Of a stretch of 64,000 nt of DNA, positions 1-64,000 are shown piece after piece. Under the pieces are notes generated by a model, which worked only from the letters and a program-made list of their open reading frames with translations, did not search any database and was not told the origin of the DNA. This DNA is from Candidatus Dormiibacterota bacterium (GTDB taxonomy: Bacteria; Chloroflexota; Dormibacteria; Aeolococcales; Aeolococcaceae), in contig PLZA01000031.1 of the NCBI GenBank assembly GCA_003153505.1, positions 156,732 through 220,731 on the forward strand, read 5' to 3'. How positions within the stretch are numbered: position 1 is the first letter of the stretch; every line of letters begins with the position of its first letter. A program made the translations under genes and the position numbers.

Positions 1-339
1 GGCGATCTCGGTGCCGACGTTGAGATGCTCTTCGACGTTCTCGACTGCGAGGACGGGTGTTCCGGCCGCAACACGGCCCACCAGCGGGAGGTTGACGATG
101 TTGCTGTGGCGGCGGGCTGCCTGTGTGTCAACGATCTCGACGGTCCTCGACTTCGCTGGATCGCGCGTGATGAACCCGCGCGTCTCGAGGGTGTTCAGGT
201 GGTTCTGCACCGTCGAGGACGAGCTGAGACCGACCGCCCGGCCGATCTCTCGAACGGTTGGTGGGTATGAATGATCGCGGCTGTGATCTCGTAGGTAATC
301 GAGGATTTGACGCTGCCGCGGGTTCAGGGAGTCAGGCAT
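1..339 (-). CDS. lexA: LexA repressor, N-terminal part (runs off the left edge)
   Basis: Reverse-strand translation [58 protein letters not shown]...[18 protein letters not shown]: LexA winged helix plus Ala-Gly cleavage site. Confidence 0.93.
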   Translation of the reverse strand, partial: [113 protein letters not shown]

Positions 340-376
340 TGCTTCGAAACATCCTCCAGCCAGCTGGGCGACCCGG

Positions 377-416
377 AATGTATCACGGGATCCCGAAAAA
401 TGCAAACGGATGTTCT
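377..416 (-). promoter_or_regulatory. lexA promoter (TTGCAT-N17-TACATT) with overlapping LexA box AGAACATCCGTTTG
   Basis: -35 at 400-405, -10 at 377-382, 17-bp spacer; box 403-416 is 12/14 to CGAACRNRYGTTYC read on the plus strand. Confidence 0.6.
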
Positions 417-420
417 GGCC

Positions 421-1380
421 CTACGGAGTGCCGCCGAGGAAGTCCTCACCCGCCTCGGCGGAGGCGACCAGCTTGAGAACCCCGGCGAGCAGGTCATCGA
501 AGCTGATGAGATCGGGTCGAAACCAGGTGAGGCGCGCATCGCGACGGAACCATGTCCGTTGGGCTCGGGCATAACGCAAGGTGCGACGCATGGTCGCCTG
601 CATCGCGGCCTCGAGATCGATGTGTCCCTCGATGAGGTCGAGTGCCTCGCTGTACCCGATGCCACAGGATCCGATGACGGCGCGGTCGAGCCCGCGTCCG
701 AGCAGCCACCGCACCTCGTCCTGGATCCCCCCGCTGTCGAACATACCGGCGATGCGGTGCTCGATCCAGCGGGCGTGCACCGGCCGCGCGACGTCGACAC
801 CGATCATCACGGCTGGCCGGGGTGCGGTTCGCCGCCGAGCGCCGGCGATCGAGCCGCCCTTGGCGTCGAGGATCTCGAGTGCGCGGATCACCCGTCGAGG
901 GTTGCGCTGGTCGATCTCGGTCGCCCCGCGCGGGTCTCGCCTGCGCAATTCCTCAGCGAGCGTGGCGAGGCCTTCGGGCGTGGCGGCGAGTTCGGACCGG
1001 TCGGCGCGCCGGACCGGGTCGGGTGGGACCTGCGCGAGGTCGAATCCGTCGACCAGGGCGGTGACGTAGAGGCCCGTGCCCCCGGCGACAACGGCGCGGC
1101 GCCCGCTGCGATCGAGCCGCTCGAGGCTGCGTCTTGCTGCCATCAGCCAATCGGCCACGGTGAAGGTCTCGCCCGGGTCGCAGAGGTCGAGCAGGTGGCA
1201 GCGCACCCCGTGCAGCTCCAATGGCCGGGGTGCGCAGGTGCCGACGCGGAGCCCGCGGCGCACCTGGCGAGAGTCCGCATTGATGATCTCCGCCGGAGCC
1301 AGCGCCTGGGCGCAGGCGACGGCGAGCGCCGTCTTGCCGGAGCAGGTCGGTCCGACGATGACCAGCATCGGATGGCTCAT
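421..1380 (-). CDS. miaA: tRNA dimethylallyltransferase
   Basis: MLVIVGPTCSGKTALAVACAQ...INADSRQVRRGL; P-loop and MiaA motifs. Confidence 0.93.
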   Translation of the reverse strand: MSHPMLVIVGPTCSGKTALAVACAQALAPAEIINADSRQVRRGLRVGTCAPRPLELHGVRCHLLDLCDPGETFTVADWLMAARRSLERLDRSGRRAVVAGGTGLYVTALVDGFDLAQVPPDPVRRADRSELAATPEGLATLAEELRRRDPRGATEIDQRNPRRVIRALEILDAKGGSIAGARRRTAPRPAVMIGVDVARPVHARWIEHRIAGMFDSGGIQDEVRWLLGRGLDRAVIGSCGIGYSEALDLIEGHIDLEAAMQATMRRTLRYARAQRTWFRRDARLTWFRPDLISFDDLLAGVLKLVASAEAGEDFLGGTP

Positions 1381-3131
1381 CGTGGCGGCCGCCGGAACGC
1401 TCGACGCAGCATCGCGTCGTCCAGGACGAGCACGGAGGGGCGCCCGTGCGGGCACGTCGTCCCCCCCGGCGTCGCGACGAGCTGATCGAGGAGCTGCCGC
1501 TGGGCGACCACGTCGAGGCGGTCACCGAAGCGCACCGCGGCGTGGCACGCGACCAGCGCAGCCAGGCGATGACGCCGTTCCTCGGTCCCGGCGTCGCGCT
1601 GGTCGAGACCGTCGAGCAGCTCGGCGACGAGCACCTCCGGATCTGCAGTCGCGGCGCTCATCGGCACCGCCGTGCACCGAATCGTGCCAGGGCCGAACTG
1701 CTCGATGCTGAAGCCGGATCGCGAGAAAAAGTCATGTTCGTCTGCAACTTGCGAGGCGCGATCGGGTCCGCACTCGACCACGACCGGCATGAGGAGGAGC
1801 TGGGACCCGGCGGCCTCCGGTGCGTCATGCCGCCAGCGGGCCAGGAGCTCGGTGTAGAGCACCTTCTCGTGAGCCGCGTGGGGATCGATGAGCACCACCG
1901 CGTCGCCTGCCGTGGCGACCAGGAACCCGCTGCCCGCCTGTCCGAGCGGCTCCATCGCGGTGAGCGCCGGCACGGCGCCGAGACTTGCGGGCGCTCCCCC
2001 GGATGCCTCGCCCGACGACGTCCGCAGGGCGCTGACGCTGCGAGGATCAGGCCGACCGAGGACATCCAGGTCGCCGTCGCGCACCTCGAGCATCCCGTGC
2101 GCGAAGCCCGAGGGAACGGTGCCGTCACCGCCCAGCGGGGGCGCGGCGCGCAACGCGGCCCAGCACGCGCGCTGCACGGCGCTGAATACCCCCCGCTCGT
2201 CGCTGAAGCGCACCTCGCGTTTGGCGGGGTGCACGTTGACGTCAACGGCCTCCCCCGGCACCTCGACGGTCACGACCCCGTAGCCATGCCGGCCGCCGGG
2301 GATCAGGCCCCTGTACGACTCGTCGACGGCTGCAAGCAGCGCGCGATTGTGCACGAGGCGAGCGTTGACGATGAGCACCAGTCCGCCCCGGGTTGCTCGA
2401 TGCGCGTGCGGTGGCGAGATCGCCCCGCCCACTGCGATCGGACCAGGTGCGGCGACATCGAGCAGATCCCGTTCGGCGCGGGTCCCGATGACCGCCCGGA
2501 TCGCCTCGCGGAGGGTCCCTCCCGCGGTGCGCAGCACCATGCGGCCGTCGTTGGCGCAGGTGAACGCGACGCTCGGGTGGGTGATGGCCAGATCGGCGAC
2601 GACCCGGACCGCCGCGCTCCCCTCGGTCGCGACCGAGCGCAGAAATCGGAGCCGCGCGGGCGACGCGGCGAACAGCTCGCAGACTTCGATACGGGTTCCT
2701 GGAGCGCTCGCTGCGGCGGCGCGGGAGAGCACCTCACCGTTGCGCACATGCAGGGTGGCCCCACCGCCCGCGCCGCGCGCCCGAGTGGTGATCCGCAACT
2801 CAGACACCGCGGCGATGCTGGCGAGCGCCTCACCCCGAAAGCCGAGCGTCCGCACTCGCGCGATGTCGCCGGCGACGGCGATCTTGGACGTTGCGTGACG
2901 CTCGACGGCGAGCTCCAGATCGTCGGCCGCGATGCCGGTGCCGTCATCGACCACGAGGATGCGCACGAGGCCGCCACCCTCGATGGCGACGTCGATGCGG
3001 GTCGCGTCGGCGTCAAGGGCGTTCTCGATCAGCTCCTTGAGCACCGACGCGGGCCGCTCGATGACCTCGCCGGCTGCAATCGCATCGGCAACGACCTGCG
3101 GGAGCCGCAGGATCGGGGCGGATGCGATCAC
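1377..3131 (-). CDS. mutL: DNA mismatch repair protein MutL
   Basis: LPQVVADAIAAGEVIERPASVLKELIENALDADATRIDV; GFRGEALASIAAVS; C-terminal ACHAAVRFGD and CPHGRP. Confidence 0.96.
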   Translation of the reverse strand: MIASAPILRLPQVVADAIAAGEVIERPASVLKELIENALDADATRIDVAIEGGGLVRILVVDDGTGIAADDLELAVERHATSKIAVAGDIARVRTLGFRGEALASIAAVSELRITTRARGAGGGATLHVRNGEVLSRAAAASAPGTRIEVCELFAASPARLRFLRSVATEGSAAVRVVADLAITHPSVAFTCANDGRMVLRTAGGTLREAIRAVIGTRAERDLLDVAAPGPIAVGGAISPPHAHRATRGGLVLIVNARLVHNRALLAAVDESYRGLIPGGRHGYGVVTVEVPGEAVDVNVHPAKREVRFSDERGVFSAVQRACWAALRAAPPLGGDGTVPSGFAHGMLEVRDGDLDVLGRPDPRSVSALRTSSGEASGGAPASLGAVPALTAMEPLGQAGSGFLVATAGDAVVLIDPHAAHEKVLYTELLARWRHDAPEAAGSQLLLMPVVVECGPDRASQVADEHDFFSRSGFSIEQFGPGTIRCTAVPMSAATADPEVLVAELLDGLDQRDAGTEERRHRLAALVACHAAVRFGDRLDVVAQRQLLDQLVATPGGTTCPHGRPSVLVLDDAMLRRAFRRPPR

Positions 3132-5782
3132 GTCGACGCTCGCTCGCGCAGCTCGGCGAGCTTGTTGAGCGCCGCAATCGGCGTCATTCCGTCGAGGTCG
3201 AGGGAGGCGAGCTCGCTCATGACCGGGTGTGGTCCAGGATCGCTGATCGAGAGCGTCAACTGGTCGGCGGCGAGCTCACCGCTGCCGCCGAGCGGCCGCT
3301 CACGCTCCTGTGCGGCGAGCAGCTGCCGGGCTCGTGCCAGGACACCGCCGGGGATGCCCGCCAGCTTGGCGACGTGGACGCCGTACGAGCGGTCGGCGCC
3401 GCCCGGAACGATGCGGTGCAGAAACGTGATGTCGCTGCCGTCGTCGACCACCTCGACGCGTGCGTTTCGCACCCTCGCGAGGTGTGTCGCGAGCACAGTG
3501 AGCTCATGGAAGTGGGTTGCGAAGAGCGTGCGGCAGTTGAGTTGGGGTGCGTCGTGCAGGTATTCCACCACCGCCTGGGCGATGCTCACACCATCGTACG
3601 TGGAGGTTCCACGACCGATCTCGTCGAGGATCACCAGGCTGCGCCCAGTCGCCTGACGGAGGATCGCGGCAGTTTCTGCCATCTCCACCATGAACGTGGA
3701 GAGCCCGCCGCTCAGGTCGTCGTGCGCGCCGATGCGGGTGAAGATGCGATCGCATACCCCGATCGCAGCCTCCTCTGCCGGGACGTACGAACCGACCTGA
3801 GCGAGCAGCACGATGCTCGCGATCTGACGCAGATAGGTGGACTTGCCGGCCATGTTCGGTCCGGTCAGGACGACGATGCGCGCGCTCTCGTCGAGGCTCA
3901 CATCGTTGGGGACGAATCTCCCTGGGCCGAGCGTGCGCTCCACGAGCGGATGGCGTCCACCCCTGATGCGCAGGGTCGATGAATCGTCGACGGCCGGGCG
4001 CACCCAGTGCTCTTCCTCAGCCACTGTGGCGAGCGATTGGGCAACGTCCAGGGTCGCGACAGCGGCCGCGGCGTCGGCGAGCGCACGCGCCTCGGTCGCC
4101 ACTCGAGCCGCAGCGCCGGCGAGCAAATCGTGCTCGCGCGCGATGGCGCGTTCGCGGGCGTGGAGCACGATGGTCTCGTGCTCCTTCAGGTCGGGGGTCA
4201 CGAAGCGCTCGGCGCCGGCAAGCGTCTGCTTGCGTGAGTACTCGTCCGGGACGCGATCGCGTTGCGCGTTCGGGATTTCGATGAAGTACCCGAAGACACG
4301 GTTGTAGCCGACGCGCAGCGACCGAATCCCCGTGCGCTCGCGCTCGGTTGCCTCGAGTGCCGCGAGATACGTCCGCGCATTACTTCCGGCCGCGCGGAGC
4401 TCGTCGAGCTCGGCATCTGCACCTGGACGGATGGCACCCCCATCACCGGCGCTCCCGGGGAGGTCGTCGGAGAGCAGCGCATCGAGGCTCTCGGCGAGCC
4501 CCTCCGGCGCCCGGCAGTGCGTGGCGGCCGCAGCGAGCTCTGCGACGGGAGCCATCGTCGCGACCGCGGCTCGCGTCGCCACGAGCGCGGCGCATGCGTC
4601 GCGAATGGCGCCGAGGTCCCTGGGTGTCGCCATCCGCTGCACGCAGCGGGCAACGAGTCGCTCGAGGTCGCGCATCCCGCCCAGCGCCTCGCGCAGGTGG
4701 CGCCGGGAATCGCGGTCCGCGACCAGCGCTTCGACCGCGTCGAGGCGCTGGGAGATCTGGCCGACGTCGATGAGGGGCTCCTGCAGCCGGGTCCGAAGCA
4801 GGCGCACCCCCATCGGCGTGCGGGTCGCGTCGAGGACCTGGAGCAGCGAGGCGCCGCGCTCGCCCAGACGCGCGAAGAGCTCGAGGTTGGTGCGCGTGTG
4901 TGCGTCGAGGCGCATCGCGGTGCCCGCCGGGCGGATCACGATCGTGAGGAGGTCCTGGCTGATCACGATGTGCGCGCGTTCGCAATACGCGAGAATGGCG
5001 CCTGCAGCGCGGAGCGCCGCCGGCAGCGCCGCGACCCCCAGGCCCTCGAGCGAGACCGCGCCGGTGGCGCGGCGTACCCGCTCCTCCGCACGGGTCCGGT
5101 CGAAGACCGCGCCGGCAAGTGGCGTCACCTGCAGGAGCCCGGCGAGCGTGGAGGGCACCGGGATGGTGTCCTCCACCAGTAGCTCGCTGGCGTCCAGTCG
5201 GGTCAGCTCATCGGCAACCGCGGCGCTGTTGAGGTCTCCATCGACCTCGGAGAGCTCGAGGTGCTGGGTGTTCGGGTCGAATGCAGCGATCCCGACACGG
5301 CCGTTCACTGCACACAGCGCGATGCAGCGGGACACTGCCGACGGGTCGAGCAACTCGGCCTCGACCACCATCCCCGGGCTCAACACCCTGGTGACCTCGC
5401 GCCGGACCAGGCGACCGGAGACGACCTCCCCCACCTGATCCCAGATTGCCACTCGCTGCCCGGCGTCGAGCAGCTTGCGAATGTGCTGGACGATCGCCTG
5501 ATGGGGCACACCGCACATCGGGAGCCGGCCCGCGGCGCCGAATCCCCGACCTGTCAGCTGCACTCCGAGAATCGGTGCCGCGATCAGCGCGTCCTCGCCG
5601 AACATCTCGAAGAAGTCGCCGAGGCGCGCGAGGACGATCGCGTCCGCGTGGTCCGCCTTGACGGCGCGGTATTCGCGCAGGATCGGTGTGTCGCCGGCCG
5701 ACTCGAGGTCGAGCGTGGTGCGAGGTACCTCTGGCACCGCCGCGACGAGGTGCGGAGCCCGAACTTTCGAGCTCGTGCTCAC
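3128..5782 (-). CDS. mutS: DNA mismatch repair protein MutS
   Basis: LGDFFEMFGEDA; LTGPNMAGKSTYLRQ; DEIGRGTSTYDG; GTG start at 5782 overlaps the miaB stop. Confidence 0.97.
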   Translation of the reverse strand: MSTSSKVRAPHLVAAVPEVPRTTLDLESAGDTPILREYRAVKADHADAIVLARLGDFFEMFGEDALIAAPILGVQLTGRGFGAAGRLPMCGVPHQAIVQHIRKLLDAGQRVAIWDQVGEVVSGRLVRREVTRVLSPGMVVEAELLDPSAVSRCIALCAVNGRVGIAAFDPNTQHLELSEVDGDLNSAAVADELTRLDASELLVEDTIPVPSTLAGLLQVTPLAGAVFDRTRAEERVRRATGAVSLEGLGVAALPAALRAAGAILAYCERAHIVISQDLLTIVIRPAGTAMRLDAHTRTNLELFARLGERGASLLQVLDATRTPMGVRLLRTRLQEPLIDVGQISQRLDAVEALVADRDSRRHLREALGGMRDLERLVARCVQRMATPRDLGAIRDACAALVATRAAVATMAPVAELAAAATHCRAPEGLAESLDALLSDDLPGSAGDGGAIRPGADAELDELRAAGSNARTYLAALEATERERTGIRSLRVGYNRVFGYFIEIPNAQRDRVPDEYSRKQTLAGAERFVTPDLKEHETIVLHARERAIAREHDLLAGAAARVATEARALADAAAAVATLDVAQSLATVAEEEHWVRPAVDDSSTLRIRGGRHPLVERTLGPGRFVPNDVSLDESARIVVLTGPNMAGKSTYLRQIASIVLLAQVGSYVPAEEAAIGVCDRIFTRIGAHDDLSGGLSTFMVEMAETAAILRQATGRSLVILDEIGRGTSTYDGVSIAQAVVEYLHDAPQLNCRTLFATHFHELTVLATHLARVRNARVEVVDDGSDITFLHRIVPGGADRSYGVHVAKLAGIPGGVLARARQLLAAQERERPLGGSGELAADQLTLSISDPGPHPVMSELASLDLDGMTPIAALNKLAELRERAST

Positions 5783-7167
5783 GCCACCTTGCCGGCCGGC
5801 TGCGCGTGCAACTGCCATGCGCTCGACGCGACCACCTGCGCGGTGTGCAACTCACCTGGAAGCGCCGCCCCCGCCGGTAGCCACGCCACCTTGTTCTCCC
5901 TCGTCCTGCCGTACGGCCTGCCGTCCTCGGCGACGCCGTCGACCAGGACCTCCACGCTGGATCCGACGTACTCCGCGTTGCGAGCTGCCGCGATCTCCCG
6001 CTGGACGCCGAGGAGATGGTTCAGCCGGGCTTTCTTCTCGTGCAGCGGCACATCGTCCTCCCGGCGTGCGGCTGCTGTGCCCGGACGAACCGAGTAGGCG
6101 GCGAGATGAACGGTGTCGAAACGCAGCTCACGCATCAGCGCTTCCGTGCCCGCGAACTCCGCCTCACTCTCGCCGCAGAACCCGACGATGATGTCGGTGC
6201 TGAGGGCTAGGCGCGGACCGACCGTCCGGACCGCGGCCTCGATCTTGGCCCGGTACTCCTCGACGCTGTAGAGCCGGCGCATGCGCCGGAGCAGGTTGTC
6301 GTCGCCCGCCTGCACCGGGAGGTGGAGCTGCTCGCACACCGTCGAGAGGTCGCGCATCGCCGCGAAGAGGTCGGGGACCGCGTTGCGCGGATGCGACGTC
6401 AGGAAGCGGAGCCGCCACAAGCCCGGGACGGCGTCGACGGCGGCGAGGAGTTCGGGCAGACGGGCTCGGCGTTGCTGGTCGTGGTACGAATTCACGTTCT
6501 GACCGAGCAGGGTGACCTCGCGCACCCCCTGGGCGACGAGGCGCTCCACGTGGTCGACAACCTCCGGAAGGGGACGGCTCAGCTCGCGGCCGCGCACGAA
6601 GGGAACGATGCAGTACGTGCACATCTCGTTGCAGCCACCCATGACGGCAACGTAAGCGCTGAGCCGGTCGGAGGCGGGCACGATGACGGGTCCGTCGAGA
6701 TTCGGGGCGTGGAGGGCCTGGAGCTTGGCGAGGAACCCGTCAGGCTCGCGGACGTCGAAGACGTAATCGAGCTCAGGGAGCCGGTTGAGGAGCGTCTCCC
6801 CATGCTCCACGGCCATGCACCCGGTGAGGGCGATCGCCCGGCCCGGCCGGGCGCGCTTCCACGGAATCAGTTCGCGGAACTTCCCGAAGACCTTCTGCTC
6901 GGCGTTGGCGCGCACCGTGCAGGTGATGAGCACCGCGATGTCAGAGTCGTCGAGTCCCGTTTCCGGGATGCACCCGATGTCGGCGATCTGCGCGCCCAGC
7001 TCCTCGCGGTCGGCGTCGTTCATCTGGCAACCGATGTGCCAGAGATGCACGCGCGGCGCCCTCCCGAGCACCGGCACCTGGGGCTCCCGGCGCGGCGCTC
7101 GCGCGATCAGCGGGAGCGGGCGGAAACCTCGCGCCGAGTCGCTGAGGATCGGTACCGGGGTGGGCAT
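5779..7167 (-). CDS. miaB: tRNA-2-methylthio-N6-dimethylallyladenosine synthase
   Basis: Radical-SAM motif MGGCNEMCTYCIVPFVRGRE; HIGCQMNDADRE; C-terminal TRAM-like segment. Confidence 0.95.
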   Translation of the reverse strand: MPTPVPILSDSARGFRPLPLIARAPRREPQVPVLGRAPRVHLWHIGCQMNDADREELGAQIADIGCIPETGLDDSDIAVLITCTVRANAEQKVFGKFRELIPWKRARPGRAIALTGCMAVEHGETLLNRLPELDYVFDVREPDGFLAKLQALHAPNLDGPVIVPASDRLSAYVAVMGGCNEMCTYCIVPFVRGRELSRPLPEVVDHVERLVAQGVREVTLLGQNVNSYHDQQRRARLPELLAAVDAVPGLWRLRFLTSHPRNAVPDLFAAMRDLSTVCEQLHLPVQAGDDNLLRRMRRLYSVEEYRAKIEAAVRTVGPRLALSTDIIVGFCGESEAEFAGTEALMRELRFDTVHLAAYSVRPGTAAARREDDVPLHEKKARLNHLLGVQREIAAARNAEYVGSSVEVLVDGVAEDGRPYGRTRENKVAWLPAGAALPGELHTAQVVASSAWQLHAQPAGKVA

Positions 7168-7218
7168 CGTCGAAGCCTAGCAGTGTGCTCCCGCGGCCAT
7201 GGGACGCGAGGGACGAAG

Positions 7219-7533
7219 CTAGCGGACTTCGACGACCAGACGGATGCCGGTGCGCTCCTCGCCGTCGATGGAAATATCGATGAATGACGGGATGCAGACC
7301 AGATCGAGACCGCCCGGCGCGACGTAGCCGCGGGAGATGGCGATCGCCTTGATCGCCTGGTTGATCGCCCCGGCGCCGATCGCCTGGACCTCGACCCTCT
7401 TCTGTGTGCGCACCACACCGGCGATCGCGCCGGCGACGGCGACCGGCTTGCTCGTTGCTGAGACTTTGAGAATTTCCAAAGGGGATGTCACCCCGGGGGC
7501 GTCATGTGAGGGCGGTGAGTAGGACGTCGTCAT
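7219..7533 (-). CDS. spoVS: Stage V sporulation protein S family
   Basis: LKVSATSKPVAVAGAIAGVVR..EVQAIGAGAINQAIKAIAISRGYVAPGGLDLVCIPSF, typical SpoVS/Alba-like. Confidence 0.93.
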   Translation of the reverse strand: MTTSYSPPSHDAPGVTSPLEILKVSATSKPVAVAGAIAGVVRTQKRVEVQAIGAGAINQAIKAIAISRGYVAPGGLDLVCIPSFIDISIDGEERTGIRLVVEVR

Positions 7534-7591
7534 TATCGGCCGCGATTGTCGCCCCCCGCACCGCGGAGCACCGGCCAGCGCGATGCAATCG

Positions 7592-9100
7592 TTACTTCGC
7601 GTACTCGACGCTGCGCGTTTCGCGCAGGACGACCACTTTGACGCGGCCGCTGTAGCTTCCCTCGCCGTGCAGACGCTTGGCGATCTGTCGGGCCATGATC
7701 TGCGCCTCGTCATCGCTGATCTCGTCTGGTTTGACGAGAACCCGCAGCTCCTTCCCGGCGAGGACCGCGAAGCTCCGCTCGACGCCGCGGAACTCGTTGG
7801 AGATTGCCTCGATGCGTTCGAGGCGCTTGATCGTCGAGGCGAGTGATTCTCTGCGCGCACCCGGGCGGGCGGCGCTGATCGCATCCGCGGTCATGAGGAT
7901 CGCCGCGGCAGGCGATCGCGGCTCCTCGTCGTAGTGATGGGACCGGACGGCCTGCACCACCGCGGCTGGACGCCCGAGCCGTGCGAGGATTTCGCCTCCC
8001 ACGATGGCGTGGGGACCGTCGACATCGTGTTCGACCGCCTTCCCGATGTCGTGGAAGAGGGCTGCCTCCTTGGCGGTCTGCTCGTCGAACCCGATCTCTG
8101 CGGCGATCATCCCGGCGATCGCGGCGGTGTCCTTACTGTGGGAGAGCACGTTGTGGCCATAAGAGTTGCGGTAGCGCAGCGTGCCCAGCAAGCGCGCCAG
8201 CTCGGGATGCACGTTGGTGAGGCCGATGTCCTGGCAGGCCTGCTCGCCCTCGTGCTTGATCTGTTGGGCCAGCTCGTTGCGGGCTTTGACCACCATCTCC
8301 TCGATCCGCGCCGGATGGATGCGCCCGTCGCTGAAGAGCCGTTCAAGCGTGGCTCTGGCGATCTCGCGGCGCACCGGGTCGAAGGAGCTGAGCACGATTG
8401 CCTCGGGCGTGTCGTCGACGATGACATCGACGCCCGTGGCCGCCTCGAGCGCACGGATGTTGCGCCCCTCCCGTCCGATGATCCTGCCCTTGAGCTCGTC
8501 CGATGGGAGATGCACGACCGTGACCGACGCCTCGCCGCTCTGCTCGGACGCCTGGCGCTGCATGGCGGCGATGAGGATCTCGCGGCTGCGTTCGGCGGCC
8601 TCCTCGCGAACCTGTGTCTCGGCCTGACGGATCCGCTCGGCGATCTCCGGAACCAGTTCGCCTTCGACGCTGCGGACGACCTCGACGCGGGCCTCTTGCT
8701 CGGAGAGCGCAGCCACGCGTTCGAGCTCCCTGGTGATGAGCCCCCGCTCGTCCTCGACGGTCTGGCGCAGGGTCTCCAGTTCGGATTCGCGACGGGTCAG
8801 GCGTTGTTCGTTCGAATCCAGCTCGCGGAGCCGGCGCTCGAGCCCCTCCTCGCGTTGATTGGTCCGCTGTTCGAGGCGTGCGATCTCCGCTCTGCGCTCA
8901 CGTACCTCCGCCTCAGCCTCGTCGCGCCGCCGTGCCGCTTCCTCCTTGGCAGCGAGCAGCACCGACTTTGCTTCCTGCTCGGTTGCGCGGACCTGATCGA
9001 GACGGCGCTCGGCATCGGCGTCGTGCGTGATGCGGCTTTGCGCCACCGTTCTGCGCGCGTAGATGAGGGCTGCAGCCGCAAACGCGGCCGCAACAATCAC
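7592..9100 (-). CDS. rny: Ribonuclease Y
   Basis: N-terminal TM plus coiled coil, KH (KGRIIGREGRNIRALEAATGVDVIVDDTPEAI) and HD (HDIGKAVEHDVDGPHAIVG). GTG start uncertain; the hydrophobic segment extends upstream. Confidence 0.95.
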   Translation of the reverse strand: MIVAAAFAAAALIYARRTVAQSRITHDADAERRLDQVRATEQEAKSVLLAAKEEAARRRDEAEAEVRERRAEIARLEQRTNQREEGLERRLRELDSNEQRLTRRESELETLRQTVEDERGLITRELERVAALSEQEARVEVVRSVEGELVPEIAERIRQAETQVREEAAERSREILIAAMQRQASEQSGEASVTVVHLPSDELKGRIIGREGRNIRALEAATGVDVIVDDTPEAIVLSSFDPVRREIARATLERLFSDGRIHPARIEEMVVKARNELAQQIKHEGEQACQDIGLTNVHPELARLLGTLRYRNSYGHNVLSHSKDTAAIAGMIAAEIGFDEQTAKEAALFHDIGKAVEHDVDGPHAIVGGEILARLGRPAAVVQAVRSHHYDEEPRSPAAAILMTADAISAARPGARRESLASTIKRLERIEAISNEFRGVERSFAVLAGKELRVLVKPDEISDDEAQIMARQIAKRLHGEGSYSGRVKVVVLRETRSVEYAK

Positions 9101-9348
9101 TAGCCCTACCAGGGCGAGGATCTCGATGCCGATTGGATGGAACCTCGGAGGTCGGGCGCGATGCGCCCTGCTTGGAACGCCTCACGCCGGGAAAGGGACC
9201 GGGGCGAGACCCACAGCATCTCGACGATCCGGTCGGGGCCGGCCCGCTGCTGGCCGGTCGTTCACGACGGAAGACCGTCTCATTGTACGAGCCAAAGGGG
9301 TTACCCGCATGTTTCGATCAATGCGTCGTGGCGGGCTACCCTAGGAGC

Positions 9349-10638
9349 GTGACGGACCGCGAAGTTGCCACAGTGCTCGATGCACCCGGCGATGATGAGC
9401 TGAGCAACACAGGCCCGCGAGCGATTGGTGCGTTGCTCGTTGCAAGCGGTCTGCTCCGCGTCGGGGCGGTGGGTGCCGGCGTGGCCGTCCAGTTCAGGAT
9501 CAGCGACCTGGCAGGCGGCAGGCCCAGCGGCGTCGCCATCGGTTTGGTGGGTGCATCTCAAGCGCTGACCGAGATGATCTTCGCTCCCATCCTGGCTCGC
9601 TATGCCGATCGTTTCGGCCGCCGGAAGTTCCTGGTTGCCGGCCCGATGGTGTGCGTCGTCGCGGTGTTGCTCCTCTATTTCGGAGTGCGACCGGCACAAC
9701 TTGGCGGCGCGCGCATGCTCGAAGGTCTCGGTGCCGCCGCATTCGTTCCGGTTGCGCTGGGGACCGTGGCAGCAGCGACGTCGGGCGATCGTCGGCGCCG
9801 TGCCGGCGCGAGCGGCGCATTCGAGGCCTCGACGCTGATCGGCTACGCGGGTGGGTTCGGGCTGGGCTCAGTCTCGTACTACGGGTTGCATCGAGGGGCG
9901 TTCATCCTGCTCGCGAGCTTGTACGCCCTCGCGGCGATTGTCTGCCTGGTGTTGGTTCCGCGCATTCCTCCGCTGCCGGTGCATCCCCTTCGGGTCGTGT
10001 TTCAAGCCGCCATCGGGCCCGGTCCGATGCGTACCTTCCTCCCTGCCTGGATCATGTCGTTCGCGCTCATCGGCGCGTTCGTCGGCAACCTACCAGCGCT
10101 GCTACGTCGCCACGCAATGCTGTCGCAGTCGTTGATCCACCATTTCGACGTGCGAGTCATCGGCCTGTTCCTGATCGGCTGGATCGCCGTCTTTCTGATC
10201 GGCATCATCCTGTGGACACCCTTCGTCGCCCGCCTCGGTCCCGCCGTTGTGATGCGCCGAGCCGTCCCCGGGGCCTGGCTGACCATGGCCGCCCTCTTCG
10301 CCATCAACCACCTGCCGATCGTCGGCATGCTGCTGATCGTGCCCTTCCTGGTGCTCGGCATCCTCTGGCTGGCGGGTTTCGGCCCCGCCGCAGTGACCTA
10401 CCTGGCGGACTGCTCGGAGAGCTTGAGTGCGGATCGATCAGCGCTCATGTCGTTCTATACCGTCGCGCTCGCCGGGGGCGGCGCCCTCGGGGCGGTCATC
10501 GGGGGGGTTGCGGCGCACCTGCTCTACATCGACGGGCTGGTGATCCTCGGGCTCCTGCTGTCAATCGCCACGTTCATCATCCTTGGCCCGGTGGTGCGCT
10601 ACGAGCGCACCACCGCCGCATCCGCCGCCGGCACCTGA
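9349..10638 (+). CDS. MFS transporter
   Basis: About 12 hydrophobic segments; RYADRFGRRKFLVAGP MFS loop motif; GTG start. Confidence 0.8.
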   Translation: MTDREVATVLDAPGDDELSNTGPRAIGALLVASGLLRVGAVGAGVAVQFRISDLAGGRPSGVAIGLVGASQALTEMIFAPILARYADRFGRRKFLVAGPMVCVVAVLLLYFGVRPAQLGGARMLEGLGAAAFVPVALGTVAAATSGDRRRRAGASGAFEASTLIGYAGGFGLGSVSYYGLHRGAFILLASLYALAAIVCLVLVPRIPPLPVHPLRVVFQAAIGPGPMRTFLPAWIMSFALIGAFVGNLPALLRRHAMLSQSLIHHFDVRVIGLFLIGWIAVFLIGIILWTPFVARLGPAVVMRRAVPGAWLTMAALFAINHLPIVGMLLIVPFLVLGILWLAGFGPAAVTYLADCSESLSADRSALMSFYTVALAGGGALGAVIGGVAAHLLYIDGLVILGLLLSIATFIILGPVVRYERTTAASAAGT

Positions 10639-10647
10639 TCCTGGCTG

Positions 10648-11619
10648 CTACCAGGCCCAGACCTCGGGCGCCGGTCCTGGACCCGGGAAGATCGCGTCGA
10701 GCTCCTCGAGCGCCGCGTCGTCGAGGTGGACGTCGAGCGCATGGAGATTGCTCTGGAACTGGTCGGTGGTCCGGGGCCCGACGATCGGCCCGGTGACGCC
10801 AGGCTGACGCAGTAGCCATGCCAGCCCGACGGCTGCGGGATGCTCGCCAAGCCGCGTGCAAAACGCCTCGTAGCGCTCGACTTTGTCGCGGTGCTTGGTG
10901 AGCAGATTCTGGGTGGTCTCCGACGCCGACCGGCCGGTGTCACGCTGCTTGGCGAGGATGCCCCCGAGCAGTCCACGCATCAACGGACTCCAGGCGATGA
11001 TGCCGACGCCGTAGTGGAGCGCGGCCGGGACGACCTCCTCCTCCACGTGACGCTCGACGAGGTTGTAAAGGCATTGCTCGCTGACCAGCCCGAGGAAGTG
11101 CCGAGCTCGCGCTGCCTCCTGGGCCTGCGCGATCGTCCAGCCGGCGAAGTTTGACGAGCCGACGTACAGCACCTTGCCCTGCTGGACGAGCACCTCCATC
11201 GCCTCCCAGATCTCGTCGAACGGTGTGCTCCGGTCGACGTGGTGCATCTGATAGAGGTCGATGTGATCGGTCTGCAGGCGCCGGAGGGATCCCTCGCATG
11301 CGTTGCGGATGTTGCGCGCCGAGAGGAACGTGTCATTGGGCCAGTCGCTCATCGAGCCGTAGAGCTTGGTCGCGATCACCACCTTCTCGCGACGCCCTCC
11401 ACCCTGAGCGAACCAGCGGCCGATGATCTGTTCGGTGATGCCCTCGCCCTTCTTCCAGCCGTAGACGTTGGCGGTGTCGAAGAAGTTGAGGCCCGCGTCC
11501 AGCGCAGCGTCCATGATCTGGTGGGATGTCGGTTCGTCGGTCTCGGGGCCGAAGTTCATGGTGCCGAGGCAGAGGCGACTGACGGAGAGTCCGGAACGGC
11601 CGAGGTGTGTGTACTCCAT
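10648..11619 (-). CDS. Aldo/keto reductase
   Basis: MEYTHLGRSGLSVSRLCLGTMNFG...DTANVYG...DLYQMHHVDRSTPFDEIWEAMEVLV; AKR signatures. Confidence 0.93.
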   Translation of the reverse strand: MEYTHLGRSGLSVSRLCLGTMNFGPETDEPTSHQIMDAALDAGLNFFDTANVYGWKKGEGITEQIIGRWFAQGGGRREKVVIATKLYGSMSDWPNDTFLSARNIRNACEGSLRRLQTDHIDLYQMHHVDRSTPFDEIWEAMEVLVQQGKVLYVGSSNFAGWTIAQAQEAARARHFLGLVSEQCLYNLVERHVEEEVVPAALHYGVGIIAWSPLMRGLLGGILAKQRDTGRSASETTQNLLTKHRDKVERYEAFCTRLGEHPAAVGLAWLLRQPGVTGPIVGPRTTDQFQSNLHALDVHLDDAALEELDAIFPGPGPAPEVWAW

Positions 11620-11635
11620 CCTCTGAGTTTGACGG

Positions 11636-12118
11636 TCAGGTCAATCCGCGCAGCACCCGGGCGATCAGGGACGACGAGAAGCCCCGCCGCTGCAGCGCTC
11701 CAGCAATGCGCATTCGCGATCGCTGGTCGCGAGATCCGCGTGCCTCCGTGCGCTCCCAGAGTTGCAGTGCCACCGCCATTGCGGCGGCTTCCTCGGTGTC
11801 GGTCTGACCGTCGAGCGCCTCGGTGATGAGCTCTGGTGCGACGCCTTTCGCCTTGAGGTCCGCCGCCACCCGGGCGCGTCCGTGCCCGGCTCGGCGATGC
11901 CGGGCTGCGACCGATGCGGCCATCGCCGCATCGTTGACATACCCGGTGGCAACACAGCGGCGAACTGCCTCATTCGAAGCGTCCGCTGTGTAGCCGCGCC
12001 GTTCGAGCTTGCGCTGCAGTGAGGCCGCTGCCTGTCCGGCGCCACGGAGGATGCGCAAGGCTGCATCCTCCGCGGCGTCCGCACTGTCAGGCATCGCGGG
12101 CGGAGCGAGGTCCCTCAC
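11636..12118 (-). CDS. recX: RecX regulatory protein
   Basis: ALRILRGAGQAAASLQRKLERRGYTADASNEAVRRCVATGYVNDAAMA; just downstream of recA. Confidence 0.85.
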   Translation of the reverse strand: MRDLAPPAMPDSADAAEDAALRILRGAGQAAASLQRKLERRGYTADASNEAVRRCVATGYVNDAAMAASVAARHRRAGHGRARVAADLKAKGVAPELITEALDGQTDTEEAAAMAVALQLWERTEARGSRDQRSRMRIAGALQRRGFSSSLIARVLRGLT

Positions 12119-12135
12119 GGTCGCAGAGCCCCGCG

Positions 12136-13191
12136 TCAGGAGATCGGCGTGGGCAGTGGCGGCACTTCGCCGTTCAACTCGACGACGGCGTCGCGGAGGA
12201 CTGGTTCCGGCAGCGCCGCGATACGAACCTTCGCCGCCACCTCCTCGAGGAGGTCGGGATTCTGGCGCAGGAAATCCCGAACGTTCTCGCGACCCTGACC
12301 GAGGCGCATGTCGCCGTAGGAGAACCACGCCCCGCTCTTGTCGATGATGTGCGTATCGATCCCCATGTCAAGCACACTCCCGGCGTACGAGATGCCCTCG
12401 TTGTAGAGGATGTCGAACTCAGCAGACCGGAATGGGGGCGCCACCTTGTTCTTGACAACCTTGACCTTGACGCGGCTGCCGACCACGTCGAGGCCCTGCT
12501 TGATGGAGTCGATCTTGCGGATGTCCATGCGCACCGAGGCGTAGAACTTCAGCGCCCGGCCGCCGGTCGTGACCTCGGGGTTGCCGAACATCACTCCGAT
12601 CTTCTCGCGGAGCTGGTTGATGAAGATGACCGAGGTATTGGAGCGGCTGATCGCGGCCGTCAGCTTGCGCATCGCCTGGGACATCAGCCTGGCCTGGAGG
12701 CCGACGTGGCTGTCCCCCATCTCACCGTCGATTTCGGCTTTGGGGACCAGGGCGGCGACCGAGTCGATCACGACCACGTCCACAGCGCCGCTGCGCACCA
12801 GCACCTCGACGATCTCGAGCGCCTGCTCACCGGTGTCCGGTTGCGAGATCAGCAGTTCCTCGGTGTTCACCCCGATGCGCGACGCGTACTGCGGATCGAG
12901 CGCGTGCTCCGCGTCGATGAATGCGGCGACGCCGCCGCGACGCTGAGCCTCCGCGATGATGTGCAGGGTGAGAGTCGTCTTTCCGGACGACTCAGGCCCG
13001 TACACCTCGACGATGCGGCCGCGCGGGATCCCGCCCACGCCGAGTGCGATGTCCAGGGTCAGAGCACCGGTCGGAATGATGTCAATGTGCTGAGCGTGTA
13101 CGTCGCCGAGACGCATGATCGCTCCCTTTCCGTGGGCTCGCTCGATCTGTCCGAGCGCTGTCTGCAGCGCTCGCTCCCGCTCCGTCGTCAC
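12136..13191 (-). CDS. recA: Recombinase A
   Basis: [60 protein letters not shown] start at 13191 with SD AGGAG 7 nt upstream. Confidence 0.97.
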
Positions 13192-13277
13192 CGGCTCACT
13201 CCTGTCTTCACGGGGCGCTCGAGCACGCCGCCCGTTCACTTCTACGACCGGCTCGACAGTGTCGATGGTACGACTTG

Positions 13278-13306
13278 TTAGTATGTTCGTCAAAGCTGTA
13301 CTCCAA
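13278..13306 (-). promoter_or_regulatory. Candidate recA promoter P2 (TTGGAG-N17-TACTAA)
   Basis: -35 at 13301-13306, -10 at 13278-13283, 17-bp spacer; LexA half-site CGAACATAC overlaps. Confidence 0.35.
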
Positions 13307-13391
13307 GGGGTGGTGGAATTGATTGGAGGTGCGGCCGAGGATGCCGTTGGGGCGTCGCGACGGGCGGCGCGTCCGGGCTCACCGGGTGGGG

Positions 13392-13431
13392 CGAACATTT
13401 GTACTGTACATCCTTGGCGAGGACGTGACAA
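13392..13431 (-). promoter_or_regulatory. recA promoter P1 (TTGTCA-N17-TACAGT) with overlapping LexA box AGTACAAATGTTCG
   Basis: -35 at 13426-13431, -10 at 13403-13408; box 13392-13405 is 11/14 to the Gram-positive/actinobacterial LexA consensus and overlaps the -10. Confidence 0.55.
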
Positions 13432-13483
13432 GCCCGAAGTTGCCCGTTCAGGAACAGACGGCGCGGAGCGGGGATCACCGGCC

Positions 13484-14044
13484 TCAACGCTCCGCCGGAC
13501 GGGACCCGCGGATCTCTTCAACGGCATCCTCAGCGAGGCGGAGGGCTGCCCGGACCGCACCGGCGCGGTTCGGCTCGCGGCCCCGATCCTCGTCGAGGCG
13601 GATGACCCGCACGGTCGTGGCATCGGCGACGGCGACGAACACCAGTCCGGCCGGCTTGTGCTCGCTCGCGTCCGGACCGGCGACGCCGGTGATCCCCACG
13701 CCGACGCTGGCCTGGAATCGAGTGCGGACGCCTGACGCCATCGCGCCGGCGACCTCGGGACTCACGGCGCCGTGGGTCGCGAGCAGGTGGCGGCCGACGC
13801 CAAGGTGCTCCGCTTTCACGTCATCCGCATAAGCGATCACGCCACCGCGGACGTACATCGACGAGCCCGCGACCGATGTCAGGGTCGCGCCGAGCAGCCC
13901 CCCGGTGCACGACTCCGCGACCGCGATGGTCAGGCCGGCGCCGGCCAGAGCGCGCCCGAGCGATACCGCTTCGGGAAACGCCGTCGCGAGCATCGGGAGG
14001 AGATCGCCGGAGCCGAGATCCGGGGACGGCTCCAAGTCAGCCAT
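13484..14044 (-). CDS. CinA C-terminal domain protein (nicotinamide-nucleotide amidase)
   Basis: [57 protein letters not shown]. Confidence 0.93.
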
Positions 14045-14086
14045 CGAAGCCGGGCGGGAGCGAGGCGCAGTCCAGGCGGCGCCGGG

Positions 14087-14578
14087 TCACCGGTAGTTGG
14101 TGAACTGCAACGGCACGTCAAGATCGAGGTCGCGGAGCTGCTGGATGACCGCCTGGAGCTCGTCCTTGTCCTTGCTCGAGACCCGCAGCTGGTCGCCCTG
14201 CGTCCGAACCTGGGCTTTCGGATGCTGGCCGCGAATCCGCTTGGTGAGATCGCGCGCCAGCTCCTCGCCGATCCCCTTGCGAAGCTTGACCAGCTGGCGG
14301 ACGTTGCCCTTGGCGGCAGGCTCCGGCTTCTGAGGATCGAGCACCTTCAGGTCGATCCCTCGCCGGTGCGCCTTGCTCTGGAGGACGTCGATGATCGACT
14401 TGAGCTGCGTGTCGGTCCCGGTGAGCAGCGTGATCGTCTCGTCCTCGAGGGTGATCTCCACCGTGATCCCCTTGAAGTCGTACCGGGTCGTGATCTCGCG
14501 CCGGGCCTGGTCCACGGCGTTGACAAGCTCCTGGCGGTCGAACTCGCTGACGACGTCGAAGCTGTGGTCCTGCGCCAT
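14087..14578 (-). CDS. yajQ: YajQ family nucleotide-binding protein
   Basis: HSFDVVSEFDRQELVNAVDQARREITTRYDFKG. Confidence 0.95.
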   Translation of the reverse strand: MAQDHSFDVVSEFDRQELVNAVDQARREITTRYDFKGITVEITLEDETITLLTGTDTQLKSIIDVLQSKAHRRGIDLKVLDPQKPEPAAKGNVRQLVKLRKGIGEELARDLTKRIRGQHPKAQVRTQGDQLRVSSKDKDELQAVIQQLRDLDLDVPLQFTNYR

Positions 14579-14656
14579 GGGTGATGAGGATAACGACCTG
14601 CGCCGCCGGGCAGCGCCGACGGCGGGGCGCTCCCTGGCGGCCCGAGCGACTGGTGG

Positions 14657-16969
14657 CTACTCGTCGCCCAGGTCGGCGAGCAGCTCGTCCACCTGGAACA
14701 CGTCCATGAGGACGGCGCGCGACTTGCTGCCCTCGAAGGGACCAACCACGCCGTGCTCGGCGAGCTGGTCGATGAGCCGGGCCGCGCGCGTGTACCCGAC
14801 GCTGAGCTTGCGCTGGAGAAGCGACGCGGCCGCACGGCCTTCGGCGGCAACGGTGTGCGCAGCCTTGGCGAAGAGCGGATCACGCTTCGACGCATCGCGT
14901 GCCCACGACACCGTGGCCTCGACCGTGAAGATCTCCTCCTGGTAGTCCGGTTTCCCCTGGAGCTTCCAGTGGCCGATCAGCGTGTCGAGCTCGCGATCGC
15001 TGACGAAGGCACCCTGCAGGCGGCGCGGCTTGCCCTCGTCGATGGGCAGATACAGCATGTCGCCACGCCCGAGCAGCTTCTCCGCCCCCATCTCGTCGAG
15101 GATGACCCGCGAATCGACGCCGCTCGAGACCGCGAACGCGACGCGACTCGGGATATTCGCCTTGATGAGCCCGGTGATGATGTCCGCCGAGGGGCGCTGC
15201 GTCGCCACGATCAGGTGGAGCCCTACCGCACGCGCGAGCTGCGCGATCCGGCAGATCAGATCCTCGATCTCCCCCGCCGCGACCATCATCAGGTCGGCCA
15301 GTTCGTCGATGACGATCACGATGTACGGCAGGGGCGCGACGCCGAGGCCGGGTGCCTTCTCGTTGAACGCGACGATATTTCGCGCGGCGTGGGATGCGAA
15401 GAGCTTGTACCGCTCCTCCATCTCCTTCACCGCCCAGCGCAACGACGCGACGGCCGCCTCGGGTTCGACGACCACCGGGACCAGCAGGTGGGGCAGGTCG
15501 CCGAAGTTGGACAGCTCGACGCGCTTGGGGTCGATGAGGATCATCTTGAGTTGCGCGGGAGTGGCCTGGAGCAGGAAGCCACCAAGCACCGCGTTGATGC
15601 AGACCGACTTGCCGCTGCCTGTGGCGCCCGCGATGAGCAGGTGTGGCATGCGCGTGAGATCACCGATCACCGGATGGCCGCTGACGTCGGCGCCGAGTGC
15701 GACGCTCAGCTTGTTGCGCCGGTCGGTGAACGCCGGCGACTCGATCGTCTCCTTCAGGCTCACCAGCTGGGCGGCTTTGTTGGGCACCTCGACGCCGATC
15801 GCCGATTTCCCCGGGATGAACGGCTGGATGCGGATCGGCGCTGCCAGAGCAAGCGCGAGGTCGGTCTGGTAGCCGAGGATCCGGCGCACCGGGACACCCA
15901 CCGCCGGTTGCAGCTCGAACTGCGTGACGGTCGGGCCACTGTTGGCTCCGACGATGCGTGTTTCGATGCCGAACGACTGCAGGGTGCTCACGATCTTGTC
16001 ACCTGTGGCACGAACTTCAGCGGCGAGTCGTTCGCGCTTGCCGGTGATGGTGTCAAGGAGCTCCGGTGTGGGCAGGACCCAGACCTTCTCCGGCTCATCG
16101 CTGAGGATCACCGCATGACCGAGGCCCACCTCGGGGACCGGGCCGATGACCGGCACCGGCGTACCGCCCGGGACCGCCGGGACGCCTTCGAACTCGCGTG
16201 TGAAGCCGTGCTCGCCGAGGTCCTCGCCGGTCGCCTGGGGCTCCTCAGGGTCGAGGAACGCGGTCGGCGGCGGTGGCAGCGTCCTCGGCGGAGCGAAGGG
16301 CAGCACCATGGGCACGCCGGTCAACTCGGCCGCGGGCTCAGGCGAGACCCCCGGGAACGGTCGCACCTGCGCGCCTGCATGCGTCCGCTCGCGACGCAGC
16401 CCCTCTCCCTCAGCCGCGAACCACCGGGCGAGGGCCCGGATCACCGTACCGGTCCGGAGGTCGGTGGCGAGGATGACCCCGAGGAAGGCCACAACCACAA
16501 GCGCCGCCGCGGAGCCGGCCCCACCCAGGACGCGCTCGACGCCGGAGCCGGTCCAGCGTCCCAGGGCACCAGCGTCGGCGGGGCCGACCATCCCGGTCAA
16601 CCCCAGCAGGGCGACCATCGCGACGGCGCTGCCCAGGGCCGCGAGCGTCCCAGCGCGCCACTCGGGGGTCACGCACAGCCGGACGCCGGTGAGCACCAGG
16701 CCGGCGACGCCGATCCAGGCCCCGACGCCGAAGGCCCCGAAGAGCCCATCGTGCACCGGTCCGGCCAGAGCGCCGCCGCCCGGAAGAATCAGGACCGCCG
16801 CCAGGATGACGCCGGCGCCGATCGCGCCGATCCCCGTCAGCTCACGGCGGAGATCGCGATGGAAGAGCGGGGAGCGCGACGACGTCGAGGCGCGTGACCG
16901 TGGGCGCGGCGCCGGCCGCTTCGACGGCGCGCGCTTGCGCGTGGGACGGGTTGGGGCGGAGCGAGCCAT
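14657..16969 (-). CDS. ftsK: DNA translocase FtsK/SpoIIIE
   Basis: MPHLLIAGATGSGKSVCINAVLGGFLLQATPAQLKMILIDPKRVEL; C-terminal gamma domain. Confidence 0.95.
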   Translation of the reverse strand: MARSAPTRPTRKRAPSKRPAPRPRSRASTSSRSPLFHRDLRRELTGIGAIGAGVILAAVLILPGGGALAGPVHDGLFGAFGVGAWIGVAGLVLTGVRLCVTPEWRAGTLAALGSAVAMVALLGLTGMVGPADAGALGRWTGSGVERVLGGAGSAAALVVVAFLGVILATDLRTGTVIRALARWFAAEGEGLRRERTHAGAQVRPFPGVSPEPAAELTGVPMVLPFAPPRTLPPPPTAFLDPEEPQATGEDLGEHGFTREFEGVPAVPGGTPVPVIGPVPEVGLGHAVILSDEPEKVWVLPTPELLDTITGKRERLAAEVRATGDKIVSTLQSFGIETRIVGANSGPTVTQFELQPAVGVPVRRILGYQTDLALALAAPIRIQPFIPGKSAIGVEVPNKAAQLVSLKETIESPAFTDRRNKLSVALGADVSGHPVIGDLTRMPHLLIAGATGSGKSVCINAVLGGFLLQATPAQLKMILIDPKRVELSNFGDLPHLLVPVVVEPEAAVASLRWAVKEMEERYKLFASHAARNIVAFNEKAPGLGVAPLPYIVIVIDELADLMMVAAGEIEDLICRIAQLARAVGLHLIVATQRPSADIITGLIKANIPSRVAFAVSSGVDSRVILDEMGAEKLLGRGDMLYLPIDEGKPRRLQGAFVSDRELDTLIGHWKLQGKPDYQEEIFTVEATVSWARDASKRDPLFAKAAHTVAAEGRAAASLLQRKLSVGYTRAARLIDQLAEHGVVGPFEGSKSRAVLMDVFQVDELLADLGDE

Positions 16970-17153
16970 GTCGTGAACTCGATGTGGAACGCGTGGAGGA
17001 CGGGCTACCGGGGCCCCTGGGTCGGGCCCGATGCTATCAGCAAATCGACCGCCGCAAATGCGACGAGCCCGGACGGGTCAACGAGGAAACGCGCGGCGAA
17101 CATCCGTGCCCATACTACACGACTGTGTTGTCGCGGAGACTCTCTTTCGAGTC

Positions 17154-18821
17154 TCAGACCTCGGTGACCAGCGGCAGGATGAGCGGCCTCCGCTTGGTCT
17201 TCTTGTAGAGGAAGCGCGACAGCCCCTCGTGAATCGCGCCCTGCCAGGCGGTGTAGCCGGCGTCGGGGGTCAGCCGGGACACCAGCGACAGGACGTGTTC
17301 GCGGGCCTCCTCAAACAGCACCTCGGCGTCGTCGGCGACGAACCCCCGGGAGACCAGGTCGGGTCCGGCAACCACGACTCCGCTGGAGCGCTCGACGGTG
17401 ACGACCACCAGGATCACACCGTCCTGAGCGAGCTGCTGGCGGTCGCGAAACACCACGTCACCAGCCTCTTCGATGCTGAGTCCGTCGACGTAGACGTAGC
17501 CCGTGCGCACCCGCTCGCCGGTGACGCGAACCCCGTGCTCATCGACCGCGATCACGGTCCCGTTGTCGATGGCGAGGACCCGCTCAGCGGGGATGCCCAC
17601 CGACCGAGCGAGGGCTGCGTGGAGCGCCAGGTGACGGTACTCGCCGTGCACCGGGATGAAGTACCGCGGCCGCGTGAGCGTGAGCAGGAGCTTGAGCTCC
17701 TCGCGACTTGCGTGACCCGAGGCGTGCACCCCGTGACGCGAGGAGTTGAAGACACGTGCGCCGCGCCGGTACAGGTTGTTGATGGTGCGGTGCACCGATT
17801 CCTCGTTGCCAGGTATGGGGTTGGCGCTGATGATCACCGTGTCCGCCTCGCGCAGGCTGACCATCCGATGCTCGCCTGCAGCGATGCGCACCAGCGCCGA
17901 GAGTGGCTCTCCCTGCGCGCCGGTGCAAAGGATCGCAAGCTCGTTGTCAGGGATGCGCTCGTGCTCCTTGGGCGTGACGAACGTGCCCGGCGGCACGTGC
18001 AGGTAGCCCAGTTCCTCGGCAACCTTGATGTTCTTGAGCATCGAGCGTCCCACGATGAAGCAGCGCCGCCCGCATGCCTGCGCGGCGTTGATCGCCTGCT
18101 GCAGACGCGAGATGTTGGACGCAAACGTCGCCATCAGGATGCGCCCCTGCGCGGCCGCGAAGATGGGCGCGAGGCCTTCGCCGACGGTGCGCTCGCTCGG
18201 CGTCGTCCCCTCCTGCTCGGCGTTGGTGCTGTCACTGAGCAGGAGGAGCACGCCGTCGTCACCGACGCGCGCAAGCCGCGCCAGATCGGGCGGCTCTCCC
18301 TGCACGGGCGTGCTGTCGATCTTGAAGTCACCGGAGTGGACGATGACGCCGGCGGGCGTGCGGACCACCAGGGCGCATGCATCCGGGATGGAATGGGTCG
18401 CGTGCACCCACTCGACCTCGAAACACCCGAGCGTGCGCGAATCGCCGGGACGCACGGTGTGCAGTTCGGTGGTCTCGATGAGTCCGTGCTCGCGCAGCTT
18501 GTTGCGCAGGAATCCCAGGGTCAACGCCGTGCCGTAGACCGGCACCGGGAGGCGCGGCAGCACGTAGGGAAGCGCACCGATGTGGTCCTCGTGGCCGTGT
18601 GTCAGCACGATGCCGCGAATGTTCGCGACACGCTCCTGCAGCCATGCGATGTCGGGGATGACCAGGTCGACGCCGAGCATCTCCTGCTCCGGGAACATCA
18701 GCCCGGTGTCGATGACGACGATGTCGTTGCCGCAGCTGAGTGCCAGCATGTTGCGGCCGATCTCGCCGAGCCCGCCGAGCGGAATCAGCGTGAGTTGAGC
18801 CGAGCTGGGCGCCTCGATCAA
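17154..18821 (-). CDS. rnj: Ribonuclease J
   Basis: LIPLGGLGEIGRNMLALSCGNDIVVIDTGLMFPEQ; THGHEDHIGALPYVL; YFIPVHGEYRHL. Confidence 0.95.
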   Translation of the reverse strand: MIEAPSSAQLTLIPLGGLGEIGRNMLALSCGNDIVVIDTGLMFPEQEMLGVDLVIPDIAWLQERVANIRGIVLTHGHEDHIGALPYVLPRLPVPVYGTALTLGFLRNKLREHGLIETTELHTVRPGDSRTLGCFEVEWVHATHSIPDACALVVRTPAGVIVHSGDFKIDSTPVQGEPPDLARLARVGDDGVLLLLSDSTNAEQEGTTPSERTVGEGLAPIFAAAQGRILMATFASNISRLQQAINAAQACGRRCFIVGRSMLKNIKVAEELGYLHVPPGTFVTPKEHERIPDNELAILCTGAQGEPLSALVRIAAGEHRMVSLREADTVIISANPIPGNEESVHRTINNLYRRGARVFNSSRHGVHASGHASREELKLLLTLTRPRYFIPVHGEYRHLALHAALARSVGIPAERVLAIDNGTVIAVDEHGVRVTGERVRTGYVYVDGLSIEEAGDVVFRDRQQLAQDGVILVVVTVERSSGVVVAGPDLVSRGFVADDAEVLFEEAREHVLSLVSRLTPDAGYTAWQGAIHEGLSRFLYKKTKRRPLILPLVTEV

Positions 18822-19474
18822 AAGAGATCCATCTGGTCACCGCCTGCGCTGGCTGCAACTCTGCGCAGCTCCGACGCGGACGCGCCACCTGCCCGCCGTG
18901 CCCGCGCCGCCTCGGCATCCGCGAGGTATCCACGGACACGCCGCATGTCGGCTTCGAGGGTCTCCTTGAGGCCCCCGTTGTAGAGCGCCGCAGCCGGGTG
19001 GTACAGGGGAACGAAAACGCGGTCGTTGAGACGCACCCGTTCCCCGTGCAGGCGTGAGATCCCGCCGGCGCCCGGGAGCAATCGTGTCAGCGCGTGACGT
19101 CCGAGCAGGAGGATCACGTCGGGCTGGAGCAGGTCGATCTGCTCATCGAGGAAATGGCTGCAGGCTTCGACTTCGAGGGGTTCGGGATCGCGGTTGCGCG
19201 GTGGGCGGCACTTCACGATATTGGTGATGTAGATGTCGCGTCGGTCGAGCCCTGCCGACTCGAGCAGGCTCGTGAGCAGACGACCCGCCGCGCCGACGAA
19301 GGGCTTGCCCTCACGGTCCTCGTTCTCGCCCGGCGCTTCACCGACTGCCATCACGCGGGCGGTCACCGGGCCGTACCCGGGCACCGCCTGGGTGCGGGTG
19401 AGGTGCAGCGGGCAGGCGGTGCACTCGCGAACCCGTCCGTGGAGCTCGAGCACCTCCTCGGTCGTCGCCACCAT
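18818..19474 (-). CDS. Uracil-DNA glycosylase, family 4-type (Fe-S)
   Basis: VGEAPGENEDREGKPFVGAAGRLL; Fe-S Cys CTACPL..KCRPP; C-terminal QMDLF. Confidence 0.93.
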   Translation of the reverse strand: MVATTEEVLELHGRVRECTACPLHLTRTQAVPGYGPVTARVMAVGEAPGENEDREGKPFVGAAGRLLTSLLESAGLDRRDIYITNIVKCRPPRNRDPEPLEVEACSHFLDEQIDLLQPDVILLLGRHALTRLLPGAGGISRLHGERVRLNDRVFVPLYHPAAALYNGGLKETLEADMRRVRGYLADAEAARARRAGGASASELRRVAASAGGDQMDLF

Positions 19475-19530
19475 TGGCGGAGTTTAGTGCACCACGCGGG
19501 GCTTGCCCGGGCGGTCCATCCAGCGCGCGC

Positions 19531-20541
19531 TCACGTTTCCCGCAGGAGCAGCTCCGCGACCTGCACGGCATTGGTTGCGGCGCCCTTGCGAAGGTTGTCG
19601 GCACTGAAGAACAGCGCGATGCCGTGCTCGCGACCGGGATCACGCCGGATTCGTCCCACCTGGACGTCGTCACTGCCGGCGACCGACCGCGGCATCGGGT
19701 AACGCTGCGCCGCCGGATCGTCGACAACCGCGATGCCGGGCGAGGCGCGCAGCAGCACGCGTACCGCATCCGGGTCTGCCGGGCCTTCGAGCTCGATCCA
19801 GACCGCCGCACTGTGGCCGATCGCCACGGGGACCCGCACGGTGGTCACGCTCATCGCGAGCTCGGGCGCGTCGAGGACGCGCCGGGTCTCGGCGATGACC
19901 TTGACCTCCTCCTCGGTGTCGTCCCCTTGCATGGTCCAGCCACCGGGCACGACGTTGCCGTGGAGCACGTGCGGGTACACATGCGCGGTCGGCGCGAGGC
20001 CCGCAGCATCATCGCGTGCCTGGGCTTCGAGCTCGCCTGCCAGGCCGAGACCGGCGCCGGTGGCGGCCTGGTACGTCGCCGCGGTCACATGGCGGAGACC
20101 GTAGGCGCGTTGCAGCGGCGCGAGCACGATGGTGAGCGGGATCGCGACGCAGTTGGGGTTGGCCACGATGCCCCGATGCCGCCCCAGCGCGGCCGGGTTC
20201 ACCTCGGGAACGACCAGCGGCACGCTCGCGTCCATGCGATACGCGCTCGATTTATCGACGGCGACGCCGCCGGCATCGGCAACTCCCGGCGCATGACGGC
20301 GCGAGGTATCCGCCCCGGCCGCGAAGAAAACGATGTCCGCGCCGCGCAGCGCATCGCCGCTGAGCTCACGCACCTCGATGTCGCCGAGGTGTGTGCTCAC
20401 CCGCCGGCCCGCGCTGCGAGCGCTCGCGTAGAGCGACAGCGCCGACGCCGGGAAGGCGCGTTCGCCGAGGATGCGCACCAGCGTGCCCCCGGCGGCACCG
20501 GTCGCACCCACGACAGCGACGGCCGGTCGCTGAGACGCCAA
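19531..20541 (-). CDS. asd: Aspartate-semialdehyde dehydrogenase
   Basis: PAVAVVGATGAAGGTLVRILGERAFP; NPNCVAIPLTIVLAPLQ. TTG start inferred. Confidence 0.92.
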   Translation of the reverse strand: MASQRPAVAVVGATGAAGGTLVRILGERAFPASALSLYASARSAGRRVSTHLGDIEVRELSGDALRGADIVFFAAGADTSRRHAPGVADAGGVAVDKSSAYRMDASVPLVVPEVNPAALGRHRGIVANPNCVAIPLTIVLAPLQRAYGLRHVTAATYQAATGAGLGLAGELEAQARDDAAGLAPTAHVYPHVLHGNVVPGGWTMQGDDTEEEVKVIAETRRVLDAPELAMSVTTVRVPVAIGHSAAVWIELEGPADPDAVRVLLRASPGIAVVDDPAAQRYPMPRSVAGSDDVQVGRIRRDPGREHGIALFFSADNLRKGAATNAVQVAELLLRET

Positions 20542-20554
20542 AACCGGTGGCTCG

Positions 20555-22705
20555 CTACGCGGGCCCGCCGGCGCCGTTGCCCGCGGCTTCCTGCTGCTTG
20601 GACAGCTCGCGGATCGCCTCGCGACGGGAGAGGTTGACGCGACCCCGGTCATCGACCTCGATCACCTTGACCATGATCTCGTCGCCGATGTTGACGACGT
20701 CCTCGACCTTGTCGACATGGTGCTCGGCGAGCTGGCCGATCCGGACCAGACCCTCCTTCTTGGGCATGATCTCGACGAAGGCACCGAAGCCCATCAGGCG
20801 CGACACCTTGCCTTTGTAGATCCTGCCGATCTCGATGTCGTCGGTGAGGTCGTGGATCATGGCAACCGCCTGCTCGCGCGACGCTGCGTTTGCCGACGCG
20901 ATGAACACGCGACCGTCGTCCTCCACGTCGATCTGGGCACCCGTCTCCTCGACGATCTTGCGGATCATCTTGCCGCCCGGTCCGATCACGTCGCGAATCT
21001 TGTCGGGGTTGATATTGATGACCTCGATGCGTGGGGCCCACAGGCTCAGCTCGGTGCGCGGGGCGGCGAGTGCCTCGGACATCTTTCCGAGAATGTGGAG
21101 CCTGCCGACGCGGGCCTGCTCGAGCGCGCGCTCCATCAAGTCCCAGCTGAGGCCGCTGATCTTGCAGTCCATCTGCATGGCGGTGATCCCAGTGGCCGAG
21201 CCGGCGACCTTGAAGTCCATGTCGCCGAGCGCGTCCTCCATCCCCTGGATGTCGCTGAGGATCGCCGTGTGCTCGGCACCCTCGTCGGTGATCAGCCCCA
21301 TCGCGATGCCCGCGACAGGCGCCACCAGCGGAACGCCGGCGTCCATGAGGGCGAGGCAGGAGCCGCACACCGATGCCATCGAGGTCGAGCCGTTGCTCGA
21401 CAGGATCTCGGTGACGATGCGCACGACGTACGGGAATTTCTCGTCATCGGGCATCACGTTGTGGACCGCCCGCTCGGCGAGAGCGCCGTGGCCGATCTCG
21501 CGACGGCCCGGGGAACGCAGCGGCCTCGCCTCCCCGACCGAAAACGGCGGGAAGTTGTAATGGTGCATGAACCGCTTGAAGTTCTCGAGGCCGAGGCCGT
21601 CGATCTTCTGCTGATCCTGACCGGAACCGATGGTGACGACGGAGAGGGCCTGCGTCTGTCCGCGGGTGAACAGCGCCGAGCCGTGGGTGCGTGGCAGGAC
21701 GCCGACCTCGCACCAGATGGGACGGATCTCGTCCGTACGGCGTCCGTCCGGACGGATGCCTTCATGGAGGATCGCGGCGCGCACCGCCTTCTTGACCTCC
21801 GACTCATACGCCTTGCCGATGTCGGAGCGGGCGTCGGGGAAGCGCTCCTCGAGTGCTGACACGGTCTCCTGCTGGAGCGCATCGAGCGCCGCTTCGCGCG
21901 AAGCCTTGTCGGAGTTGCGCGCGGCGCCGGCGATCCGGGAGGCCACGTGCTCGTGCACGGCGGCAGTGATGTCCGGGGACACCTTCTGCGACGGGTAGCT
22001 CATGGCCGGCTTGCCGATCGAATCGTGCATCCCGCGTTGGAACTCGACGAGCTTGCGGATCTCGTCGTGCGCCATGCGCAGGGCGTCGAGCATCGTGTGC
22101 TCGGAGATCTGATGCGCCCCCGCCTCCACCATGACGATGGCGTCCCACGTGCCCGCGACGATCAGGTCGAGCGCGGACTCATTGATCTGCGTGAGAGTCG
22201 GGTTGAGCATCAGCTGCCCGTCGAGCATGCCGACGCGAACGCACGCCACCGGTCCGCCGTGCGGGATGCCGCTGATCTGCAGGGCGCAGGAGGCACCGGT
22301 GACGGCAAGCGTCGCGGGATCCTGTTCCTGGTCCGTGCTCAGCACGGTCGCGACGATCTGGACGTCGTTGCGGAAGTCCTTGGGGAAGAGCGGCCGCATC
22401 GGGCGGTCGATCATCCGGCTCGTGATGGTCGCAGCCTCGCTGGGCCTCCCCTCACGTCGAGGAAACGATCCCGGAATCCGACCCGCGGCGTAGAGCTTCT
22501 CTTCGTAGTCGCAGGTCAGCGGGAAGAAGTCGATGCCTTCGCGCGGCGCCTTGGAAGCGACCGCTGTGACCAGCAGCGCGGTGTCACCGAGGCGCAGCAT
22601 CACCGCGCCGTTCGCCTGCTCGGCGATGTAGCCGGTTTCGACGATCAGTCGCTTGCCGCAGAAGTCCGTTTCAAATGTTTTCTTGAGATTGTCGGGGATG
22701 GCCAC
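20555..22705 (-). CDS. pnp: Polyribonucleotide nucleotidyltransferase
   Basis: Two RNase PH domains, KH (INPDKIRDVIGPGGKMIRKIVEETGAQIDVEDDG) and S1 domain; GTG start with SD AGGAG. Confidence 0.97.
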   Translation of the reverse strand: MAIPDNLKKTFETDFCGKRLIVETGYIAEQANGAVMLRLGDTALLVTAVASKAPREGIDFFPLTCDYEEKLYAAGRIPGSFPRREGRPSEAATITSRMIDRPMRPLFPKDFRNDVQIVATVLSTDQEQDPATLAVTGASCALQISGIPHGGPVACVRVGMLDGQLMLNPTLTQINESALDLIVAGTWDAIVMVEAGAHQISEHTMLDALRMAHDEIRKLVEFQRGMHDSIGKPAMSYPSQKVSPDITAAVHEHVASRIAGAARNSDKASREAALDALQQETVSALEERFPDARSDIGKAYESEVKKAVRAAILHEGIRPDGRRTDEIRPIWCEVGVLPRTHGSALFTRGQTQALSVVTIGSGQDQQKIDGLGLENFKRFMHHYNFPPFSVGEARPLRSPGRREIGHGALAERAVHNVMPDDEKFPYVVRIVTEILSSNGSTSMASVCGSCLALMDAGVPLVAPVAGIAMGLITDEGAEHTAILSDIQGMEDALGDMDFKVAGSATGITAMQMDCKISGLSWDLMERALEQARVGRLHILGKMSEALAAPRTELSLWAPRIEVININPDKIRDVIGPGGKMIRKIVEETGAQIDVEDDGRVFIASANAASREQAVAMIHDLTDDIEIGRIYKGKVSRLMGFGAFVEIMPKKEGLVRIGQLAEHHVDKVEDVVNIGDEIMVKVIEVDDRGRVNLSRREAIRELSKQQEAAGNGAGGPA

Positions 22706-22763
22706 GCGTGTCTCCTGGTGGTGACCCGCGCCGGAGCAACTCCGCTTCGCCGCGCTCGACAGC

Positions 22764-22853
22764 GGTGAGGTGTTGGGGACTGGGCATCAGGGCTTGCGGC
22801 TCGCGCTGGAGCTGCGGCACCGCTTCCTGATACACGGACCCCAACGTCTCACC
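22764..22853 (-). promoter_or_regulatory. pnp leader stem-loop (candidate RNase processing/autoregulation site)
   Basis: Minus-strand arms GGTGAGACGTTGGGG (22839-22853) and CCCCAACACCTCACC (22764-22778): 13 of 15 paired; inner ATCAGG/CCTGAT also pair. Confidence 0.6.
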
Positions 22854-22940
22854 TGTGAGTGCGACGTCGCCGGAATGTGCCGGCACCGGGTCGGTTGATG
22901 GTGTGTGTTTCTTGGGTCTGATTCGTGGCCGCGACTGACA

Positions 22941-23207
22941 CTATCGGCGCAGACCGAGGCGCCCGATCAGTGCGCGGTAGCGCTCGACGTCAGTTCCCGA
23001 CAGGTAGTCGAGCAACCGGCGGCGCTGGCCGACAAGCTTGAGCAACCCGCGGCGCGACGCATGGTCTTTGGGGTGATCGCGAAGGTGTTCGGTGAGCGAG
23101 CTGATACGTTCAGACAGCACTGCCACCTGGACCTCGGTGGAGCCGGTGTCCGTTTCGTGGCGCCGATGCTCCGCGATTATCTCGGATTTGGATCTGACGA
23201 TTGGCAC
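22941..23207 (-). CDS. rpsO: 30S ribosomal protein S15
   Basis: [63 protein letters not shown]. Confidence 0.96.
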
Positions 23208-23235
23208 GATTGTTCGCCGCAAGTCTAACAGGAGA

Positions 23236-24186
23236 TCAACCATCAGCGGCCTGCGCCAGGCGCGGGCACACAAGGGTGAGCGCCCCGGGGATGCACGTGA
23301 CCGTGGCCGGAGTCGTCCCAACCTGCTCTCCCTCGACATCGAAGAGCATCGGCGCACCGTCGCACGACACCCGCACCACTCGAGCGCGATGGACCTCGAC
23401 CTCGTGGCGTGCGACATGCCGGCCCCGGTACAGCGAGGGGATTCCGGTGAGCGCGCGAAGCCGCCCCGTCTCACCGATGATGACCACGTCGAACCGGCCA
23501 TCATCGAGCTTGGCACCGGGCGCGACGCGCATCCCGCCGCCGAAATACTGGCCGTTGGCAACCACGACGCTTCGAACGTCGCGCTCGATGCGTATTCCAT
23601 CGACATCGATGCGTGCGATGCGTGAAACGTACCCGAGCAGCGTGGTGAGGGAGGTGCCCAGAAATATCGCGCTCCCGCGGATGCCTCCCCCCTTGTGAAC
23701 ACTCCTGTTGACGCGCGCCACCACCTCGCCGCCCATGCCGCAGTCGGCGATGTTGATGAAGAAGCGCGAGCGGCCATCCGCGAAATCAATGCGTCCGGCG
23801 TCGATCCGGCGGCTCGACCTCGAGGCGATGAGACGCGCTGCGCCGTCCAGGTCGGCGGGAATCCCGACGGCCCTCCGGAAGTCGCCGCCGGTGCCGCTCG
23901 GGAGCAGGGCGAGCACGGCGTCGGAGCCGATCGGCGTCCCCTCAGCATCGAAGAAGCCGTTGACGACCTCGTTGAGGGTGCCGTCGCCGCCCACGACGAC
24001 GATGGTGCGGTACCCGCCGGCCAGAGCGGCGCGAACAGCCCCGGTGGCCTCGCCCGCCGCTTCGGTGATATGCAGATCGAAGGTCACCCCCGCGCCACGC
24101 AGCGCCGCGGCGGTCGCCGGCCAGTCGCGATGCGTGCGGCCACCGGCGCTCGCCGGGTTCATGACCAGGAATGCGGCCGCGGTCAC
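23236..24186 (-). CDS. Diacylglycerol/lipid kinase family protein
   Basis: [44 protein letters not shown]. Confidence 0.92.
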
Positions 24187-25121
24187 GAGGGAGGCGAGGA
24201 TCGCCGCGCGATGTCCCGAGTGTGCTCGATGTCGCGAGCCATTGCCGCCTTGAGCGCGGCAATCGAGCTGAACGCACGCTCGGAGCGCAGCCGTCGGACC
24301 AGTGCGAGTCGCACCGAACGCCCGTACAGGTCGCCGGCGAAGTCAAGCACATGTGCCTCGACGGTCACCGACCCGCCGCCGAATGTCGGCCGAGTGCCGA
24401 TCCCGGTCGCAGCCGTGCGCCATCCTTCGCCGAAGTTCAACCAGCCTGTGTAGACGCCCGCCAGGGGAATGCATCGCGTGGGGTCGACGCTCAGGTTGGC
24501 CGTGGGCACACCCATGCCGGCGCCGCGACCCTCGCCCCGTTCGACGATCCCCTCCAGCACGTAGGGGCGCCCGAGCATCGAGATCGCATCAGAGAAGGTC
24601 CCCCCGGCAACGGCCTCCCTGACCCGCCCCGACGATACCGGCAGGCCGTCTCGTTTCGCCGGCGCGACCGTGCTCACCGTGAAGCCCCTGTCCCGGCCGA
24701 GACGTGCCAGCACCGCCAGGTTGCCCTCACGCCCGCGCCCCAGGGCAAAGCCGGGCCCCACCATGAGCAGGCGCATGCCCAGGCGTTCGACGAGGGTGGT
24801 CGCGAATCGATCGGCACTCCAGCCACTCAACTCGCGCGTGAAGGGGATGACCACCACTCGATCGATACCGGATTGACGGAGCAGGTCGAGTCGGTTGTCA
24901 AGGCTGCAGAGCAGGGGCGGGCACCCCGACGGGTCGACGACGCACCGCGGATGCGGATCGAAGGTCACCGCGACCGCGCGCCGGCGACCGCGTTCTGCGG
25001 CGCTCCGGACTCGCCCGAGCAGGCGTTGGTGCCCGATGTGGACGCCGTCGAAGCTGCCGATCGTCACCACCGACCCTGGGCCGCCCGCCTCTCCCGCGGG
25101 GAACTCATGGAGCAGTTCCAT
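24183..25121 (-). CDS. ribF: Bifunctional riboflavin kinase/FAD synthetase
   Basis: VVTIGSFDGVHIGHQRLLGRV; C-terminal GVPTANLSVDPTRCIPLAGVYTGW. Confidence 0.95.
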   Translation of the reverse strand: MELLHEFPAGEAGGPGSVVTIGSFDGVHIGHQRLLGRVRSAAERGRRRAVAVTFDPHPRCVVDPSGCPPLLCSLDNRLDLLRQSGIDRVVVIPFTRELSGWSADRFATTLVERLGMRLLMVGPGFALGRGREGNLAVLARLGRDRGFTVSTVAPAKRDGLPVSSGRVREAVAGGTFSDAISMLGRPYVLEGIVERGEGRGAGMGVPTANLSVDPTRCIPLAGVYTGWLNFGEGWRTAATGIGTRPTFGGGSVTVEAHVLDFAGDLYGRSVRLALVRRLRSERAFSSIAALKAAMARDIEHTRDIARRSSPPS

Positions 25122-25127
25122 CGCGTC

Positions 25128-26069
25128 TCAGCCGGCCAGCACCTTGGTCGGACGGAGCAGGCCGCCGTTCAGCTCTCCGATGCCGATCAGCTCGCCGGTG
25201 GGGTCGTGCATCCGGCATTCCCCCGCGACGTCGGGGAGGACTGCCCGCGGGAGCCACACCGACTGGCCGCGCCGAAGCTGCTGCACCTGCGCCGGTCCGA
25301 GATTGACCACGGGAAGGTGCGCCACCGCGACGTCCGGCGGCAGGAGCGCGAGCCAGGGGTCGTCGAGCGCGCCGAGCTGGTCGAGCGTGATCGAATCGGC
25401 GAGCCGGAGGGGCCCGTAGCTCGTCCGGGAGAGCCAGCCGAGGAGCCCACCCGTGCCGAGCACGTCGCCGAGGTCGGCGGCGAGGACGCGCATGTACGCT
25501 CCCTTGCCGCTGACGACCACGATCTCGGCTTCCGCGACTGCGCCCGGCCGGAAATCGACCAGCTCCGCTGAGTAGATGGTGACTCGACGTGGCTCGCGGA
25601 CCACCTCCTCGCCCGCACGGGCAAGCTCGTACAGGTGCCTGCCCTCGTGCCTCACCGCAGAGTGCATCGGTGGGATCTGGTCGATCTCGCCGACGAAGGG
25701 CGTGAGCGCAGCACGAACCTGGTCTGCCGACAGCGTCCCGGCGTCGGCGCCCGCAACCACCACCCCCTCGGTGTCGCAGGTGTCGCTCCGCTCGCCCAGA
25801 CGGACGATGCAGTGATAGGTCTTGGGCTGGGCGTGGAAGTAGTCGACGAATCGAGTGGTGCGTCCCACGCAGATCGGCAGCAACCCGGTCGCGGTGGGAT
25901 CGAGCGTCCCGGCGTGACCGACGCGTCGCTCGCCCAGGATGCGCCGGACCTGGCGGACGGCATCGAATGACGTGATCCCAGCGGGTTTGTCGAGGGGGAG
26001 CACGCCTCCTCTGCGCGCGACCGCCGACCCGGGGCGAGGGCCGGCGCCCGGCGCGGCGACTCCGGTCAC
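25128..26069 (-). CDS. truB: tRNA pseudouridine(55) synthase
   Basis: LPLDKPAGITSFDAVRQVRRILGERRVGHAGTLDPTATGLLPICVGRTTR. Confidence 0.96.
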   Translation of the reverse strand: MTGVAAPGAGPRPGSAVARRGGVLPLDKPAGITSFDAVRQVRRILGERRVGHAGTLDPTATGLLPICVGRTTRFVDYFHAQPKTYHCIVRLGERSDTCDTEGVVVAGADAGTLSADQVRAALTPFVGEIDQIPPMHSAVRHEGRHLYELARAGEEVVREPRRVTIYSAELVDFRPGAVAEAEIVVVSGKGAYMRVLAADLGDVLGTGGLLGWLSRTSYGPLRLADSITLDQLGALDDPWLALLPPDVAVAHLPVVNLGPAQVQQLRRGQSVWLPRAVLPDVAGECRMHDPTGELIGIGELNGGLLRPTKVLAG

Positions 26070-27067
26070 CCTGCTGAGTCGATCAACCGGCGAGCCACCT
26101 CGAGCACCTTCCGCTCCGCGATGGGGAGCGGGTCTCCGAACTCGGCACCCGCGGCGCGACGGTGACCTCCACCTCCGAATGGCGTGCAGACCTCGGTGGC
26201 ATCGATCGGGTCACGGCTGCGCACGCTGATCTTGGTTCGGTCGGCTGAATGCTCCTTGAAGAGAATTGCAATCTGCATCGAGGCAATGCTCTGGAGCGCG
26301 TCGATGATGCCCTCTGCATCCTGCAGGTCGGCTCCGGTCTCCTCGAGCATGGGCGCGGTGACCTCGGACCAGAGCAGGCGGCCGTCCATCTCGGAGTGCA
26401 TGCGTGCGATCGCCAGGCCTTCAAGACGTACCTGGGCGAGGGAGCGCGACTTGTAGCTCTTGAGCGCGACCCAACCCGGGTCGGCCCCGGCGGCGACGAG
26501 TGCGGCTCCGAGGCGGAGGGACGCCTCAGTCGTGTTCTCGTGCCGGAATCCGCCGGTGTCGGTGAACAGTGCGGCGTAGAGGTTGGTCGCGACCGCGGGG
26601 TTCAACGGGATGCCGAGCTCGCGAAGCAGCCCGTAGATCACCTGGCCGGTCGCGCTCGCCGATGCGTCGACGAGGTTGATCGTGCCGAATGCGGTGTTGC
26701 TCCAGTGGTGGTCGATGTTGACGACCGTGCTCGCGTTTTCGACTTCGCGGCGGCGCTCACCGAAGCGACCCAGCGTGGCGCAGTCGAAGGTGAAGACCGT
26801 TTCACCGAGGGGCGCTCCACCGGTCTCAACCGTCTCGAAGCCCGCCAGGTGCTCGAGTAGCCGGGGCAGGGGCTCGGGAACGACGACTCGAACATCGCGT
26901 CCCCTCGTGCGCAGTGCGATGGCGAAACCCAGGGCGGAGCCGAGGCTGTCGGCGTCGGCGTCCTTGTGCGCAAGACACGTGATCTGTGCCGTGCCGTCGA
27001 TGATCTGGCGGATCGGGTCGACGACGTCCTCGAGGCGCGGCCACGCGGCGGGGGCGGCGACGGTCAT
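26066..27067 (-). CDS. nrnA: DHH-family phosphoesterase (NrnA-like)
   Basis: HKDADADSLGSALGFAIAL; VNIDHHWSNTAFG; FGGGGHRRAAGAEF. Confidence 0.92.
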   Translation of the reverse strand: MTVAAPAAWPRLEDVVDPIRQIIDGTAQITCLAHKDADADSLGSALGFAIALRTRGRDVRVVVPEPLPRLLEHLAGFETVETGGAPLGETVFTFDCATLGRFGERRREVENASTVVNIDHHWSNTAFGTINLVDASASATGQVIYGLLRELGIPLNPAVATNLYAALFTDTGGFRHENTTEASLRLGAALVAAGADPGWVALKSYKSRSLAQVRLEGLAIARMHSEMDGRLLWSEVTAPMLEETGADLQDAEGIIDALQSIASMQIAILFKEHSADRTKISVRSRDPIDATEVCTPFGGGGHRRAAGAEFGDPLPIAERKVLEVARRLIDSAG

Positions 27068-27462
27068 TCGGGAACCTCCACGGCAGCCTCGGCGGGGCGG
27101 TCACCGGCGAGTTCTCTGAGGAGCGTGCTCACCCTCACGCTGTACGCGATCGACTCATCGAGCTCGAAGTGGAGTCGGGGGATACTCCGCAGATTCTCGA
27201 GCCGCCTGCCCAGTTGAGCACGAAGGAACCCCTCGGCGTGTCCGAGTGCCTCGACGACGTTCTGGCGGTCGGCATCATCGCCGAGTGCGCTCACGGCGAG
27301 CCACGCCTCGCGGAGGTCCGGGCTCACCCGGACACGTGAGATCGACGCCAGTCGGACCCTCGGATCCTTGATGCCGCTGAGCATCATGGCCGAGATCTCC
27401 TCACGGAGCTGCTCGCCCACCCGCTCGCGACGCGGGCTGCGAGCCCCGGGGCGAAGCGTCAT
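27064..27462 (-). CDS. rbfA: Ribosome-binding factor A
   Basis: RRERVGEQLREEISAMMLSGIKDPRVRLASISRVRVSPDLREAWLAVS; infB-rbfA context. Confidence 0.92.
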   Translation of the reverse strand: MTLRPGARSPRRERVGEQLREEISAMMLSGIKDPRVRLASISRVRVSPDLREAWLAVSALGDDADRQNVVEALGHAEGFLRAQLGRRLENLRSIPRLHFELDESIAYSVRVSTLLRELAGDRPAEAAVEVPE

Positions 27463-29258
27463 GCGTTCTGCTGCTCCATCGTGAAGGCTTCCAGGATGTC
27501 TCCCTCGTGGAAATCGCTGAAGTCGGCGAGCGTGATGCCGCAGTCGTATCCGTGGGTGACCTCGCGGACGTCGTCCTTGAAGCGCTTGAGCGCGTCGATG
27601 CGGCTCTGGGCGATCTCCTTCGAATCACGCAGGACGCGGCACGTCGCATTTCTCGTGATCCTGCCGTCGAGGACGTGGGAGCCCGCGATCGCCGGCTTGC
27701 CATCGACCTGATAGACGCGCCGAACCTCGGCACGGCCCTGGGTGACTTCGATCATGGTGGGCTGATAGAGGCCCTTGACGGCCTTCTCGATGTCATCGGT
27801 CACCTGGTAGACGACGTCGTAGAAGCGGACGTCGACTCCCTGCTCCTCTGCGGCCGCGCGAGCATGGTCGTCGGGACGCACGTTGAAGCCGATCACGATC
27901 GCGTCGGTGACGGCCGCGAGGTTGACGTCGGATTCGCTCACGGCGCCGACGCCTTCACCGACCACCTTGATCTTCACGGTCGGGTCTTCGATCTGGGTGA
28001 CCTGGCTACGGAGCGCTTCGAGCGAGCCGTTCGCCTCGGCCTTGAGGACGAGGTTGAGGCTCTTCATCTCCCCATCGGAGATGTTCTGCGCCAGGTCCGC
28101 GAGCGTGATGCGACGAACCGGTTGCGCCAAGCGCTGCTTCTCGGCGAACCCGCGCTGCTCAGCCTTCGAGCGTGCGCCGCGCTCGGTCTCGACCACCTCG
28201 AAGATTTCCCCGGCCATCAAGACGTCGGAGAGCCCGGTGACCACGACCGGTGTGCTCGGCCCGGCTTCCTTGACGCGCTTGCCGGTGTCGTCGATGAGCG
28301 CGCGCACCTTGCCGAATGCGGAGCCTGCGACGAGGTTGTCGCCCACACGGAGTGTGCCGTTCTGCACCACCAGGGTTGCGATAGCGCCACGACCACGTTC
28401 GAGGTGGGAATCGATCACGGTGCCGACGGCGCGCCCGTTGGGATCTGCCTTCGGCTCGACCAAGATATCGGAGACGGTGAGCACGCTCTCGAGAAGTTCA
28501 TCGATACCTTCCCCGGTCCTGGCGCTGGTCCTCACCACCGGCACATCGCCGCCGTAGGGCTGCTCGGCAACGACGCCGCGCTCAGCTAGCTGCTGGAGCG
28601 CGCGATCGGGGTTCACTCCGTCCTTGTCGATCTTGTTCATCGCCACGACGATCGGTACACCCGCGGCGTGGATGTGCTGGATGGCCTCCTCGGTTTGCGG
28701 CATGACCCCGTCATCGGCGGCCACGACCAGGATCGCCACGTCGGTCACGTCCGCTCCGCGGGCGCGCATCGCCGTGAAAGCCGCATGGCCCGGGGTGTCG
28801 ATAAACGTGATCAGGCGGCCGTTGCGCTCGACCTGGTATGCGCTGATCACCTGGGTGATCCCGCCGGCCTCGCCTGCGGCAACCTTGGTCTTGCGGACCG
28901 CGTCCAGGAGCGATGTCTTGCCATGATCGACATGGCCGAGCACGGCCACGATTGGCGGCCGGGGGACCAGCGTCCCCGGAGCGGCGTTGGAGAGATCGAT
29001 CAAGGGGTGTTTGCGCCGCCCTGCGGCAGGCGAGTTGTCCTTGTCCTGCTCCGCGACCGCATCCTCGGACTCAGCTTCGAAGCCGAAGTGGTCGGCGGCC
29101 AGGGCCGCGGTGTCGAAGTCGACCGTCTGGTTGAGCGCGGCCATGACGCCATTGCTCATCAGGTACTTGATCAGCTGGGGGCCCGACACTTCGAGGCGCT
29201 CGGCGAGCTCAGCGACCGTGAGACCTGCCGGAAGGGTGACTTTCTTGACCGTGGCTAT
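27459..29258 (-). CDS. infB: Translation initiation factor IF-2, apparent ATA start overlapping the ylxR stop
   Basis: [33 protein letters not shown]. Upstream frame encodes IF2[45 protein letters not shown]. First canonical start (GTG 29189) cuts IF2N. SD GGAGGA 6 nt before ATA. Confidence 0.9.
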
Positions 29259-29545
29259 GTCGATTCCTCCGTGACGAGCTCCCGCAACGCTGCGGCGAGG
29301 GTGGGCTCGTCGATTACATCATCCCCGACCCGCAGCGAGCGCGCCAGAGATCGGTGGCGCCGTGACTGGCGCAGACAGGTGATACCCGTTTCCCGGCAGA
29401 GATACGCGCCGCGGCCGGGAAAGCGTCCAGACAGGTCAAGGGTAACCCGCCCGGAGGCAGCGATGACCGCCAGTCTTACCAACTCGGCCTTCGGCCGGAC
29501 CAACCGGCAGCCGGCGCACGTCCGCAGCGGCGTGGCGCCACTCAT
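29255..29545 (-). CDS. ylxR: YlxR family RNA-binding protein
   Basis: LRTCAGCRLVRPKAELVRLAV..GRFPGRGAYLCRE; between nusA and infB. Confidence 0.9.
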   Translation of the reverse strand: MSGATPLRTCAGCRLVRPKAELVRLAVIAASGRVTLDLSGRFPGRGAYLCRETGITCLRQSRRHRSLARSLRVGDDVIDEPTLAAALRELVTEEST

Positions 29546-30549
29546 GGGTGACTGTTTCCGGCGCCGTCGTGATCGACGCGGCCGTCTGCCTCGGGGTCGT
29601 CGCCGCGGATATCGATGCGCCAGCCGGTCAGCCGCGCGGCGAGGCGCGCATTCTCGCCGCCACGCCCGATCGCAAGGGAAAGCTGGTCGGCGGCCACCGA
29701 GATGTGCGCCGTTCGGGACTCGGGGTCCAGCTCGACGGCGCGGGCGACCGCGGGGATCAGCGAGTTCATCACCAAGGTGGCCGGGTCGGCTGACCAGGCC
29801 ACGATCTGCACTTGCTCGTCGCCGAGCTCGGAGGTGACCGCCCGCTGGCGTACCCCGTTTCTCCCGATGCACGCTCCCTGCGGGTCGACATCGCCCTCGG
29901 GCGCATCCACTGCGACCTTGGTCCTGCGTCCGGGGTCGCGGGCGATCGCCCGGATCACGACCTGGCCGCTCTGCAACTCGGGGACCTCCTGTTCCATGAG
30001 GCGCTGCACGAGCTGCGGATGCGAGCGGGATACCACGACAACGGCGTCCGGTCCCTTGCGCCGGCCCTCGACGATCACCACCTTGATGTGGTCGCGTATG
30101 GCGAGGCGCTCGCCGGGGATCTGTTCCTCGGGAGGCAGCATGCCGGGGACGCCGGCCGCATCGACGTACCAGATCGATCCCATCCGCCGCTCGACGATCG
30201 CGTCGCGCAGCACACCCCGCTGGGTCGTGCCCTCGCCGAGGATTCTGCGTTGCTCGAGGCTCGCGAGGCGCTCGGCGACGGCGGTTCGCGCCGCGGCGGC
30301 GGCCTGCCGCGGGAAGTCTGGGACCTCGACATCCAGCGGGTGCTCGCCGCCATCGTCGTCGATACGGTAGACGGCAAACGTGCCCGACTCGAGGTCCACT
30401 CGAGCCCTCACCTGGGGATCGTCGACGACGAGACGCCGGTACGCGGTCGCCACCCCCTGCTCCACCGCACTCGTGATGTCGGCCTCACTCAGCGGAGTCG
30501 CCGCTGCGAGGTCGCGAAGTGCGCTCAGGGTCACGGCGGGCGCGGCCAT
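29542..30549 (-). CDS. nusA: Transcription termination/antitermination protein NusA
   Basis: VSRSHPQLVQRLMEQEVPELQSGQVVIRAIARDPGRRTKVAV..GACIGRNGVRQRAV; KH domains. Confidence 0.94.
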   Translation of the reverse strand: MAAPAVTLSALRDLAAATPLSEADITSAVEQGVATAYRRLVVDDPQVRARVDLESGTFAVYRIDDDGGEHPLDVEVPDFPRQAAAAARTAVAERLASLEQRRILGEGTTQRGVLRDAIVERRMGSIWYVDAAGVPGMLPPEEQIPGERLAIRDHIKVVIVEGRRKGPDAVVVVSRSHPQLVQRLMEQEVPELQSGQVVIRAIARDPGRRTKVAVDAPEGDVDPQGACIGRNGVRQRAVTSELGDEQVQIVAWSADPATLVMNSLIPAVARAVELDPESRTAHISVAADQLSLAIGRGGENARLAARLTGWRIDIRGDDPEADGRVDHDGAGNSHP

Positions 30550-31019
30550 CAGATGTCGACAACGATCCGGGCAGCCACCACCGCTCCGATCGAGAAGCCG
30601 ACGGCCCGTGTTGCCCTGCGATCGCGAACCTCGATCTCCGCGGCGTCGCCGGCCACGGAGTGCAGCTTCCCCTCGAGCACCAGCTCCGAATCGCCGTCGC
30701 GGAGCCGGACGTTGACGCGACGGCCGACCGCCGCGAGCCATTCGTCCGGCCGCCGGATCGGGCGCTCAGCTCCGGGTGAGCTGACCTCGAGCCGGTAGGG
30801 GTGGTCGATCGGGTCGTTCACGTCGAGCACAGCCGACGCGGAGTTGGACGCGCGCTCACAGTCGTCGAGCGTGACTCCGCCGTCGGCGCGATCGATGACG
30901 AGGCGGAGCACGGCGCCCCGCCCGTGCCCCGACCACTGGACGTCGACGAGCTCGATCCCCAGGTGTGCGAACGAGGGGCGCAGCAGCGAGGCGATGCCGG
31001 TGACGTCGTCAGTGTTCAT
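30549..31019 (-). CDS. rimP: Ribosome maturation factor RimP
   Basis: GIELVDVQWSGHGRGAVLRLVIDRADGGVTLDDCERAS; YRLEVSSPGAERPI. Confidence 0.93.
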   Translation of the reverse strand: MNTDDVTGIASLLRPSFAHLGIELVDVQWSGHGRGAVLRLVIDRADGGVTLDDCERASNSASAVLDVNDPIDHPYRLEVSSPGAERPIRRPDEWLAAVGRRVNVRLRDGDSELVLEGKLHSVAGDAAEIEVRDRRATRAVGFSIGAVVAARIVVDI

Positions 31020-31048
31020 ATGTGGGGGATGCCCTGGGGGCGCGCGGG

Positions 31049-33511
31049 CTACGCCGTCCGGGGAGTGACCCGTCTCCTGCCGGCAGGTGGTGGTGCCACC
31101 GCGCGCGAGCCCCGGGCCTTCTCCCAGGCGACCAGCAGCGTGCTGGCATTGAAGATCGAGCTGTAGGTTCCGCTCACGATGCCGATGAGCAACGCCAGGA
31201 CGAACCCTCGGATCGAGTCGCCTCCGAAGATGACCAGGGACAGGAGCACGAACACGACCGTGAGCGATGTGTTCAAGGACCGCGTCATGGTCTGCACCGT
31301 CGAGAGGTTGATGACTTGATCGAACGTCAGTCTCGGGCCGACGCGGAGGTTCTCGCGCACTCGGTCGAACACAACGATCGTGTCGTGGATCGAGAAGGCC
31401 ACCGAGGTGAGGACCGCGGTGACGAAGAGCGAGTCGACCTGCCCTAAGTTGGAGAAGTGTCCGAGGATCGCCCAGATCCCGGCGAGGACGAAGACGTCAT
31501 GCAGGAGCTTGAAGAACGCGCATGCGCTGAAACGCCACGGCGAGATCGCTCGCTGCCGCCGGAACGCGAATGCGAGATACACGGCGATGGCACCGGCCGA
31601 GACGAAGATCATGATGATCGCGCCGGTGACCAGGCTCGCGGCGATCGTGGGCCCGACCTGCTGGACACTGATGTCCGGTTGGCTGGCTTTCGTCGCGATC
31701 GTGAAGTTGCTGTTCAACGTGTTCTGGATCTGTACGAGTTGCCCGCTGTCCGACGGAAGCGTGGAGACGGCGAAGCGGCTGGCTTCGCTGCCGGTCGTGC
31801 TCTCCTGCTGCACCTGCGGTCGCAGGGTCGCGTAGTTCTGGTCCATGACCGAGGCGACCTGCGCCTGGCTCACGGCCTTGGAGAAGCCGACGTCGATGAC
31901 GTTGCCGCCCTTGAAGTCGATGCCGAGGTTGAATCCCCAGAACAGGATCGCGAGGATGCCCGGGATGATGACCGCGAGTGATCCAGCGAAGAACCAGTTG
32001 CGATTCTTGACGATGTCGAAGCGGCCGCGTGGCGGGTGCTCCGCGAACTCCTCGTGGATCTCGGTGTAGAGCCGCGGGTCGCGGCCGATCTTCCAGTTCA
32101 GCACCCAGGCGAACAGCGATCGGGTGATCGTGATCGCGGTGAAGAACGAGACGATGACGCCGATCGCCAGCGTGATCGCGAATCCGCGGACGACATTGGT
32201 ACCGAAGAAGGCAAGGATGGCGCACGTGATCAGGGTGGAGATGTTGCTGTCACGAATGGCAGGAAATGCTCGCCGAAAGCCTGTCTCCACGGCGAGCGGC
32301 ACGGTTCTGCCATGGCGTAATTCGTCACGGGTGCGTTCGAAGATCAGGACGTTGGCGTCGACTGCCATGCCGACGCTGAGGACGAAGCCGGCCAGCCCCG
32401 CCAGCGACAGCGTCACCGGGATGAGCTTGAAGAGCGCCAGCACGATCGCGGCATAGATGAACAGGGCGGCGGTGGCGAGCAGGCCCGGGAACCGGTAGTA
32501 GCCGATCATGAAGATGACGACGATCAGCAAACCGATGCCGCCTGCGATCAGGCTCAGGGTCACCGATTGCTGCCCCAGCGTGGCGCTGACCGTGGTGCTG
32601 GCGACCGTGGTGATCTCGGCGGGCAGCGCGCCGGCGCTGATCAGGTTGGCGAGCTGGGTCGCCGAGTCCGAGGTGAAACTGCCGCTGATCTGAGTCTGGT
32701 TGCTCTGGCCGCCACCCTGGACGACTGGGGCGGTCAGGATGTCGTTGTCCAGGAAGATCGCGATCTGCGCGAGCGGGCTCGAGGGATTCGTCGAGTACAC
32801 GCTGAAGGCGGCATTGGTGATCTTGGCCCACTCCTGCGCCCCGGCGGCGTTGAAGTTGACGTTGACGGTGATCTGACCGGTCGAGTCAGTGCCCACCGTC
32901 GCCGAGTTCACGTCGACCGCGTCGATGCCGCTGTCGATCTTCCAGTGGTAGCCGGCCGGGTAGAAGGCCGGGTTGGCGAACTGCGCTGTGTCGTAGTGAC
33001 CCCCCTGGTCGCTGATCAGCGCCGCGCTGGGAGGGACCGTTGCGCCACCCGGGACCGGCGTCGCGAAATAGAGGCGCTGCGTCGTTCCAACCGTGTTGAC
33101 CGCCTCCGCGAGGCTGACGCCCGGCAATTGCACCAGGATCTGGTCGTTGCCCTGCGCCTGGACGCTTGCCTCGGAGACGCCGAGCGCGTTGACCCGCAGG
33201 TCGAGGATGGGGATGGTGGCCTGCTGTGCCTGCTCGAGCGTTGCCCCCCGCGGGGGGCCGCTGCGGCAGTCGGCGTTGGGGCTGTTGAGCCCATGACAGA
33301 TCTCGATGGTCAGCTCGGTGCCGCCCTGGAGGTCCAGTCCCCGGTGGATGTACAGCTGCCGCCCCAAGAACGAGGGCGCGGACGTGAGAGTCGTTCCCAG
33401 GGGCTGATGGACCACCAGGTAGCGGTAGATGAGGCTGTAGCCGTCGATGAAGAATGCGCCGACCACCACCAGGAGGACGACGGCCAGTCGGAAACGGGTA
33501 ATCCTGAACAC
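31049..33511 (-). CDS. secDF: Protein-export protein SecDF (SecD-SecF fusion)
   Basis: GLDLQGGTELTIEI; SVGMAVDANVLIFERTRDELRHG; second half GIDFKGGNVIDVGF...SVAFSIHDTIVVFDRVREN. Confidence 0.95.
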   Translation of the reverse strand: MFRITRFRLAVVLLVVVGAFFIDGYSLIYRYLVVHQPLGTTLTSAPSFLGRQLYIHRGLDLQGGTELTIEICHGLNSPNADCRSGPPRGATLEQAQQATIPILDLRVNALGVSEASVQAQGNDQILVQLPGVSLAEAVNTVGTTQRLYFATPVPGGATVPPSAALISDQGGHYDTAQFANPAFYPAGYHWKIDSGIDAVDVNSATVGTDSTGQITVNVNFNAAGAQEWAKITNAAFSVYSTNPSSPLAQIAIFLDNDILTAPVVQGGGQSNQTQISGSFTSDSATQLANLISAGALPAEITTVASTTVSATLGQQSVTLSLIAGGIGLLIVVIFMIGYYRFPGLLATAALFIYAAIVLALFKLIPVTLSLAGLAGFVLSVGMAVDANVLIFERTRDELRHGRTVPLAVETGFRRAFPAIRDSNISTLITCAILAFFGTNVVRGFAITLAIGVIVSFFTAITITRSLFAWVLNWKIGRDPRLYTEIHEEFAEHPPRGRFDIVKNRNWFFAGSLAVIIPGILAILFWGFNLGIDFKGGNVIDVGFSKAVSQAQVASVMDQNYATLRPQVQQESTTGSEASRFAVSTLPSDSGQLVQIQNTLNSNFTIATKASQPDISVQQVGPTIAASLVTGAIIMIFVSAGAIAVYLAFAFRRQRAISPWRFSACAFFKLLHDVFVLAGIWAILGHFSNLGQVDSLFVTAVLTSVAFSIHDTIVVFDRVRENLRVGPRLTFDQVINLSTVQTMTRSLNTSLTVVFVLLSLVIFGGDSIRGFVLALLIGIVSGTYSSIFNASTLLVAWEKARGSRAVAPPPAGRRRVTPRTA

Positions 33512-33523
33512 CGGTCGACCAGT

Positions 33524-34636
33524 CTACCGGGGCGCCGAGCGGAGCCGGCCATCACGGTCCGCTCGGAAGCTCGCAAACGTGCCCTCGCGGATCGCGGCGC
33601 GGGCTGAATCCATCAACCGGGCGAGGTGGGTGATGTTGTGCAGGCTCACCAGGCGGTGGGCGAGGATCTCGCCGGCCTGAAAGAGGTGGCGGAGGTACGC
33701 GCGCGTGAACCCGACGCATGCGGCACAGGGGCAGTCGGGGTCGATCGGGCCGAAATCGTCCCGAGCCGCGGCGTTGCGGAGCGAAAGGCGTCCCTCCGGC
33801 GTCAGGGCGCTGCCATTGCGCGCCAGACGCGTCGGCACCACGCAGTCGAACATGTCGATCCCAAGCGCAATCGCGCCGAGCAGTTCGGAATCGGTCCCCA
33901 ACCCCATGAAGTAGCGGGCGCGCTCGGCGCTGAGCTCGCTCACGCTCGCCTCGGTCATCGCGAGCATGGTGTCGACGGGCTCCCCCACCGAGAGCCCACC
34001 GATGGCGACGCCGTCGAAGTCGAGTCCAGAGATGAACCGTGCCGAGTCGCGCCGCGCACCCGGATCGAACCCGCCCTGGGCGATGCCGAACAGCAACCGG
34101 CCGTCGCCGGGGTGGGCGACCCGGCAGCGCTCGGCCCACCGGTGGGTGCGCTCCGTCGCCTCGCGCGCGATGGCGTCCGAGGTGCCGTGCGTCACCGGGT
34201 GGTCGAGGCACATGAGCACATCGGCGCCGAGCCGGGCCTGGTTGCCCACCGCCTCCTCGGGGGTCACTCGGAGCCGGGACCCGTCGTAGGGTGAGACGAA
34301 GGTAGCGCCGTCATCGTCCACCACCGCGACCTCAGCCAGGCTCACCAGCTGGTAGCCGCCGCTGTCGGTGAGGATCGGATGGTTCCAGCCCATGAAGGCG
34401 TGCAGTCCGCCCGCCCGCTCGATCAGCTCGACCCCAGGTCGGAGCGCGAGGTGATATGCGTTGCAGAGCAGGATGTCGATGCCGGTCGCGCGCACCTCGT
34501 CGGGGTGCAGCGCCTTGACGGTCGCATGAGTCCCGACCGGCATGAATGCAGGCGTGCGAACCGGGCCGTGGGCGGTCGTCAGGGACCCCGTACGCGCATC
34601 ACCGTCCATGGCCTCGGTCGCGAACGCCGGCGTCAT
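33524..34636 (-). CDS. tgt: Queuine tRNA-ribosyltransferase
   Basis: GPVRTPAFMPVGTHATVKAL; LTDSGGYQLVSLAE; zinc motif CPCAAC. Confidence 0.95.
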   Translation of the reverse strand: MTPAFATEAMDGDARTGSLTTAHGPVRTPAFMPVGTHATVKALHPDEVRATGIDILLCNAYHLALRPGVELIERAGGLHAFMGWNHPILTDSGGYQLVSLAEVAVVDDDGATFVSPYDGSRLRVTPEEAVGNQARLGADVLMCLDHPVTHGTSDAIAREATERTHRWAERCRVAHPGDGRLLFGIAQGGFDPGARRDSARFISGLDFDGVAIGGLSVGEPVDTMLAMTEASVSELSAERARYFMGLGTDSELLGAIALGIDMFDCVVPTRLARNGSALTPEGRLSLRNAAARDDFGPIDPDCPCAACVGFTRAYLRHLFQAGEILAHRLVSLHNITHLARLMDSARAAIREGTFASFRADRDGRLRSAPR

Positions 34637-35664
34637 TGTTCGCGCCAGCAGAGCATGCAGTCTCCCAGCGACAGGAAGCGATATCGCTCCTCGAGCGCAT
34701 GTGCGTACGCGCTCCGCCATCGCTCATCGCCGATGAACGCTGCGAGCAGGACCAGCAGTGACGAGCGTGGCTGGTGAAAGTTCGTCAGCAACGCGTCGAC
34801 AGCGCGAAAGCGGAATCCAGGGTGGATGAGCAGGCTGGTCGTGCCGGACTGGGCGAGCAGCCCCTGACCACCCTGCGCGCATGTCTCGAGCACGCGCACC
34901 ACCGTGGTCCCGACCGCAACGATCCGTCCGCCGTCCCGGCGAGTCTGCTCGATCGCGGCAGCGGTCGCTTCTGGAAGCGCATACCGCTCCCGGTGCATCG
35001 GGTGATCCTCGACCTGCTCGGAGCGAATGGGAGCGAATGTGCCGAGCCCGACGTCAAGACGAAGAGACGCCCAGCCGACGCCTCCGTCGCGCAGCCGCTC
35101 CATCACCGGCGCCGTGAAGTGCAGGCCAGCCGTCGGGGCGGCGGCCGATTCCGGGTCTCCACTGGCATATGTGGTCTGGTACCGCTCCGGGTCGCGGAGG
35201 TCGGCGTGGATGTAGGGCGGGAGCGGAGCAACCCCCGCTTGCTCGATAGCCGCGTCCGGGTCGTCGGCGTCGAAGGAGATCGTGCGGCCACCGCGATGCG
35301 TCGCGGAGACGCCGAGGACGGTGGCGCGCAGATCCGCGCCGATCTGGACCACGGCCCCTGGGGCTGCCAGACGTGCCGGGCGAGCAAGACATTGATACTC
35401 GCCGTTTGCCTCGCGCGCGAGCACGAGGAGCTCGACGTTGCGGCCGGCGCCGTCGAACCCGTGGAGCCGCGCCCGCCGCACCCTCGTGTCGTTCACCACG
35501 AGGAGATCGCCGCGACGGAGCAGGTTCGGCAGCTCGCGAAACTCGCGATCCTCGAGTCCGTCGCCGGGCAGCAGGTGAAGCAGCCGTGAGGCGTCGCGCT
35601 CGGCAAGGGGCTCCTGGGCGATCCGCTCCGCCGGGAGACGGTAATCGAAGTCGGCCGACCTCAA
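34633..35664 (-). CDS. queA: S-adenosylmethionine:tRNA ribosyltransferase-isomerase
   Basis: FDYRLPAERIAQEPLAERDASRLL; PTAGLHFTAPVMERLR; LLTNFHQPRSSLLVLLAAFIG. Confidence 0.95.
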   Translation of the reverse strand: MRSADFDYRLPAERIAQEPLAERDASRLLHLLPGDGLEDREFRELPNLLRRGDLLVVNDTRVRRARLHGFDGAGRNVELLVLAREANGEYQCLARPARLAAPGAVVQIGADLRATVLGVSATHRGGRTISFDADDPDAAIEQAGVAPLPPYIHADLRDPERYQTTYASGDPESAAAPTAGLHFTAPVMERLRDGGVGWASLRLDVGLGTFAPIRSEQVEDHPMHRERYALPEATAAAIEQTRRDGGRIVAVGTTVVRVLETCAQGGQGLLAQSGTTSLLIHPGFRFRAVDALLTNFHQPRSSLLVLLAAFIGDERWRSAYAHALEERYRFLSLGDCMLCWREQ

Positions 35665-36707
35665 CGCTCGAAGAGCGCGGTCTGCGCCTCCGCCGCCCCA
35701 GGGGCACCGGCCGGCACCGCCAGCCCGAGATGCTGGTACGCGGCGGCGGTGGCGAGGCGTCCGCGTAGCGTCCGAGCGAGCAGTCCGCGGCGGATGAGGA
35801 AGGGTTCGACGATGTCCTCGATCGTGTCCGGATCCTCCTGGACACTCACGGCGATCGTCTGCACTCCCACGGGGTGGCCACCCAGCGTTCCGCAGAGGAC
35901 GCCGAGCACGCGGCGGTCGAGCTCGTCGAGCCCAATGGAGTCGATGCCGAGGACGTCGAGCGCAGCAGCCGCGACCTCGACGTCGATCCGGCCCGCGGCT
36001 CGCACCTGCGCGTAGTCACGGGCGCGCCGGAGCAACCGGTTGACGATGCGCGGCGTTCCGCGGGATCGTCTCGCAATCATTGCGGCCCCCTCCGGGTCGA
36101 GAGCGATCCCGAGCAGACGAGCCGACCGGTTGGCGATGGCGATGAGGTCGTCGGTGTCGTAGAAGTCGAGCCGGAAGGTGACGCCGAAGCGATCGCGCAG
36201 CGGCGCGCCGAGCGCGCCCGCCCTGGTGGTCGCGCCGATCACCGTGAAGCGATTGAGGGTCAGCCGGAGCGTCTGCGCCCCCGCTCCCTTGCCGGCGACG
36301 AAGTCGAAGGCGAGGTCCTCCATTGCCGGGTACAGCGCCTCCTCCACCGCGCGGTTGAGGCGATGGACCTCGTCGATGAAGAAGACGTCGCGCTCCTCGA
36401 GACTCGTGAGGATCGACGCCAGCATCCCCTGGTGTTCGAGTGCCGGCCCGCTGGTCAGGCGGATGTTGACCCCCATCTCGACGGCGATGATCTGCGCCAG
36501 CGTCGTCTTGCCGAGCCCGGGCGGCCCGTAGAGCAGGACGTGATCGAGTGCGTCGCCGCGATGGCGGGCCGCCTCAACGAGGATGCGAACCTGGTTCTTG
36601 ATCGCTGCCTGGCCGACGAAGTCGTCGAGTGTGCGCGGACGGAGCGCGGTGTCGGCGACCCGCTCGGCCTCGAGCTCCTCGGGGCTCACGATGCGCTCGT
36701 CGGTCAC
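35661..36707 (-). CDS. ruvB: Holliday junction helicase RuvB
   Basis: LRPRTLDDFVGQAAIKNQVRILVEAARHRGDALDHVLLYGPPGLGKTTLAQIIAVEMG. Confidence 0.97.
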   Translation of the reverse strand: MTDERIVSPEELEAERVADTALRPRTLDDFVGQAAIKNQVRILVEAARHRGDALDHVLLYGPPGLGKTTLAQIIAVEMGVNIRLTSGPALEHQGMLASILTSLEERDVFFIDEVHRLNRAVEEALYPAMEDLAFDFVAGKGAGAQTLRLTLNRFTVIGATTRAGALGAPLRDRFGVTFRLDFYDTDDLIAIANRSARLLGIALDPEGAAMIARRSRGTPRIVNRLLRRARDYAQVRAAGRIDVEVAAAALDVLGIDSIGLDELDRRVLGVLCGTLGGHPVGVQTIAVSVQEDPDTIEDIVEPFLIRRGLLARTLRGRLATAAAYQHLGLAVPAGAPGAAEAQTALFER

Positions 36708-37318
36708 CGCGCGGCTCCGGCGGTGTCGAGTCGTCGCAATGCGGCGCTCACCAGATCCGCGACATCGTGACCATCGCCGTTGGCGGCGATCGCCGCGACT
36801 GCGCTGCGGGCTTCATGCTCGCGGAACCCGAGGCCGACGAGACCGGCGATCGCAGCGGCGACGGCCTCGTTCTCGCCACTCTCGGCGGGGTGATGGGTGC
36901 CATGTGGCTCAAGAGATCCGACCTTGTCGCGAAGCTCCAGGATCACGCGTTCCGCGGTCTTGCGCCCGATGCCCGGCACCGTCGCGACGAGCGCGACGTC
37001 CCCCTCCGCGATGGCGCGTACCAGCGCTGGCAGCTCGGCTCTCCCGAGGATCCCGAGCGCGGCCTTGGGTCCGATGCGCTCGACCCCGATGAGGAGGCGG
37101 AAGAGGCGGAGCTCGTCGTGGGTGGCGAATCCATAGAGGCGGATCGCGTCTGCGCTCACGCTCGTGTGCACGTGCAGTGTCACCTCGGCTTCACGCGACG
37201 TGTGCAGCGTCGCGATGGTGCGCAGGTGGCAGAACACCTCGTAACCGACGCCGCCTGTGTCGACGACGACGTGGTCGTCACCGAGTTCGACGAGTGCGCC
37301 TCGAATGAGCGCGATCAT
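36704..37318 (-). CDS. ruvA: Holliday junction helicase RuvA
   Basis: MIALIRGALVELGDDHVVVDTGGVGYEV; IGRKTAERVILELRDK. Confidence 0.95.
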   Translation of the reverse strand: MIALIRGALVELGDDHVVVDTGGVGYEVFCHLRTIATLHTSREAEVTLHVHTSVSADAIRLYGFATHDELRLFRLLIGVERIGPKAALGILGRAELPALVRAIAEGDVALVATVPGIGRKTAERVILELRDKVGSLEPHGTHHPAESGENEAVAAAIAGLVGLGFREHEARSAVAAIAANGDGHDVADLVSAALRRLDTAGAAR

Positions 37319-37881
37319 GGCGTGCTGCGCACCACCGCCGCCCGCGCCCGGCTCACCGCCACGTCGAGGGCGCTTTCGCCGTGGTTGCGCGCACGTGACG
37401 TCAGCGCGCCGAGACGTCCGCGATGATGGTGGCAGACCGCGACAGCGCACGCGTCAGCGACGTCGTCGTGGCCCGGAATGTCCGCCACCCCAAGGAGATT
37501 GGCGACCATGCGCGCCACCTGTGGCTTGCGCGCCGCGCCGTAACCACAGACCGCTTCCTTCACCTGTGTCGGCGTGTACTCGGCGATCGCGACACCCTCG
37601 CGCGCCAGCGCGCACAGCACCACACCACGGGCCTCGCTGACGCGCATCGCGGTGCGCCGGTTGGTCGAGAAGAACAATTCCTCCACAGCGGCGACCTCCG
37701 GTCGGAGTGACGTGCACGCGTCGACAACCAGGTCGAAAAGGATCGCGAGTCGGGCCGCTTCACTGGTCTGCGGCACGGTCTCGATGCACGCGGCGTGAAG
37801 CAGCACCAGATGCCCAGGCGTGCCGTCGACGATGGCCACGCCGGTGCGCGCCAGCCCCGGGTCGACCCCGAGGACTCTCAT
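37315..37881 (-). CDS. ruvC: Crossover junction endodeoxyribonuclease RuvC
   Basis: MRVLGVDPGLARTGVAIVDG; VEELFFSTNRRTAMRVSEARG. Confidence 0.95.
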   Translation of the reverse strand: MRVLGVDPGLARTGVAIVDGTPGHLVLLHAACIETVPQTSEAARLAILFDLVVDACTSLRPEVAAVEELFFSTNRRTAMRVSEARGVVLCALAREGVAIAEYTPTQVKEAVCGYGAARKPQVARMVANLLGVADIPGHDDVADACAVAVCHHHRGRLGALTSRARNHGESALDVAVSRARAAVVRSTP

Positions 37882-37902
37882 CCGACTCGAACGGCAGGGC
37901 GA

Positions 37903-38661
37903 TCAGCTGACAGCGTCAAGGACGTCGTCCGGTATCTCGGCGTTGGCGTAGACCTGCTGGACGTCGTCGTGCTCCTCGAGGCCGTCGAGCAGGCGTAGCA
38001 CCTGACGCGCCTGTGGTACGTCGAGCGGCACCGAGGTGGTCGGGTTCATGGTCACCTCGGCCGAGTCGACCGAGTAATTGCGCTCCTCGAGCGTGCGCCG
38101 GACCTCTTCGAACCGTGATGGAGCGACGGTGACGACCACCTCGTCCCCGTCGACGCTGACGTCTCCGTCCGCGCCGACGTCAACGGCGTCGAGCAGCTCG
38201 AGGGCGAGCTCCTCGGGATCGCGCTTCCCTGCTTCGACGCTGATCACGCCCTGCTGATTGAACATCCAGGCGACGCTGTTCGCCTCCCCGAGCGCGCCGC
38301 CGGAGCGAGTGAAGGCGTTGCGGATTCCGGCTACCGTGCGGTTGCGGTTGTCGGTGAGGGTGTCGACCATCACGGCGACACCATGCGGCCCGTAGCCCTC
38401 GTAGCGGACCTCCTCGAGCTGAACGCCATCCTTGCCGCCGGCTCCACGCTGGATTGCCCGCTCGATGTTCTCGGCGGGCATGTTCACCTCGCGTGCCTTC
38501 TGCATAGCAAGGCGCAACCGGAAGTTGCCCTCGACATCGGGGCCACCCTCGCGCGCGGCAACGGTCAGCTCGCGCGTGACCTTGGTGAACACCTGGCCGC
38601 GGCGAGCGTCGACGATTGCTTTTTTGTGCTTGATTCCAGCCCACTTGCTGTGACCGGACAT
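37903..38661 (-). CDS. yebC: YebC/PmpR family regulator
   Basis: MSGHSKWAGIKHKKAIVDARRGQVFTKVTRELTVAAREGG. Confidence 0.97.
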   Translation of the reverse strand: MSGHSKWAGIKHKKAIVDARRGQVFTKVTRELTVAAREGGPDVEGNFRLRLAMQKAREVNMPAENIERAIQRGAGGKDGVQLEEVRYEGYGPHGVAVMVDTLTDNRNRTVAGIRNAFTRSGGALGEANSVAWMFNQQGVISVEAGKRDPEELALELLDAVDVGADGDVSVDGDEVVVTVAPSRFEEVRRTLEERNYSVDSAEVTMNPTTSVPLDVPQARQVLRLLDGLEEHDDVQQVYANAEIPDDVLDAVS

Positions 38662-38674
38662 GAATCCTCCGAGA

Positions 38675-38695
38675 CGAACAGGCGTTCCGATTCTA
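38675..38695 (-). promoter_or_regulatory. Perfect LexA box (CGAACAGGCGTTCC) next to a TAGAAT -10 upstream of yebC-ruvCAB
   Basis: 14/14 to CGAACRNRYGTTYC at 38675-38688; -10 TAGAAT on minus at 38690-38695. Confidence 0.75.
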
Positions 38696-38730
38696 GCGCA
38701 GCTCTGAACCCAGTCTAGGCTTCACGCTCC

Positions 38731-38759
38731 TTGCCGTCAGTGGGAAACAGGTCTATGGT
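38731..38759 (+). promoter_or_regulatory. Candidate promoter TTGCCG-N17-TATGGT for an orphan plus-strand transcript
   Basis: -35 at 38731-38736, -10 at 38754-38759, 17-bp spacer; divergent from the yebC promoter. Confidence 0.45.
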
Positions 38760-38991
38760 TATGGGTAGCATCGGCAATCAGACGGAGGTAGCCATTCCAA
38801 TGTTGCGAGCCGTCTGGCAGCGTTTCCGGCACGGCCGAGCGGAGGGTTGAGGCCCGGCTGACGGGCCCCTGACCGCACGAACAGAGCGCCCCCGTCGAGG
38901 TCGCCGGGCAATCGGCGTCCCCCGGGATGGCCCCGGAACATGGGCAAGTGCGCCTTGTGCGGACCGGGAGTTTCGTACCGGGCGTTTCTCC

Positions 38992-39015
38992 GAAAAGGGC
39001 ACCGGTTTCGGTGCC
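38992..39015 (-). terminator. Intrinsic terminator for the upstream infC...pheT-mpg transcript
   Basis: Minus strand GGCACCG-AAAC-CGGTGCC followed by CTTTTCG. Confidence 0.55.
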
Positions 39016-39073
39016 ACCAAGAGCCCGGGAATTTCTACCGGGCTTGCCGTATCAAGAAACGGTGCATTCACGA

Positions 39074-39102
39074 GGGGCCGGCTCAGTCCGGCCCCTTTTC
39101 TT
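39074..39102 (+). terminator. Strong intrinsic terminator of the plus-strand transcript
   Basis: GGGGCCGG-CTCAGT-CCGGCCCC-TTTTCTT. Confidence 0.8.
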
Positions 39103-39137
39103 GTTCCGGCCTGATCCATCCTCACGCACGTGCAAGC

Positions 39138-39773
39138 TCATCTCGGAGCCTTGCCGGGTGCGCGTGGACCGGGACGCGACACCGCCGGATCGCCGAGCCA
39201 GCTGAAGCGCAGCAGCCGGTCGGCCGCCTGCCGCAGCCCGATGCGCGTTCCGATGCCAATGTCCGGGGTCTCGACGCGAGGGTTGATGTGCACGCGCGCC
39301 CCCGGGTCGATGAGATCGATGCCATCCTCGGTGCGCGAGATCCCCAGGCCACGACAGAGGTTTCCGGGTCCTCGCAGGAGCGCGGTCACTGCGACGCCGG
39401 TGCCGCGTCGAGCCGCCACCGCCGCCACACCCTCCTCCACCGCGGCGGCTCGCAGGAGCACCGCACCCGCGACACCGTCGGCATCGGTGACCAGATTGGC
39501 GCAGTGGTGCATGCCGTAGGTGAAGTACACGTACAGGTGCGCCGCCGGGCCGAACATCACCCGCGATCGGGGCGTCGGACCGCGGTAGGCGTGTGATGCC
39601 GGGTCGCCGGTTCCCAGATACGCCTCAGTCTCGACGATCCGCGCCACCACCGCGCTCGACGTCCCGGCGTCGACGACGAGCCGGCAGCCGATCAGATCGC
39701 GCGCGACGTCCGCCGTCGGGCGCGAGAACCACTCGCGGGAGAGCTCGTCTACCGGCGGATCTCCGCGTCGCAC
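39138..39773 (-). CDS. mpg: DNA-3-methyladenine glycosylase (AAG/MPG type)
   Basis: ARDLIGCRLVVDAG..RIVETEAYLGTGDPASHAYRGPTPRSRVMFGPAAHLYVYFTYGMHHCANLV. GTG start tentative. Confidence 0.92.
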   Translation of the reverse strand: MRRGDPPVDELSREWFSRPTADVARDLIGCRLVVDAGTSSAVVARIVETEAYLGTGDPASHAYRGPTPRSRVMFGPAAHLYVYFTYGMHHCANLVTDADGVAGAVLLRAAAVEEGVAAVAARRGTGVAVTALLRGPGNLCRGLGISRTEDGIDLIDPGARVHINPRVETPDIGIGTRIGLRQAADRLLRFSWLGDPAVSRPGPRAPGKAPR

Positions 39774-42238
39774 CGCTGCGCGAGCGCGGTTGCCACCGCG
39801 TCCTGGGCGCGCTGCGCCTCCTCGCCGGTGAGAGTCCGGTCGGTTGCTCGGAAGGTGAGCCGGAACGTCCACCCCTTGCGCCCAGCGCCCAGGCTGCCGC
39901 CCCGGTACTCGTCGTACAGCTCGGCACGCTCGAGCAGCGGCTCCTGCGCAGCGCGAATTGCGTCGATGGCGTCCCCGGCGCGCCGGTCGGCGGCCACAGT
40001 CACCGCGAGGTCCTGGACGATGGCCGGGAAGCGAGGCGGCTGCGCATAGCGGAGTGGCCGTGGTGGCGACGGTGCGATGGCATCGATGCGCAATTCCCCC
40101 ACCGCGACGCGCCCTTTGACCTCGAATGCGGCAGTGGATTCGAACGAGAGCTCCCCGAGGAGGCCCACCGACTGGCCTGCGAACTCGAGCGCCGAGCTCC
40201 GCCCGGCGTGCAGGCCGGCTTCAGCGGACGGCTCGCTGCGCAGCGGCACTCCGGAGAGGTCGTCGCTGATTCGCTGGAAGACGGACTGAACCTGCCGGAG
40301 GGCGGCGGCCGCGTCATCGGCGGTGCCGCTGGACACGTGCACCGCGAGGCTGAGCAACAGCGGCTCGAGTGGCAACGCCGGGAGGTCGGCGTCGGCACCG
40401 TCCGGGGTTGCCCCGGGCACCGGTCCCGTACGCTCGCCTTCCCAGAATGCCTTGCCGAGCTCGAAGAGCATCACATCGGCGGTGCCGCGATTCACATTGG
40501 CAGCGAGTGCGGCACAGAGCCGGGGAAGCTGCGACGTGCGCATCACACTCCACTCGTCGCTGAGCGGATTGCGCAGTGGGATGGGCGTGCGCCCGCGCCC
40601 GAGCCCCGGCAGCAGCGTGGAGTCGAGCGGGCCGACAAATGAGAAGGTGATTGCCTCGTCGAAGCCGGCTCCGACGCACACGTCACGGACGGCGTCCTCG
40701 ACTGGTGGTGGCGCGGCGGTGGTCGTGACCTCGACGCGGCGTCCGGGGAGCGTGCTCGGAACACGCGAGTAGCCGATCATCCTGCCCACCTCCTCGACGA
40801 GGTCCTCGGGCAGGGACACGTCCCGCCGGAAGTACGGTGGCACGACCGTGAGGGCGGCGGCGTCCTGCTCCACGGCGAACCCGAGCCGCGCGAGGGTGGT
40901 CGCGATCTCGGTTGCGTCGATCGGGATGCCGAGCAGGTCGCCGGTGACTCGCGCGGTGAGGGCGATCGGTCCCAGCTCGGGGAGCGGACGCGGCCACTGG
41001 TCGATCGCACCCGCAAGCACATGGCCGCTCGAGAGCTCGGCGATCAGCGCAGCAGCTCGATCGAGCGCGACCATCGGGAGCCGGTCGCTCAGGCCTTTCT
41101 CGAACAGGGTCGACGCATCGGTGCGGAGCCCGAGCCGCTTCGATGTCGCGCGGATGGTCGGGCCGTCCCAGGTTGCGGCCTCCAGCAGCACCGTTCTGGT
41201 CGCGTCGGTCACGGCCGTTGAGCTGCCGCCGATGACCCCGGCGATGCTGGCGGGCGTGCCGCCGGCACACACCACCAGATCCTCAGAGGAGAGCTCGCGG
41301 TCGGTGCCGAGCAGATCGACGACGTGTTCGCCAACCACCGCTCGGCGGACGACCACCTCCGCGGTCCTGCCGCCACCGGCCTCCACGAAGCGATCCAGGT
41401 CGAAGGCGTGGAGGGGCTGGCCGAGCTCGTGGAGCACGAAGTTGGTCACGTCGACCACGTTGTTGATCGGGCGCAGCCCGACCGCACGCAGCCGCTGGTG
41501 GAGCCACCCCGGGGACGGCCCGACTTGGACCCCTTCGATCACACGAGCGACGAAGCGTGGGCAGCCGGCGGGATCCTCGATCCGGACCTGCGCGCGGAGT
41601 TCGGCCGACGTCGCCGACTGGAACTCCTCGGGCACGGACGCCGGCGGCTCGTTGAGTCCCTCGCCGAGTGCGGCCGCGATCTCACGCGCGATGCCGACGT
41701 GACAGAGGCAGTCGGGGCGGTTGGTGGTGATGTCGAGATCGAGAATCGTATCCAGGGTCAGAATCTCGCGGAGCCCCTGTCCCGGCTTTCCCTCATCGAG
41801 GATCAGGATGCCGTCGGCGTCATCCCCCACCCCGAGCTCGATCGCCGAGCAGAGCATGCCCGGGGATTTCTGGCCGCGGATAGTCTTCACGCCAAGACGC
41901 TCGTCCATGGCCGGCGGGCGAGTGCCAGGGGGCGCGTAGGGAACGAGATCACCGGCCTTGACGTTCGGCGCCCCGGTCAGGACCCGCACCGTCCCAGGGA
42001 TGGCGCTGAATGCCGCAAGGGAAGCCGGAACCTCGCCACCGAGATCGAGATCGGCAAACTGGAGATGCGACGATCCCGGAACCGGCCCGACCGACTCGAT
42101 TCGCGCAACCACCAATCCCTCGCCCCCCAGGTCAACCGCTCCAACCTCGGTGCCGGTGTCCACCAGGGCCCGGACGATCGTCGCCACCGGTGCGTCGAGG
42201 GTCGCGTAGTCGCGCAGCCAGCGCAGAGAGAACTTCAC
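39749..42238 (-). CDS. pheT: Phenylalanyl-tRNA synthetase beta subunit
   Basis: [49 protein letters not shown]-terminal FDX-ACB domain. Confidence 0.97.
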   Translation of the reverse strand: MKFSLRWLRDYATLDAPVATIVRALVDTGTEVGAVDLGGEGLVVARIESVGPVPGSSHLQFADLDLGGEVPASLAAFSAIPGTVRVLTGAPNVKAGDLVPYAPPGTRPPAMDERLGVKTIRGQKSPGMLCSAIELGVGDDADGILILDEGKPGQGLREILTLDTILDLDITTNRPDCLCHVGIAREIAAALGEGLNEPPASVPEEFQSATSAELRAQVRIEDPAGCPRFVARVIEGVQVGPSPGWLHQRLRAVGLRPINNVVDVTNFVLHELGQPLHAFDLDRFVEAGGGRTAEVVVRRAVVGEHVVDLLGTDRELSSEDLVVCAGGTPASIAGVIGGSSTAVTDATRTVLLEAATWDGPTIRATSKRLGLRTDASTLFEKGLSDRLPMVALDRAAALIAELSSGHVLAGAIDQWPRPLPELGPIALTARVTGDLLGIPIDATEIATTLARLGFAVEQDAAALTVVPPYFRRDVSLPEDLVEEVGRMIGYSRVPSTLPGRRVEVTTTAAPPPVEDAVRDVCVGAGFDEAITFSFVGPLDSTLLPGLGRGRTPIPLRNPLSDEWSVMRTSQLPRLCAALAANVNRGTADVMLFELGKAFWEGERTGPVPGATPDGADADLPALPLEPLLLSLAVHVSSGTADDAAAALRQVQSVFQRISDDLSGVPLRSEPSAEAGLHAGRSSALEFAGQSVGLLGELSFESTAAFEVKGRVAVGELRIDAIAPSPPRPLRYAQPPRFPAIVQDLAVTVAADRRAGDAIDAIRAAQEPLLERAELYDEYRGGSLGAGRKGWTFRLTFRATDRTLTGEEAQRAQDAVATALAQRCDAEIRR

Positions 42239-43293
42239 GTCCCCGAGGCCTCCGCGAGGCCGGCGGGCATGCCCTGGGGTGCGAGGAAACGGACGTCATT
42301 GTCATAGAGGAGGCGCATGTCGGGGATACCCCACGCGAGCATCGCCGCACGTTCGATGCCCATGCCGAAGGCGAAACCCGAATAGCGCTCGGGGTCGACG
42401 CCACCGTTACGGAGCACCTGAGGGTGGACCATGCCGCTGCCCAGGAGCTCGAGCCAGCCGCTGTATTTGCAGACGCTGCAGCCGGAGCCGCCACACACGA
42501 CACACGCAAGCTCGAGCTCCAGCGACGGCTCGGTGAACGGGAAGTGGTGCGGACGCCACTGCAGGACCGAACCGGCGCCGAAGAAGGACCGAGCGAAGTA
42601 CTCGAGCGTCCCTTTGAGGTCGCTCACGGCGATGCCCTCGTCGATGCAGAGCGCCTCGACCTGATGAAACATTGGCATGTGCGTGGCGTCGTGGTCGCGG
42701 CGGTACGTCTTGCCGGGCACGATCACACGCTGCGGCGCCCCGCGGATGAGCATGCTGCGAATCTGCACCGGCGACGTGTGCGTCCGGAGCAGCCGCGAAT
42801 CGTCGATGTAGAACGTATCCTGGGAATCGCGGGCCGGATGCCCGGGTGGCTGGTTGACCAGGGTGAAGTTGTACCGATCGTACTCGACCTCCGGGCCGTC
42901 GACGGCCTCGAAGCCGAGCTGGCCGAAGATCCGGCGGATCTCGCGAGCCGCGATCGTCACCGGGCTCAGGCGGCCCCGGCGCAGCGGCGGCGCAGGCCGG
43001 GTGAGATCGAGTGCTTCGGTCTCGAGGCTGCGTGCCCGGGCCGCGCGTTCGATGGTGCGCTGGCGCTCGTCGAGGGCATCGCCAACTCGCCCGACAAGCT
43101 CGTTGACCATCTGGCCCATCTGACGCCGGCCGTCAGGGTCGGGGATCTTGCCGAGCCCTCGCCGGAACGAGGTCAACTCGCCGTCGCCGCGTCCGAGGAA
43201 CCTGGTCCGCACCGCGTCGAGCGCGGCCAGGTCCGCCGCGGCGGCGACTGCCTCGAGGGCCTCCGCCGCCACGCTGTGGAGGTCGGCGGTCAC
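42235..43293 (-). CDS. pheS: Phenylalanyl-tRNA synthetase alpha subunit
   Basis: [62 protein letters not shown]. Confidence 0.96.
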
Positions 43294-43652
43294 GCCTTGG
43301 TCAGGGCGCCCCGGGCGACTTCGACAAGCTGCTGAAACGAGCCGGAGTCCTTGACAGCGATGTCGGCGAGCATCTTGCGATTCACCTCGACGCCCGCCTC
43401 CTTGAGGCCGTGCATGAACTGGTTGTACGCCAGGCCGTTCTGACGCGCCGCGGCATTGATGCGCGCGATCCACAGACCGCGCATATCGCCCTTCCGCTGC
43501 TTGCGGTCGCGGTATGCATACGCGAGCGAATGCATGACCGCCTCGTTGGCGTTCTTGTAGAGGCGGTGACGAGCCCCCTGCATCCCCTCCGCCATCTCGA
43601 GGATCTTGCGGTGGCGAGCCTTGGCCGTCACCCCACGCTTCACTCTGGCCAT
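43290..43652 (-). CDS. rplT: 50S ribosomal protein L20
   Basis: [70 protein letters not shown]. Confidence 0.98.
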
Positions 43653-43661
43653 GTCGCTCTC

Positions 43662-43859
43662 CTAAAGATAGGGTGCAAGCCTGATCACCTTGCGGCGATC
43701 TGACGCGGACACCTCGTGTTGCATGCGGTATGCCCGCTTGCGCTTGGCGCTCTTGTGTTCGAGCAGATGCGAGCGAAACGCCTTGCGCCGCATCACCTTC
43801 CCGGTCGAGGTGACGCGCAGCCGCTTGGCGGTTCCCTTATGGGTTCGTATCTTCGGCAT
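43662..43859 (-). CDS. rpmI: 50S ribosomal protein L35
   Basis: [45 protein letters not shown]. Confidence 0.97.
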
Positions 43860-44502
43860 TGTTGTTGTTGCTCCCTGATTCGGCGCCGGGATCTTCGGCG
43901 GATTCTTGCGGCGGAACGGTGACGCTCATCTCCACCTCCTCAGTCGGGCGCCGGTCGTTGCTGTGCTGGTCGCCTTTGGCGTGCTTCTTGTTGAGCGGGC
44001 TCATGATCATGATCATGTTGCGGCCCTCGACGAGCGGGGTCCGTTCGATGATCGCCACCTCTTTCAACTCCTCGGCCATGCGGTCGAGCAGCTTGCGCCC
44101 GTACTCCTGGTGCACCATCTCGCGTCCGCGAAACATGATCGTCAGCTTCACCTTGTCGCCGTCATGGAGAAAGTGACGTACCGACCCGAACTTGGTCTGG
44201 AAGTCGTGCTCCGAGATCTTCGGACGGAGCTTCATCTCTTTGACGTTGATCGTGTTGTGCTCTTTGCGGCTTTCCTTCTCTTTCTTCAGGGCTTCGAACT
44301 TGAAGCGCCCGTAGTCCATGAGACGGCACACCGGCGGTTGGGCCTGGGGGGCTACCTCGACCAGGTCCAGTTCGCGTTGGGCGGCAAGCTCTCGTGCTCG
44401 CTCGATGGTGACGATTCCCAATTGCTCGCCTGTGGTGTCGTCGAACAGGCGAACGGAGGGGATGCGGATCTGGTCGTTGACCCTGAGCTCTCGGAATGCG
44501 AT
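43837..44502 (-). CDS. infC: Translation initiation factor IF-3, apparent ATC start
   Basis: [79 protein letters not shown] 8 nt upstream of ATC; no canonical start before TTG 44421. Confidence 0.93.
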
Positions 44503-44520
44503 CGGCGCGGCCTCCTTGTA

Positions 44521-44570
44521 GATATAGAAAACTGGACAGCGGTTCCGCTATCCAGGGTTCGGGTGCTGGA
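44521..44570 (-). promoter_or_regulatory. Transcription attenuator in the infC leader (terminator plus antiterminator arm)
   Basis: Minus strand CTGGATAGCGGAACCGCTGTCCAG then TTTTCTATATC; upstream TCCAG (44566-44570) can compete for CTGGA. Confidence 0.65.
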
Positions 44571-44649
44571 CCTTCAAGGCAAGCCCGGAAGGTGAGGGCC
44601 GTACCTGGCGGTCCTGCTTTGCGGCGCCCGTGATGGGCGTCGGCCGCTG

Positions 44650-44677
44650 AATATAGCACGCGCGCGGGACGCCCAAA
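44650..44677 (-). promoter_or_regulatory. Candidate infC operon promoter (TTTGGG-N16-TATATT)
   Basis: -10 at 44650-44655, -35 at 44672-44677; leader of about 140 nt. Confidence 0.45.
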
Positions 44678-44689
44678 CCTGCGGCGATC

Positions 44690-45283
44690 TCAGGATGCAT
44701 GACGGGCATGGATCAGTGCTTCAACGGCTCCTCGCCCACCGAGCACGGGCGAGGGCATTGAGCCGATGACCCGCCAGCCCGCCGCCTCGATCCCGGCCGC
44801 GGCGCGCTGGGTCGCAGTCTCGACCGTCGCGGAGTCTGAGGGGGCGGTGGCCAGGCGCAGCTCGAACATCGGCTTGACGAGGCCGATCAGGTCGGCAGCC
44901 CGGGCCATCTCGATTCGGTCCAGCTGGGCGACCGCGGCGGCCAGCGCGAGGTAGGAGACATCGATGGTCACCAACTCGATCGCGTCGGGCACGAGGGCTG
45001 TGTCGAGGGCGGCGACGTTGGTGGCTTCGAGGTTGACGACGCGCGGATCCTGGCGGAGCGAGCCGAGGAGCTGGCCGAACCCGGCATCAACGGCATACAC
45101 GCGGGCCGCACCCGCCTCCAGCAGGACCCGCGTGAACCCGCCCGCCGCGGCGCCGAGGTCGAGGCAGACGCGGCCTGTCACTCCCACACCGAATCCGGAG
45201 AGTGCGGCGCGCAGCTTGGCCTCGCCGCGGAGCGGCGCGTGGGTCGTGAGCATGTCCGGCGCCTTCTGCCGGGGTCGTCTCAC
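44690..45283 (-). CDS. TlyA-like rRNA methyltransferase without an N-terminal S4 domain
   Basis: LRGEAKLRAALSGFGVGVTGRVCLDLGAAAGGFTRVLLEAGAARVYAVDAGFGQL..LVKPMFEL. Confidence 0.85.
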   Translation of the reverse strand: MRRPRQKAPDMLTTHAPLRGEAKLRAALSGFGVGVTGRVCLDLGAAAGGFTRVLLEAGAARVYAVDAGFGQLLGSLRQDPRVVNLEATNVAALDTALVPDAIELVTIDVSYLALAAAVAQLDRIEMARAADLIGLVKPMFELRLATAPSDSATVETATQRAAAGIEAAGWRVIGSMPSPVLGGRGAVEALIHARHAS

Positions 45284-47100
45284 TCCGGGCGCCGCTCGCG
45301 CACCTCGGCGACCAGGCGATCGATGAGCGCTCCGGTCGAGAGGTCCTCCTGCACGTTGCGGCGGACGTCGCGAACGCGGACCACGCCGTCACCGCGCTCC
45401 ACGTCGCGCTTGCCGATCACCACCACATATGGAATGCGCTTGAGCTCCGCGTCGCGTACCCGTGCCTGCATGCGCTCGCCGTGACGCTCGTCCACCGAAA
45501 CACGCAACCCGCGCTCGCGCATGTCCGCGGCGAGGCCCCGGATCGATGCCATGACCTCCTCACTGTCGTCCTGCACTGGGACGATCGCGCACTGCACGGG
45601 TGCGAGCCAGACCGGGAAATGACCGGCGTAGTGCTCGAGCAGAATCCCGAAGAACCGCTCGATGGAACCGAAGAGCGCCCGGTGGATCATGATCGGCTGC
45701 TGCTCGGCGCCGGTGTCGTCGATGAAGTGCAGACCGAAACGTTGCGGGAACTGGAAGTCGACCTGAATTGTGGACATCTGCCAGGTGCGTCCGATGGCGT
45801 CGCGCGCCTGCACCGAGATCTTGGGTCCGTAGAACGCACCACCGCCCTCGTCAAGCACGAGTTCCAGGTTTCGGCCCTCCGCGGCGAGCCGGAGCGCGCT
45901 GGTTGCAGCGTCCCACTCATCGATCGTGCCAACGGCCTTGTGCTCAGGTCGGGTGGAAAGCTCGAGGTAGAAGTCGGTCAAGCCGAAATCGCGCAGCAGG
46001 CCCAGGGTGAAGTCGAGGAGCGAGATGAGCTCCCCCATCATCTGCTCGCGTGCGCAGAAGATGTGCGCGTCGTCCATGGTGAGGCCGCGGACACGGGTCA
46101 GCCCGTGGATGACGCCCGACTTCTCATAGCGGTACACACTGCCGAACTCGAAGAGGCGCAACGGCAACTCGCGATACGAGCGCATCCGGCTCCGATAGAT
46201 GAGGATGTGCATCGGGCAGTTCATCGGCTTGAGGTAGTACTTGGTCCCTTCGTCGAGCTCCATCGGGGGGAACATGCCCTCCGCGAACCACTCGAGGTGG
46301 CCGGAGACCTTGAAGAGGTCCTCCTTGGTGATGTGCGGGGTGTTGACGAACGAGTAGCCGGCTTCCTCGTGGCGTTGGCGCGAGTAGTCCTCCATGAGCT
46401 TGCGCACCAGCCCACCATTGGGATGGAACACGGGGAGCCCCGAGCCGATCTCGTCGGGGAACGAGAACAGGTCGAGCTCGGCACCGAGACGGCGGTGATC
46501 GCGTTTGCGTGCCTCTTCGAGGCGTTCCATGTACGCGTCGAGCTCGTCCCGCGTGAACCATGCGGTGCCGTACACGCGTTGGAGCTGCTCGTTGCGCGCG
46601 TCACCTCGCCAGTACACGCCGGCGATACGCAGCACACGAACCGCCTTGAGCCATCCGGTATCAGGGACGTGTGGGCCGCGACACAGGTCGACGAAATCCC
46701 CAGTCCGATAGATGCTCACGGTGGTCACGTCATCAGCCAGCCGGTTGATGATGTCGACCTTGAAATCCTGGTGCATGGCCGTGAACATCTCGACCGCCCG
46801 TCCGCGGGGGACGGCCTCTTGCACGAACGGCACGCTCTTCGCGGCCAGCTCGCCCATGCGCGACTCGATGCGCGCCAGGTCATCGTCGACGAAATGCAGG
46901 CCGCCAGGGAGGCGGAAGTTGTAGAAGAAGCCGTCTTCGATCGCCGGCCCCACGTCGTATTGCGCGCCCGGGAAGAGGTCGACGACCGCGGCCGCCATCA
47001 GGTGAGCGGCGCTGTGCCGCAGGATCTCGAGCGTCGGCTCTGGCGGTGCGGGGAGCTGCGCGCCCGCTTCGGCGGCGTCGTCGACGATCTCGTCTGGCAT
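45280..47100 (-). CDS. thrS: Threonyl-tRNA synthetase (TGS-less)
   Basis: LEILRHSAAHLMAAAVVDLFPGAQYDVGPAIEDGFFYNF; FELSSVYRYE-like FEFGSVYRYEKSGVIHGLTRVRGLTMDDAHIF; in-frame TAG just upstream of the ATG. Confidence 0.96.
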   Translation of the reverse strand: MPDEIVDDAAEAGAQLPAPPEPTLEILRHSAAHLMAAAVVDLFPGAQYDVGPAIEDGFFYNFRLPGGLHFVDDDLARIESRMGELAAKSVPFVQEAVPRGRAVEMFTAMHQDFKVDIINRLADDVTTVSIYRTGDFVDLCRGPHVPDTGWLKAVRVLRIAGVYWRGDARNEQLQRVYGTAWFTRDELDAYMERLEEARKRDHRRLGAELDLFSFPDEIGSGLPVFHPNGGLVRKLMEDYSRQRHEEAGYSFVNTPHITKEDLFKVSGHLEWFAEGMFPPMELDEGTKYYLKPMNCPMHILIYRSRMRSYRELPLRLFEFGSVYRYEKSGVIHGLTRVRGLTMDDAHIFCAREQMMGELISLLDFTLGLLRDFGLTDFYLELSTRPEHKAVGTIDEWDAATSALRLAAEGRNLELVLDEGGGAFYGPKISVQARDAIGRTWQMSTIQVDFQFPQRFGLHFIDDTGAEQQPIMIHRALFGSIERFFGILLEHYAGHFPVWLAPVQCAIVPVQDDSEEVMASIRGLAADMRERGLRVSVDERHGERMQARVRDAELKRIPYVVVIGKRDVERGDGVVRVRDVRRNVQEDLSTGALIDRLVAEVRERRPE

Positions 47101-47159
47101 GGGACGCCGATTCTACGCAGTCCGCCCTTCGGCGCTCTTCGACCGCCGTTGTGCGAGCG

Positions 47160-47459
47160 TCAGCCGGTGAGGCGAGACATACCGGCAGGCACGTCTTCTC
47201 GCGCCAGGCACAACTCGTTCAGTTGCGCTTCGGGGTCGAAGCCCGTGGGTTGGAAGTCGAAGCGCAGCTGACGCAGCATGGGGATCGGGCGCGCCGACGC
47301 ACGGCGTGCTTGGTTGCGCAGTCGCTCGTGGCGCGCGGGATCGATCGAGCAGCACTTGATGCTGCAGTACTTCGCCGTGGGCTTGTGCACCGGTTCGCCA
47401 CATCCCACCCGTGCGCAGATCCGGCGCGGCATGGTGCTTCGCTGTGAATGCCTCGACAT
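47160..47459 (-). CDS. Hypothetical small Cys-rich putative zinc-binding protein
   Basis: MSRHSQRSTMPRRICARVGCGEPVHKPTAKYCSIKCCSIDPARHERLRNQARR; Cys-x4-Cys and Cys-x3-Cys pairs; TTGACA upstream. Confidence 0.5.
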   Translation of the reverse strand: MSRHSQRSTMPRRICARVGCGEPVHKPTAKYCSIKCCSIDPARHERLRNQARRASARPIPMLRQLRFDFQPTGFDPEAQLNELCLAREDVPAGMSRLTG

Positions 47460-47657
47460 GCCCGCCTCCGATGTCACCGTGGGAGTGTACGCCGCGGCCA
47501 TGACCCCCTGTCAACCACTACTGCGCGCGCTCAATGCATGTCAACCACGACGCGTTTGACACGCGCTAGCCTGTGCACAATGTGGACAACCGCGCACCTC
47601 GTTGGTGCAGTAAGGCACATGCCTGTGCGCAACTTTTCGCGGTGCGGTTTGTGCGTG

Positions 47658-47700
47658 TGGCGCACCCGGCTCGGTTGAGATCACGAGCCGGGTGACGCCA
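47658..47700. repeat. Long perfect inverted repeat in an intergenic region
   Basis: CACCCGGCTCG (47663-47673) N10 CGAGCCGGGTG (47684-47694); flanks TGGCG/CGCCA extend it past one bulge; no adjacent T-run. Confidence 0.75.
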
Positions 47701-47791
47701 CTCCGAAACCGCTCATGTGACAGCCGTGTCACCAGCACTGCGGCGATCTCAATCGCGGTTGGGCGCCGTCGGTGCTACCACCGAGTAAGGG

Positions 47792-48340
47792 CTAGCGAGC
47801 GGCTCCCTGCGTGGCGCCGGCCGTTGATCCGGTCAGCTCCCGATCGGCGGCCTCGACCTCGTTGAGGCGGCCGGTGGACACGTCGTACACGAATCCGCGG
47901 ACGCTGTTGCGATGCGGGATGAATGGGCTCGCCTTGATGCGGGCGATGGATTGACGCACATCGTCGGCAGCGTCAGGGAACGCCTCCAGCGAGAACTGCG
48001 GGCGGATCCCGGTGTCCTCCTTGATCTGCGCCTTCACCGCGTCATCCGAGAAGGTGACCATGCCGCAGTCACTGTGATGGATGAGGATGATCTCCCTTGT
48101 CCCGAGCAAGCGCTGCGAGATCACCAGGGAACGGATCGCATCGTCGGTGACCACGCCACCGGCGTTGCGGATGATGTGGGCGTCGCCGATCTCGAGACCG
48201 AGAATCGCGCTGACGTGCAGACGCGCATCCATGCATGCGATCACCGCCACGCCACGGGCAGGCGGAAGCGGCGTGGCGCCCTTGTCGAAACTTGCTGCGT
48301 AGCGCTCGTTGTTCTCGAGCAGCTCATCGGTGACAGACAT
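47792..48340 (-). CDS. Beta-class carbonic anhydrase
   Basis: VAVIACMDARLHVSAILGLEIGDAHIIRNAGG..ILIHHSDCGM; SD GAGGT 7 nt upstream of ATG. Confidence 0.93.
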   Translation of the reverse strand: MSVTDELLENNERYAASFDKGATPLPPARGVAVIACMDARLHVSAILGLEIGDAHIIRNAGGVVTDDAIRSLVISQRLLGTREIILIHHSDCGMVTFSDDAVKAQIKEDTGIRPQFSLEAFPDAADDVRQSIARIKASPFIPHRNSVRGFVYDVSTGRLNEVEAADRELTGSTAGATQGAAR

Positions 48341-48430
48341 GACACATACCTCGTGAAGAAAGACTGATGTCGGTTGGTGCTCTACACGGCGTCGCCGCAC
48401 CCGGTTGAGCGGGGCGACGCAAAGTCGTTG

Positions 48431-48511
48431 CTAGCGACGACAGATGGCGGAGCCGCAACAGCCGTGGTCGAGCCAGCGGCGGCGCGTCAGTCCGAGAGCC
48501 TTGGTGCCCAT
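48431..48511 (-). CDS. 26-aa Cys-rich leader peptide, candidate cysteine attenuator sORF
   Basis: MGTKALGLTRRRWLDHGCCGSAICRR*; TTGACC-N18-TACCAT ends 8 nt before the ATG, so mRNA is probably leaderless. Confidence 0.55.
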   Translation of the reverse strand: MGTKALGLTRRRWLDHGCCGSAICRR

Positions 48512-48519
48512 CGCAGGCG

Positions 48520-48549
48520 ATGGTACCGAATCCCGACTGGAACGGTCAA
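48520..48549 (-). promoter_or_regulatory. Promoter of the sORF-carbonic anhydrase transcript
   Basis: TTGACC (48544-48549), 18-bp spacer, TACCAT (48520-48525). Confidence 0.45.
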
Positions 48550-48647
48550 GTTTACTCAGGACCCGAGGCCGGTACGCACCGGTGACGGAGCGGTCGCTTG
48601 GCGGTTGCGTCACGCTCGCCGGCGCGATCTGTCCGTACCGTGACGCT

Positions 48648-49850
48648 GTGAATTGGCGCGGCGGAAGGGTTTTCCGCTTCGTCAGCGTCGCGCTCTACGC
48701 CGCGATTGCGCTCGGGTTCATTGCTCGGAGCGCCGATGGGGCGCTGACGATGCCGTCGAACAGCGACTGGGTCGCCTTCGCCGTCGGGGCGCATCTCCTC
48801 AGGTCAGGTGGTTGCCTGTACTGCGTCGGGTCGCAGATCGCCGCGACGCACGCGATGGGACTTGCGCCTGGGGATGGCATCAATCCATTCGTCAGCCTCC
48901 CCCCGGTCGGGTTCGTGTTCCAGCCACTCGGATTGCTCGCGCCCGAGCAAGGAATCGCGGCCACGCTGGCCGTGTGCGCGGCGCTCTTCGCCGCCGCAGT
49001 CGCGCTGACGTGGCGACTTCTCCCGTCCGATTGGAACGCGCTGCATCGCGTCGGAGGCGCGCTCGTCTCCGCCGGATCCGTGGTGGGGCTGGTCGCCTTC
49101 CTCCAATGGCAGTGGGTCATGCTGCTGGCGTTGCTGATGGTGCTCATCTTGCTGCGCACCCAGCGCCTCCTCGCAGCAGGCGTCGCACTGTCCTTGCTGC
49201 TCGTTGAACCGCAGGTGGTGTGGCTCGCCGTGCCGATGCTGCTTGCCGCGCGACAGTGGCGTGTCCTCGGTGGGTTCGCGCTCGGCGCTGCCGGGTGGCT
49301 TGTCGCGAGCCTCGCCCTCGTGGGGCCGGCTCAACTTGCACGCTGGCCCGGGTTCCTGCTCCAAACCCATGTGGGCGACGCATTCCGCAGCGTCGGCATC
49401 CCTGCGTTCGTCGCATCGGTTGGGGGCGGTGGTGCTGCGGCATTCGTGACGAGCGTGGTACTCGGCGCGTCGGCCTGCATGCTCGCGTATGCGCTGCGCC
49501 GGACATTGCTCGAGCATCCTGCACACGCCCTGGCACTCGGCATCGTGCTCTCTGTGGTTGCGGCGCCGCACATCTACGCGCAGGACCTCACCGTACTCGT
49601 GGTGCCCTGCGTCGTCGTGGCGAGGCGGCGAGGTGATGTCGCGTTGCTGATCATGCTTGCCCTGGGCGCGATCAGCGCGATCGGGTTCCTCGTGGCACCG
49701 GAGATCCTGCGCCTGCTCCCCGAAGCGGCCTTGCTCATGGGCGCAGTGGTTCTGGAGGATCTGCGCGCGCCCTTCGACAGTCGCGGCCGTGAGCCCGCGG
49801 CGTTGCCGGTGGCTCTCCGCGCTTCGTCACTGCGCCTCCCGCCGGGCTAG
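48648..49850 (+). CDS. DUF2029/GT87-like polytopic membrane protein
   Basis: Many TM segments; DGINPFVSLPPVGFVFQPLGLL and PHIYAQDLTVLVVP resemble GT87. Confidence 0.65.
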   Translation: MNWRGGRVFRFVSVALYAAIALGFIARSADGALTMPSNSDWVAFAVGAHLLRSGGCLYCVGSQIAATHAMGLAPGDGINPFVSLPPVGFVFQPLGLLAPEQGIAATLAVCAALFAAAVALTWRLLPSDWNALHRVGGALVSAGSVVGLVAFLQWQWVMLLALLMVLILLRTQRLLAAGVALSLLLVEPQVVWLAVPMLLAARQWRVLGGFALGAAGWLVASLALVGPAQLARWPGFLLQTHVGDAFRSVGIPAFVASVGGGGAAAFVTSVVLGASACMLAYALRRTLLEHPAHALALGIVLSVVAAPHIYAQDLTVLVVPCVVVARRRGDVALLIMLALGAISAIGFLVAPEILRLLPEAALLMGAVVLEDLRAPFDSRGREPAALPVALRASSLRLPPG

Positions 49851-49904
49851 ATCGAACCGGCGTCGCGTCGACGCCCCGAGGCAGCCAGGCCCCAGAGTGG
49901 CACG

Positions 49905-51227
49905 GTGCCCGAGGAGATACCGCCGCACACGCGCGCCACACCCGACCCGCCCATCGAGTCGCCGCAGGCGAGCAGCGCCGGGGCGCAGGGCTCTGAATTG
50001 CGACGGCATCTGAGGTCGCTCGCCGTCGACGTCGCGCCCCTTCGGGAGTCACGCGAATTCCGGCTGCTGTTCATCGGCCAGGGCGTGTCATTCGCCGGGA
50101 GCATGATCACGTACGTCGCCATCCCCTTCCAGGCATATCAACTCACGCGCTCGTCGCTGGTGGTTGGCTTGGTCAGTCTCGCCGAGCTGGTGCCGATACT
50201 GCTCATGTCCTTCGTCGGCGGCGCGCTGGCCGACGCGGTCGATCGGCGCCGCATGGTGCGGATCACCCAGATCAGCGCGTGCGGCATCGTCGCCATCCTT
50301 ATCGTCAATGCGGCATCGCCACACCCCCAGCTCTGGGTCCTGTTTCTGGTCGTCGTCGCCGCAGCCGGCGTCGACGCCCTGGAACGCCCGTCGCTGGATG
50401 CACTGGTGCCCCGAATCGTGCCGCGTGAGCAGCTGACGGCCGCGGCTGCGCTCGAATCCCTCCGCGGCAACCTCGGTCAGGTGGTCGGGCCGCCGATCGC
50501 AGGCATCCTGATCGCGACCGTGGGACTCCCCGTGACCTATGGGGTCGATGTGGCCACGTTTCTCGTGGCGACGGTGGTGCTGACGCTCATGCGCGCCGTC
50601 CCGCCCGCTCCAGACGCGGAGGGAGTGAACCTTCGTGCGGCACTGGCCGGTTTGCGATATGCGGCAGGGCGTCAGGATCTGCTCGGCTCGTACCTGGTTG
50701 ACATCAATGCGATGTTCTTCGGGATGCCGATCGCACTGTTCCCGCAGATCGCATCGGGACTCGGCGGACCCGCGGTGCTCGGACTGCTGTACACAGCGCC
50801 GTCGGTCGGCTCGCTCATCGCGACGGTGACCAGCGGTTGGACACACGCGGTGCGACATCACGGACGCGCCATCGCTTTCGCCGCGGCAAGCTGGGGTGTC
50901 GCGATCGTCGCATTCGGCTTTGCGCCATCACTCTGGGTGGCGCTGCTGGCGCTTGCCGTGGCGGGCGCGGCGGACATGATCAGCGGGCTCTTCCGGATGA
51001 CCCTCTGGAATCAGACGATCCCCGACGCGATGCGCGGCCGTCTCGCCGGAATCGAGATGATCAGCTACTCATCGGGACCGGCGATGGGCAATCTCGAGGC
51101 CGGAATTGTGGGATCGCTCGCCGGCGTACGCGCGTCGGTCGTCAGTGGTGGCGTGCTCTGCGTGGTCGGCACAGTTGTGCTGAGCGCTGTGCTCCCTCGT
51201 TTCTGGAGTTATCGCGCTACGCCGTGA
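49905..51227 (+). CDS. MFS transporter
   Basis: RLLFIGQGVSFAGSMITYVAIPFQAYQLTRSSLVVGLVSLAELVPILLMSFVGGALADAVDRRRMVRI. Confidence 0.88.
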   Translation: MPEEIPPHTRATPDPPIESPQASSAGAQGSELRRHLRSLAVDVAPLRESREFRLLFIGQGVSFAGSMITYVAIPFQAYQLTRSSLVVGLVSLAELVPILLMSFVGGALADAVDRRRMVRITQISACGIVAILIVNAASPHPQLWVLFLVVVAAAGVDALERPSLDALVPRIVPREQLTAAAALESLRGNLGQVVGPPIAGILIATVGLPVTYGVDVATFLVATVVLTLMRAVPPAPDAEGVNLRAALAGLRYAAGRQDLLGSYLVDINAMFFGMPIALFPQIASGLGGPAVLGLLYTAPSVGSLIATVTSGWTHAVRHHGRAIAFAAASWGVAIVAFGFAPSLWVALLALAVAGAADMISGLFRMTLWNQTIPDAMRGRLAGIEMISYSSGPAMGNLEAGIVGSLAGVRASVVSGGVLCVVGTVVLSAVLPRFWSYRATP

Positions 51228-52242
51228 GCACCGCGTACGCCACAAAGCCGGCGTAGGCGACGAGGAGGATCGCGGCGCCGCGACGGGTGAGGCGCCCGGC
51301 GAGCAGGATGAGGGCGAGACAGCTCATGCCCACCAGCCACACGAGGTAGGTCGGGGGAACGGCGCCGCGGAGCGCGGGGTACAGGACGATCGGCACCGCG
51401 ATCCCGGCGATCAGGTTCAGGGTGTTGCTGTTGAAGGTCGCACTGACCACCGCGGCGCCGTGGCCGTCGAGTCCAAGTCGAATCGCCGCATATGCATTGG
51501 GAAGACTCGTCGCTGCGGCAAGTGCGAGCACGCCGACCAGCACGCTGGCGACGTCCCACCGCTCTCCCAACGTGACCGCGCCCTGGACCATGAGAATCGA
51601 CCCGGCCACGATCACCAGCAGCGCCGGGAGCATGAGCCCGACCGGCCACCAGTGCCGCGACTCCGCAGCCGGGTTGTAGGCCTCGAGCTCGGCTTCGAGC
51701 TCCAGCCCCTCGACACCCGACTCGCGCGAGGCGTTGACCAGCAGCACGCGAAGTCGAGCAGGCAATGGGAGACGCGCGATGGTCGATGTTCGCAGGACGA
51801 GGAAGACGACATACGGAGCGAAGACGACCACCATGAGCGCCAGCCCGAGCGGAATCGGGAGCGCCCCGAGGACGACCAGCCCGATTGCCAGCGTCACCAT
51901 GATCGCCACGCCACCGTCGACCACGAGTGCGGCGTGTGGGATCCGCACCGTCCCCGCGGCGAGAGCCGCACCACCCAGCAGCACAGCGATGTTGAAGATG
52001 TTGGAGCCGAACACGACGCCCGCCGCGGTGGCGGCGGAGCCGCTGGCCACCGCTGACACCGAGGATGCGATCTCGGGCGAATCGGCGCACAACGCGACGA
52101 TCAACCCGACGAGGCCCCCGAGCAGACCGAGATTGCGGGCGAGCCGGCCTACTCCTCGCACCAGGACTTCACTCGCCGCTAACGTGGCGACGAGTGCGAT
52201 GAGCGAAACACCGATGACCGCACCCGTGGGCAATCCGTTCAT
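51217..52242 (-). CDS. Sodium/calcium exchanger family membrane protein
   Basis: LIVALCADSPEIASSVSAVASGSAATAAGVVFGSNIFNIAVLLG and ATSLPNAYAAIRLGLDGHGAAVVSATFNSNTLNLIAGI; two alpha repeats. Confidence 0.88.
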   Translation of the reverse strand: MNGLPTGAVIGVSLIALVATLAASEVLVRGVGRLARNLGLLGGLVGLIVALCADSPEIASSVSAVASGSAATAAGVVFGSNIFNIAVLLGGAALAAGTVRIPHAALVVDGGVAIMVTLAIGLVVLGALPIPLGLALMVVVFAPYVVFLVLRTSTIARLPLPARLRVLLVNASRESGVEGLELEAELEAYNPAAESRHWWPVGLMLPALLVIVAGSILMVQGAVTLGERWDVASVLVGVLALAAATSLPNAYAAIRLGLDGHGAAVVSATFNSNTLNLIAGIAVPIVLYPALRGAVPPTYLVWLVGMSCLALILLAGRLTRRGAAILLVAYAGFVAYAVLTA

Positions 52243-52287
52243 CGCGCACAGTGGAGCACGCGTACGGCCGCGCGTGACGACCTTGCG

Positions 52288-53775
52288 GTGACCAAGGTCC
52301 TGTTCCAGCGTGCCCGCCTCACGCCACGGAGACCGCTGCAGAGCGTCCTGATCGACACCGATCGCGTTGCCGAGATCGGCGCCACCATGGGGCCGGTCGA
52401 CGTGTCCGAGGTGATCGACCTGGGCGGACGGTATCTGTTGCGCGGGCTCTGGGATCGCCACGTGCATTTCGACCAGTGGGCGCAGGTCGCCGCCCGGCTC
52501 GATCTCTCGGTCGCGGCCTCTGCACTCGCGGCTGCAGGCCTGGTTGCTGCACACGCTCGCGCTCGTCAGCCGAACCTCCGAGCGCCCATCGTCGGGTACG
52601 GATTTCGCGACGCGCTCTGGCCGGATGCGCCCGACCGTGGGCTGCTCGACTCGGTAGCGGAGGCAGTCCCGGTCGTGCTCATCAGCGCCGACCTGCACAG
52701 CGCGTGGCTCAACAGCGCTGCGCTGCGCCGGTTCGGCCACGCCGAGCTGACGGCAGGCCTGCTCCGCGAGGACGCCGCGATGCAGGTCATCAGCGAGGTC
52801 GGCAAGGTCTCCGACGACACGGCAGATGCCTGGTGTCGGTCCGCCTCGCGAACCGCGGCATCACGGGGAGTCGTCGGTGTCGTGGACATGGAGAAGCCCG
52901 GGCCGCTCGAGGCGTGGCGGCGCAGGATGGCTGGCGGAGATCGCTTGCTTCGCGTCGCCGCCAGCGTCTGGCCCGAGCGGCTCGACGCCGCCATCGCGGG
53001 GCGGCTGCACACCGGGGACGTCATCGCGGGAACGAGCGGTCTGCTCACGGTCGGTCCAATGAAAGTGATCATCGACGGCTCGTTGAACACGCGCACCGCG
53101 TGGTGCCACGACGCGTACGCTCCGCCTGCGGAGGGTGTCGACGAGCACGGCATGCTGCTGGTTCCCGCGGACGAGCTCGCCGCCCTGATGCTCCGCGCCA
53201 GGGATGCCGGCTTCGAATGTGCCGTCCACGCGATCGGCGATCGTGCCAACGCCATCGCGCTGGACGCGTTTGCCGGCACCGGCGCCCGGGGCAGCATCGA
53301 GCACGCGCAACTGCTGGATGACGCGGACGTCATTCGCTTCGCCCAGACCAGCGTGGGGGCGAGCGTGCAGCCAGAGCACGCGCTTGACGACCGCGACATT
53401 GCGGACCGGTTCTGGGGCGGTCGCACCCGGCGCGCATTCGCGTTTCGCGCACTGCTTGATGCGGGCGCTCGCCTCAGCTTTGGATCAGATGCCCCGGTGG
53501 CGCCGCTCGATCCCTGGCTGGGGATCGCGGCGGCCGTTCATCGCAGCCGAGATGCGCGCCCGCCCTGGCACCCCGAACAGGAGATCACCGTCGCCGAGGC
53601 GCTGGCAGCGTCGATGGTGCCGACTCGACGTGACCCGGCGCTGCGTTCGGGGGATGCCGCCGATCTCATTGTCGTGGACGGCGACCCGTTCGCCGACGCG
53701 CCGAGTGCGCTGCGCTCCATGCCGGTCGCCGCCACCATGGTCGGAGGAAGCTGGACGCACCGTGCCGGCATCTGA
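52288..53775 (+). CDS. Amidohydrolase family protein (YtcJ-like)
   Basis: LRGLWDRHVHFDQW; AVHAIGDRANAIALDAF; LSFGSDAPVAPLDPWLGIAAAV; AADLIVVDGDPF. Confidence 0.88.
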   Translation: MTKVLFQRARLTPRRPLQSVLIDTDRVAEIGATMGPVDVSEVIDLGGRYLLRGLWDRHVHFDQWAQVAARLDLSVAASALAAAGLVAAHARARQPNLRAPIVGYGFRDALWPDAPDRGLLDSVAEAVPVVLISADLHSAWLNSAALRRFGHAELTAGLLREDAAMQVISEVGKVSDDTADAWCRSASRTAASRGVVGVVDMEKPGPLEAWRRRMAGGDRLLRVAASVWPERLDAAIAGRLHTGDVIAGTSGLLTVGPMKVIIDGSLNTRTAWCHDAYAPPAEGVDEHGMLLVPADELAALMLRARDAGFECAVHAIGDRANAIALDAFAGTGARGSIEHAQLLDDADVIRFAQTSVGASVQPEHALDDRDIADRFWGGRTRRAFAFRALLDAGARLSFGSDAPVAPLDPWLGIAAAVHRSRDARPPWHPEQEITVAEALAASMVPTRRDPALRSGDAADLIVVDGDPFADAPSALRSMPVAATMVGGSWTHRAGI

Positions 53776-53796
53776 CCCTCGCGAGCGGCGTCTCCC

Positions 53797-54552
53797 CTAC
53801 CCCAGACGTATCCCGTCCATGCCGCCGTCCACCGCGAGCATCGTTCCGGTCGTCGAGCCGGACAGCGGGCTCGCCAGGTACGCGATGGCGAATGCGACCT
53901 CGTCTGCGCTGACGAGTCGACCCATCGGCTGGCGAGCACGGAGAGCTGCCGCGGCTGCCTCCGCGTCGGGCGCCTGGTCGAGGAGCCGCCGCACCCACGG
54001 GGTGTCCGCGGTTCCGGGAGTCACACCATTGACTCGGATGCCCTGCTTGACAAAGTCGGCTGCCATGGCAAGCGTCAGCGCCTGCACGGCGCCCTTGCTG
54101 GCCGAGTACAGCGCGCGTTGGGGCACGCCGAGATTGGCGAGCACCGAGCAGGTATTGACGATCGCCGCGTGGCTCGACTTGAGCAGGGATGGCAGCGCCG
54201 CTCGAGTCATCCGCGCGATGCCGACGACGTTGACGCTCAAAACCCGATGCCATTCCTCGTCGTCATTGTCAGTCACGGTGCCGGATGCGCCGATGCCGGC
54301 ATTGTTGATCAGGATATCGACGGATCCGAGTGCTCCAACCACGCTGTCAATGGCCGCTCGGGTCGACGCCGAATCCGCGACGTCGCACGGGACTTCCGTC
54401 GTCGCCGCCTGCGTGACGACCGAGTACGAGCGATCGAGGACCGCGACTCGCGCACCTCGGTCCCGTAATTGCGTTGCAGTTGCGGCGCCGATGCCGCTGG
54501 CGCCGCCGGTGATCACCGCGACCAGTCCGTCGAAATCCTTCACTGTGTGCAC
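53797..54552 (-). CDS. Short-chain dehydrogenase/reductase
   Basis: AVITGGASGIGAATATQL; INNAGIG; YSASKGAVQALTLAMA. Confidence 0.93.
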   Translation of the reverse strand: MHTVKDFDGLVAVITGGASGIGAATATQLRDRGARVAVLDRSYSVVTQAATTEVPCDVADSASTRAAIDSVVGALGSVDILINNAGIGASGTVTDNDDEEWHRVLSVNVVGIARMTRAALPSLLKSSHAAIVNTCSVLANLGVPQRALYSASKGAVQALTLAMAADFVKQGIRVNGVTPGTADTPWVRRLLDQAPDAEAAAAALRARQPMGRLVSADEVAFAIAYLASPLSGSTTGTMLAVDGGMDGIRLG

Positions 54553-54573
54553 TCTCCTCTCCCGGTACCGTTG

Positions 54574-55587
54574 CTACAGGCGTGGGTCGATGTGCATCTT
54601 CGGCCCCGCCGAGGCCGTGGCGGGTCGCCAGCCCGCGAGCACATCACCGGCCCGGCCGAGGCCGACCGTGGCGGCGATCAGCGGGCGGGGGTCGACGTAT
54701 CCAGCCGCGTAGTGCTCGATGGTCCCGGTAAGGCCCTGGGACGCCGCAAGGATCCCGACCGCGGTGACGTCCTTGAGCGCCATCGTGCGCGTGTCGATGA
54801 GGCTGGGCTGTCCGGCAAGCCCCACGTAGACCACCCGTCTGCCAGGCTCGACGAGGTCGAGGGCGACGGCTGGGAGCTCGGCCGCATTCGACGCGTCGAT
54901 GACCGCGTCCCAGGCCAGTTGCGGCAACGCCTCGCGCTCCCACACGCCGGCGAAGCCGAGGGTGGCGGCGAAGTCGAGTGTCGCTCGCGATCGGCCCATG
55001 AGATGGACCTCCGCGCCGTCCGCCCGGGCGAATGCCGCGACGAGGAGACCGAGGGTCCCGTTGCCGAGCACGAGGACCCGATCCCTCACTGCGAGCGCGG
55101 CGGCGCGCACCGAGCGGAGTGCGTTGCCGCCGGGTTCGACCATGGCGCCCGCGGCGTCGTCGACGCTGTCAGGGAGCGCGAAGAGCGCGGTGGCGGGGAC
55201 CGCGAGTCGTTCTGCCAGCGCCCCCGCCGCGCCACCGCGGATGCCGATCTCGACGCGGTCCTCGCAGACGTTGTGGCGTCCGGATCGGCAGCGATCGCAA
55301 TGCCCGCAGCCGATCATGGTGTCGCCGGTCACCCGGCGACCGAGCCACCCTGCATCCACGCCGGCGCCGACTGCCGAGACCACGCCACACCACTCATGTC
55401 CGAGGCGCATCGGATAGGTCGCGTGGCCCTGGTGCAGGTACGCCATGTCCCCGGTCCAGAACTCGACGTCGGTGCCGCAGATGCCCGTCCGGTGCACGTC
55501 GACGATCACCGTGCCCTCGCTCGCCACCGGGTCGGGCACGTCGCGGATCGCGCCCTCGTGGGGAGCCGTGACCACGAACGCTTTCAA
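54574..55587 (-). CDS. Zinc-dependent alcohol/sugar dehydrogenase (MDR family)
   Basis: GICGTDVEFWTG; GHEWCGVVSAVG; structural Cys CGHCDRCRSGRHNVC. Confidence 0.9.
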   Translation of the reverse strand: MKAFVVTAPHEGAIRDVPDPVASEGTVIVDVHRTGICGTDVEFWTGDMAYLHQGHATYPMRLGHEWCGVVSAVGAGVDAGWLGRRVTGDTMIGCGHCDRCRSGRHNVCEDRVEIGIRGGAAGALAERLAVPATALFALPDSVDDAAGAMVEPGGNALRSVRAAALAVRDRVLVLGNGTLGLLVAAFARADGAEVHLMGRSRATLDFAATLGFAGVWEREALPQLAWDAVIDASNAAELPAVALDLVEPGRRVVYVGLAGQPSLIDTRTMALKDVTAVGILAASQGLTGTIEHYAAGYVDPRPLIAATVGLGRAGDVLAGWRPATASAGPKMHIDPRL

Positions 55588-56510
55588 GGACGGGTCGCCA
55601 TGCGAGCGTCGTCGAATCGCTCAGGCCATGCGCCCGATCCGGCCCACGCGGCGACGGGACACCCGCGGGCATCGACCCGTGCGGTGAACAGACGGCCCGA
55701 ATCCGGAAAACCGGCACGCTGCGCGTCGGTGAGCTGCTCTGCGGCGGTGGTGATGAGCAGCGTGTCCAGCGCCGGCCCGATGAACGCGACGCTCGTGGTG
55801 TTCGGCGCCGGCACCTCGATCGCGCCACGGTGCGCCGCCGACGGCGAGTAGCAGCGCACCTCACCGGCTCCCCACATGGCGATCCAGAGGTTTCCCTGGT
55901 CGTCCACGCACATCCCATCCGGAGGCACGTCGAGACGCAGGAACGCCTCGCGCCGGCCGACGGCCCCGGTGGCGGGGCTGTAGGCGCGAGTCCAGACGAT
56001 CTTGGCAATCGTGTCGATGCTGTAGAGCACGTCCCCGCCGGGAGCGAACGCGAGGCCGTTGGACATCCCCAGGTCATCATCGATGACCACCACGCTGCCG
56101 TCGTGACCGATCCGGACCAGCACCTCGTGACCGGCACGCTCGCCGAGCCCAAGGCTGCCCACCAGGAACCGCCCCGCCGGATCGCACACGCCGTCGTTGA
56201 GCCGGCTCGCAGCAGCGCCGGCGATCACGCTCGGCCCGGGGCTGACGATGCCGCCCGGTGAGATCCGGTACAGGCGGCGAGCTCCGGCGACGAGGAGCTC
56301 CCCGTCGCGAGCGCAGACCACGGCACCGACGGTTTCCCCGAGGTGGATGACGCTGGTCTCGTTCACCCGCTGCCCGGCCAATTGCCCGCTGTGGACCGCG
56401 CCGGCGTTGATGTCGACCCAGAGCAGCCGATCGCGGTCGCCGTCCCACACCGGGCCCTCCCCGAGGCCATAACACCGATCGGAGGCGGGAGCGGCGAGAA
56501 ACCGCTTCAC
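55584..56510 (-). CDS. SMP-30/gluconolactonase family protein
   Basis: YGLGEGPVWDGDRDRLLWVDINAGAVH; SRLNDGVCDPAGRFLVGSLG; SNGLAFAPGGDVLYSIDT. Confidence 0.92.
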   Translation of the reverse strand: MKRFLAAPASDRCYGLGEGPVWDGDRDRLLWVDINAGAVHSGQLAGQRVNETSVIHLGETVGAVVCARDGELLVAGARRLYRISPGGIVSPGPSVIAGAAASRLNDGVCDPAGRFLVGSLGLGERAGHEVLVRIGHDGSVVVIDDDLGMSNGLAFAPGGDVLYSIDTIAKIVWTRAYSPATGAVGRREAFLRLDVPPDGMCVDDQGNLWIAMWGAGEVRCYSPSAAHRGAIEVPAPNTTSVAFIGPALDTLLITTAAEQLTDAQRAGFPDSGRLFTARVDARGCPVAAWAGSGAWPERFDDARMATRP

Positions 56511-56547
56511 GAGGTGACGGCGGAGCGGCCGCAACGCACTGCCATCA

Positions 56548-56581
56548 GGGCTCGACAATATAGGGCCTCATCGTCGAGCCC
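56548..56581. promoter_or_regulatory. Inverted-repeat operator candidate in the divergent promoter region
   Basis: GGGCTCGAC-N16-GTCGAGCCC, perfect 9-bp arms flanking a minus-strand TATATT. Confidence 0.55.
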
Positions 56582-56610
56582 GGTTCGACTCATTGGAAAG
56601 GTGGTCAAGT

Positions 56611-58326
56611 GTGGCGGAGCAGCGCAGCAGGCAGTGGTATGCCGGCACGGATCGCAACGCCTACATCCACCGAGCCTGGATGCGGCGCGGCCTGCCGGCC
56701 CACGCGTTTGACGGCCGGCCGCACATCGCCATCGCCAACACCGCCTCCGACCTGACTCCCTGCAACGCCCATCTCGACGAGGTCGCCGAGAGCGTCAAAC
56801 AGGGGGTCTTCGAAGCGGGTGGGATCCCCCTGAATCTGCCGGTGGTCTCGCTCGGCGAGACCCTGGTCAGGCCGACGGCCATGCTCTGGAGAAACATGGC
56901 GGCGATGGCCGCCGAGGAGATGCTGCGCGCCAACCCGATCGACGGCGTGGTCCTGCTCGGGGGGTGCGACAAGACGATCCCGGCGCTGCTCATGGCCGCC
57001 GCATCGGTCGACCTTCCCGCGGTGGTCGTCCCGGGAGGCCCGATGCTGACGGGCACCTTCCGCGGTCAGGCGCTCGGCTGTGGCACCGACGTCTGGCGGC
57101 TTTCCGAGGAGGTCCGCGCAGGCACGCTCTCGGAAGCCGAGTTCATCAAATCCGAGTCCTCGATGATTCGCAGCCGCGGCCACTGCAACACCATGGGCAC
57201 GGCGTCGACCATGGGATTGCTCGCCGAAGCACTGGGCATGGTGCTGCCGGGTCTGGCCGGAACCCCGGCCGCCGACAGCCGTCTGCTCGAGGGTGCCCAC
57301 GACTCGGGACGGCTGGCGGTTGAGATGGTCGCTGCGCGCCGAACGCCGTCGGCGCTCCTGTCCCGCGGGTCGTTCCTCAACGCCATCGTCGCGCTGGCCG
57401 TGATCGGCGGTTCGACCAATGCGGTCGTCCACCTGCTTGCCATCGCCGGCCGCCTGGGCATTGCCCTGACTCAGGACGACTTCGACCGCACCGGCTCGCA
57501 GGTCCCACTGCTCGTCAACCTCCAGCCCGCCGGCCGCTATCTGATGGAGGACTTCTTCCGCGCGGGCGGTCTGCTCGCCGTCCTGCGCGAGGTCGCTGAT
57601 CTGCTCGACCCGACGGCGCTCACCGTGACGGGTCGGCCGCTTGTCGAGTACCTCGACCCGGCGAGGATCTGGGATCCCGACGTCATCCGCCCACGCGCAG
57701 AGCCGCTGCAGCCGCACGCCGGCATCGCGGTCCTCCACGGCAACCTGGCCCCGGACGGCGCGCTGATCAAGCCTGCGGCGGCTTCCGAACACCTCCTCAA
57801 GCATCGCGGTCGGGCGATGGTGTTCGACTCGATCGAGGATCTGCACGCACGCATCGACGACCCGGACCTGGACGTCGACGCCGACTCGGTGCTCATCATG
57901 CGAGGCTGCGGCCCCAAGGGCTATCCGGGGATGCCCGAGGTGGCGAACATGCCCTTGCCCGCCAAGCTCCTCCACCAGGGCGTGCGCGATATGGTTCGCA
58001 TCTGTGACGGCCGGATGAGTGGCACCGCGTACGGCACGGTGGTGCTGCACGTCTCCCCTGAGTCCGCCGCGGGCGGTCCGCTCGGCCTGGTGCGCACCGG
58101 TGATTTCGTTATCCTCGATGTCGCCGCAAGGCGACTTGACGTCGATGTTCCCGATCAGGATCTGGCTGCCCGCTCCCCGGACAACGCCACCCTCCGCGCT
58201 TACGCACACCCCATCCGTGGCTGGGAGCGGCTTTACGTGCAGACCGTCCAGCAGGCAAACACGGGAGCGGACCTCGACTTCCTGCTCGGTTCCACCGGCA
58301 GCACCGTCTCTCGCGAATCCCACTAG
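56611..58326 (+). CDS. IlvD/Edd family dehydratase (probable sugar-acid dehydratase)
   Basis: DLTPCNAHLDEVAESVKQGV; LLGGCDKTIPALLMAAASVDLPAVVVPGGPML; GHCNTMGTASTM; KGYPGMPEVANM. Confidence 0.92.
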   Translation: MAEQRSRQWYAGTDRNAYIHRAWMRRGLPAHAFDGRPHIAIANTASDLTPCNAHLDEVAESVKQGVFEAGGIPLNLPVVSLGETLVRPTAMLWRNMAAMAAEEMLRANPIDGVVLLGGCDKTIPALLMAAASVDLPAVVVPGGPMLTGTFRGQALGCGTDVWRLSEEVRAGTLSEAEFIKSESSMIRSRGHCNTMGTASTMGLLAEALGMVLPGLAGTPAADSRLLEGAHDSGRLAVEMVAARRTPSALLSRGSFLNAIVALAVIGGSTNAVVHLLAIAGRLGIALTQDDFDRTGSQVPLLVNLQPAGRYLMEDFFRAGGLLAVLREVADLLDPTALTVTGRPLVEYLDPARIWDPDVIRPRAEPLQPHAGIAVLHGNLAPDGALIKPAAASEHLLKHRGRAMVFDSIEDLHARIDDPDLDVDADSVLIMRGCGPKGYPGMPEVANMPLPAKLLHQGVRDMVRICDGRMSGTAYGTVVLHVSPESAAGGPLGLVRTGDFVILDVAARRLDVDVPDQDLAARSPDNATLRAYAHPIRGWERLYVQTVQQANTGADLDFLLGSTGSTVSRESH

Positions 58327-58341
58327 ACAGGAACGGATCAC

Positions 58342-59349
58342 ATGCCCATACCGATCACCGACGGCCGTCCGATTCGCTGGGGAATCCTTGGCGCCGGCGG
58401 CATCGCCAACACCGTCAGCAATGACATCAACCTGACCGACGGCAATGTCGTCACCGCGGTCGCCGCGCGCGACGCGGAGCGCGCCGAGCAGTTCGCCGCA
58501 CGTCACGGCGCCGCCCGCAGCTACGGGGATTACACGTCGCTCGTGGACGACGATGACGTCGACGTGGTGTACGTCTCGACCACCCATCCCCACCACCGTG
58601 CTCACGCGCTGATGGCGATCGAGGCGGGCAAGGCGGTGCTCATCGAGAAGCCCGTCTGTCTCAACGCCGCCGACGCTCGCGAGGTCTTCGCCGCCGCTAC
58701 CCAGGCCGGGGTGTTCGCCATGGAGGCGATGTGGACCCGCACCAACCCGCTGATTCGCAAGGCCCAGCAACTCATTGCCGACGGCGCGATCGGTGATGTG
58801 CGCGGTGTGCGCAACGAATTCGGGCTCGGACTGCCCTTCGATCCGACCCATCGCCTCTACGAACTCGCCAACGGGGGCGGTGCGCTGCTGGACCTCGGCG
58901 TGTACCCGGTGACGTTCGCGTACCTGTTCATGGGCCCTCCGGATGAGGTGCGCACCGTCGGCACGCTCTCGCCGACGGGATCCGATGAGACCGTCGCGAT
59001 GCAGTGGATGTACGGTGGCCACCCAGGAGCGCAACTGTGGACGTCCGCACCGATCCACGCTCCCAATGAAGCGGCCATCCTTGGCACCAAGGGTTGGATT
59101 TCCTTGCTTCCCGAGGCGTACCGGCCGACCGGGCTCATCCTGCACACGCCGTCCCGGGAGGAGCACACCGGTGACCCGCTCGCGGGGCACGGGAACGGCT
59201 ATGGACCGGAGATCGAGGAGGTCGAACGCTGCCTGCGCGCCGGACTGCTGCAGAGCCCGTTGATCCCCCACGCTGACACGATCGCGATTCTCGAAATACT
59301 CGACGACGCCCGAGCCGCGGTCGGCGTCGTCTATCCGGGTGAACGGTGA
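58342..59349 (+). CDS. Gfo/Idh/MocA family oxidoreductase
   Basis: IRWGILGAGGIANTVSNDI; VYVSTTHPHHRAHALMAIEAGKAVLIEKPVCLNAADAREV. Confidence 0.92.
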   Translation: MPIPITDGRPIRWGILGAGGIANTVSNDINLTDGNVVTAVAARDAERAEQFAARHGAARSYGDYTSLVDDDDVDVVYVSTTHPHHRAHALMAIEAGKAVLIEKPVCLNAADAREVFAAATQAGVFAMEAMWTRTNPLIRKAQQLIADGAIGDVRGVRNEFGLGLPFDPTHRLYELANGGGALLDLGVYPVTFAYLFMGPPDEVRTVGTLSPTGSDETVAMQWMYGGHPGAQLWTSAPIHAPNEAAILGTKGWISLLPEAYRPTGLILHTPSREEHTGDPLAGHGNGYGPEIEEVERCLRAGLLQSPLIPHADTIAILEILDDARAAVGVVYPGER

Positions 59350-59395
59350 CCGGTGCCGGCGCTGGTCCGTCAGTGCGGCAAGCAAAGGGGTGGGC

Positions 59396-60430
59396 ATGAC
59401 TCCAGTACGTTTCGGTCTGGTCGGCTACGGATTCGGCGGCCGGTATTTCCACGCGCCCCTGCTCAGCGCGGCGCCGGAGTGTGACCTCGTCGGGGTCATG
59501 ACGTCGTCGCCGGAGCGCCAGGCGCTCGTGGCTCGCGAGATCCCCGGCACGCCGACCTTCGCGTCGCTGACCGCGCTCGTGGACGCCGGCGCTGAGGCAG
59601 TTGCCATATCGACGCCGGCGGACACCCATTCCAGCCTGACCGAACAGGCGCTGCAACTCGGCCTCGCGGTGGTCTGCGACAAGCCGTTCGCGCTCGATCC
59701 TGAGGCTGCCAAACACACCGTGGCCATCGCCGATGAACGCGGACTGCTCCTGAGTCCGTATCAGAACCGGCGGTGGGACTCGGATTTCCGCACTGTGCGG
59801 AAGCTCGTCGCCGACGGCGAGCTCGGCACCGTGACCCGCTTCGAGTCTCGCTTCGAGCGCTTCGCGCCGCAACGGGGGCCCGGCCAATCCGGTGGCGGCA
59901 CCCTCCGCGACTTCGGCAGCCACCTGGTGGACCAGGCGCTGGTCCTGCTCGGCCCCGCGGTGACCGTCTACGCTGAGTTGCGGGTGCGCGAATCGGGTCT
60001 CGACGACGATGTGTTCGTCGCGCTCACGCACGCAAACGGTGCTCGCTCCCACCTGTGGGGAAGCTGGAGCCAGTCTGCCCCCGGGCCGCGATATCGCGTG
60101 ACCGGGAGCGAGGCGACCTATGTGCTCGGCTCGGGCGACACCCAGGAGAACGCGCTGCTCGCCGGCGAGACCCCCGCGTCGCTCGCCGACCGCTGGGGTG
60201 TCGAGCCACCGGACAGCTACGGCACAGTGCACACGGGAGCCGCGGGCTCGAGGTCATACCCCACCGAGCGCGGGCGCTGGGATCTGTTCTACTCGACGTT
60301 CGCGGGAGCCGTTCGCGGCACCAATGCGGCGCCCGTCAATCCACACGATGCCGTCGCAACGGCAACGGTCCTGGAGGCGGCGAGATCCAGCGCCGAGACC
60401 GGTTCCATCGTGGCGGTGCCGCAGCCATGA
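59396..60430 (+). CDS. Gfo/Idh/MocA family oxidoreductase
   Basis: VRFGLVGYGFGGRYFHAPLL; VVCDKPFALDPEAAKHTV; LLSPYQNRRWDSDFRTVRKLV. Confidence 0.92.
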   Translation: MTPVRFGLVGYGFGGRYFHAPLLSAAPECDLVGVMTSSPERQALVAREIPGTPTFASLTALVDAGAEAVAISTPADTHSSLTEQALQLGLAVVCDKPFALDPEAAKHTVAIADERGLLLSPYQNRRWDSDFRTVRKLVADGELGTVTRFESRFERFAPQRGPGQSGGGTLRDFGSHLVDQALVLLGPAVTVYAELRVRESGLDDDVFVALTHANGARSHLWGSWSQSAPGPRYRVTGSEATYVLGSGDTQENALLAGETPASLADRWGVEPPDSYGTVHTGAAGSRSYPTERGRWDLFYSTFAGAVRGTNAAPVNPHDAVATATVLEAARSSAETGSIVAVPQP

Positions 60431-60927
60431 GCGAAGCGGCCTCGAACCTGCTCGCGACGCTGCTGGCTGAAGAGGAGCGTCTGGTGTTCTCGCACTTCGA
60501 CCATGGGACCGCTTGGGAGCTCGGGTCGAGCATGCGCGTGACGGCACTCGAATCGCTTCTCCCCGTTGCGGTCTCGATTCGCCGCAACGGGCAGTGCCTG
60601 TTCCACGCTGCCCTGCCCGGCTCGTCGGCCGACAACGACGGATGGCTGCTGCGCAAGGCTGCCGTGGTGGAACGCTACGGTCACTCGTCGTACTTCGTCG
60701 GCTGCAAGTTTCGCGCCGACGGGCGCGACTTCGACACCGACTCTCGCCTGGACGTCGGGATGTTTGCCGCCCACGGCGGTGCATTCCCGATCATGCTCGG
60801 GTCGAGCGGGTGCATCGGCACCGTTGCGGTATCAGGGCTGCCGCAGGTCGAGGATCACCGCTTCGTCGTCACGCACCTCGAACGGTTCCTGATCGAAACC
60901 GGTCAGATTCCCGACAGCAGTCTCTAG
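60427..60927 (+). CDS. UPF0303/GlcG-like (HbpS-type) family protein
   Basis: LVFSHFDHGTAWELGSSMRV..LPVAVSIRRNGQCLFHAALPGSSADNDGWLLRKAAVVERYGHSSYFVG. Confidence 0.85.
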   Translation: MSEAASNLLATLLAEEERLVFSHFDHGTAWELGSSMRVTALESLLPVAVSIRRNGQCLFHAALPGSSADNDGWLLRKAAVVERYGHSSYFVGCKFRADGRDFDTDSRLDVGMFAAHGGAFPIMLGSSGCIGTVAVSGLPQVEDHRFVVTHLERFLIETGQIPDSSL

Positions 60928-60965
60928 GCGGCTGCGCTACTGGCGCTGACCCTCGCGCTCGCCGA

Positions 60966-62078
60966 TCAGGTGACGATGGCGTTCTTGATGGCGCACGCGC
61001 CCTTGCTCTTGTTGGCAAGGTTGGACCACGTGCCCTGCACAGCGAATCTGCCGGTCGTCAGCGTGATGTCCTGAACCCTGCCCGCGCCCGACGTCTTCCA
61101 TGCGCAGAGGTCGCCGTTCTCCTCGCCGTCACTGGCGGTCCACCCGCCTGCGGGGAACTGATCGGTGATGGTTTCGGCGTACTCGTGGCCGCCGACGATG
61201 GTGACGCCGTCGAGTGGATTGCTCACGAAGTTCGCACCACAACTCGCGCCGACATCGGGGACATACGGCATGTTGGTGAACGCAAGCGGCGTGCCCGCGC
61301 CGGTGGCACCGCCACCGCCGGTCAGCGTCGCGTCGCCCGTGTAGTCGTGCCAGGCGCAGAAGCCGCTCTGCTGGTAGTCGTCGGGATCCGTCCCCGTGGG
61401 CGAGATGATGAAGTACTGGTTGTTGCGGTTGGCCGCACTCGTCTTGTTGCCGAAGTGCGCGGACGCAACGACGGCTTCCTGAGCGATCTGGTGCCCGGTC
61501 GCGTTGGCAGGTGCGGCCGCCGACTTGTCCTCCCAGACCCCCGCGAGGGCGCCGCCGGTCGGATATGCGACGTGCTGTCCACCTGTCCCGCAGAGGGTCG
61601 TCCCGGTTGCGACGCCCTGGCAGTACTGGGTCATGACGCCGCTCCAGAGCTCGCCGCCGGTACCGAGGCCCTTGAAGAACGCCTGCAGGTCAGGAGCGAC
61701 GCCCTGGGGATCGCCGGCGAAGGTCGCGTTGCCGGCCGAGTTGGTGCCCTGGGTGCCCCACTGGGTTCCCCAGAACACGAGGTAGACCTTGGGCGCGCCC
61801 GTGGTGACCCCGACGCTGTTGATACCGCCCCCGAAGTGCAGATCCTTGGCTGAGACGGCCGGAGCGGCCGGGGCCGAACCGTTCCTGGAGAGCATCGGCA
61901 GTAGCCCGTGCCGGTAGGCGGCCTGGCCGGTAGATTGCCGGCTCGAGGTGGACGCCGAGGCCGCGCTGGCGGCGTGGGCGGTCGTGCCCAGCGCGAACGT
62001 CGCCACCACGGCGGCACCGAGGGCGGCGGTCTTCCGATGCGGGCGGCTCGGTGCGCGGGACGCGTTATTGGGTTGCAT
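60966..62078 (-). CDS. Secreted protein with HEYAETITD motif, putative metallopeptidase-like/EXORDIUM-like
   Basis: Signal peptide (AALGAAVVATFALGTTAHAASA); KVYLVFWGTQWG; GGHEYAETITDQFPAGGWTASDGEENGDLCAW. Confidence 0.6.
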   Translation of the reverse strand: MQPNNASRAPSRPHRKTAALGAAVVATFALGTTAHAASAASASTSSRQSTGQAAYRHGLLPMLSRNGSAPAAPAVSAKDLHFGGGINSVGVTTGAPKVYLVFWGTQWGTQGTNSAGNATFAGDPQGVAPDLQAFFKGLGTGGELWSGVMTQYCQGVATGTTLCGTGGQHVAYPTGGALAGVWEDKSAAAPANATGHQIAQEAVVASAHFGNKTSAANRNNQYFIISPTGTDPDDYQQSGFCAWHDYTGDATLTGGGGATGAGTPLAFTNMPYVPDVGASCGANFVSNPLDGVTIVGGHEYAETITDQFPAGGWTASDGEENGDLCAWKTSGAGRVQDITLTTGRFAVQGTWSNLANKSKGACAIKNAIVT

Positions 62079-62296
62079 GCCTCTCCCTCGGGTGCGCGAT
62101 GATTGCTGCGACGACCCCCCTTCCTCTCGTTGGCACTTGGGGCCGTTATCGATGACGTCGATCGTTTGGTGCGAACGACCGCTGCACCGGTGGCCGCCAA
62201 CGATAGCGGAGCGCTGCCTGGTGCGCAATCACGAGCGCGTCTGCCGGGGCGCCCGCGGCTGGAACCGGGGGGCGATTCAGGCGTACAAGTACCCGC

Positions 62297-62893
62297 GTGA
62301 GAAGTTCAGGGCAGTTGACGGTGCTGCCCGTACTGGTTGCCTTCGCCATGGCGACAGGGTGCGGCTCGAGTGGGTCGCCTGCGGTCGAGTCGCTGCAGCC
62401 CGGGGTGCCCCACTGCGCGGCCGCTGAGGCGGCTGCGGCGCGGGCGCGGCAGCAGAGTCCCGCGTCGCCTGGAGTCCCGCAACCCAAGGGCGCAGCGCCG
62501 GCGCCCATTCCGTCGGTCGGTTCACCGCCACCGGCTCCGACACCCACGCCGACAGCCCTACCCATCGTCGTGACGGCGCCGACCTTGCGACTCGGTCCGA
62601 TTGAGCTTTCCCGTTCTCCGTCGGCGCAATACGTGATGCCGGTAGGCACGATGGTGGTCGTCACGCTCCCCGACGAACTGGCGCCGTTCTGCTGGTCGAC
62701 TCCCACGTCAACTGCCCCAACGGTGCTGGAGCCCATGACGCACGGCGACGAACTGGGTGGCGGCGCGCAAGCAACATTCCGTGCAGTCGCCCCGGGAGAG
62801 GCCACAGTCGAGACGACCAACGCCTGCTACACGTTTCCGAGTTGCGGCGCGGCCTCGGAACTCACCGAGGCCATCGTCACGGTACGAGCGTAG
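62297..62893 (+). CDS. Putative lipoprotein
   Basis: MRSSGQLTVLPVLVAFAMATGCGSSGS: signal peptide with weak lipobox; Pro-rich linker. Confidence 0.55.
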   Translation: MRSSGQLTVLPVLVAFAMATGCGSSGSPAVESLQPGVPHCAAAEAAAARARQQSPASPGVPQPKGAAPAPIPSVGSPPPAPTPTPTALPIVVTAPTLRLGPIELSRSPSAQYVMPVGTMVVVTLPDELAPFCWSTPTSTAPTVLEPMTHGDELGGGAQATFRAVAPGEATVETTNACYTFPSCGAASELTEAIVTVRA

Positions 62894-62965
62894 CGACGCA
62901 TCGTCCGTCTCGACGCCGGGCGGTAACGCGCAGATTTCCCCCCACCTTGGAACCGGTCGCGATGA

Positions 62966-63586
62966 CTACATCCAGGGCGGCAGAACGACACCGTCGATGT
63001 TCGGCGCTCGCCCCGTGAGCCAGCCGAGCAGTCGGTGCGCGTCTTTCGCGTTCACAAGTCGCTCGGGGAGGCGAGCGAGCGTCGCCAGCAATTCCCATGC
63101 CACGTACTCGTCCGGCCAATCCGTCACGACATAACCGAGCCCGAGGTCGACGTGATGCACCTCCACCTCGCGAAGGCGACGCAGCGGACTGCCGCTGGTC
63201 GCAAAGCGATCGGTGGCAAGCAGTTCGGCATTCGGCCACCCGGCCGCCGCGGACCTGGCCCATGTCGCCTCGAGTCGCTTCGCCGACTCGTCGACGTCCT
63301 CGTACAGCGCATGCGCGCTCCGTGTCGAACCCGCCTCGATCTCGCCGTCGCGCTGTTCGGAGCCGCCGGGATATCGCGGAACTTCCACCCCGATCAGCGC
63401 GCCTTCAAGCCGGCGGGCGTGCCCATCGGCATTACGGCTGAGGTGCGTGAGCACGTGACCAACAGTCCACCCAGGTAACCGGCTCTGCCGGCGCACTGTG
63501 TCGTCGTCGATCTTCAGTACTGTGACTCGGAGTCGCTCGTGCGCCTCGTGGCAAAGGGCGATGGCGGCATCTGGTTGTAGCTCCAT
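62966..63586 (-). CDS. Maleylpyruvate isomerase N-terminal/DinB-like family protein
   Basis: SRLPGWTVGHVLTHLSRNADGHARRLEGAL; LREVEVHHVDLGLGY. Confidence 0.85.
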   Translation of the reverse strand: MELQPDAAIALCHEAHERLRVTVLKIDDDTVRRQSRLPGWTVGHVLTHLSRNADGHARRLEGALIGVEVPRYPGGSEQRDGEIEAGSTRSAHALYEDVDESAKRLEATWARSAAAGWPNAELLATDRFATSGSPLRRLREVEVHHVDLGLGYVVTDWPDEYVAWELLATLARLPERLVNAKDAHRLLGWLTGRAPNIDGVVLPPWM

Positions 63587-63653
63587 GCCGCAATCATGCG
63601 TGGCCGGTACCGTCGATCTCCTGGATAGTGCGCAATACCACGTATCACCTTCG

Positions 63654-64000
63654 TCAGGGCGGCGGCTCGACCACGGCAATTCCGTCAGCACTGTGGATGC
63701 GCCAACCCTGCTCGTGCACTGCGCGATGGTGCGGGCGGCACAGCGAGACCAGGTTCGCGAGCTCGGTGGGACCGCCGTCCGACCAGTGGATGATGTGGTG
63801 GCCATCGGTCCACGCGGGCGGTCGGTCGCACCCCGGGAAGCGGCAGCCCTGGTCGCGGATGTGCAGCGCTGTGCGGATGTGTGCCGGGATGGTTCGCGTG
63901 GCGCGTCCGACCGAGAGTGGCATCACTCGCGTGCCGGCCATCGCGACCGAATCATCAGCAGGCGGCGCAATCGTCACGACGGTCCGGACCGCGTCGCAGG
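63654..64000 (-). CDS. DUF222/HNH endonuclease, C-terminal part (continues past the right edge)
   Basis: TALHIRDQGCRFPGCDRPPAWTDGHHIIHWSDGGPTELANLVSLCRPHHRAVHEQGW. Confidence 0.9.
   Translation of the reverse strand, partial: CDAVRTVVTIAPPADDSVAMAGTRVMPLSVGRATRTIPAHIRTALHIRDQGCRFPGCDRPPAWTDGHHIIHWSDGGPTELANLVSLCRPHHRAVHEQGWRIHSADGIAVVEPPP

Follow-up and report, generated by a model that had tools for sequence, protein, structure and literature searches.

Introduction

VcdRP of Vibrio cholerae (PMC8672173), SR1/SR1P of Bacillus (PMC7430163) and SgrS (PMC4021124) are dual-function small RNAs: in each, a stand-alone transcript, running from a promoter to an intrinsic terminator, combines structured RNA with a short ORF. 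The same parts occur in the unit described here, which is located in a window of 64,000 nt (the whole stretch of DNA that was analysed) from a member of Candidatus Dormibacterota, and which joins promoter and terminator to an ORF selected as protein and to conserved structure outside this ORF. Its peptide is shorter, with 14-16 residues versus 29 in VcdP (PMC8672173). Unlike in the known dual-function small RNAs, the peptide is encoded directly 5' of a stem at a fixed distance, and no sequence or Rfam relation to them was seen. Literature searches returned such general precedents only, and no report on small RNAs of the Dormibacterota group.

The attenuator small RNA rnTrpL accompanies the peptide peTrpL. 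In Sinorhizobium meliloti, this very short leader-type peptide reportedly works in trans within ribonucleoprotein complexes (PMC7298713), and it stems from a transcription attenuator, whereas our unit is followed by no biosynthetic gene; a very short peptide is common to both, which is a likeness by description with no relation seen. Arrest-peptide leaders, e.g. TnaC, have a short ORF with a conserved C-terminal part and a downstream RNA structure where a stalled ribosome would touch it (PMC8429421), and our unit appears similar in both respects, but it has no regulated operon downstream. Lastly, tmRNA resembles the unit in being a structured RNA of 300-400 nt that contains a short ORF, but the unit has no tRNA-like part.

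Features of the unit

The unit is located in a 476-nt gap between two minus-strand genes, and the following features were assigned in and around it.

37903-38661, minus strand: yebC, flanking gene, divergent; context, outside the RNA unit
38731-38759, plus strand: promoter, -35 TTGCCG (38731-38736), N17, -10 TATGGT (38754-38759); from sequence, conserved placement and consensus
38766-39102, plus strand: putative transcript of about 335 nt; from promoter and terminator, fold stability and homologues
38779-38816, plus strand: stem CAGACGG (38779-38785) / CCGTCTG (38810-38816); found in the window and several genera, missing from others
38784-38789, plus strand: Shine-Dalgarno GGAGGT; GGAG(G) kept in the compared copies except the N-terminally extended G023
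38800-38850, plus strand: ORF of 16 codons, MLRAVWQRFRHGRAEG and stop; from pN/pS, with start and stop kept in the copies
38851-38867, plus strand: hairpin P1 directly after the stop, GGCCCG (38851-38856) / CGGGCC (38862-38867); fixed spacing
38998-39015, plus strand: hairpin GGCACCG-GTTT-CGGTGCC; counterpart with altered stem sequence in other genera of the family
39022-39044, plus strand: hairpin PA, AGCCCGG-GAATTTCTA-CCGGGCT; covariation in the f2 set, present in almost all copies
39046-39063, plus strand: hairpin PB, GCCGT-loop-ACGGT; covariation in the f2 set
39074-39102, plus strand: intrinsic terminator, stem 39074-39081/39088-39095 and U tract 39096-39102; covariation
39138-39872, minus strand: mpg, 3-methyladenine DNA glycosylase, flanking gene, convergent; context, outside the RNA unit

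The transcript start was placed from the -10 box and the end was set at the U tract, and from the sequence signals we infer plus-strand transcription of the unit (38731-39102). The promoter of the window scores under the strict threshold of the promoter scan. In homologues, TTGACA or TTGACG with TAnnnT stands at the equivalent place, 24-31 nt upstream of the Shine-Dalgarno, and at least 9 of 12 promoter matches were found in 26 of the 47 copies versus 0.7% of shuffles. The terminator reads GGGGCCGG-CTCAGT-CCGGCCCC at 39074-39095, then TTTTCTT; such terminators are expected by chance about 0.9 times per 2 kb, and its position is conserved in nearly all homologues. Moreover, the unit with its promoter and terminator is convergent to mpg in both families in which it occurs, and most genomes have no sense gene downstream; in G016, a tyrS-like gene follows on the same strand. 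The original prediction of a stand-alone plus-strand unit was thus borne out, including the size of the gap between yebC and mpg, the promoter and its spacing, the terminator, and all four inverted repeats at their predicted positions.

Distribution and synteny

Homologues were recovered by DNA similarity, pattern search and covariance model and, so far as they are named, come from metagenome-assembled genomes. By DNA similarity, the unit was found in each of the six relatives within the genus and also in other genera; pattern and covariance-model searches covered 110 genomes of the class. Within a single order of Candidatus Dormibacterota, 45 of 50 genomes have the unit (28/32 in the family of the window, 17/18 in the sister family), and its absence from the other five may be due to assembly gaps or divergence. 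A covariance model from one family finds the other, many matches having E-values between 1e-9 and 1e-15. Most genomes of either family share the arrangement yebC (upstream, divergent), unit, mpg (downstream, convergent) and then pheT, with extra sequence between yebC and the unit in several genomes. PheT of the sister family has 36-46% identity to that of the window, while the peptide is nearly constant there.

Searches of the other two families of the class, which included the yebC-pheT neighbourhood of 14 genomes, did not recover the unit, nor did those of the sampled genomes of the other classes of the phylum, and the corresponding gene neighbourhood of f3 and f4 genomes has no such peptide motif. 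Weak model matches in f3/f4 (E 1e-3 and weaker) were rejected, as the six inspected had no ORF or unit and several lay in coding frames; weak matches outside the order as a whole (E 1e-4 to 1e-2) were isolated fragments. Pattern matches in Streptomyces, Haladaptatus, Treponema and others (none encodes the peptide) and a peptide match in G029:C86 (within a larger coding frame resembling a transposase) were taken as chance, and of 71 pattern matches in viral contigs none encodes the peptide.

The unit is usually single-copy. In genus g11, the first copy adjoins a tyrS-like gene and a second, diverged copy is present at another locus (L196:1858-2108, L187:1290-1534, L145:2357-2607), with RNA and peptide, e.g. 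MMRTIWQRLRRGRAET and stop. These second copies lie beside the gene of a conserved, roughly 210-aa protein (MHEKLDVLAERGFVVLRD...); on their other side, where the contig covers it, a convergent gene resembling FAD-dependent oxidoreductases follows.

The small ORF and its peptide

The peptide is basic, nearly invariant and 14-16 residues long across the family, with the consensus M(x)R[TSGA]V[WFY]xx[LFY]RxxRAE(G/R) followed by the stop. Using twelve representatives found by DNA similarity, a non-codon pattern or the RNA model, we obtained a pN/pS of 0.433 in frame versus 1.25 and 1.62 in the other frames, and a value as low was reached by 0/2000 column shuffles (mean 1.06, minimum 0.48). An earlier run gave 0.35, on a set that was biased because it had partly been gathered with an amino-acid-shaped pattern. 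The start codon is immediately 5' of the conserved first residue (mostly arginine) in 45 of 47 copies, with the start one codon further up in one of the other two and an N-terminal extension in the other (G023), and the stop falls within one codon after RAE in 45 of 47; its position is therefore not strictly fixed, being shifted downstream by five codons in G007 and G008. In G011, the RNA model matched only the 3' structured part, and upstream of it lie a promoter, a Shine-Dalgarno and MMRTVFELYRATRADR with its stop, which on the sequence is the strongest single case for coding.

By these comparisons, the ORF at 38800 is a real coding sequence under purifying selection. The original prediction had treated it as a mere alternative reading within a purely non-coding structured RNA in which the ORF would be coincidental. 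Covariation and fold stability (see below) agree with a purely non-coding RNA, but they are met by codon-level selection, by start and stop codons that stay in frame through indels, and by replacement of TGG with TAC/TTC, which leaves the residue aromatic. Codon-level conservation of a small ORF, which the prediction itself had named as evidence against a non-coding RNA, is what was found at 38800, and we consider a coincidental ORF extremely improbable; the structured RNA and its lack of a known family stand, the purely non-coding part does not. A further ORF at 38940 (MGKCALCG...), also given as an alternative reading, is indeed not coding: it is unconserved, its ATG occurs only in the genome of the window and one related genome, and its frame is disrupted by indels inside the genus.

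In G023, the extended ORF (L146:210-330) has about 35 codons and starts with MSTVW, which echoes the conserved RTVW motif that is also retained near its C-terminus. An amphipathic helix for the peptide was rejected, the hydrophobic moment being no higher than in shuffles.

RNA structure

The plus-strand RNA 38765-39102 folds at -165 kcal/mol (z = -4.34, equal stability in 0/100 shuffles), whereas the minus strand of the gap is unremarkable (z = -1.05). The region after the ORF has a mean z of -3.9 over 19 genus representatives, and of -2.8 without the terminator. Sequences of the window's own genus are too alike for testing most pairs; covariation was scored on 12 diverse copies of family f2 with 35 pairs in the stems after the ORF. 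Paired cells amounted to 90.7%, 14 pairs were changed on both sides (shuffled mean 8.1), and there were 36 compensatory cells versus 12.2 in shuffles and a covariation score of 0.277 versus 0.140, none of these values being reached in 500 shuffles. When the partner was slid by 1-3 columns pairing fell to 32-51%, a control that favours the structure because the structure was drawn from the same sequences. The 14 covarying pairs are distributed over the terminator (6), PA (3), PB (3) and P2 (2). The f2 counterpart P1/P2 is paired in most sequences with compensatory changes in P2, and P1 (GCCC/GGGC) is without covariation support because it hardly varies. In f1 copies, GCCGT/ACGGT of PB is replaced by GCCGA/TCGGC. 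The compensatory changes in homologues thus uphold the structured RNA that had been predicted, except for the CAGACGG/CCGTCTG stem, which is present in the window but not generally conserved. It could, if formed, occlude the Shine-Dalgarno, which overlaps it; its loss from several genera makes it no more than a local feature, and we rejected it as an essential one, which it probably is not.

The main rival to a dual-function RNA is a plain small-protein gene, in which the peptide would be the sole product and the hairpins a stabilising 3' UTR with a terminator. The ORF is the most conserved stretch, its start, Shine-Dalgarno and stop are kept, and the middle region of the RNA ranges from nearly absent to about 100 nt, being variable or missing in G007, G008, G014 and G015, all of which suit such a gene; protection or termination of an mRNA could be all that the RNA structure serves. 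However, the hairpins between stop and terminator keep compensatory changes and have similar loop sequences across families, and the spacing from the ORF to P1 is rigid. Compensated hairpins and rigid spacing together exceed the needs of a generic 3' UTR, and we regard a plain protein gene as rather unlikely.

The PA loop (39029-39037 in the window, and in homologues) is pyrimidine-rich with a recurring UUAUCC / AAUUUC pattern, the loops of other genera being of the UUAUCC type. In a test for pairing as a pseudoknot, this loop gave p = 0.051 with the Shine-Dalgarno region and p = 0.31-0.36 with the ORF and its end.

Joint between the ORF and P1

The GCCC arm of the stem starts 6-7 nt after the conserved E codon in all 46 full copies (one compared copy has D for E), and exactly 7 nt after GAG in the window. 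This spacing holds even in G007 and G008, whose stop lies five codons further on; therefore it is the RAE codons, not the stop, whose distance to the stem is kept. While RAE is decoded, the ribosome footprint puts the mRNA entrance at about the P1 stem. The same arm has a local partner (38862-38867) and, as GCCCGG at 38852-38857, a long-range one (CCGGGC, 38978-38983), so alternative folds are possible, between which the arm may switch.

Another alternative is a ribosome-arrest leader, in which a signal-dependent stall near the C-terminus of the peptide would switch P1 and thereby either stabilise the RNA or let transcription continue past the terminator, antisense into mpg. Conservation is concentrated at the C-terminal end of the ORF, an aromatic residue lies about 10 residues before the end, the last 13-14 residues are unchanged in the extended ORF of G023, and the constant distance to P1 and its alternative partners would fit as well. 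Nevertheless, most genomes have no sense gene downstream, the terminator is strong, and the stop codon shifts in G007 and G008. An arrest leader is, in our view, very unlikely.

Comparison with known RNA families

No match to the unit was found in Rfam 15 at the gathering score, nor any tRNA or tmRNA with ARAGORN, consistent with the original prediction, in which no RNase P, tmRNA, SRP or tRNA had been recognised. Weak matches at relaxed Rfam thresholds, e.g. SAM-IV at 15 bits, lie far below the cut-off and were taken as chance. We also rejected tmRNA (RF00023), since the unit has no tRNA-like domain or Rfam match and a normal tmRNA is present elsewhere in the genome (G000:C37), 6S RNA (RF00013), with no match in the window or in G000, and a transcription attenuator with leader peptide, as there is no regulated sense gene downstream and mpg is convergent in both families.

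In f2 genomes, matches resembling 6S RNA were observed at G035:C69:13646-13758, G032:C46:5783-5895 and G033:C47:212733-212845, with 40-43.5 bits just below the Rfam cut-off of 46.4; these are possibly an unannotated 6S RNA of Dormibacterota.

Discussion

Comparison of the copies supports the promoter, the coding ORF, the RNA structure, the terminator and their conservation, and we presume that the unit is probably a stand-alone gene for a dual-function RNA, belonging to a single order of Dormibacterota, with translation coupled to folding. A sigma-70-type promoter would start a transcript of roughly 200-340 nt, which would serve both as mRNA of the basic peptide of 14-16 residues and as a structured RNA with 2-3 small hairpins and the terminator. 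The P1 stem would have to be opened by any ribosome that completes translation, or stalls, at the conserved C-terminal codons; translation and RNA folding would therefore be coupled, and the translated or untranslated state would set the presentation of the downstream hairpins. The peptide, the 3' hairpins or both may be the working products, with another RNA or a protein as their target in trans; translation of the ORF, its coupling to folding and the action in trans are what we infer from the sequences. Further, the unit might be a riboregulator that acts in trans and is switched by its nascent peptide, in which a stall on the RAE end would open the adjacent stem and expose or hide the 3' hairpin loops, a scheme that we hold to be distinctly unlikely.

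The unit represents a previously undescribed RNA family, not in Rfam, with a built-in, nearly invariant peptide. Nearly all genomes of this order of uncultured soil bacteria have kept it, although the neighbouring PheT retains only 36-46% identity between the two families, and this order-wide retention points to a core function. Because the joint between the end of the ORF and the stem is rigid, the coupling of translation and RNA folding is directly testable, and, if the riboregulator scheme were true, one small RNA would signal the state of translation to other genes.
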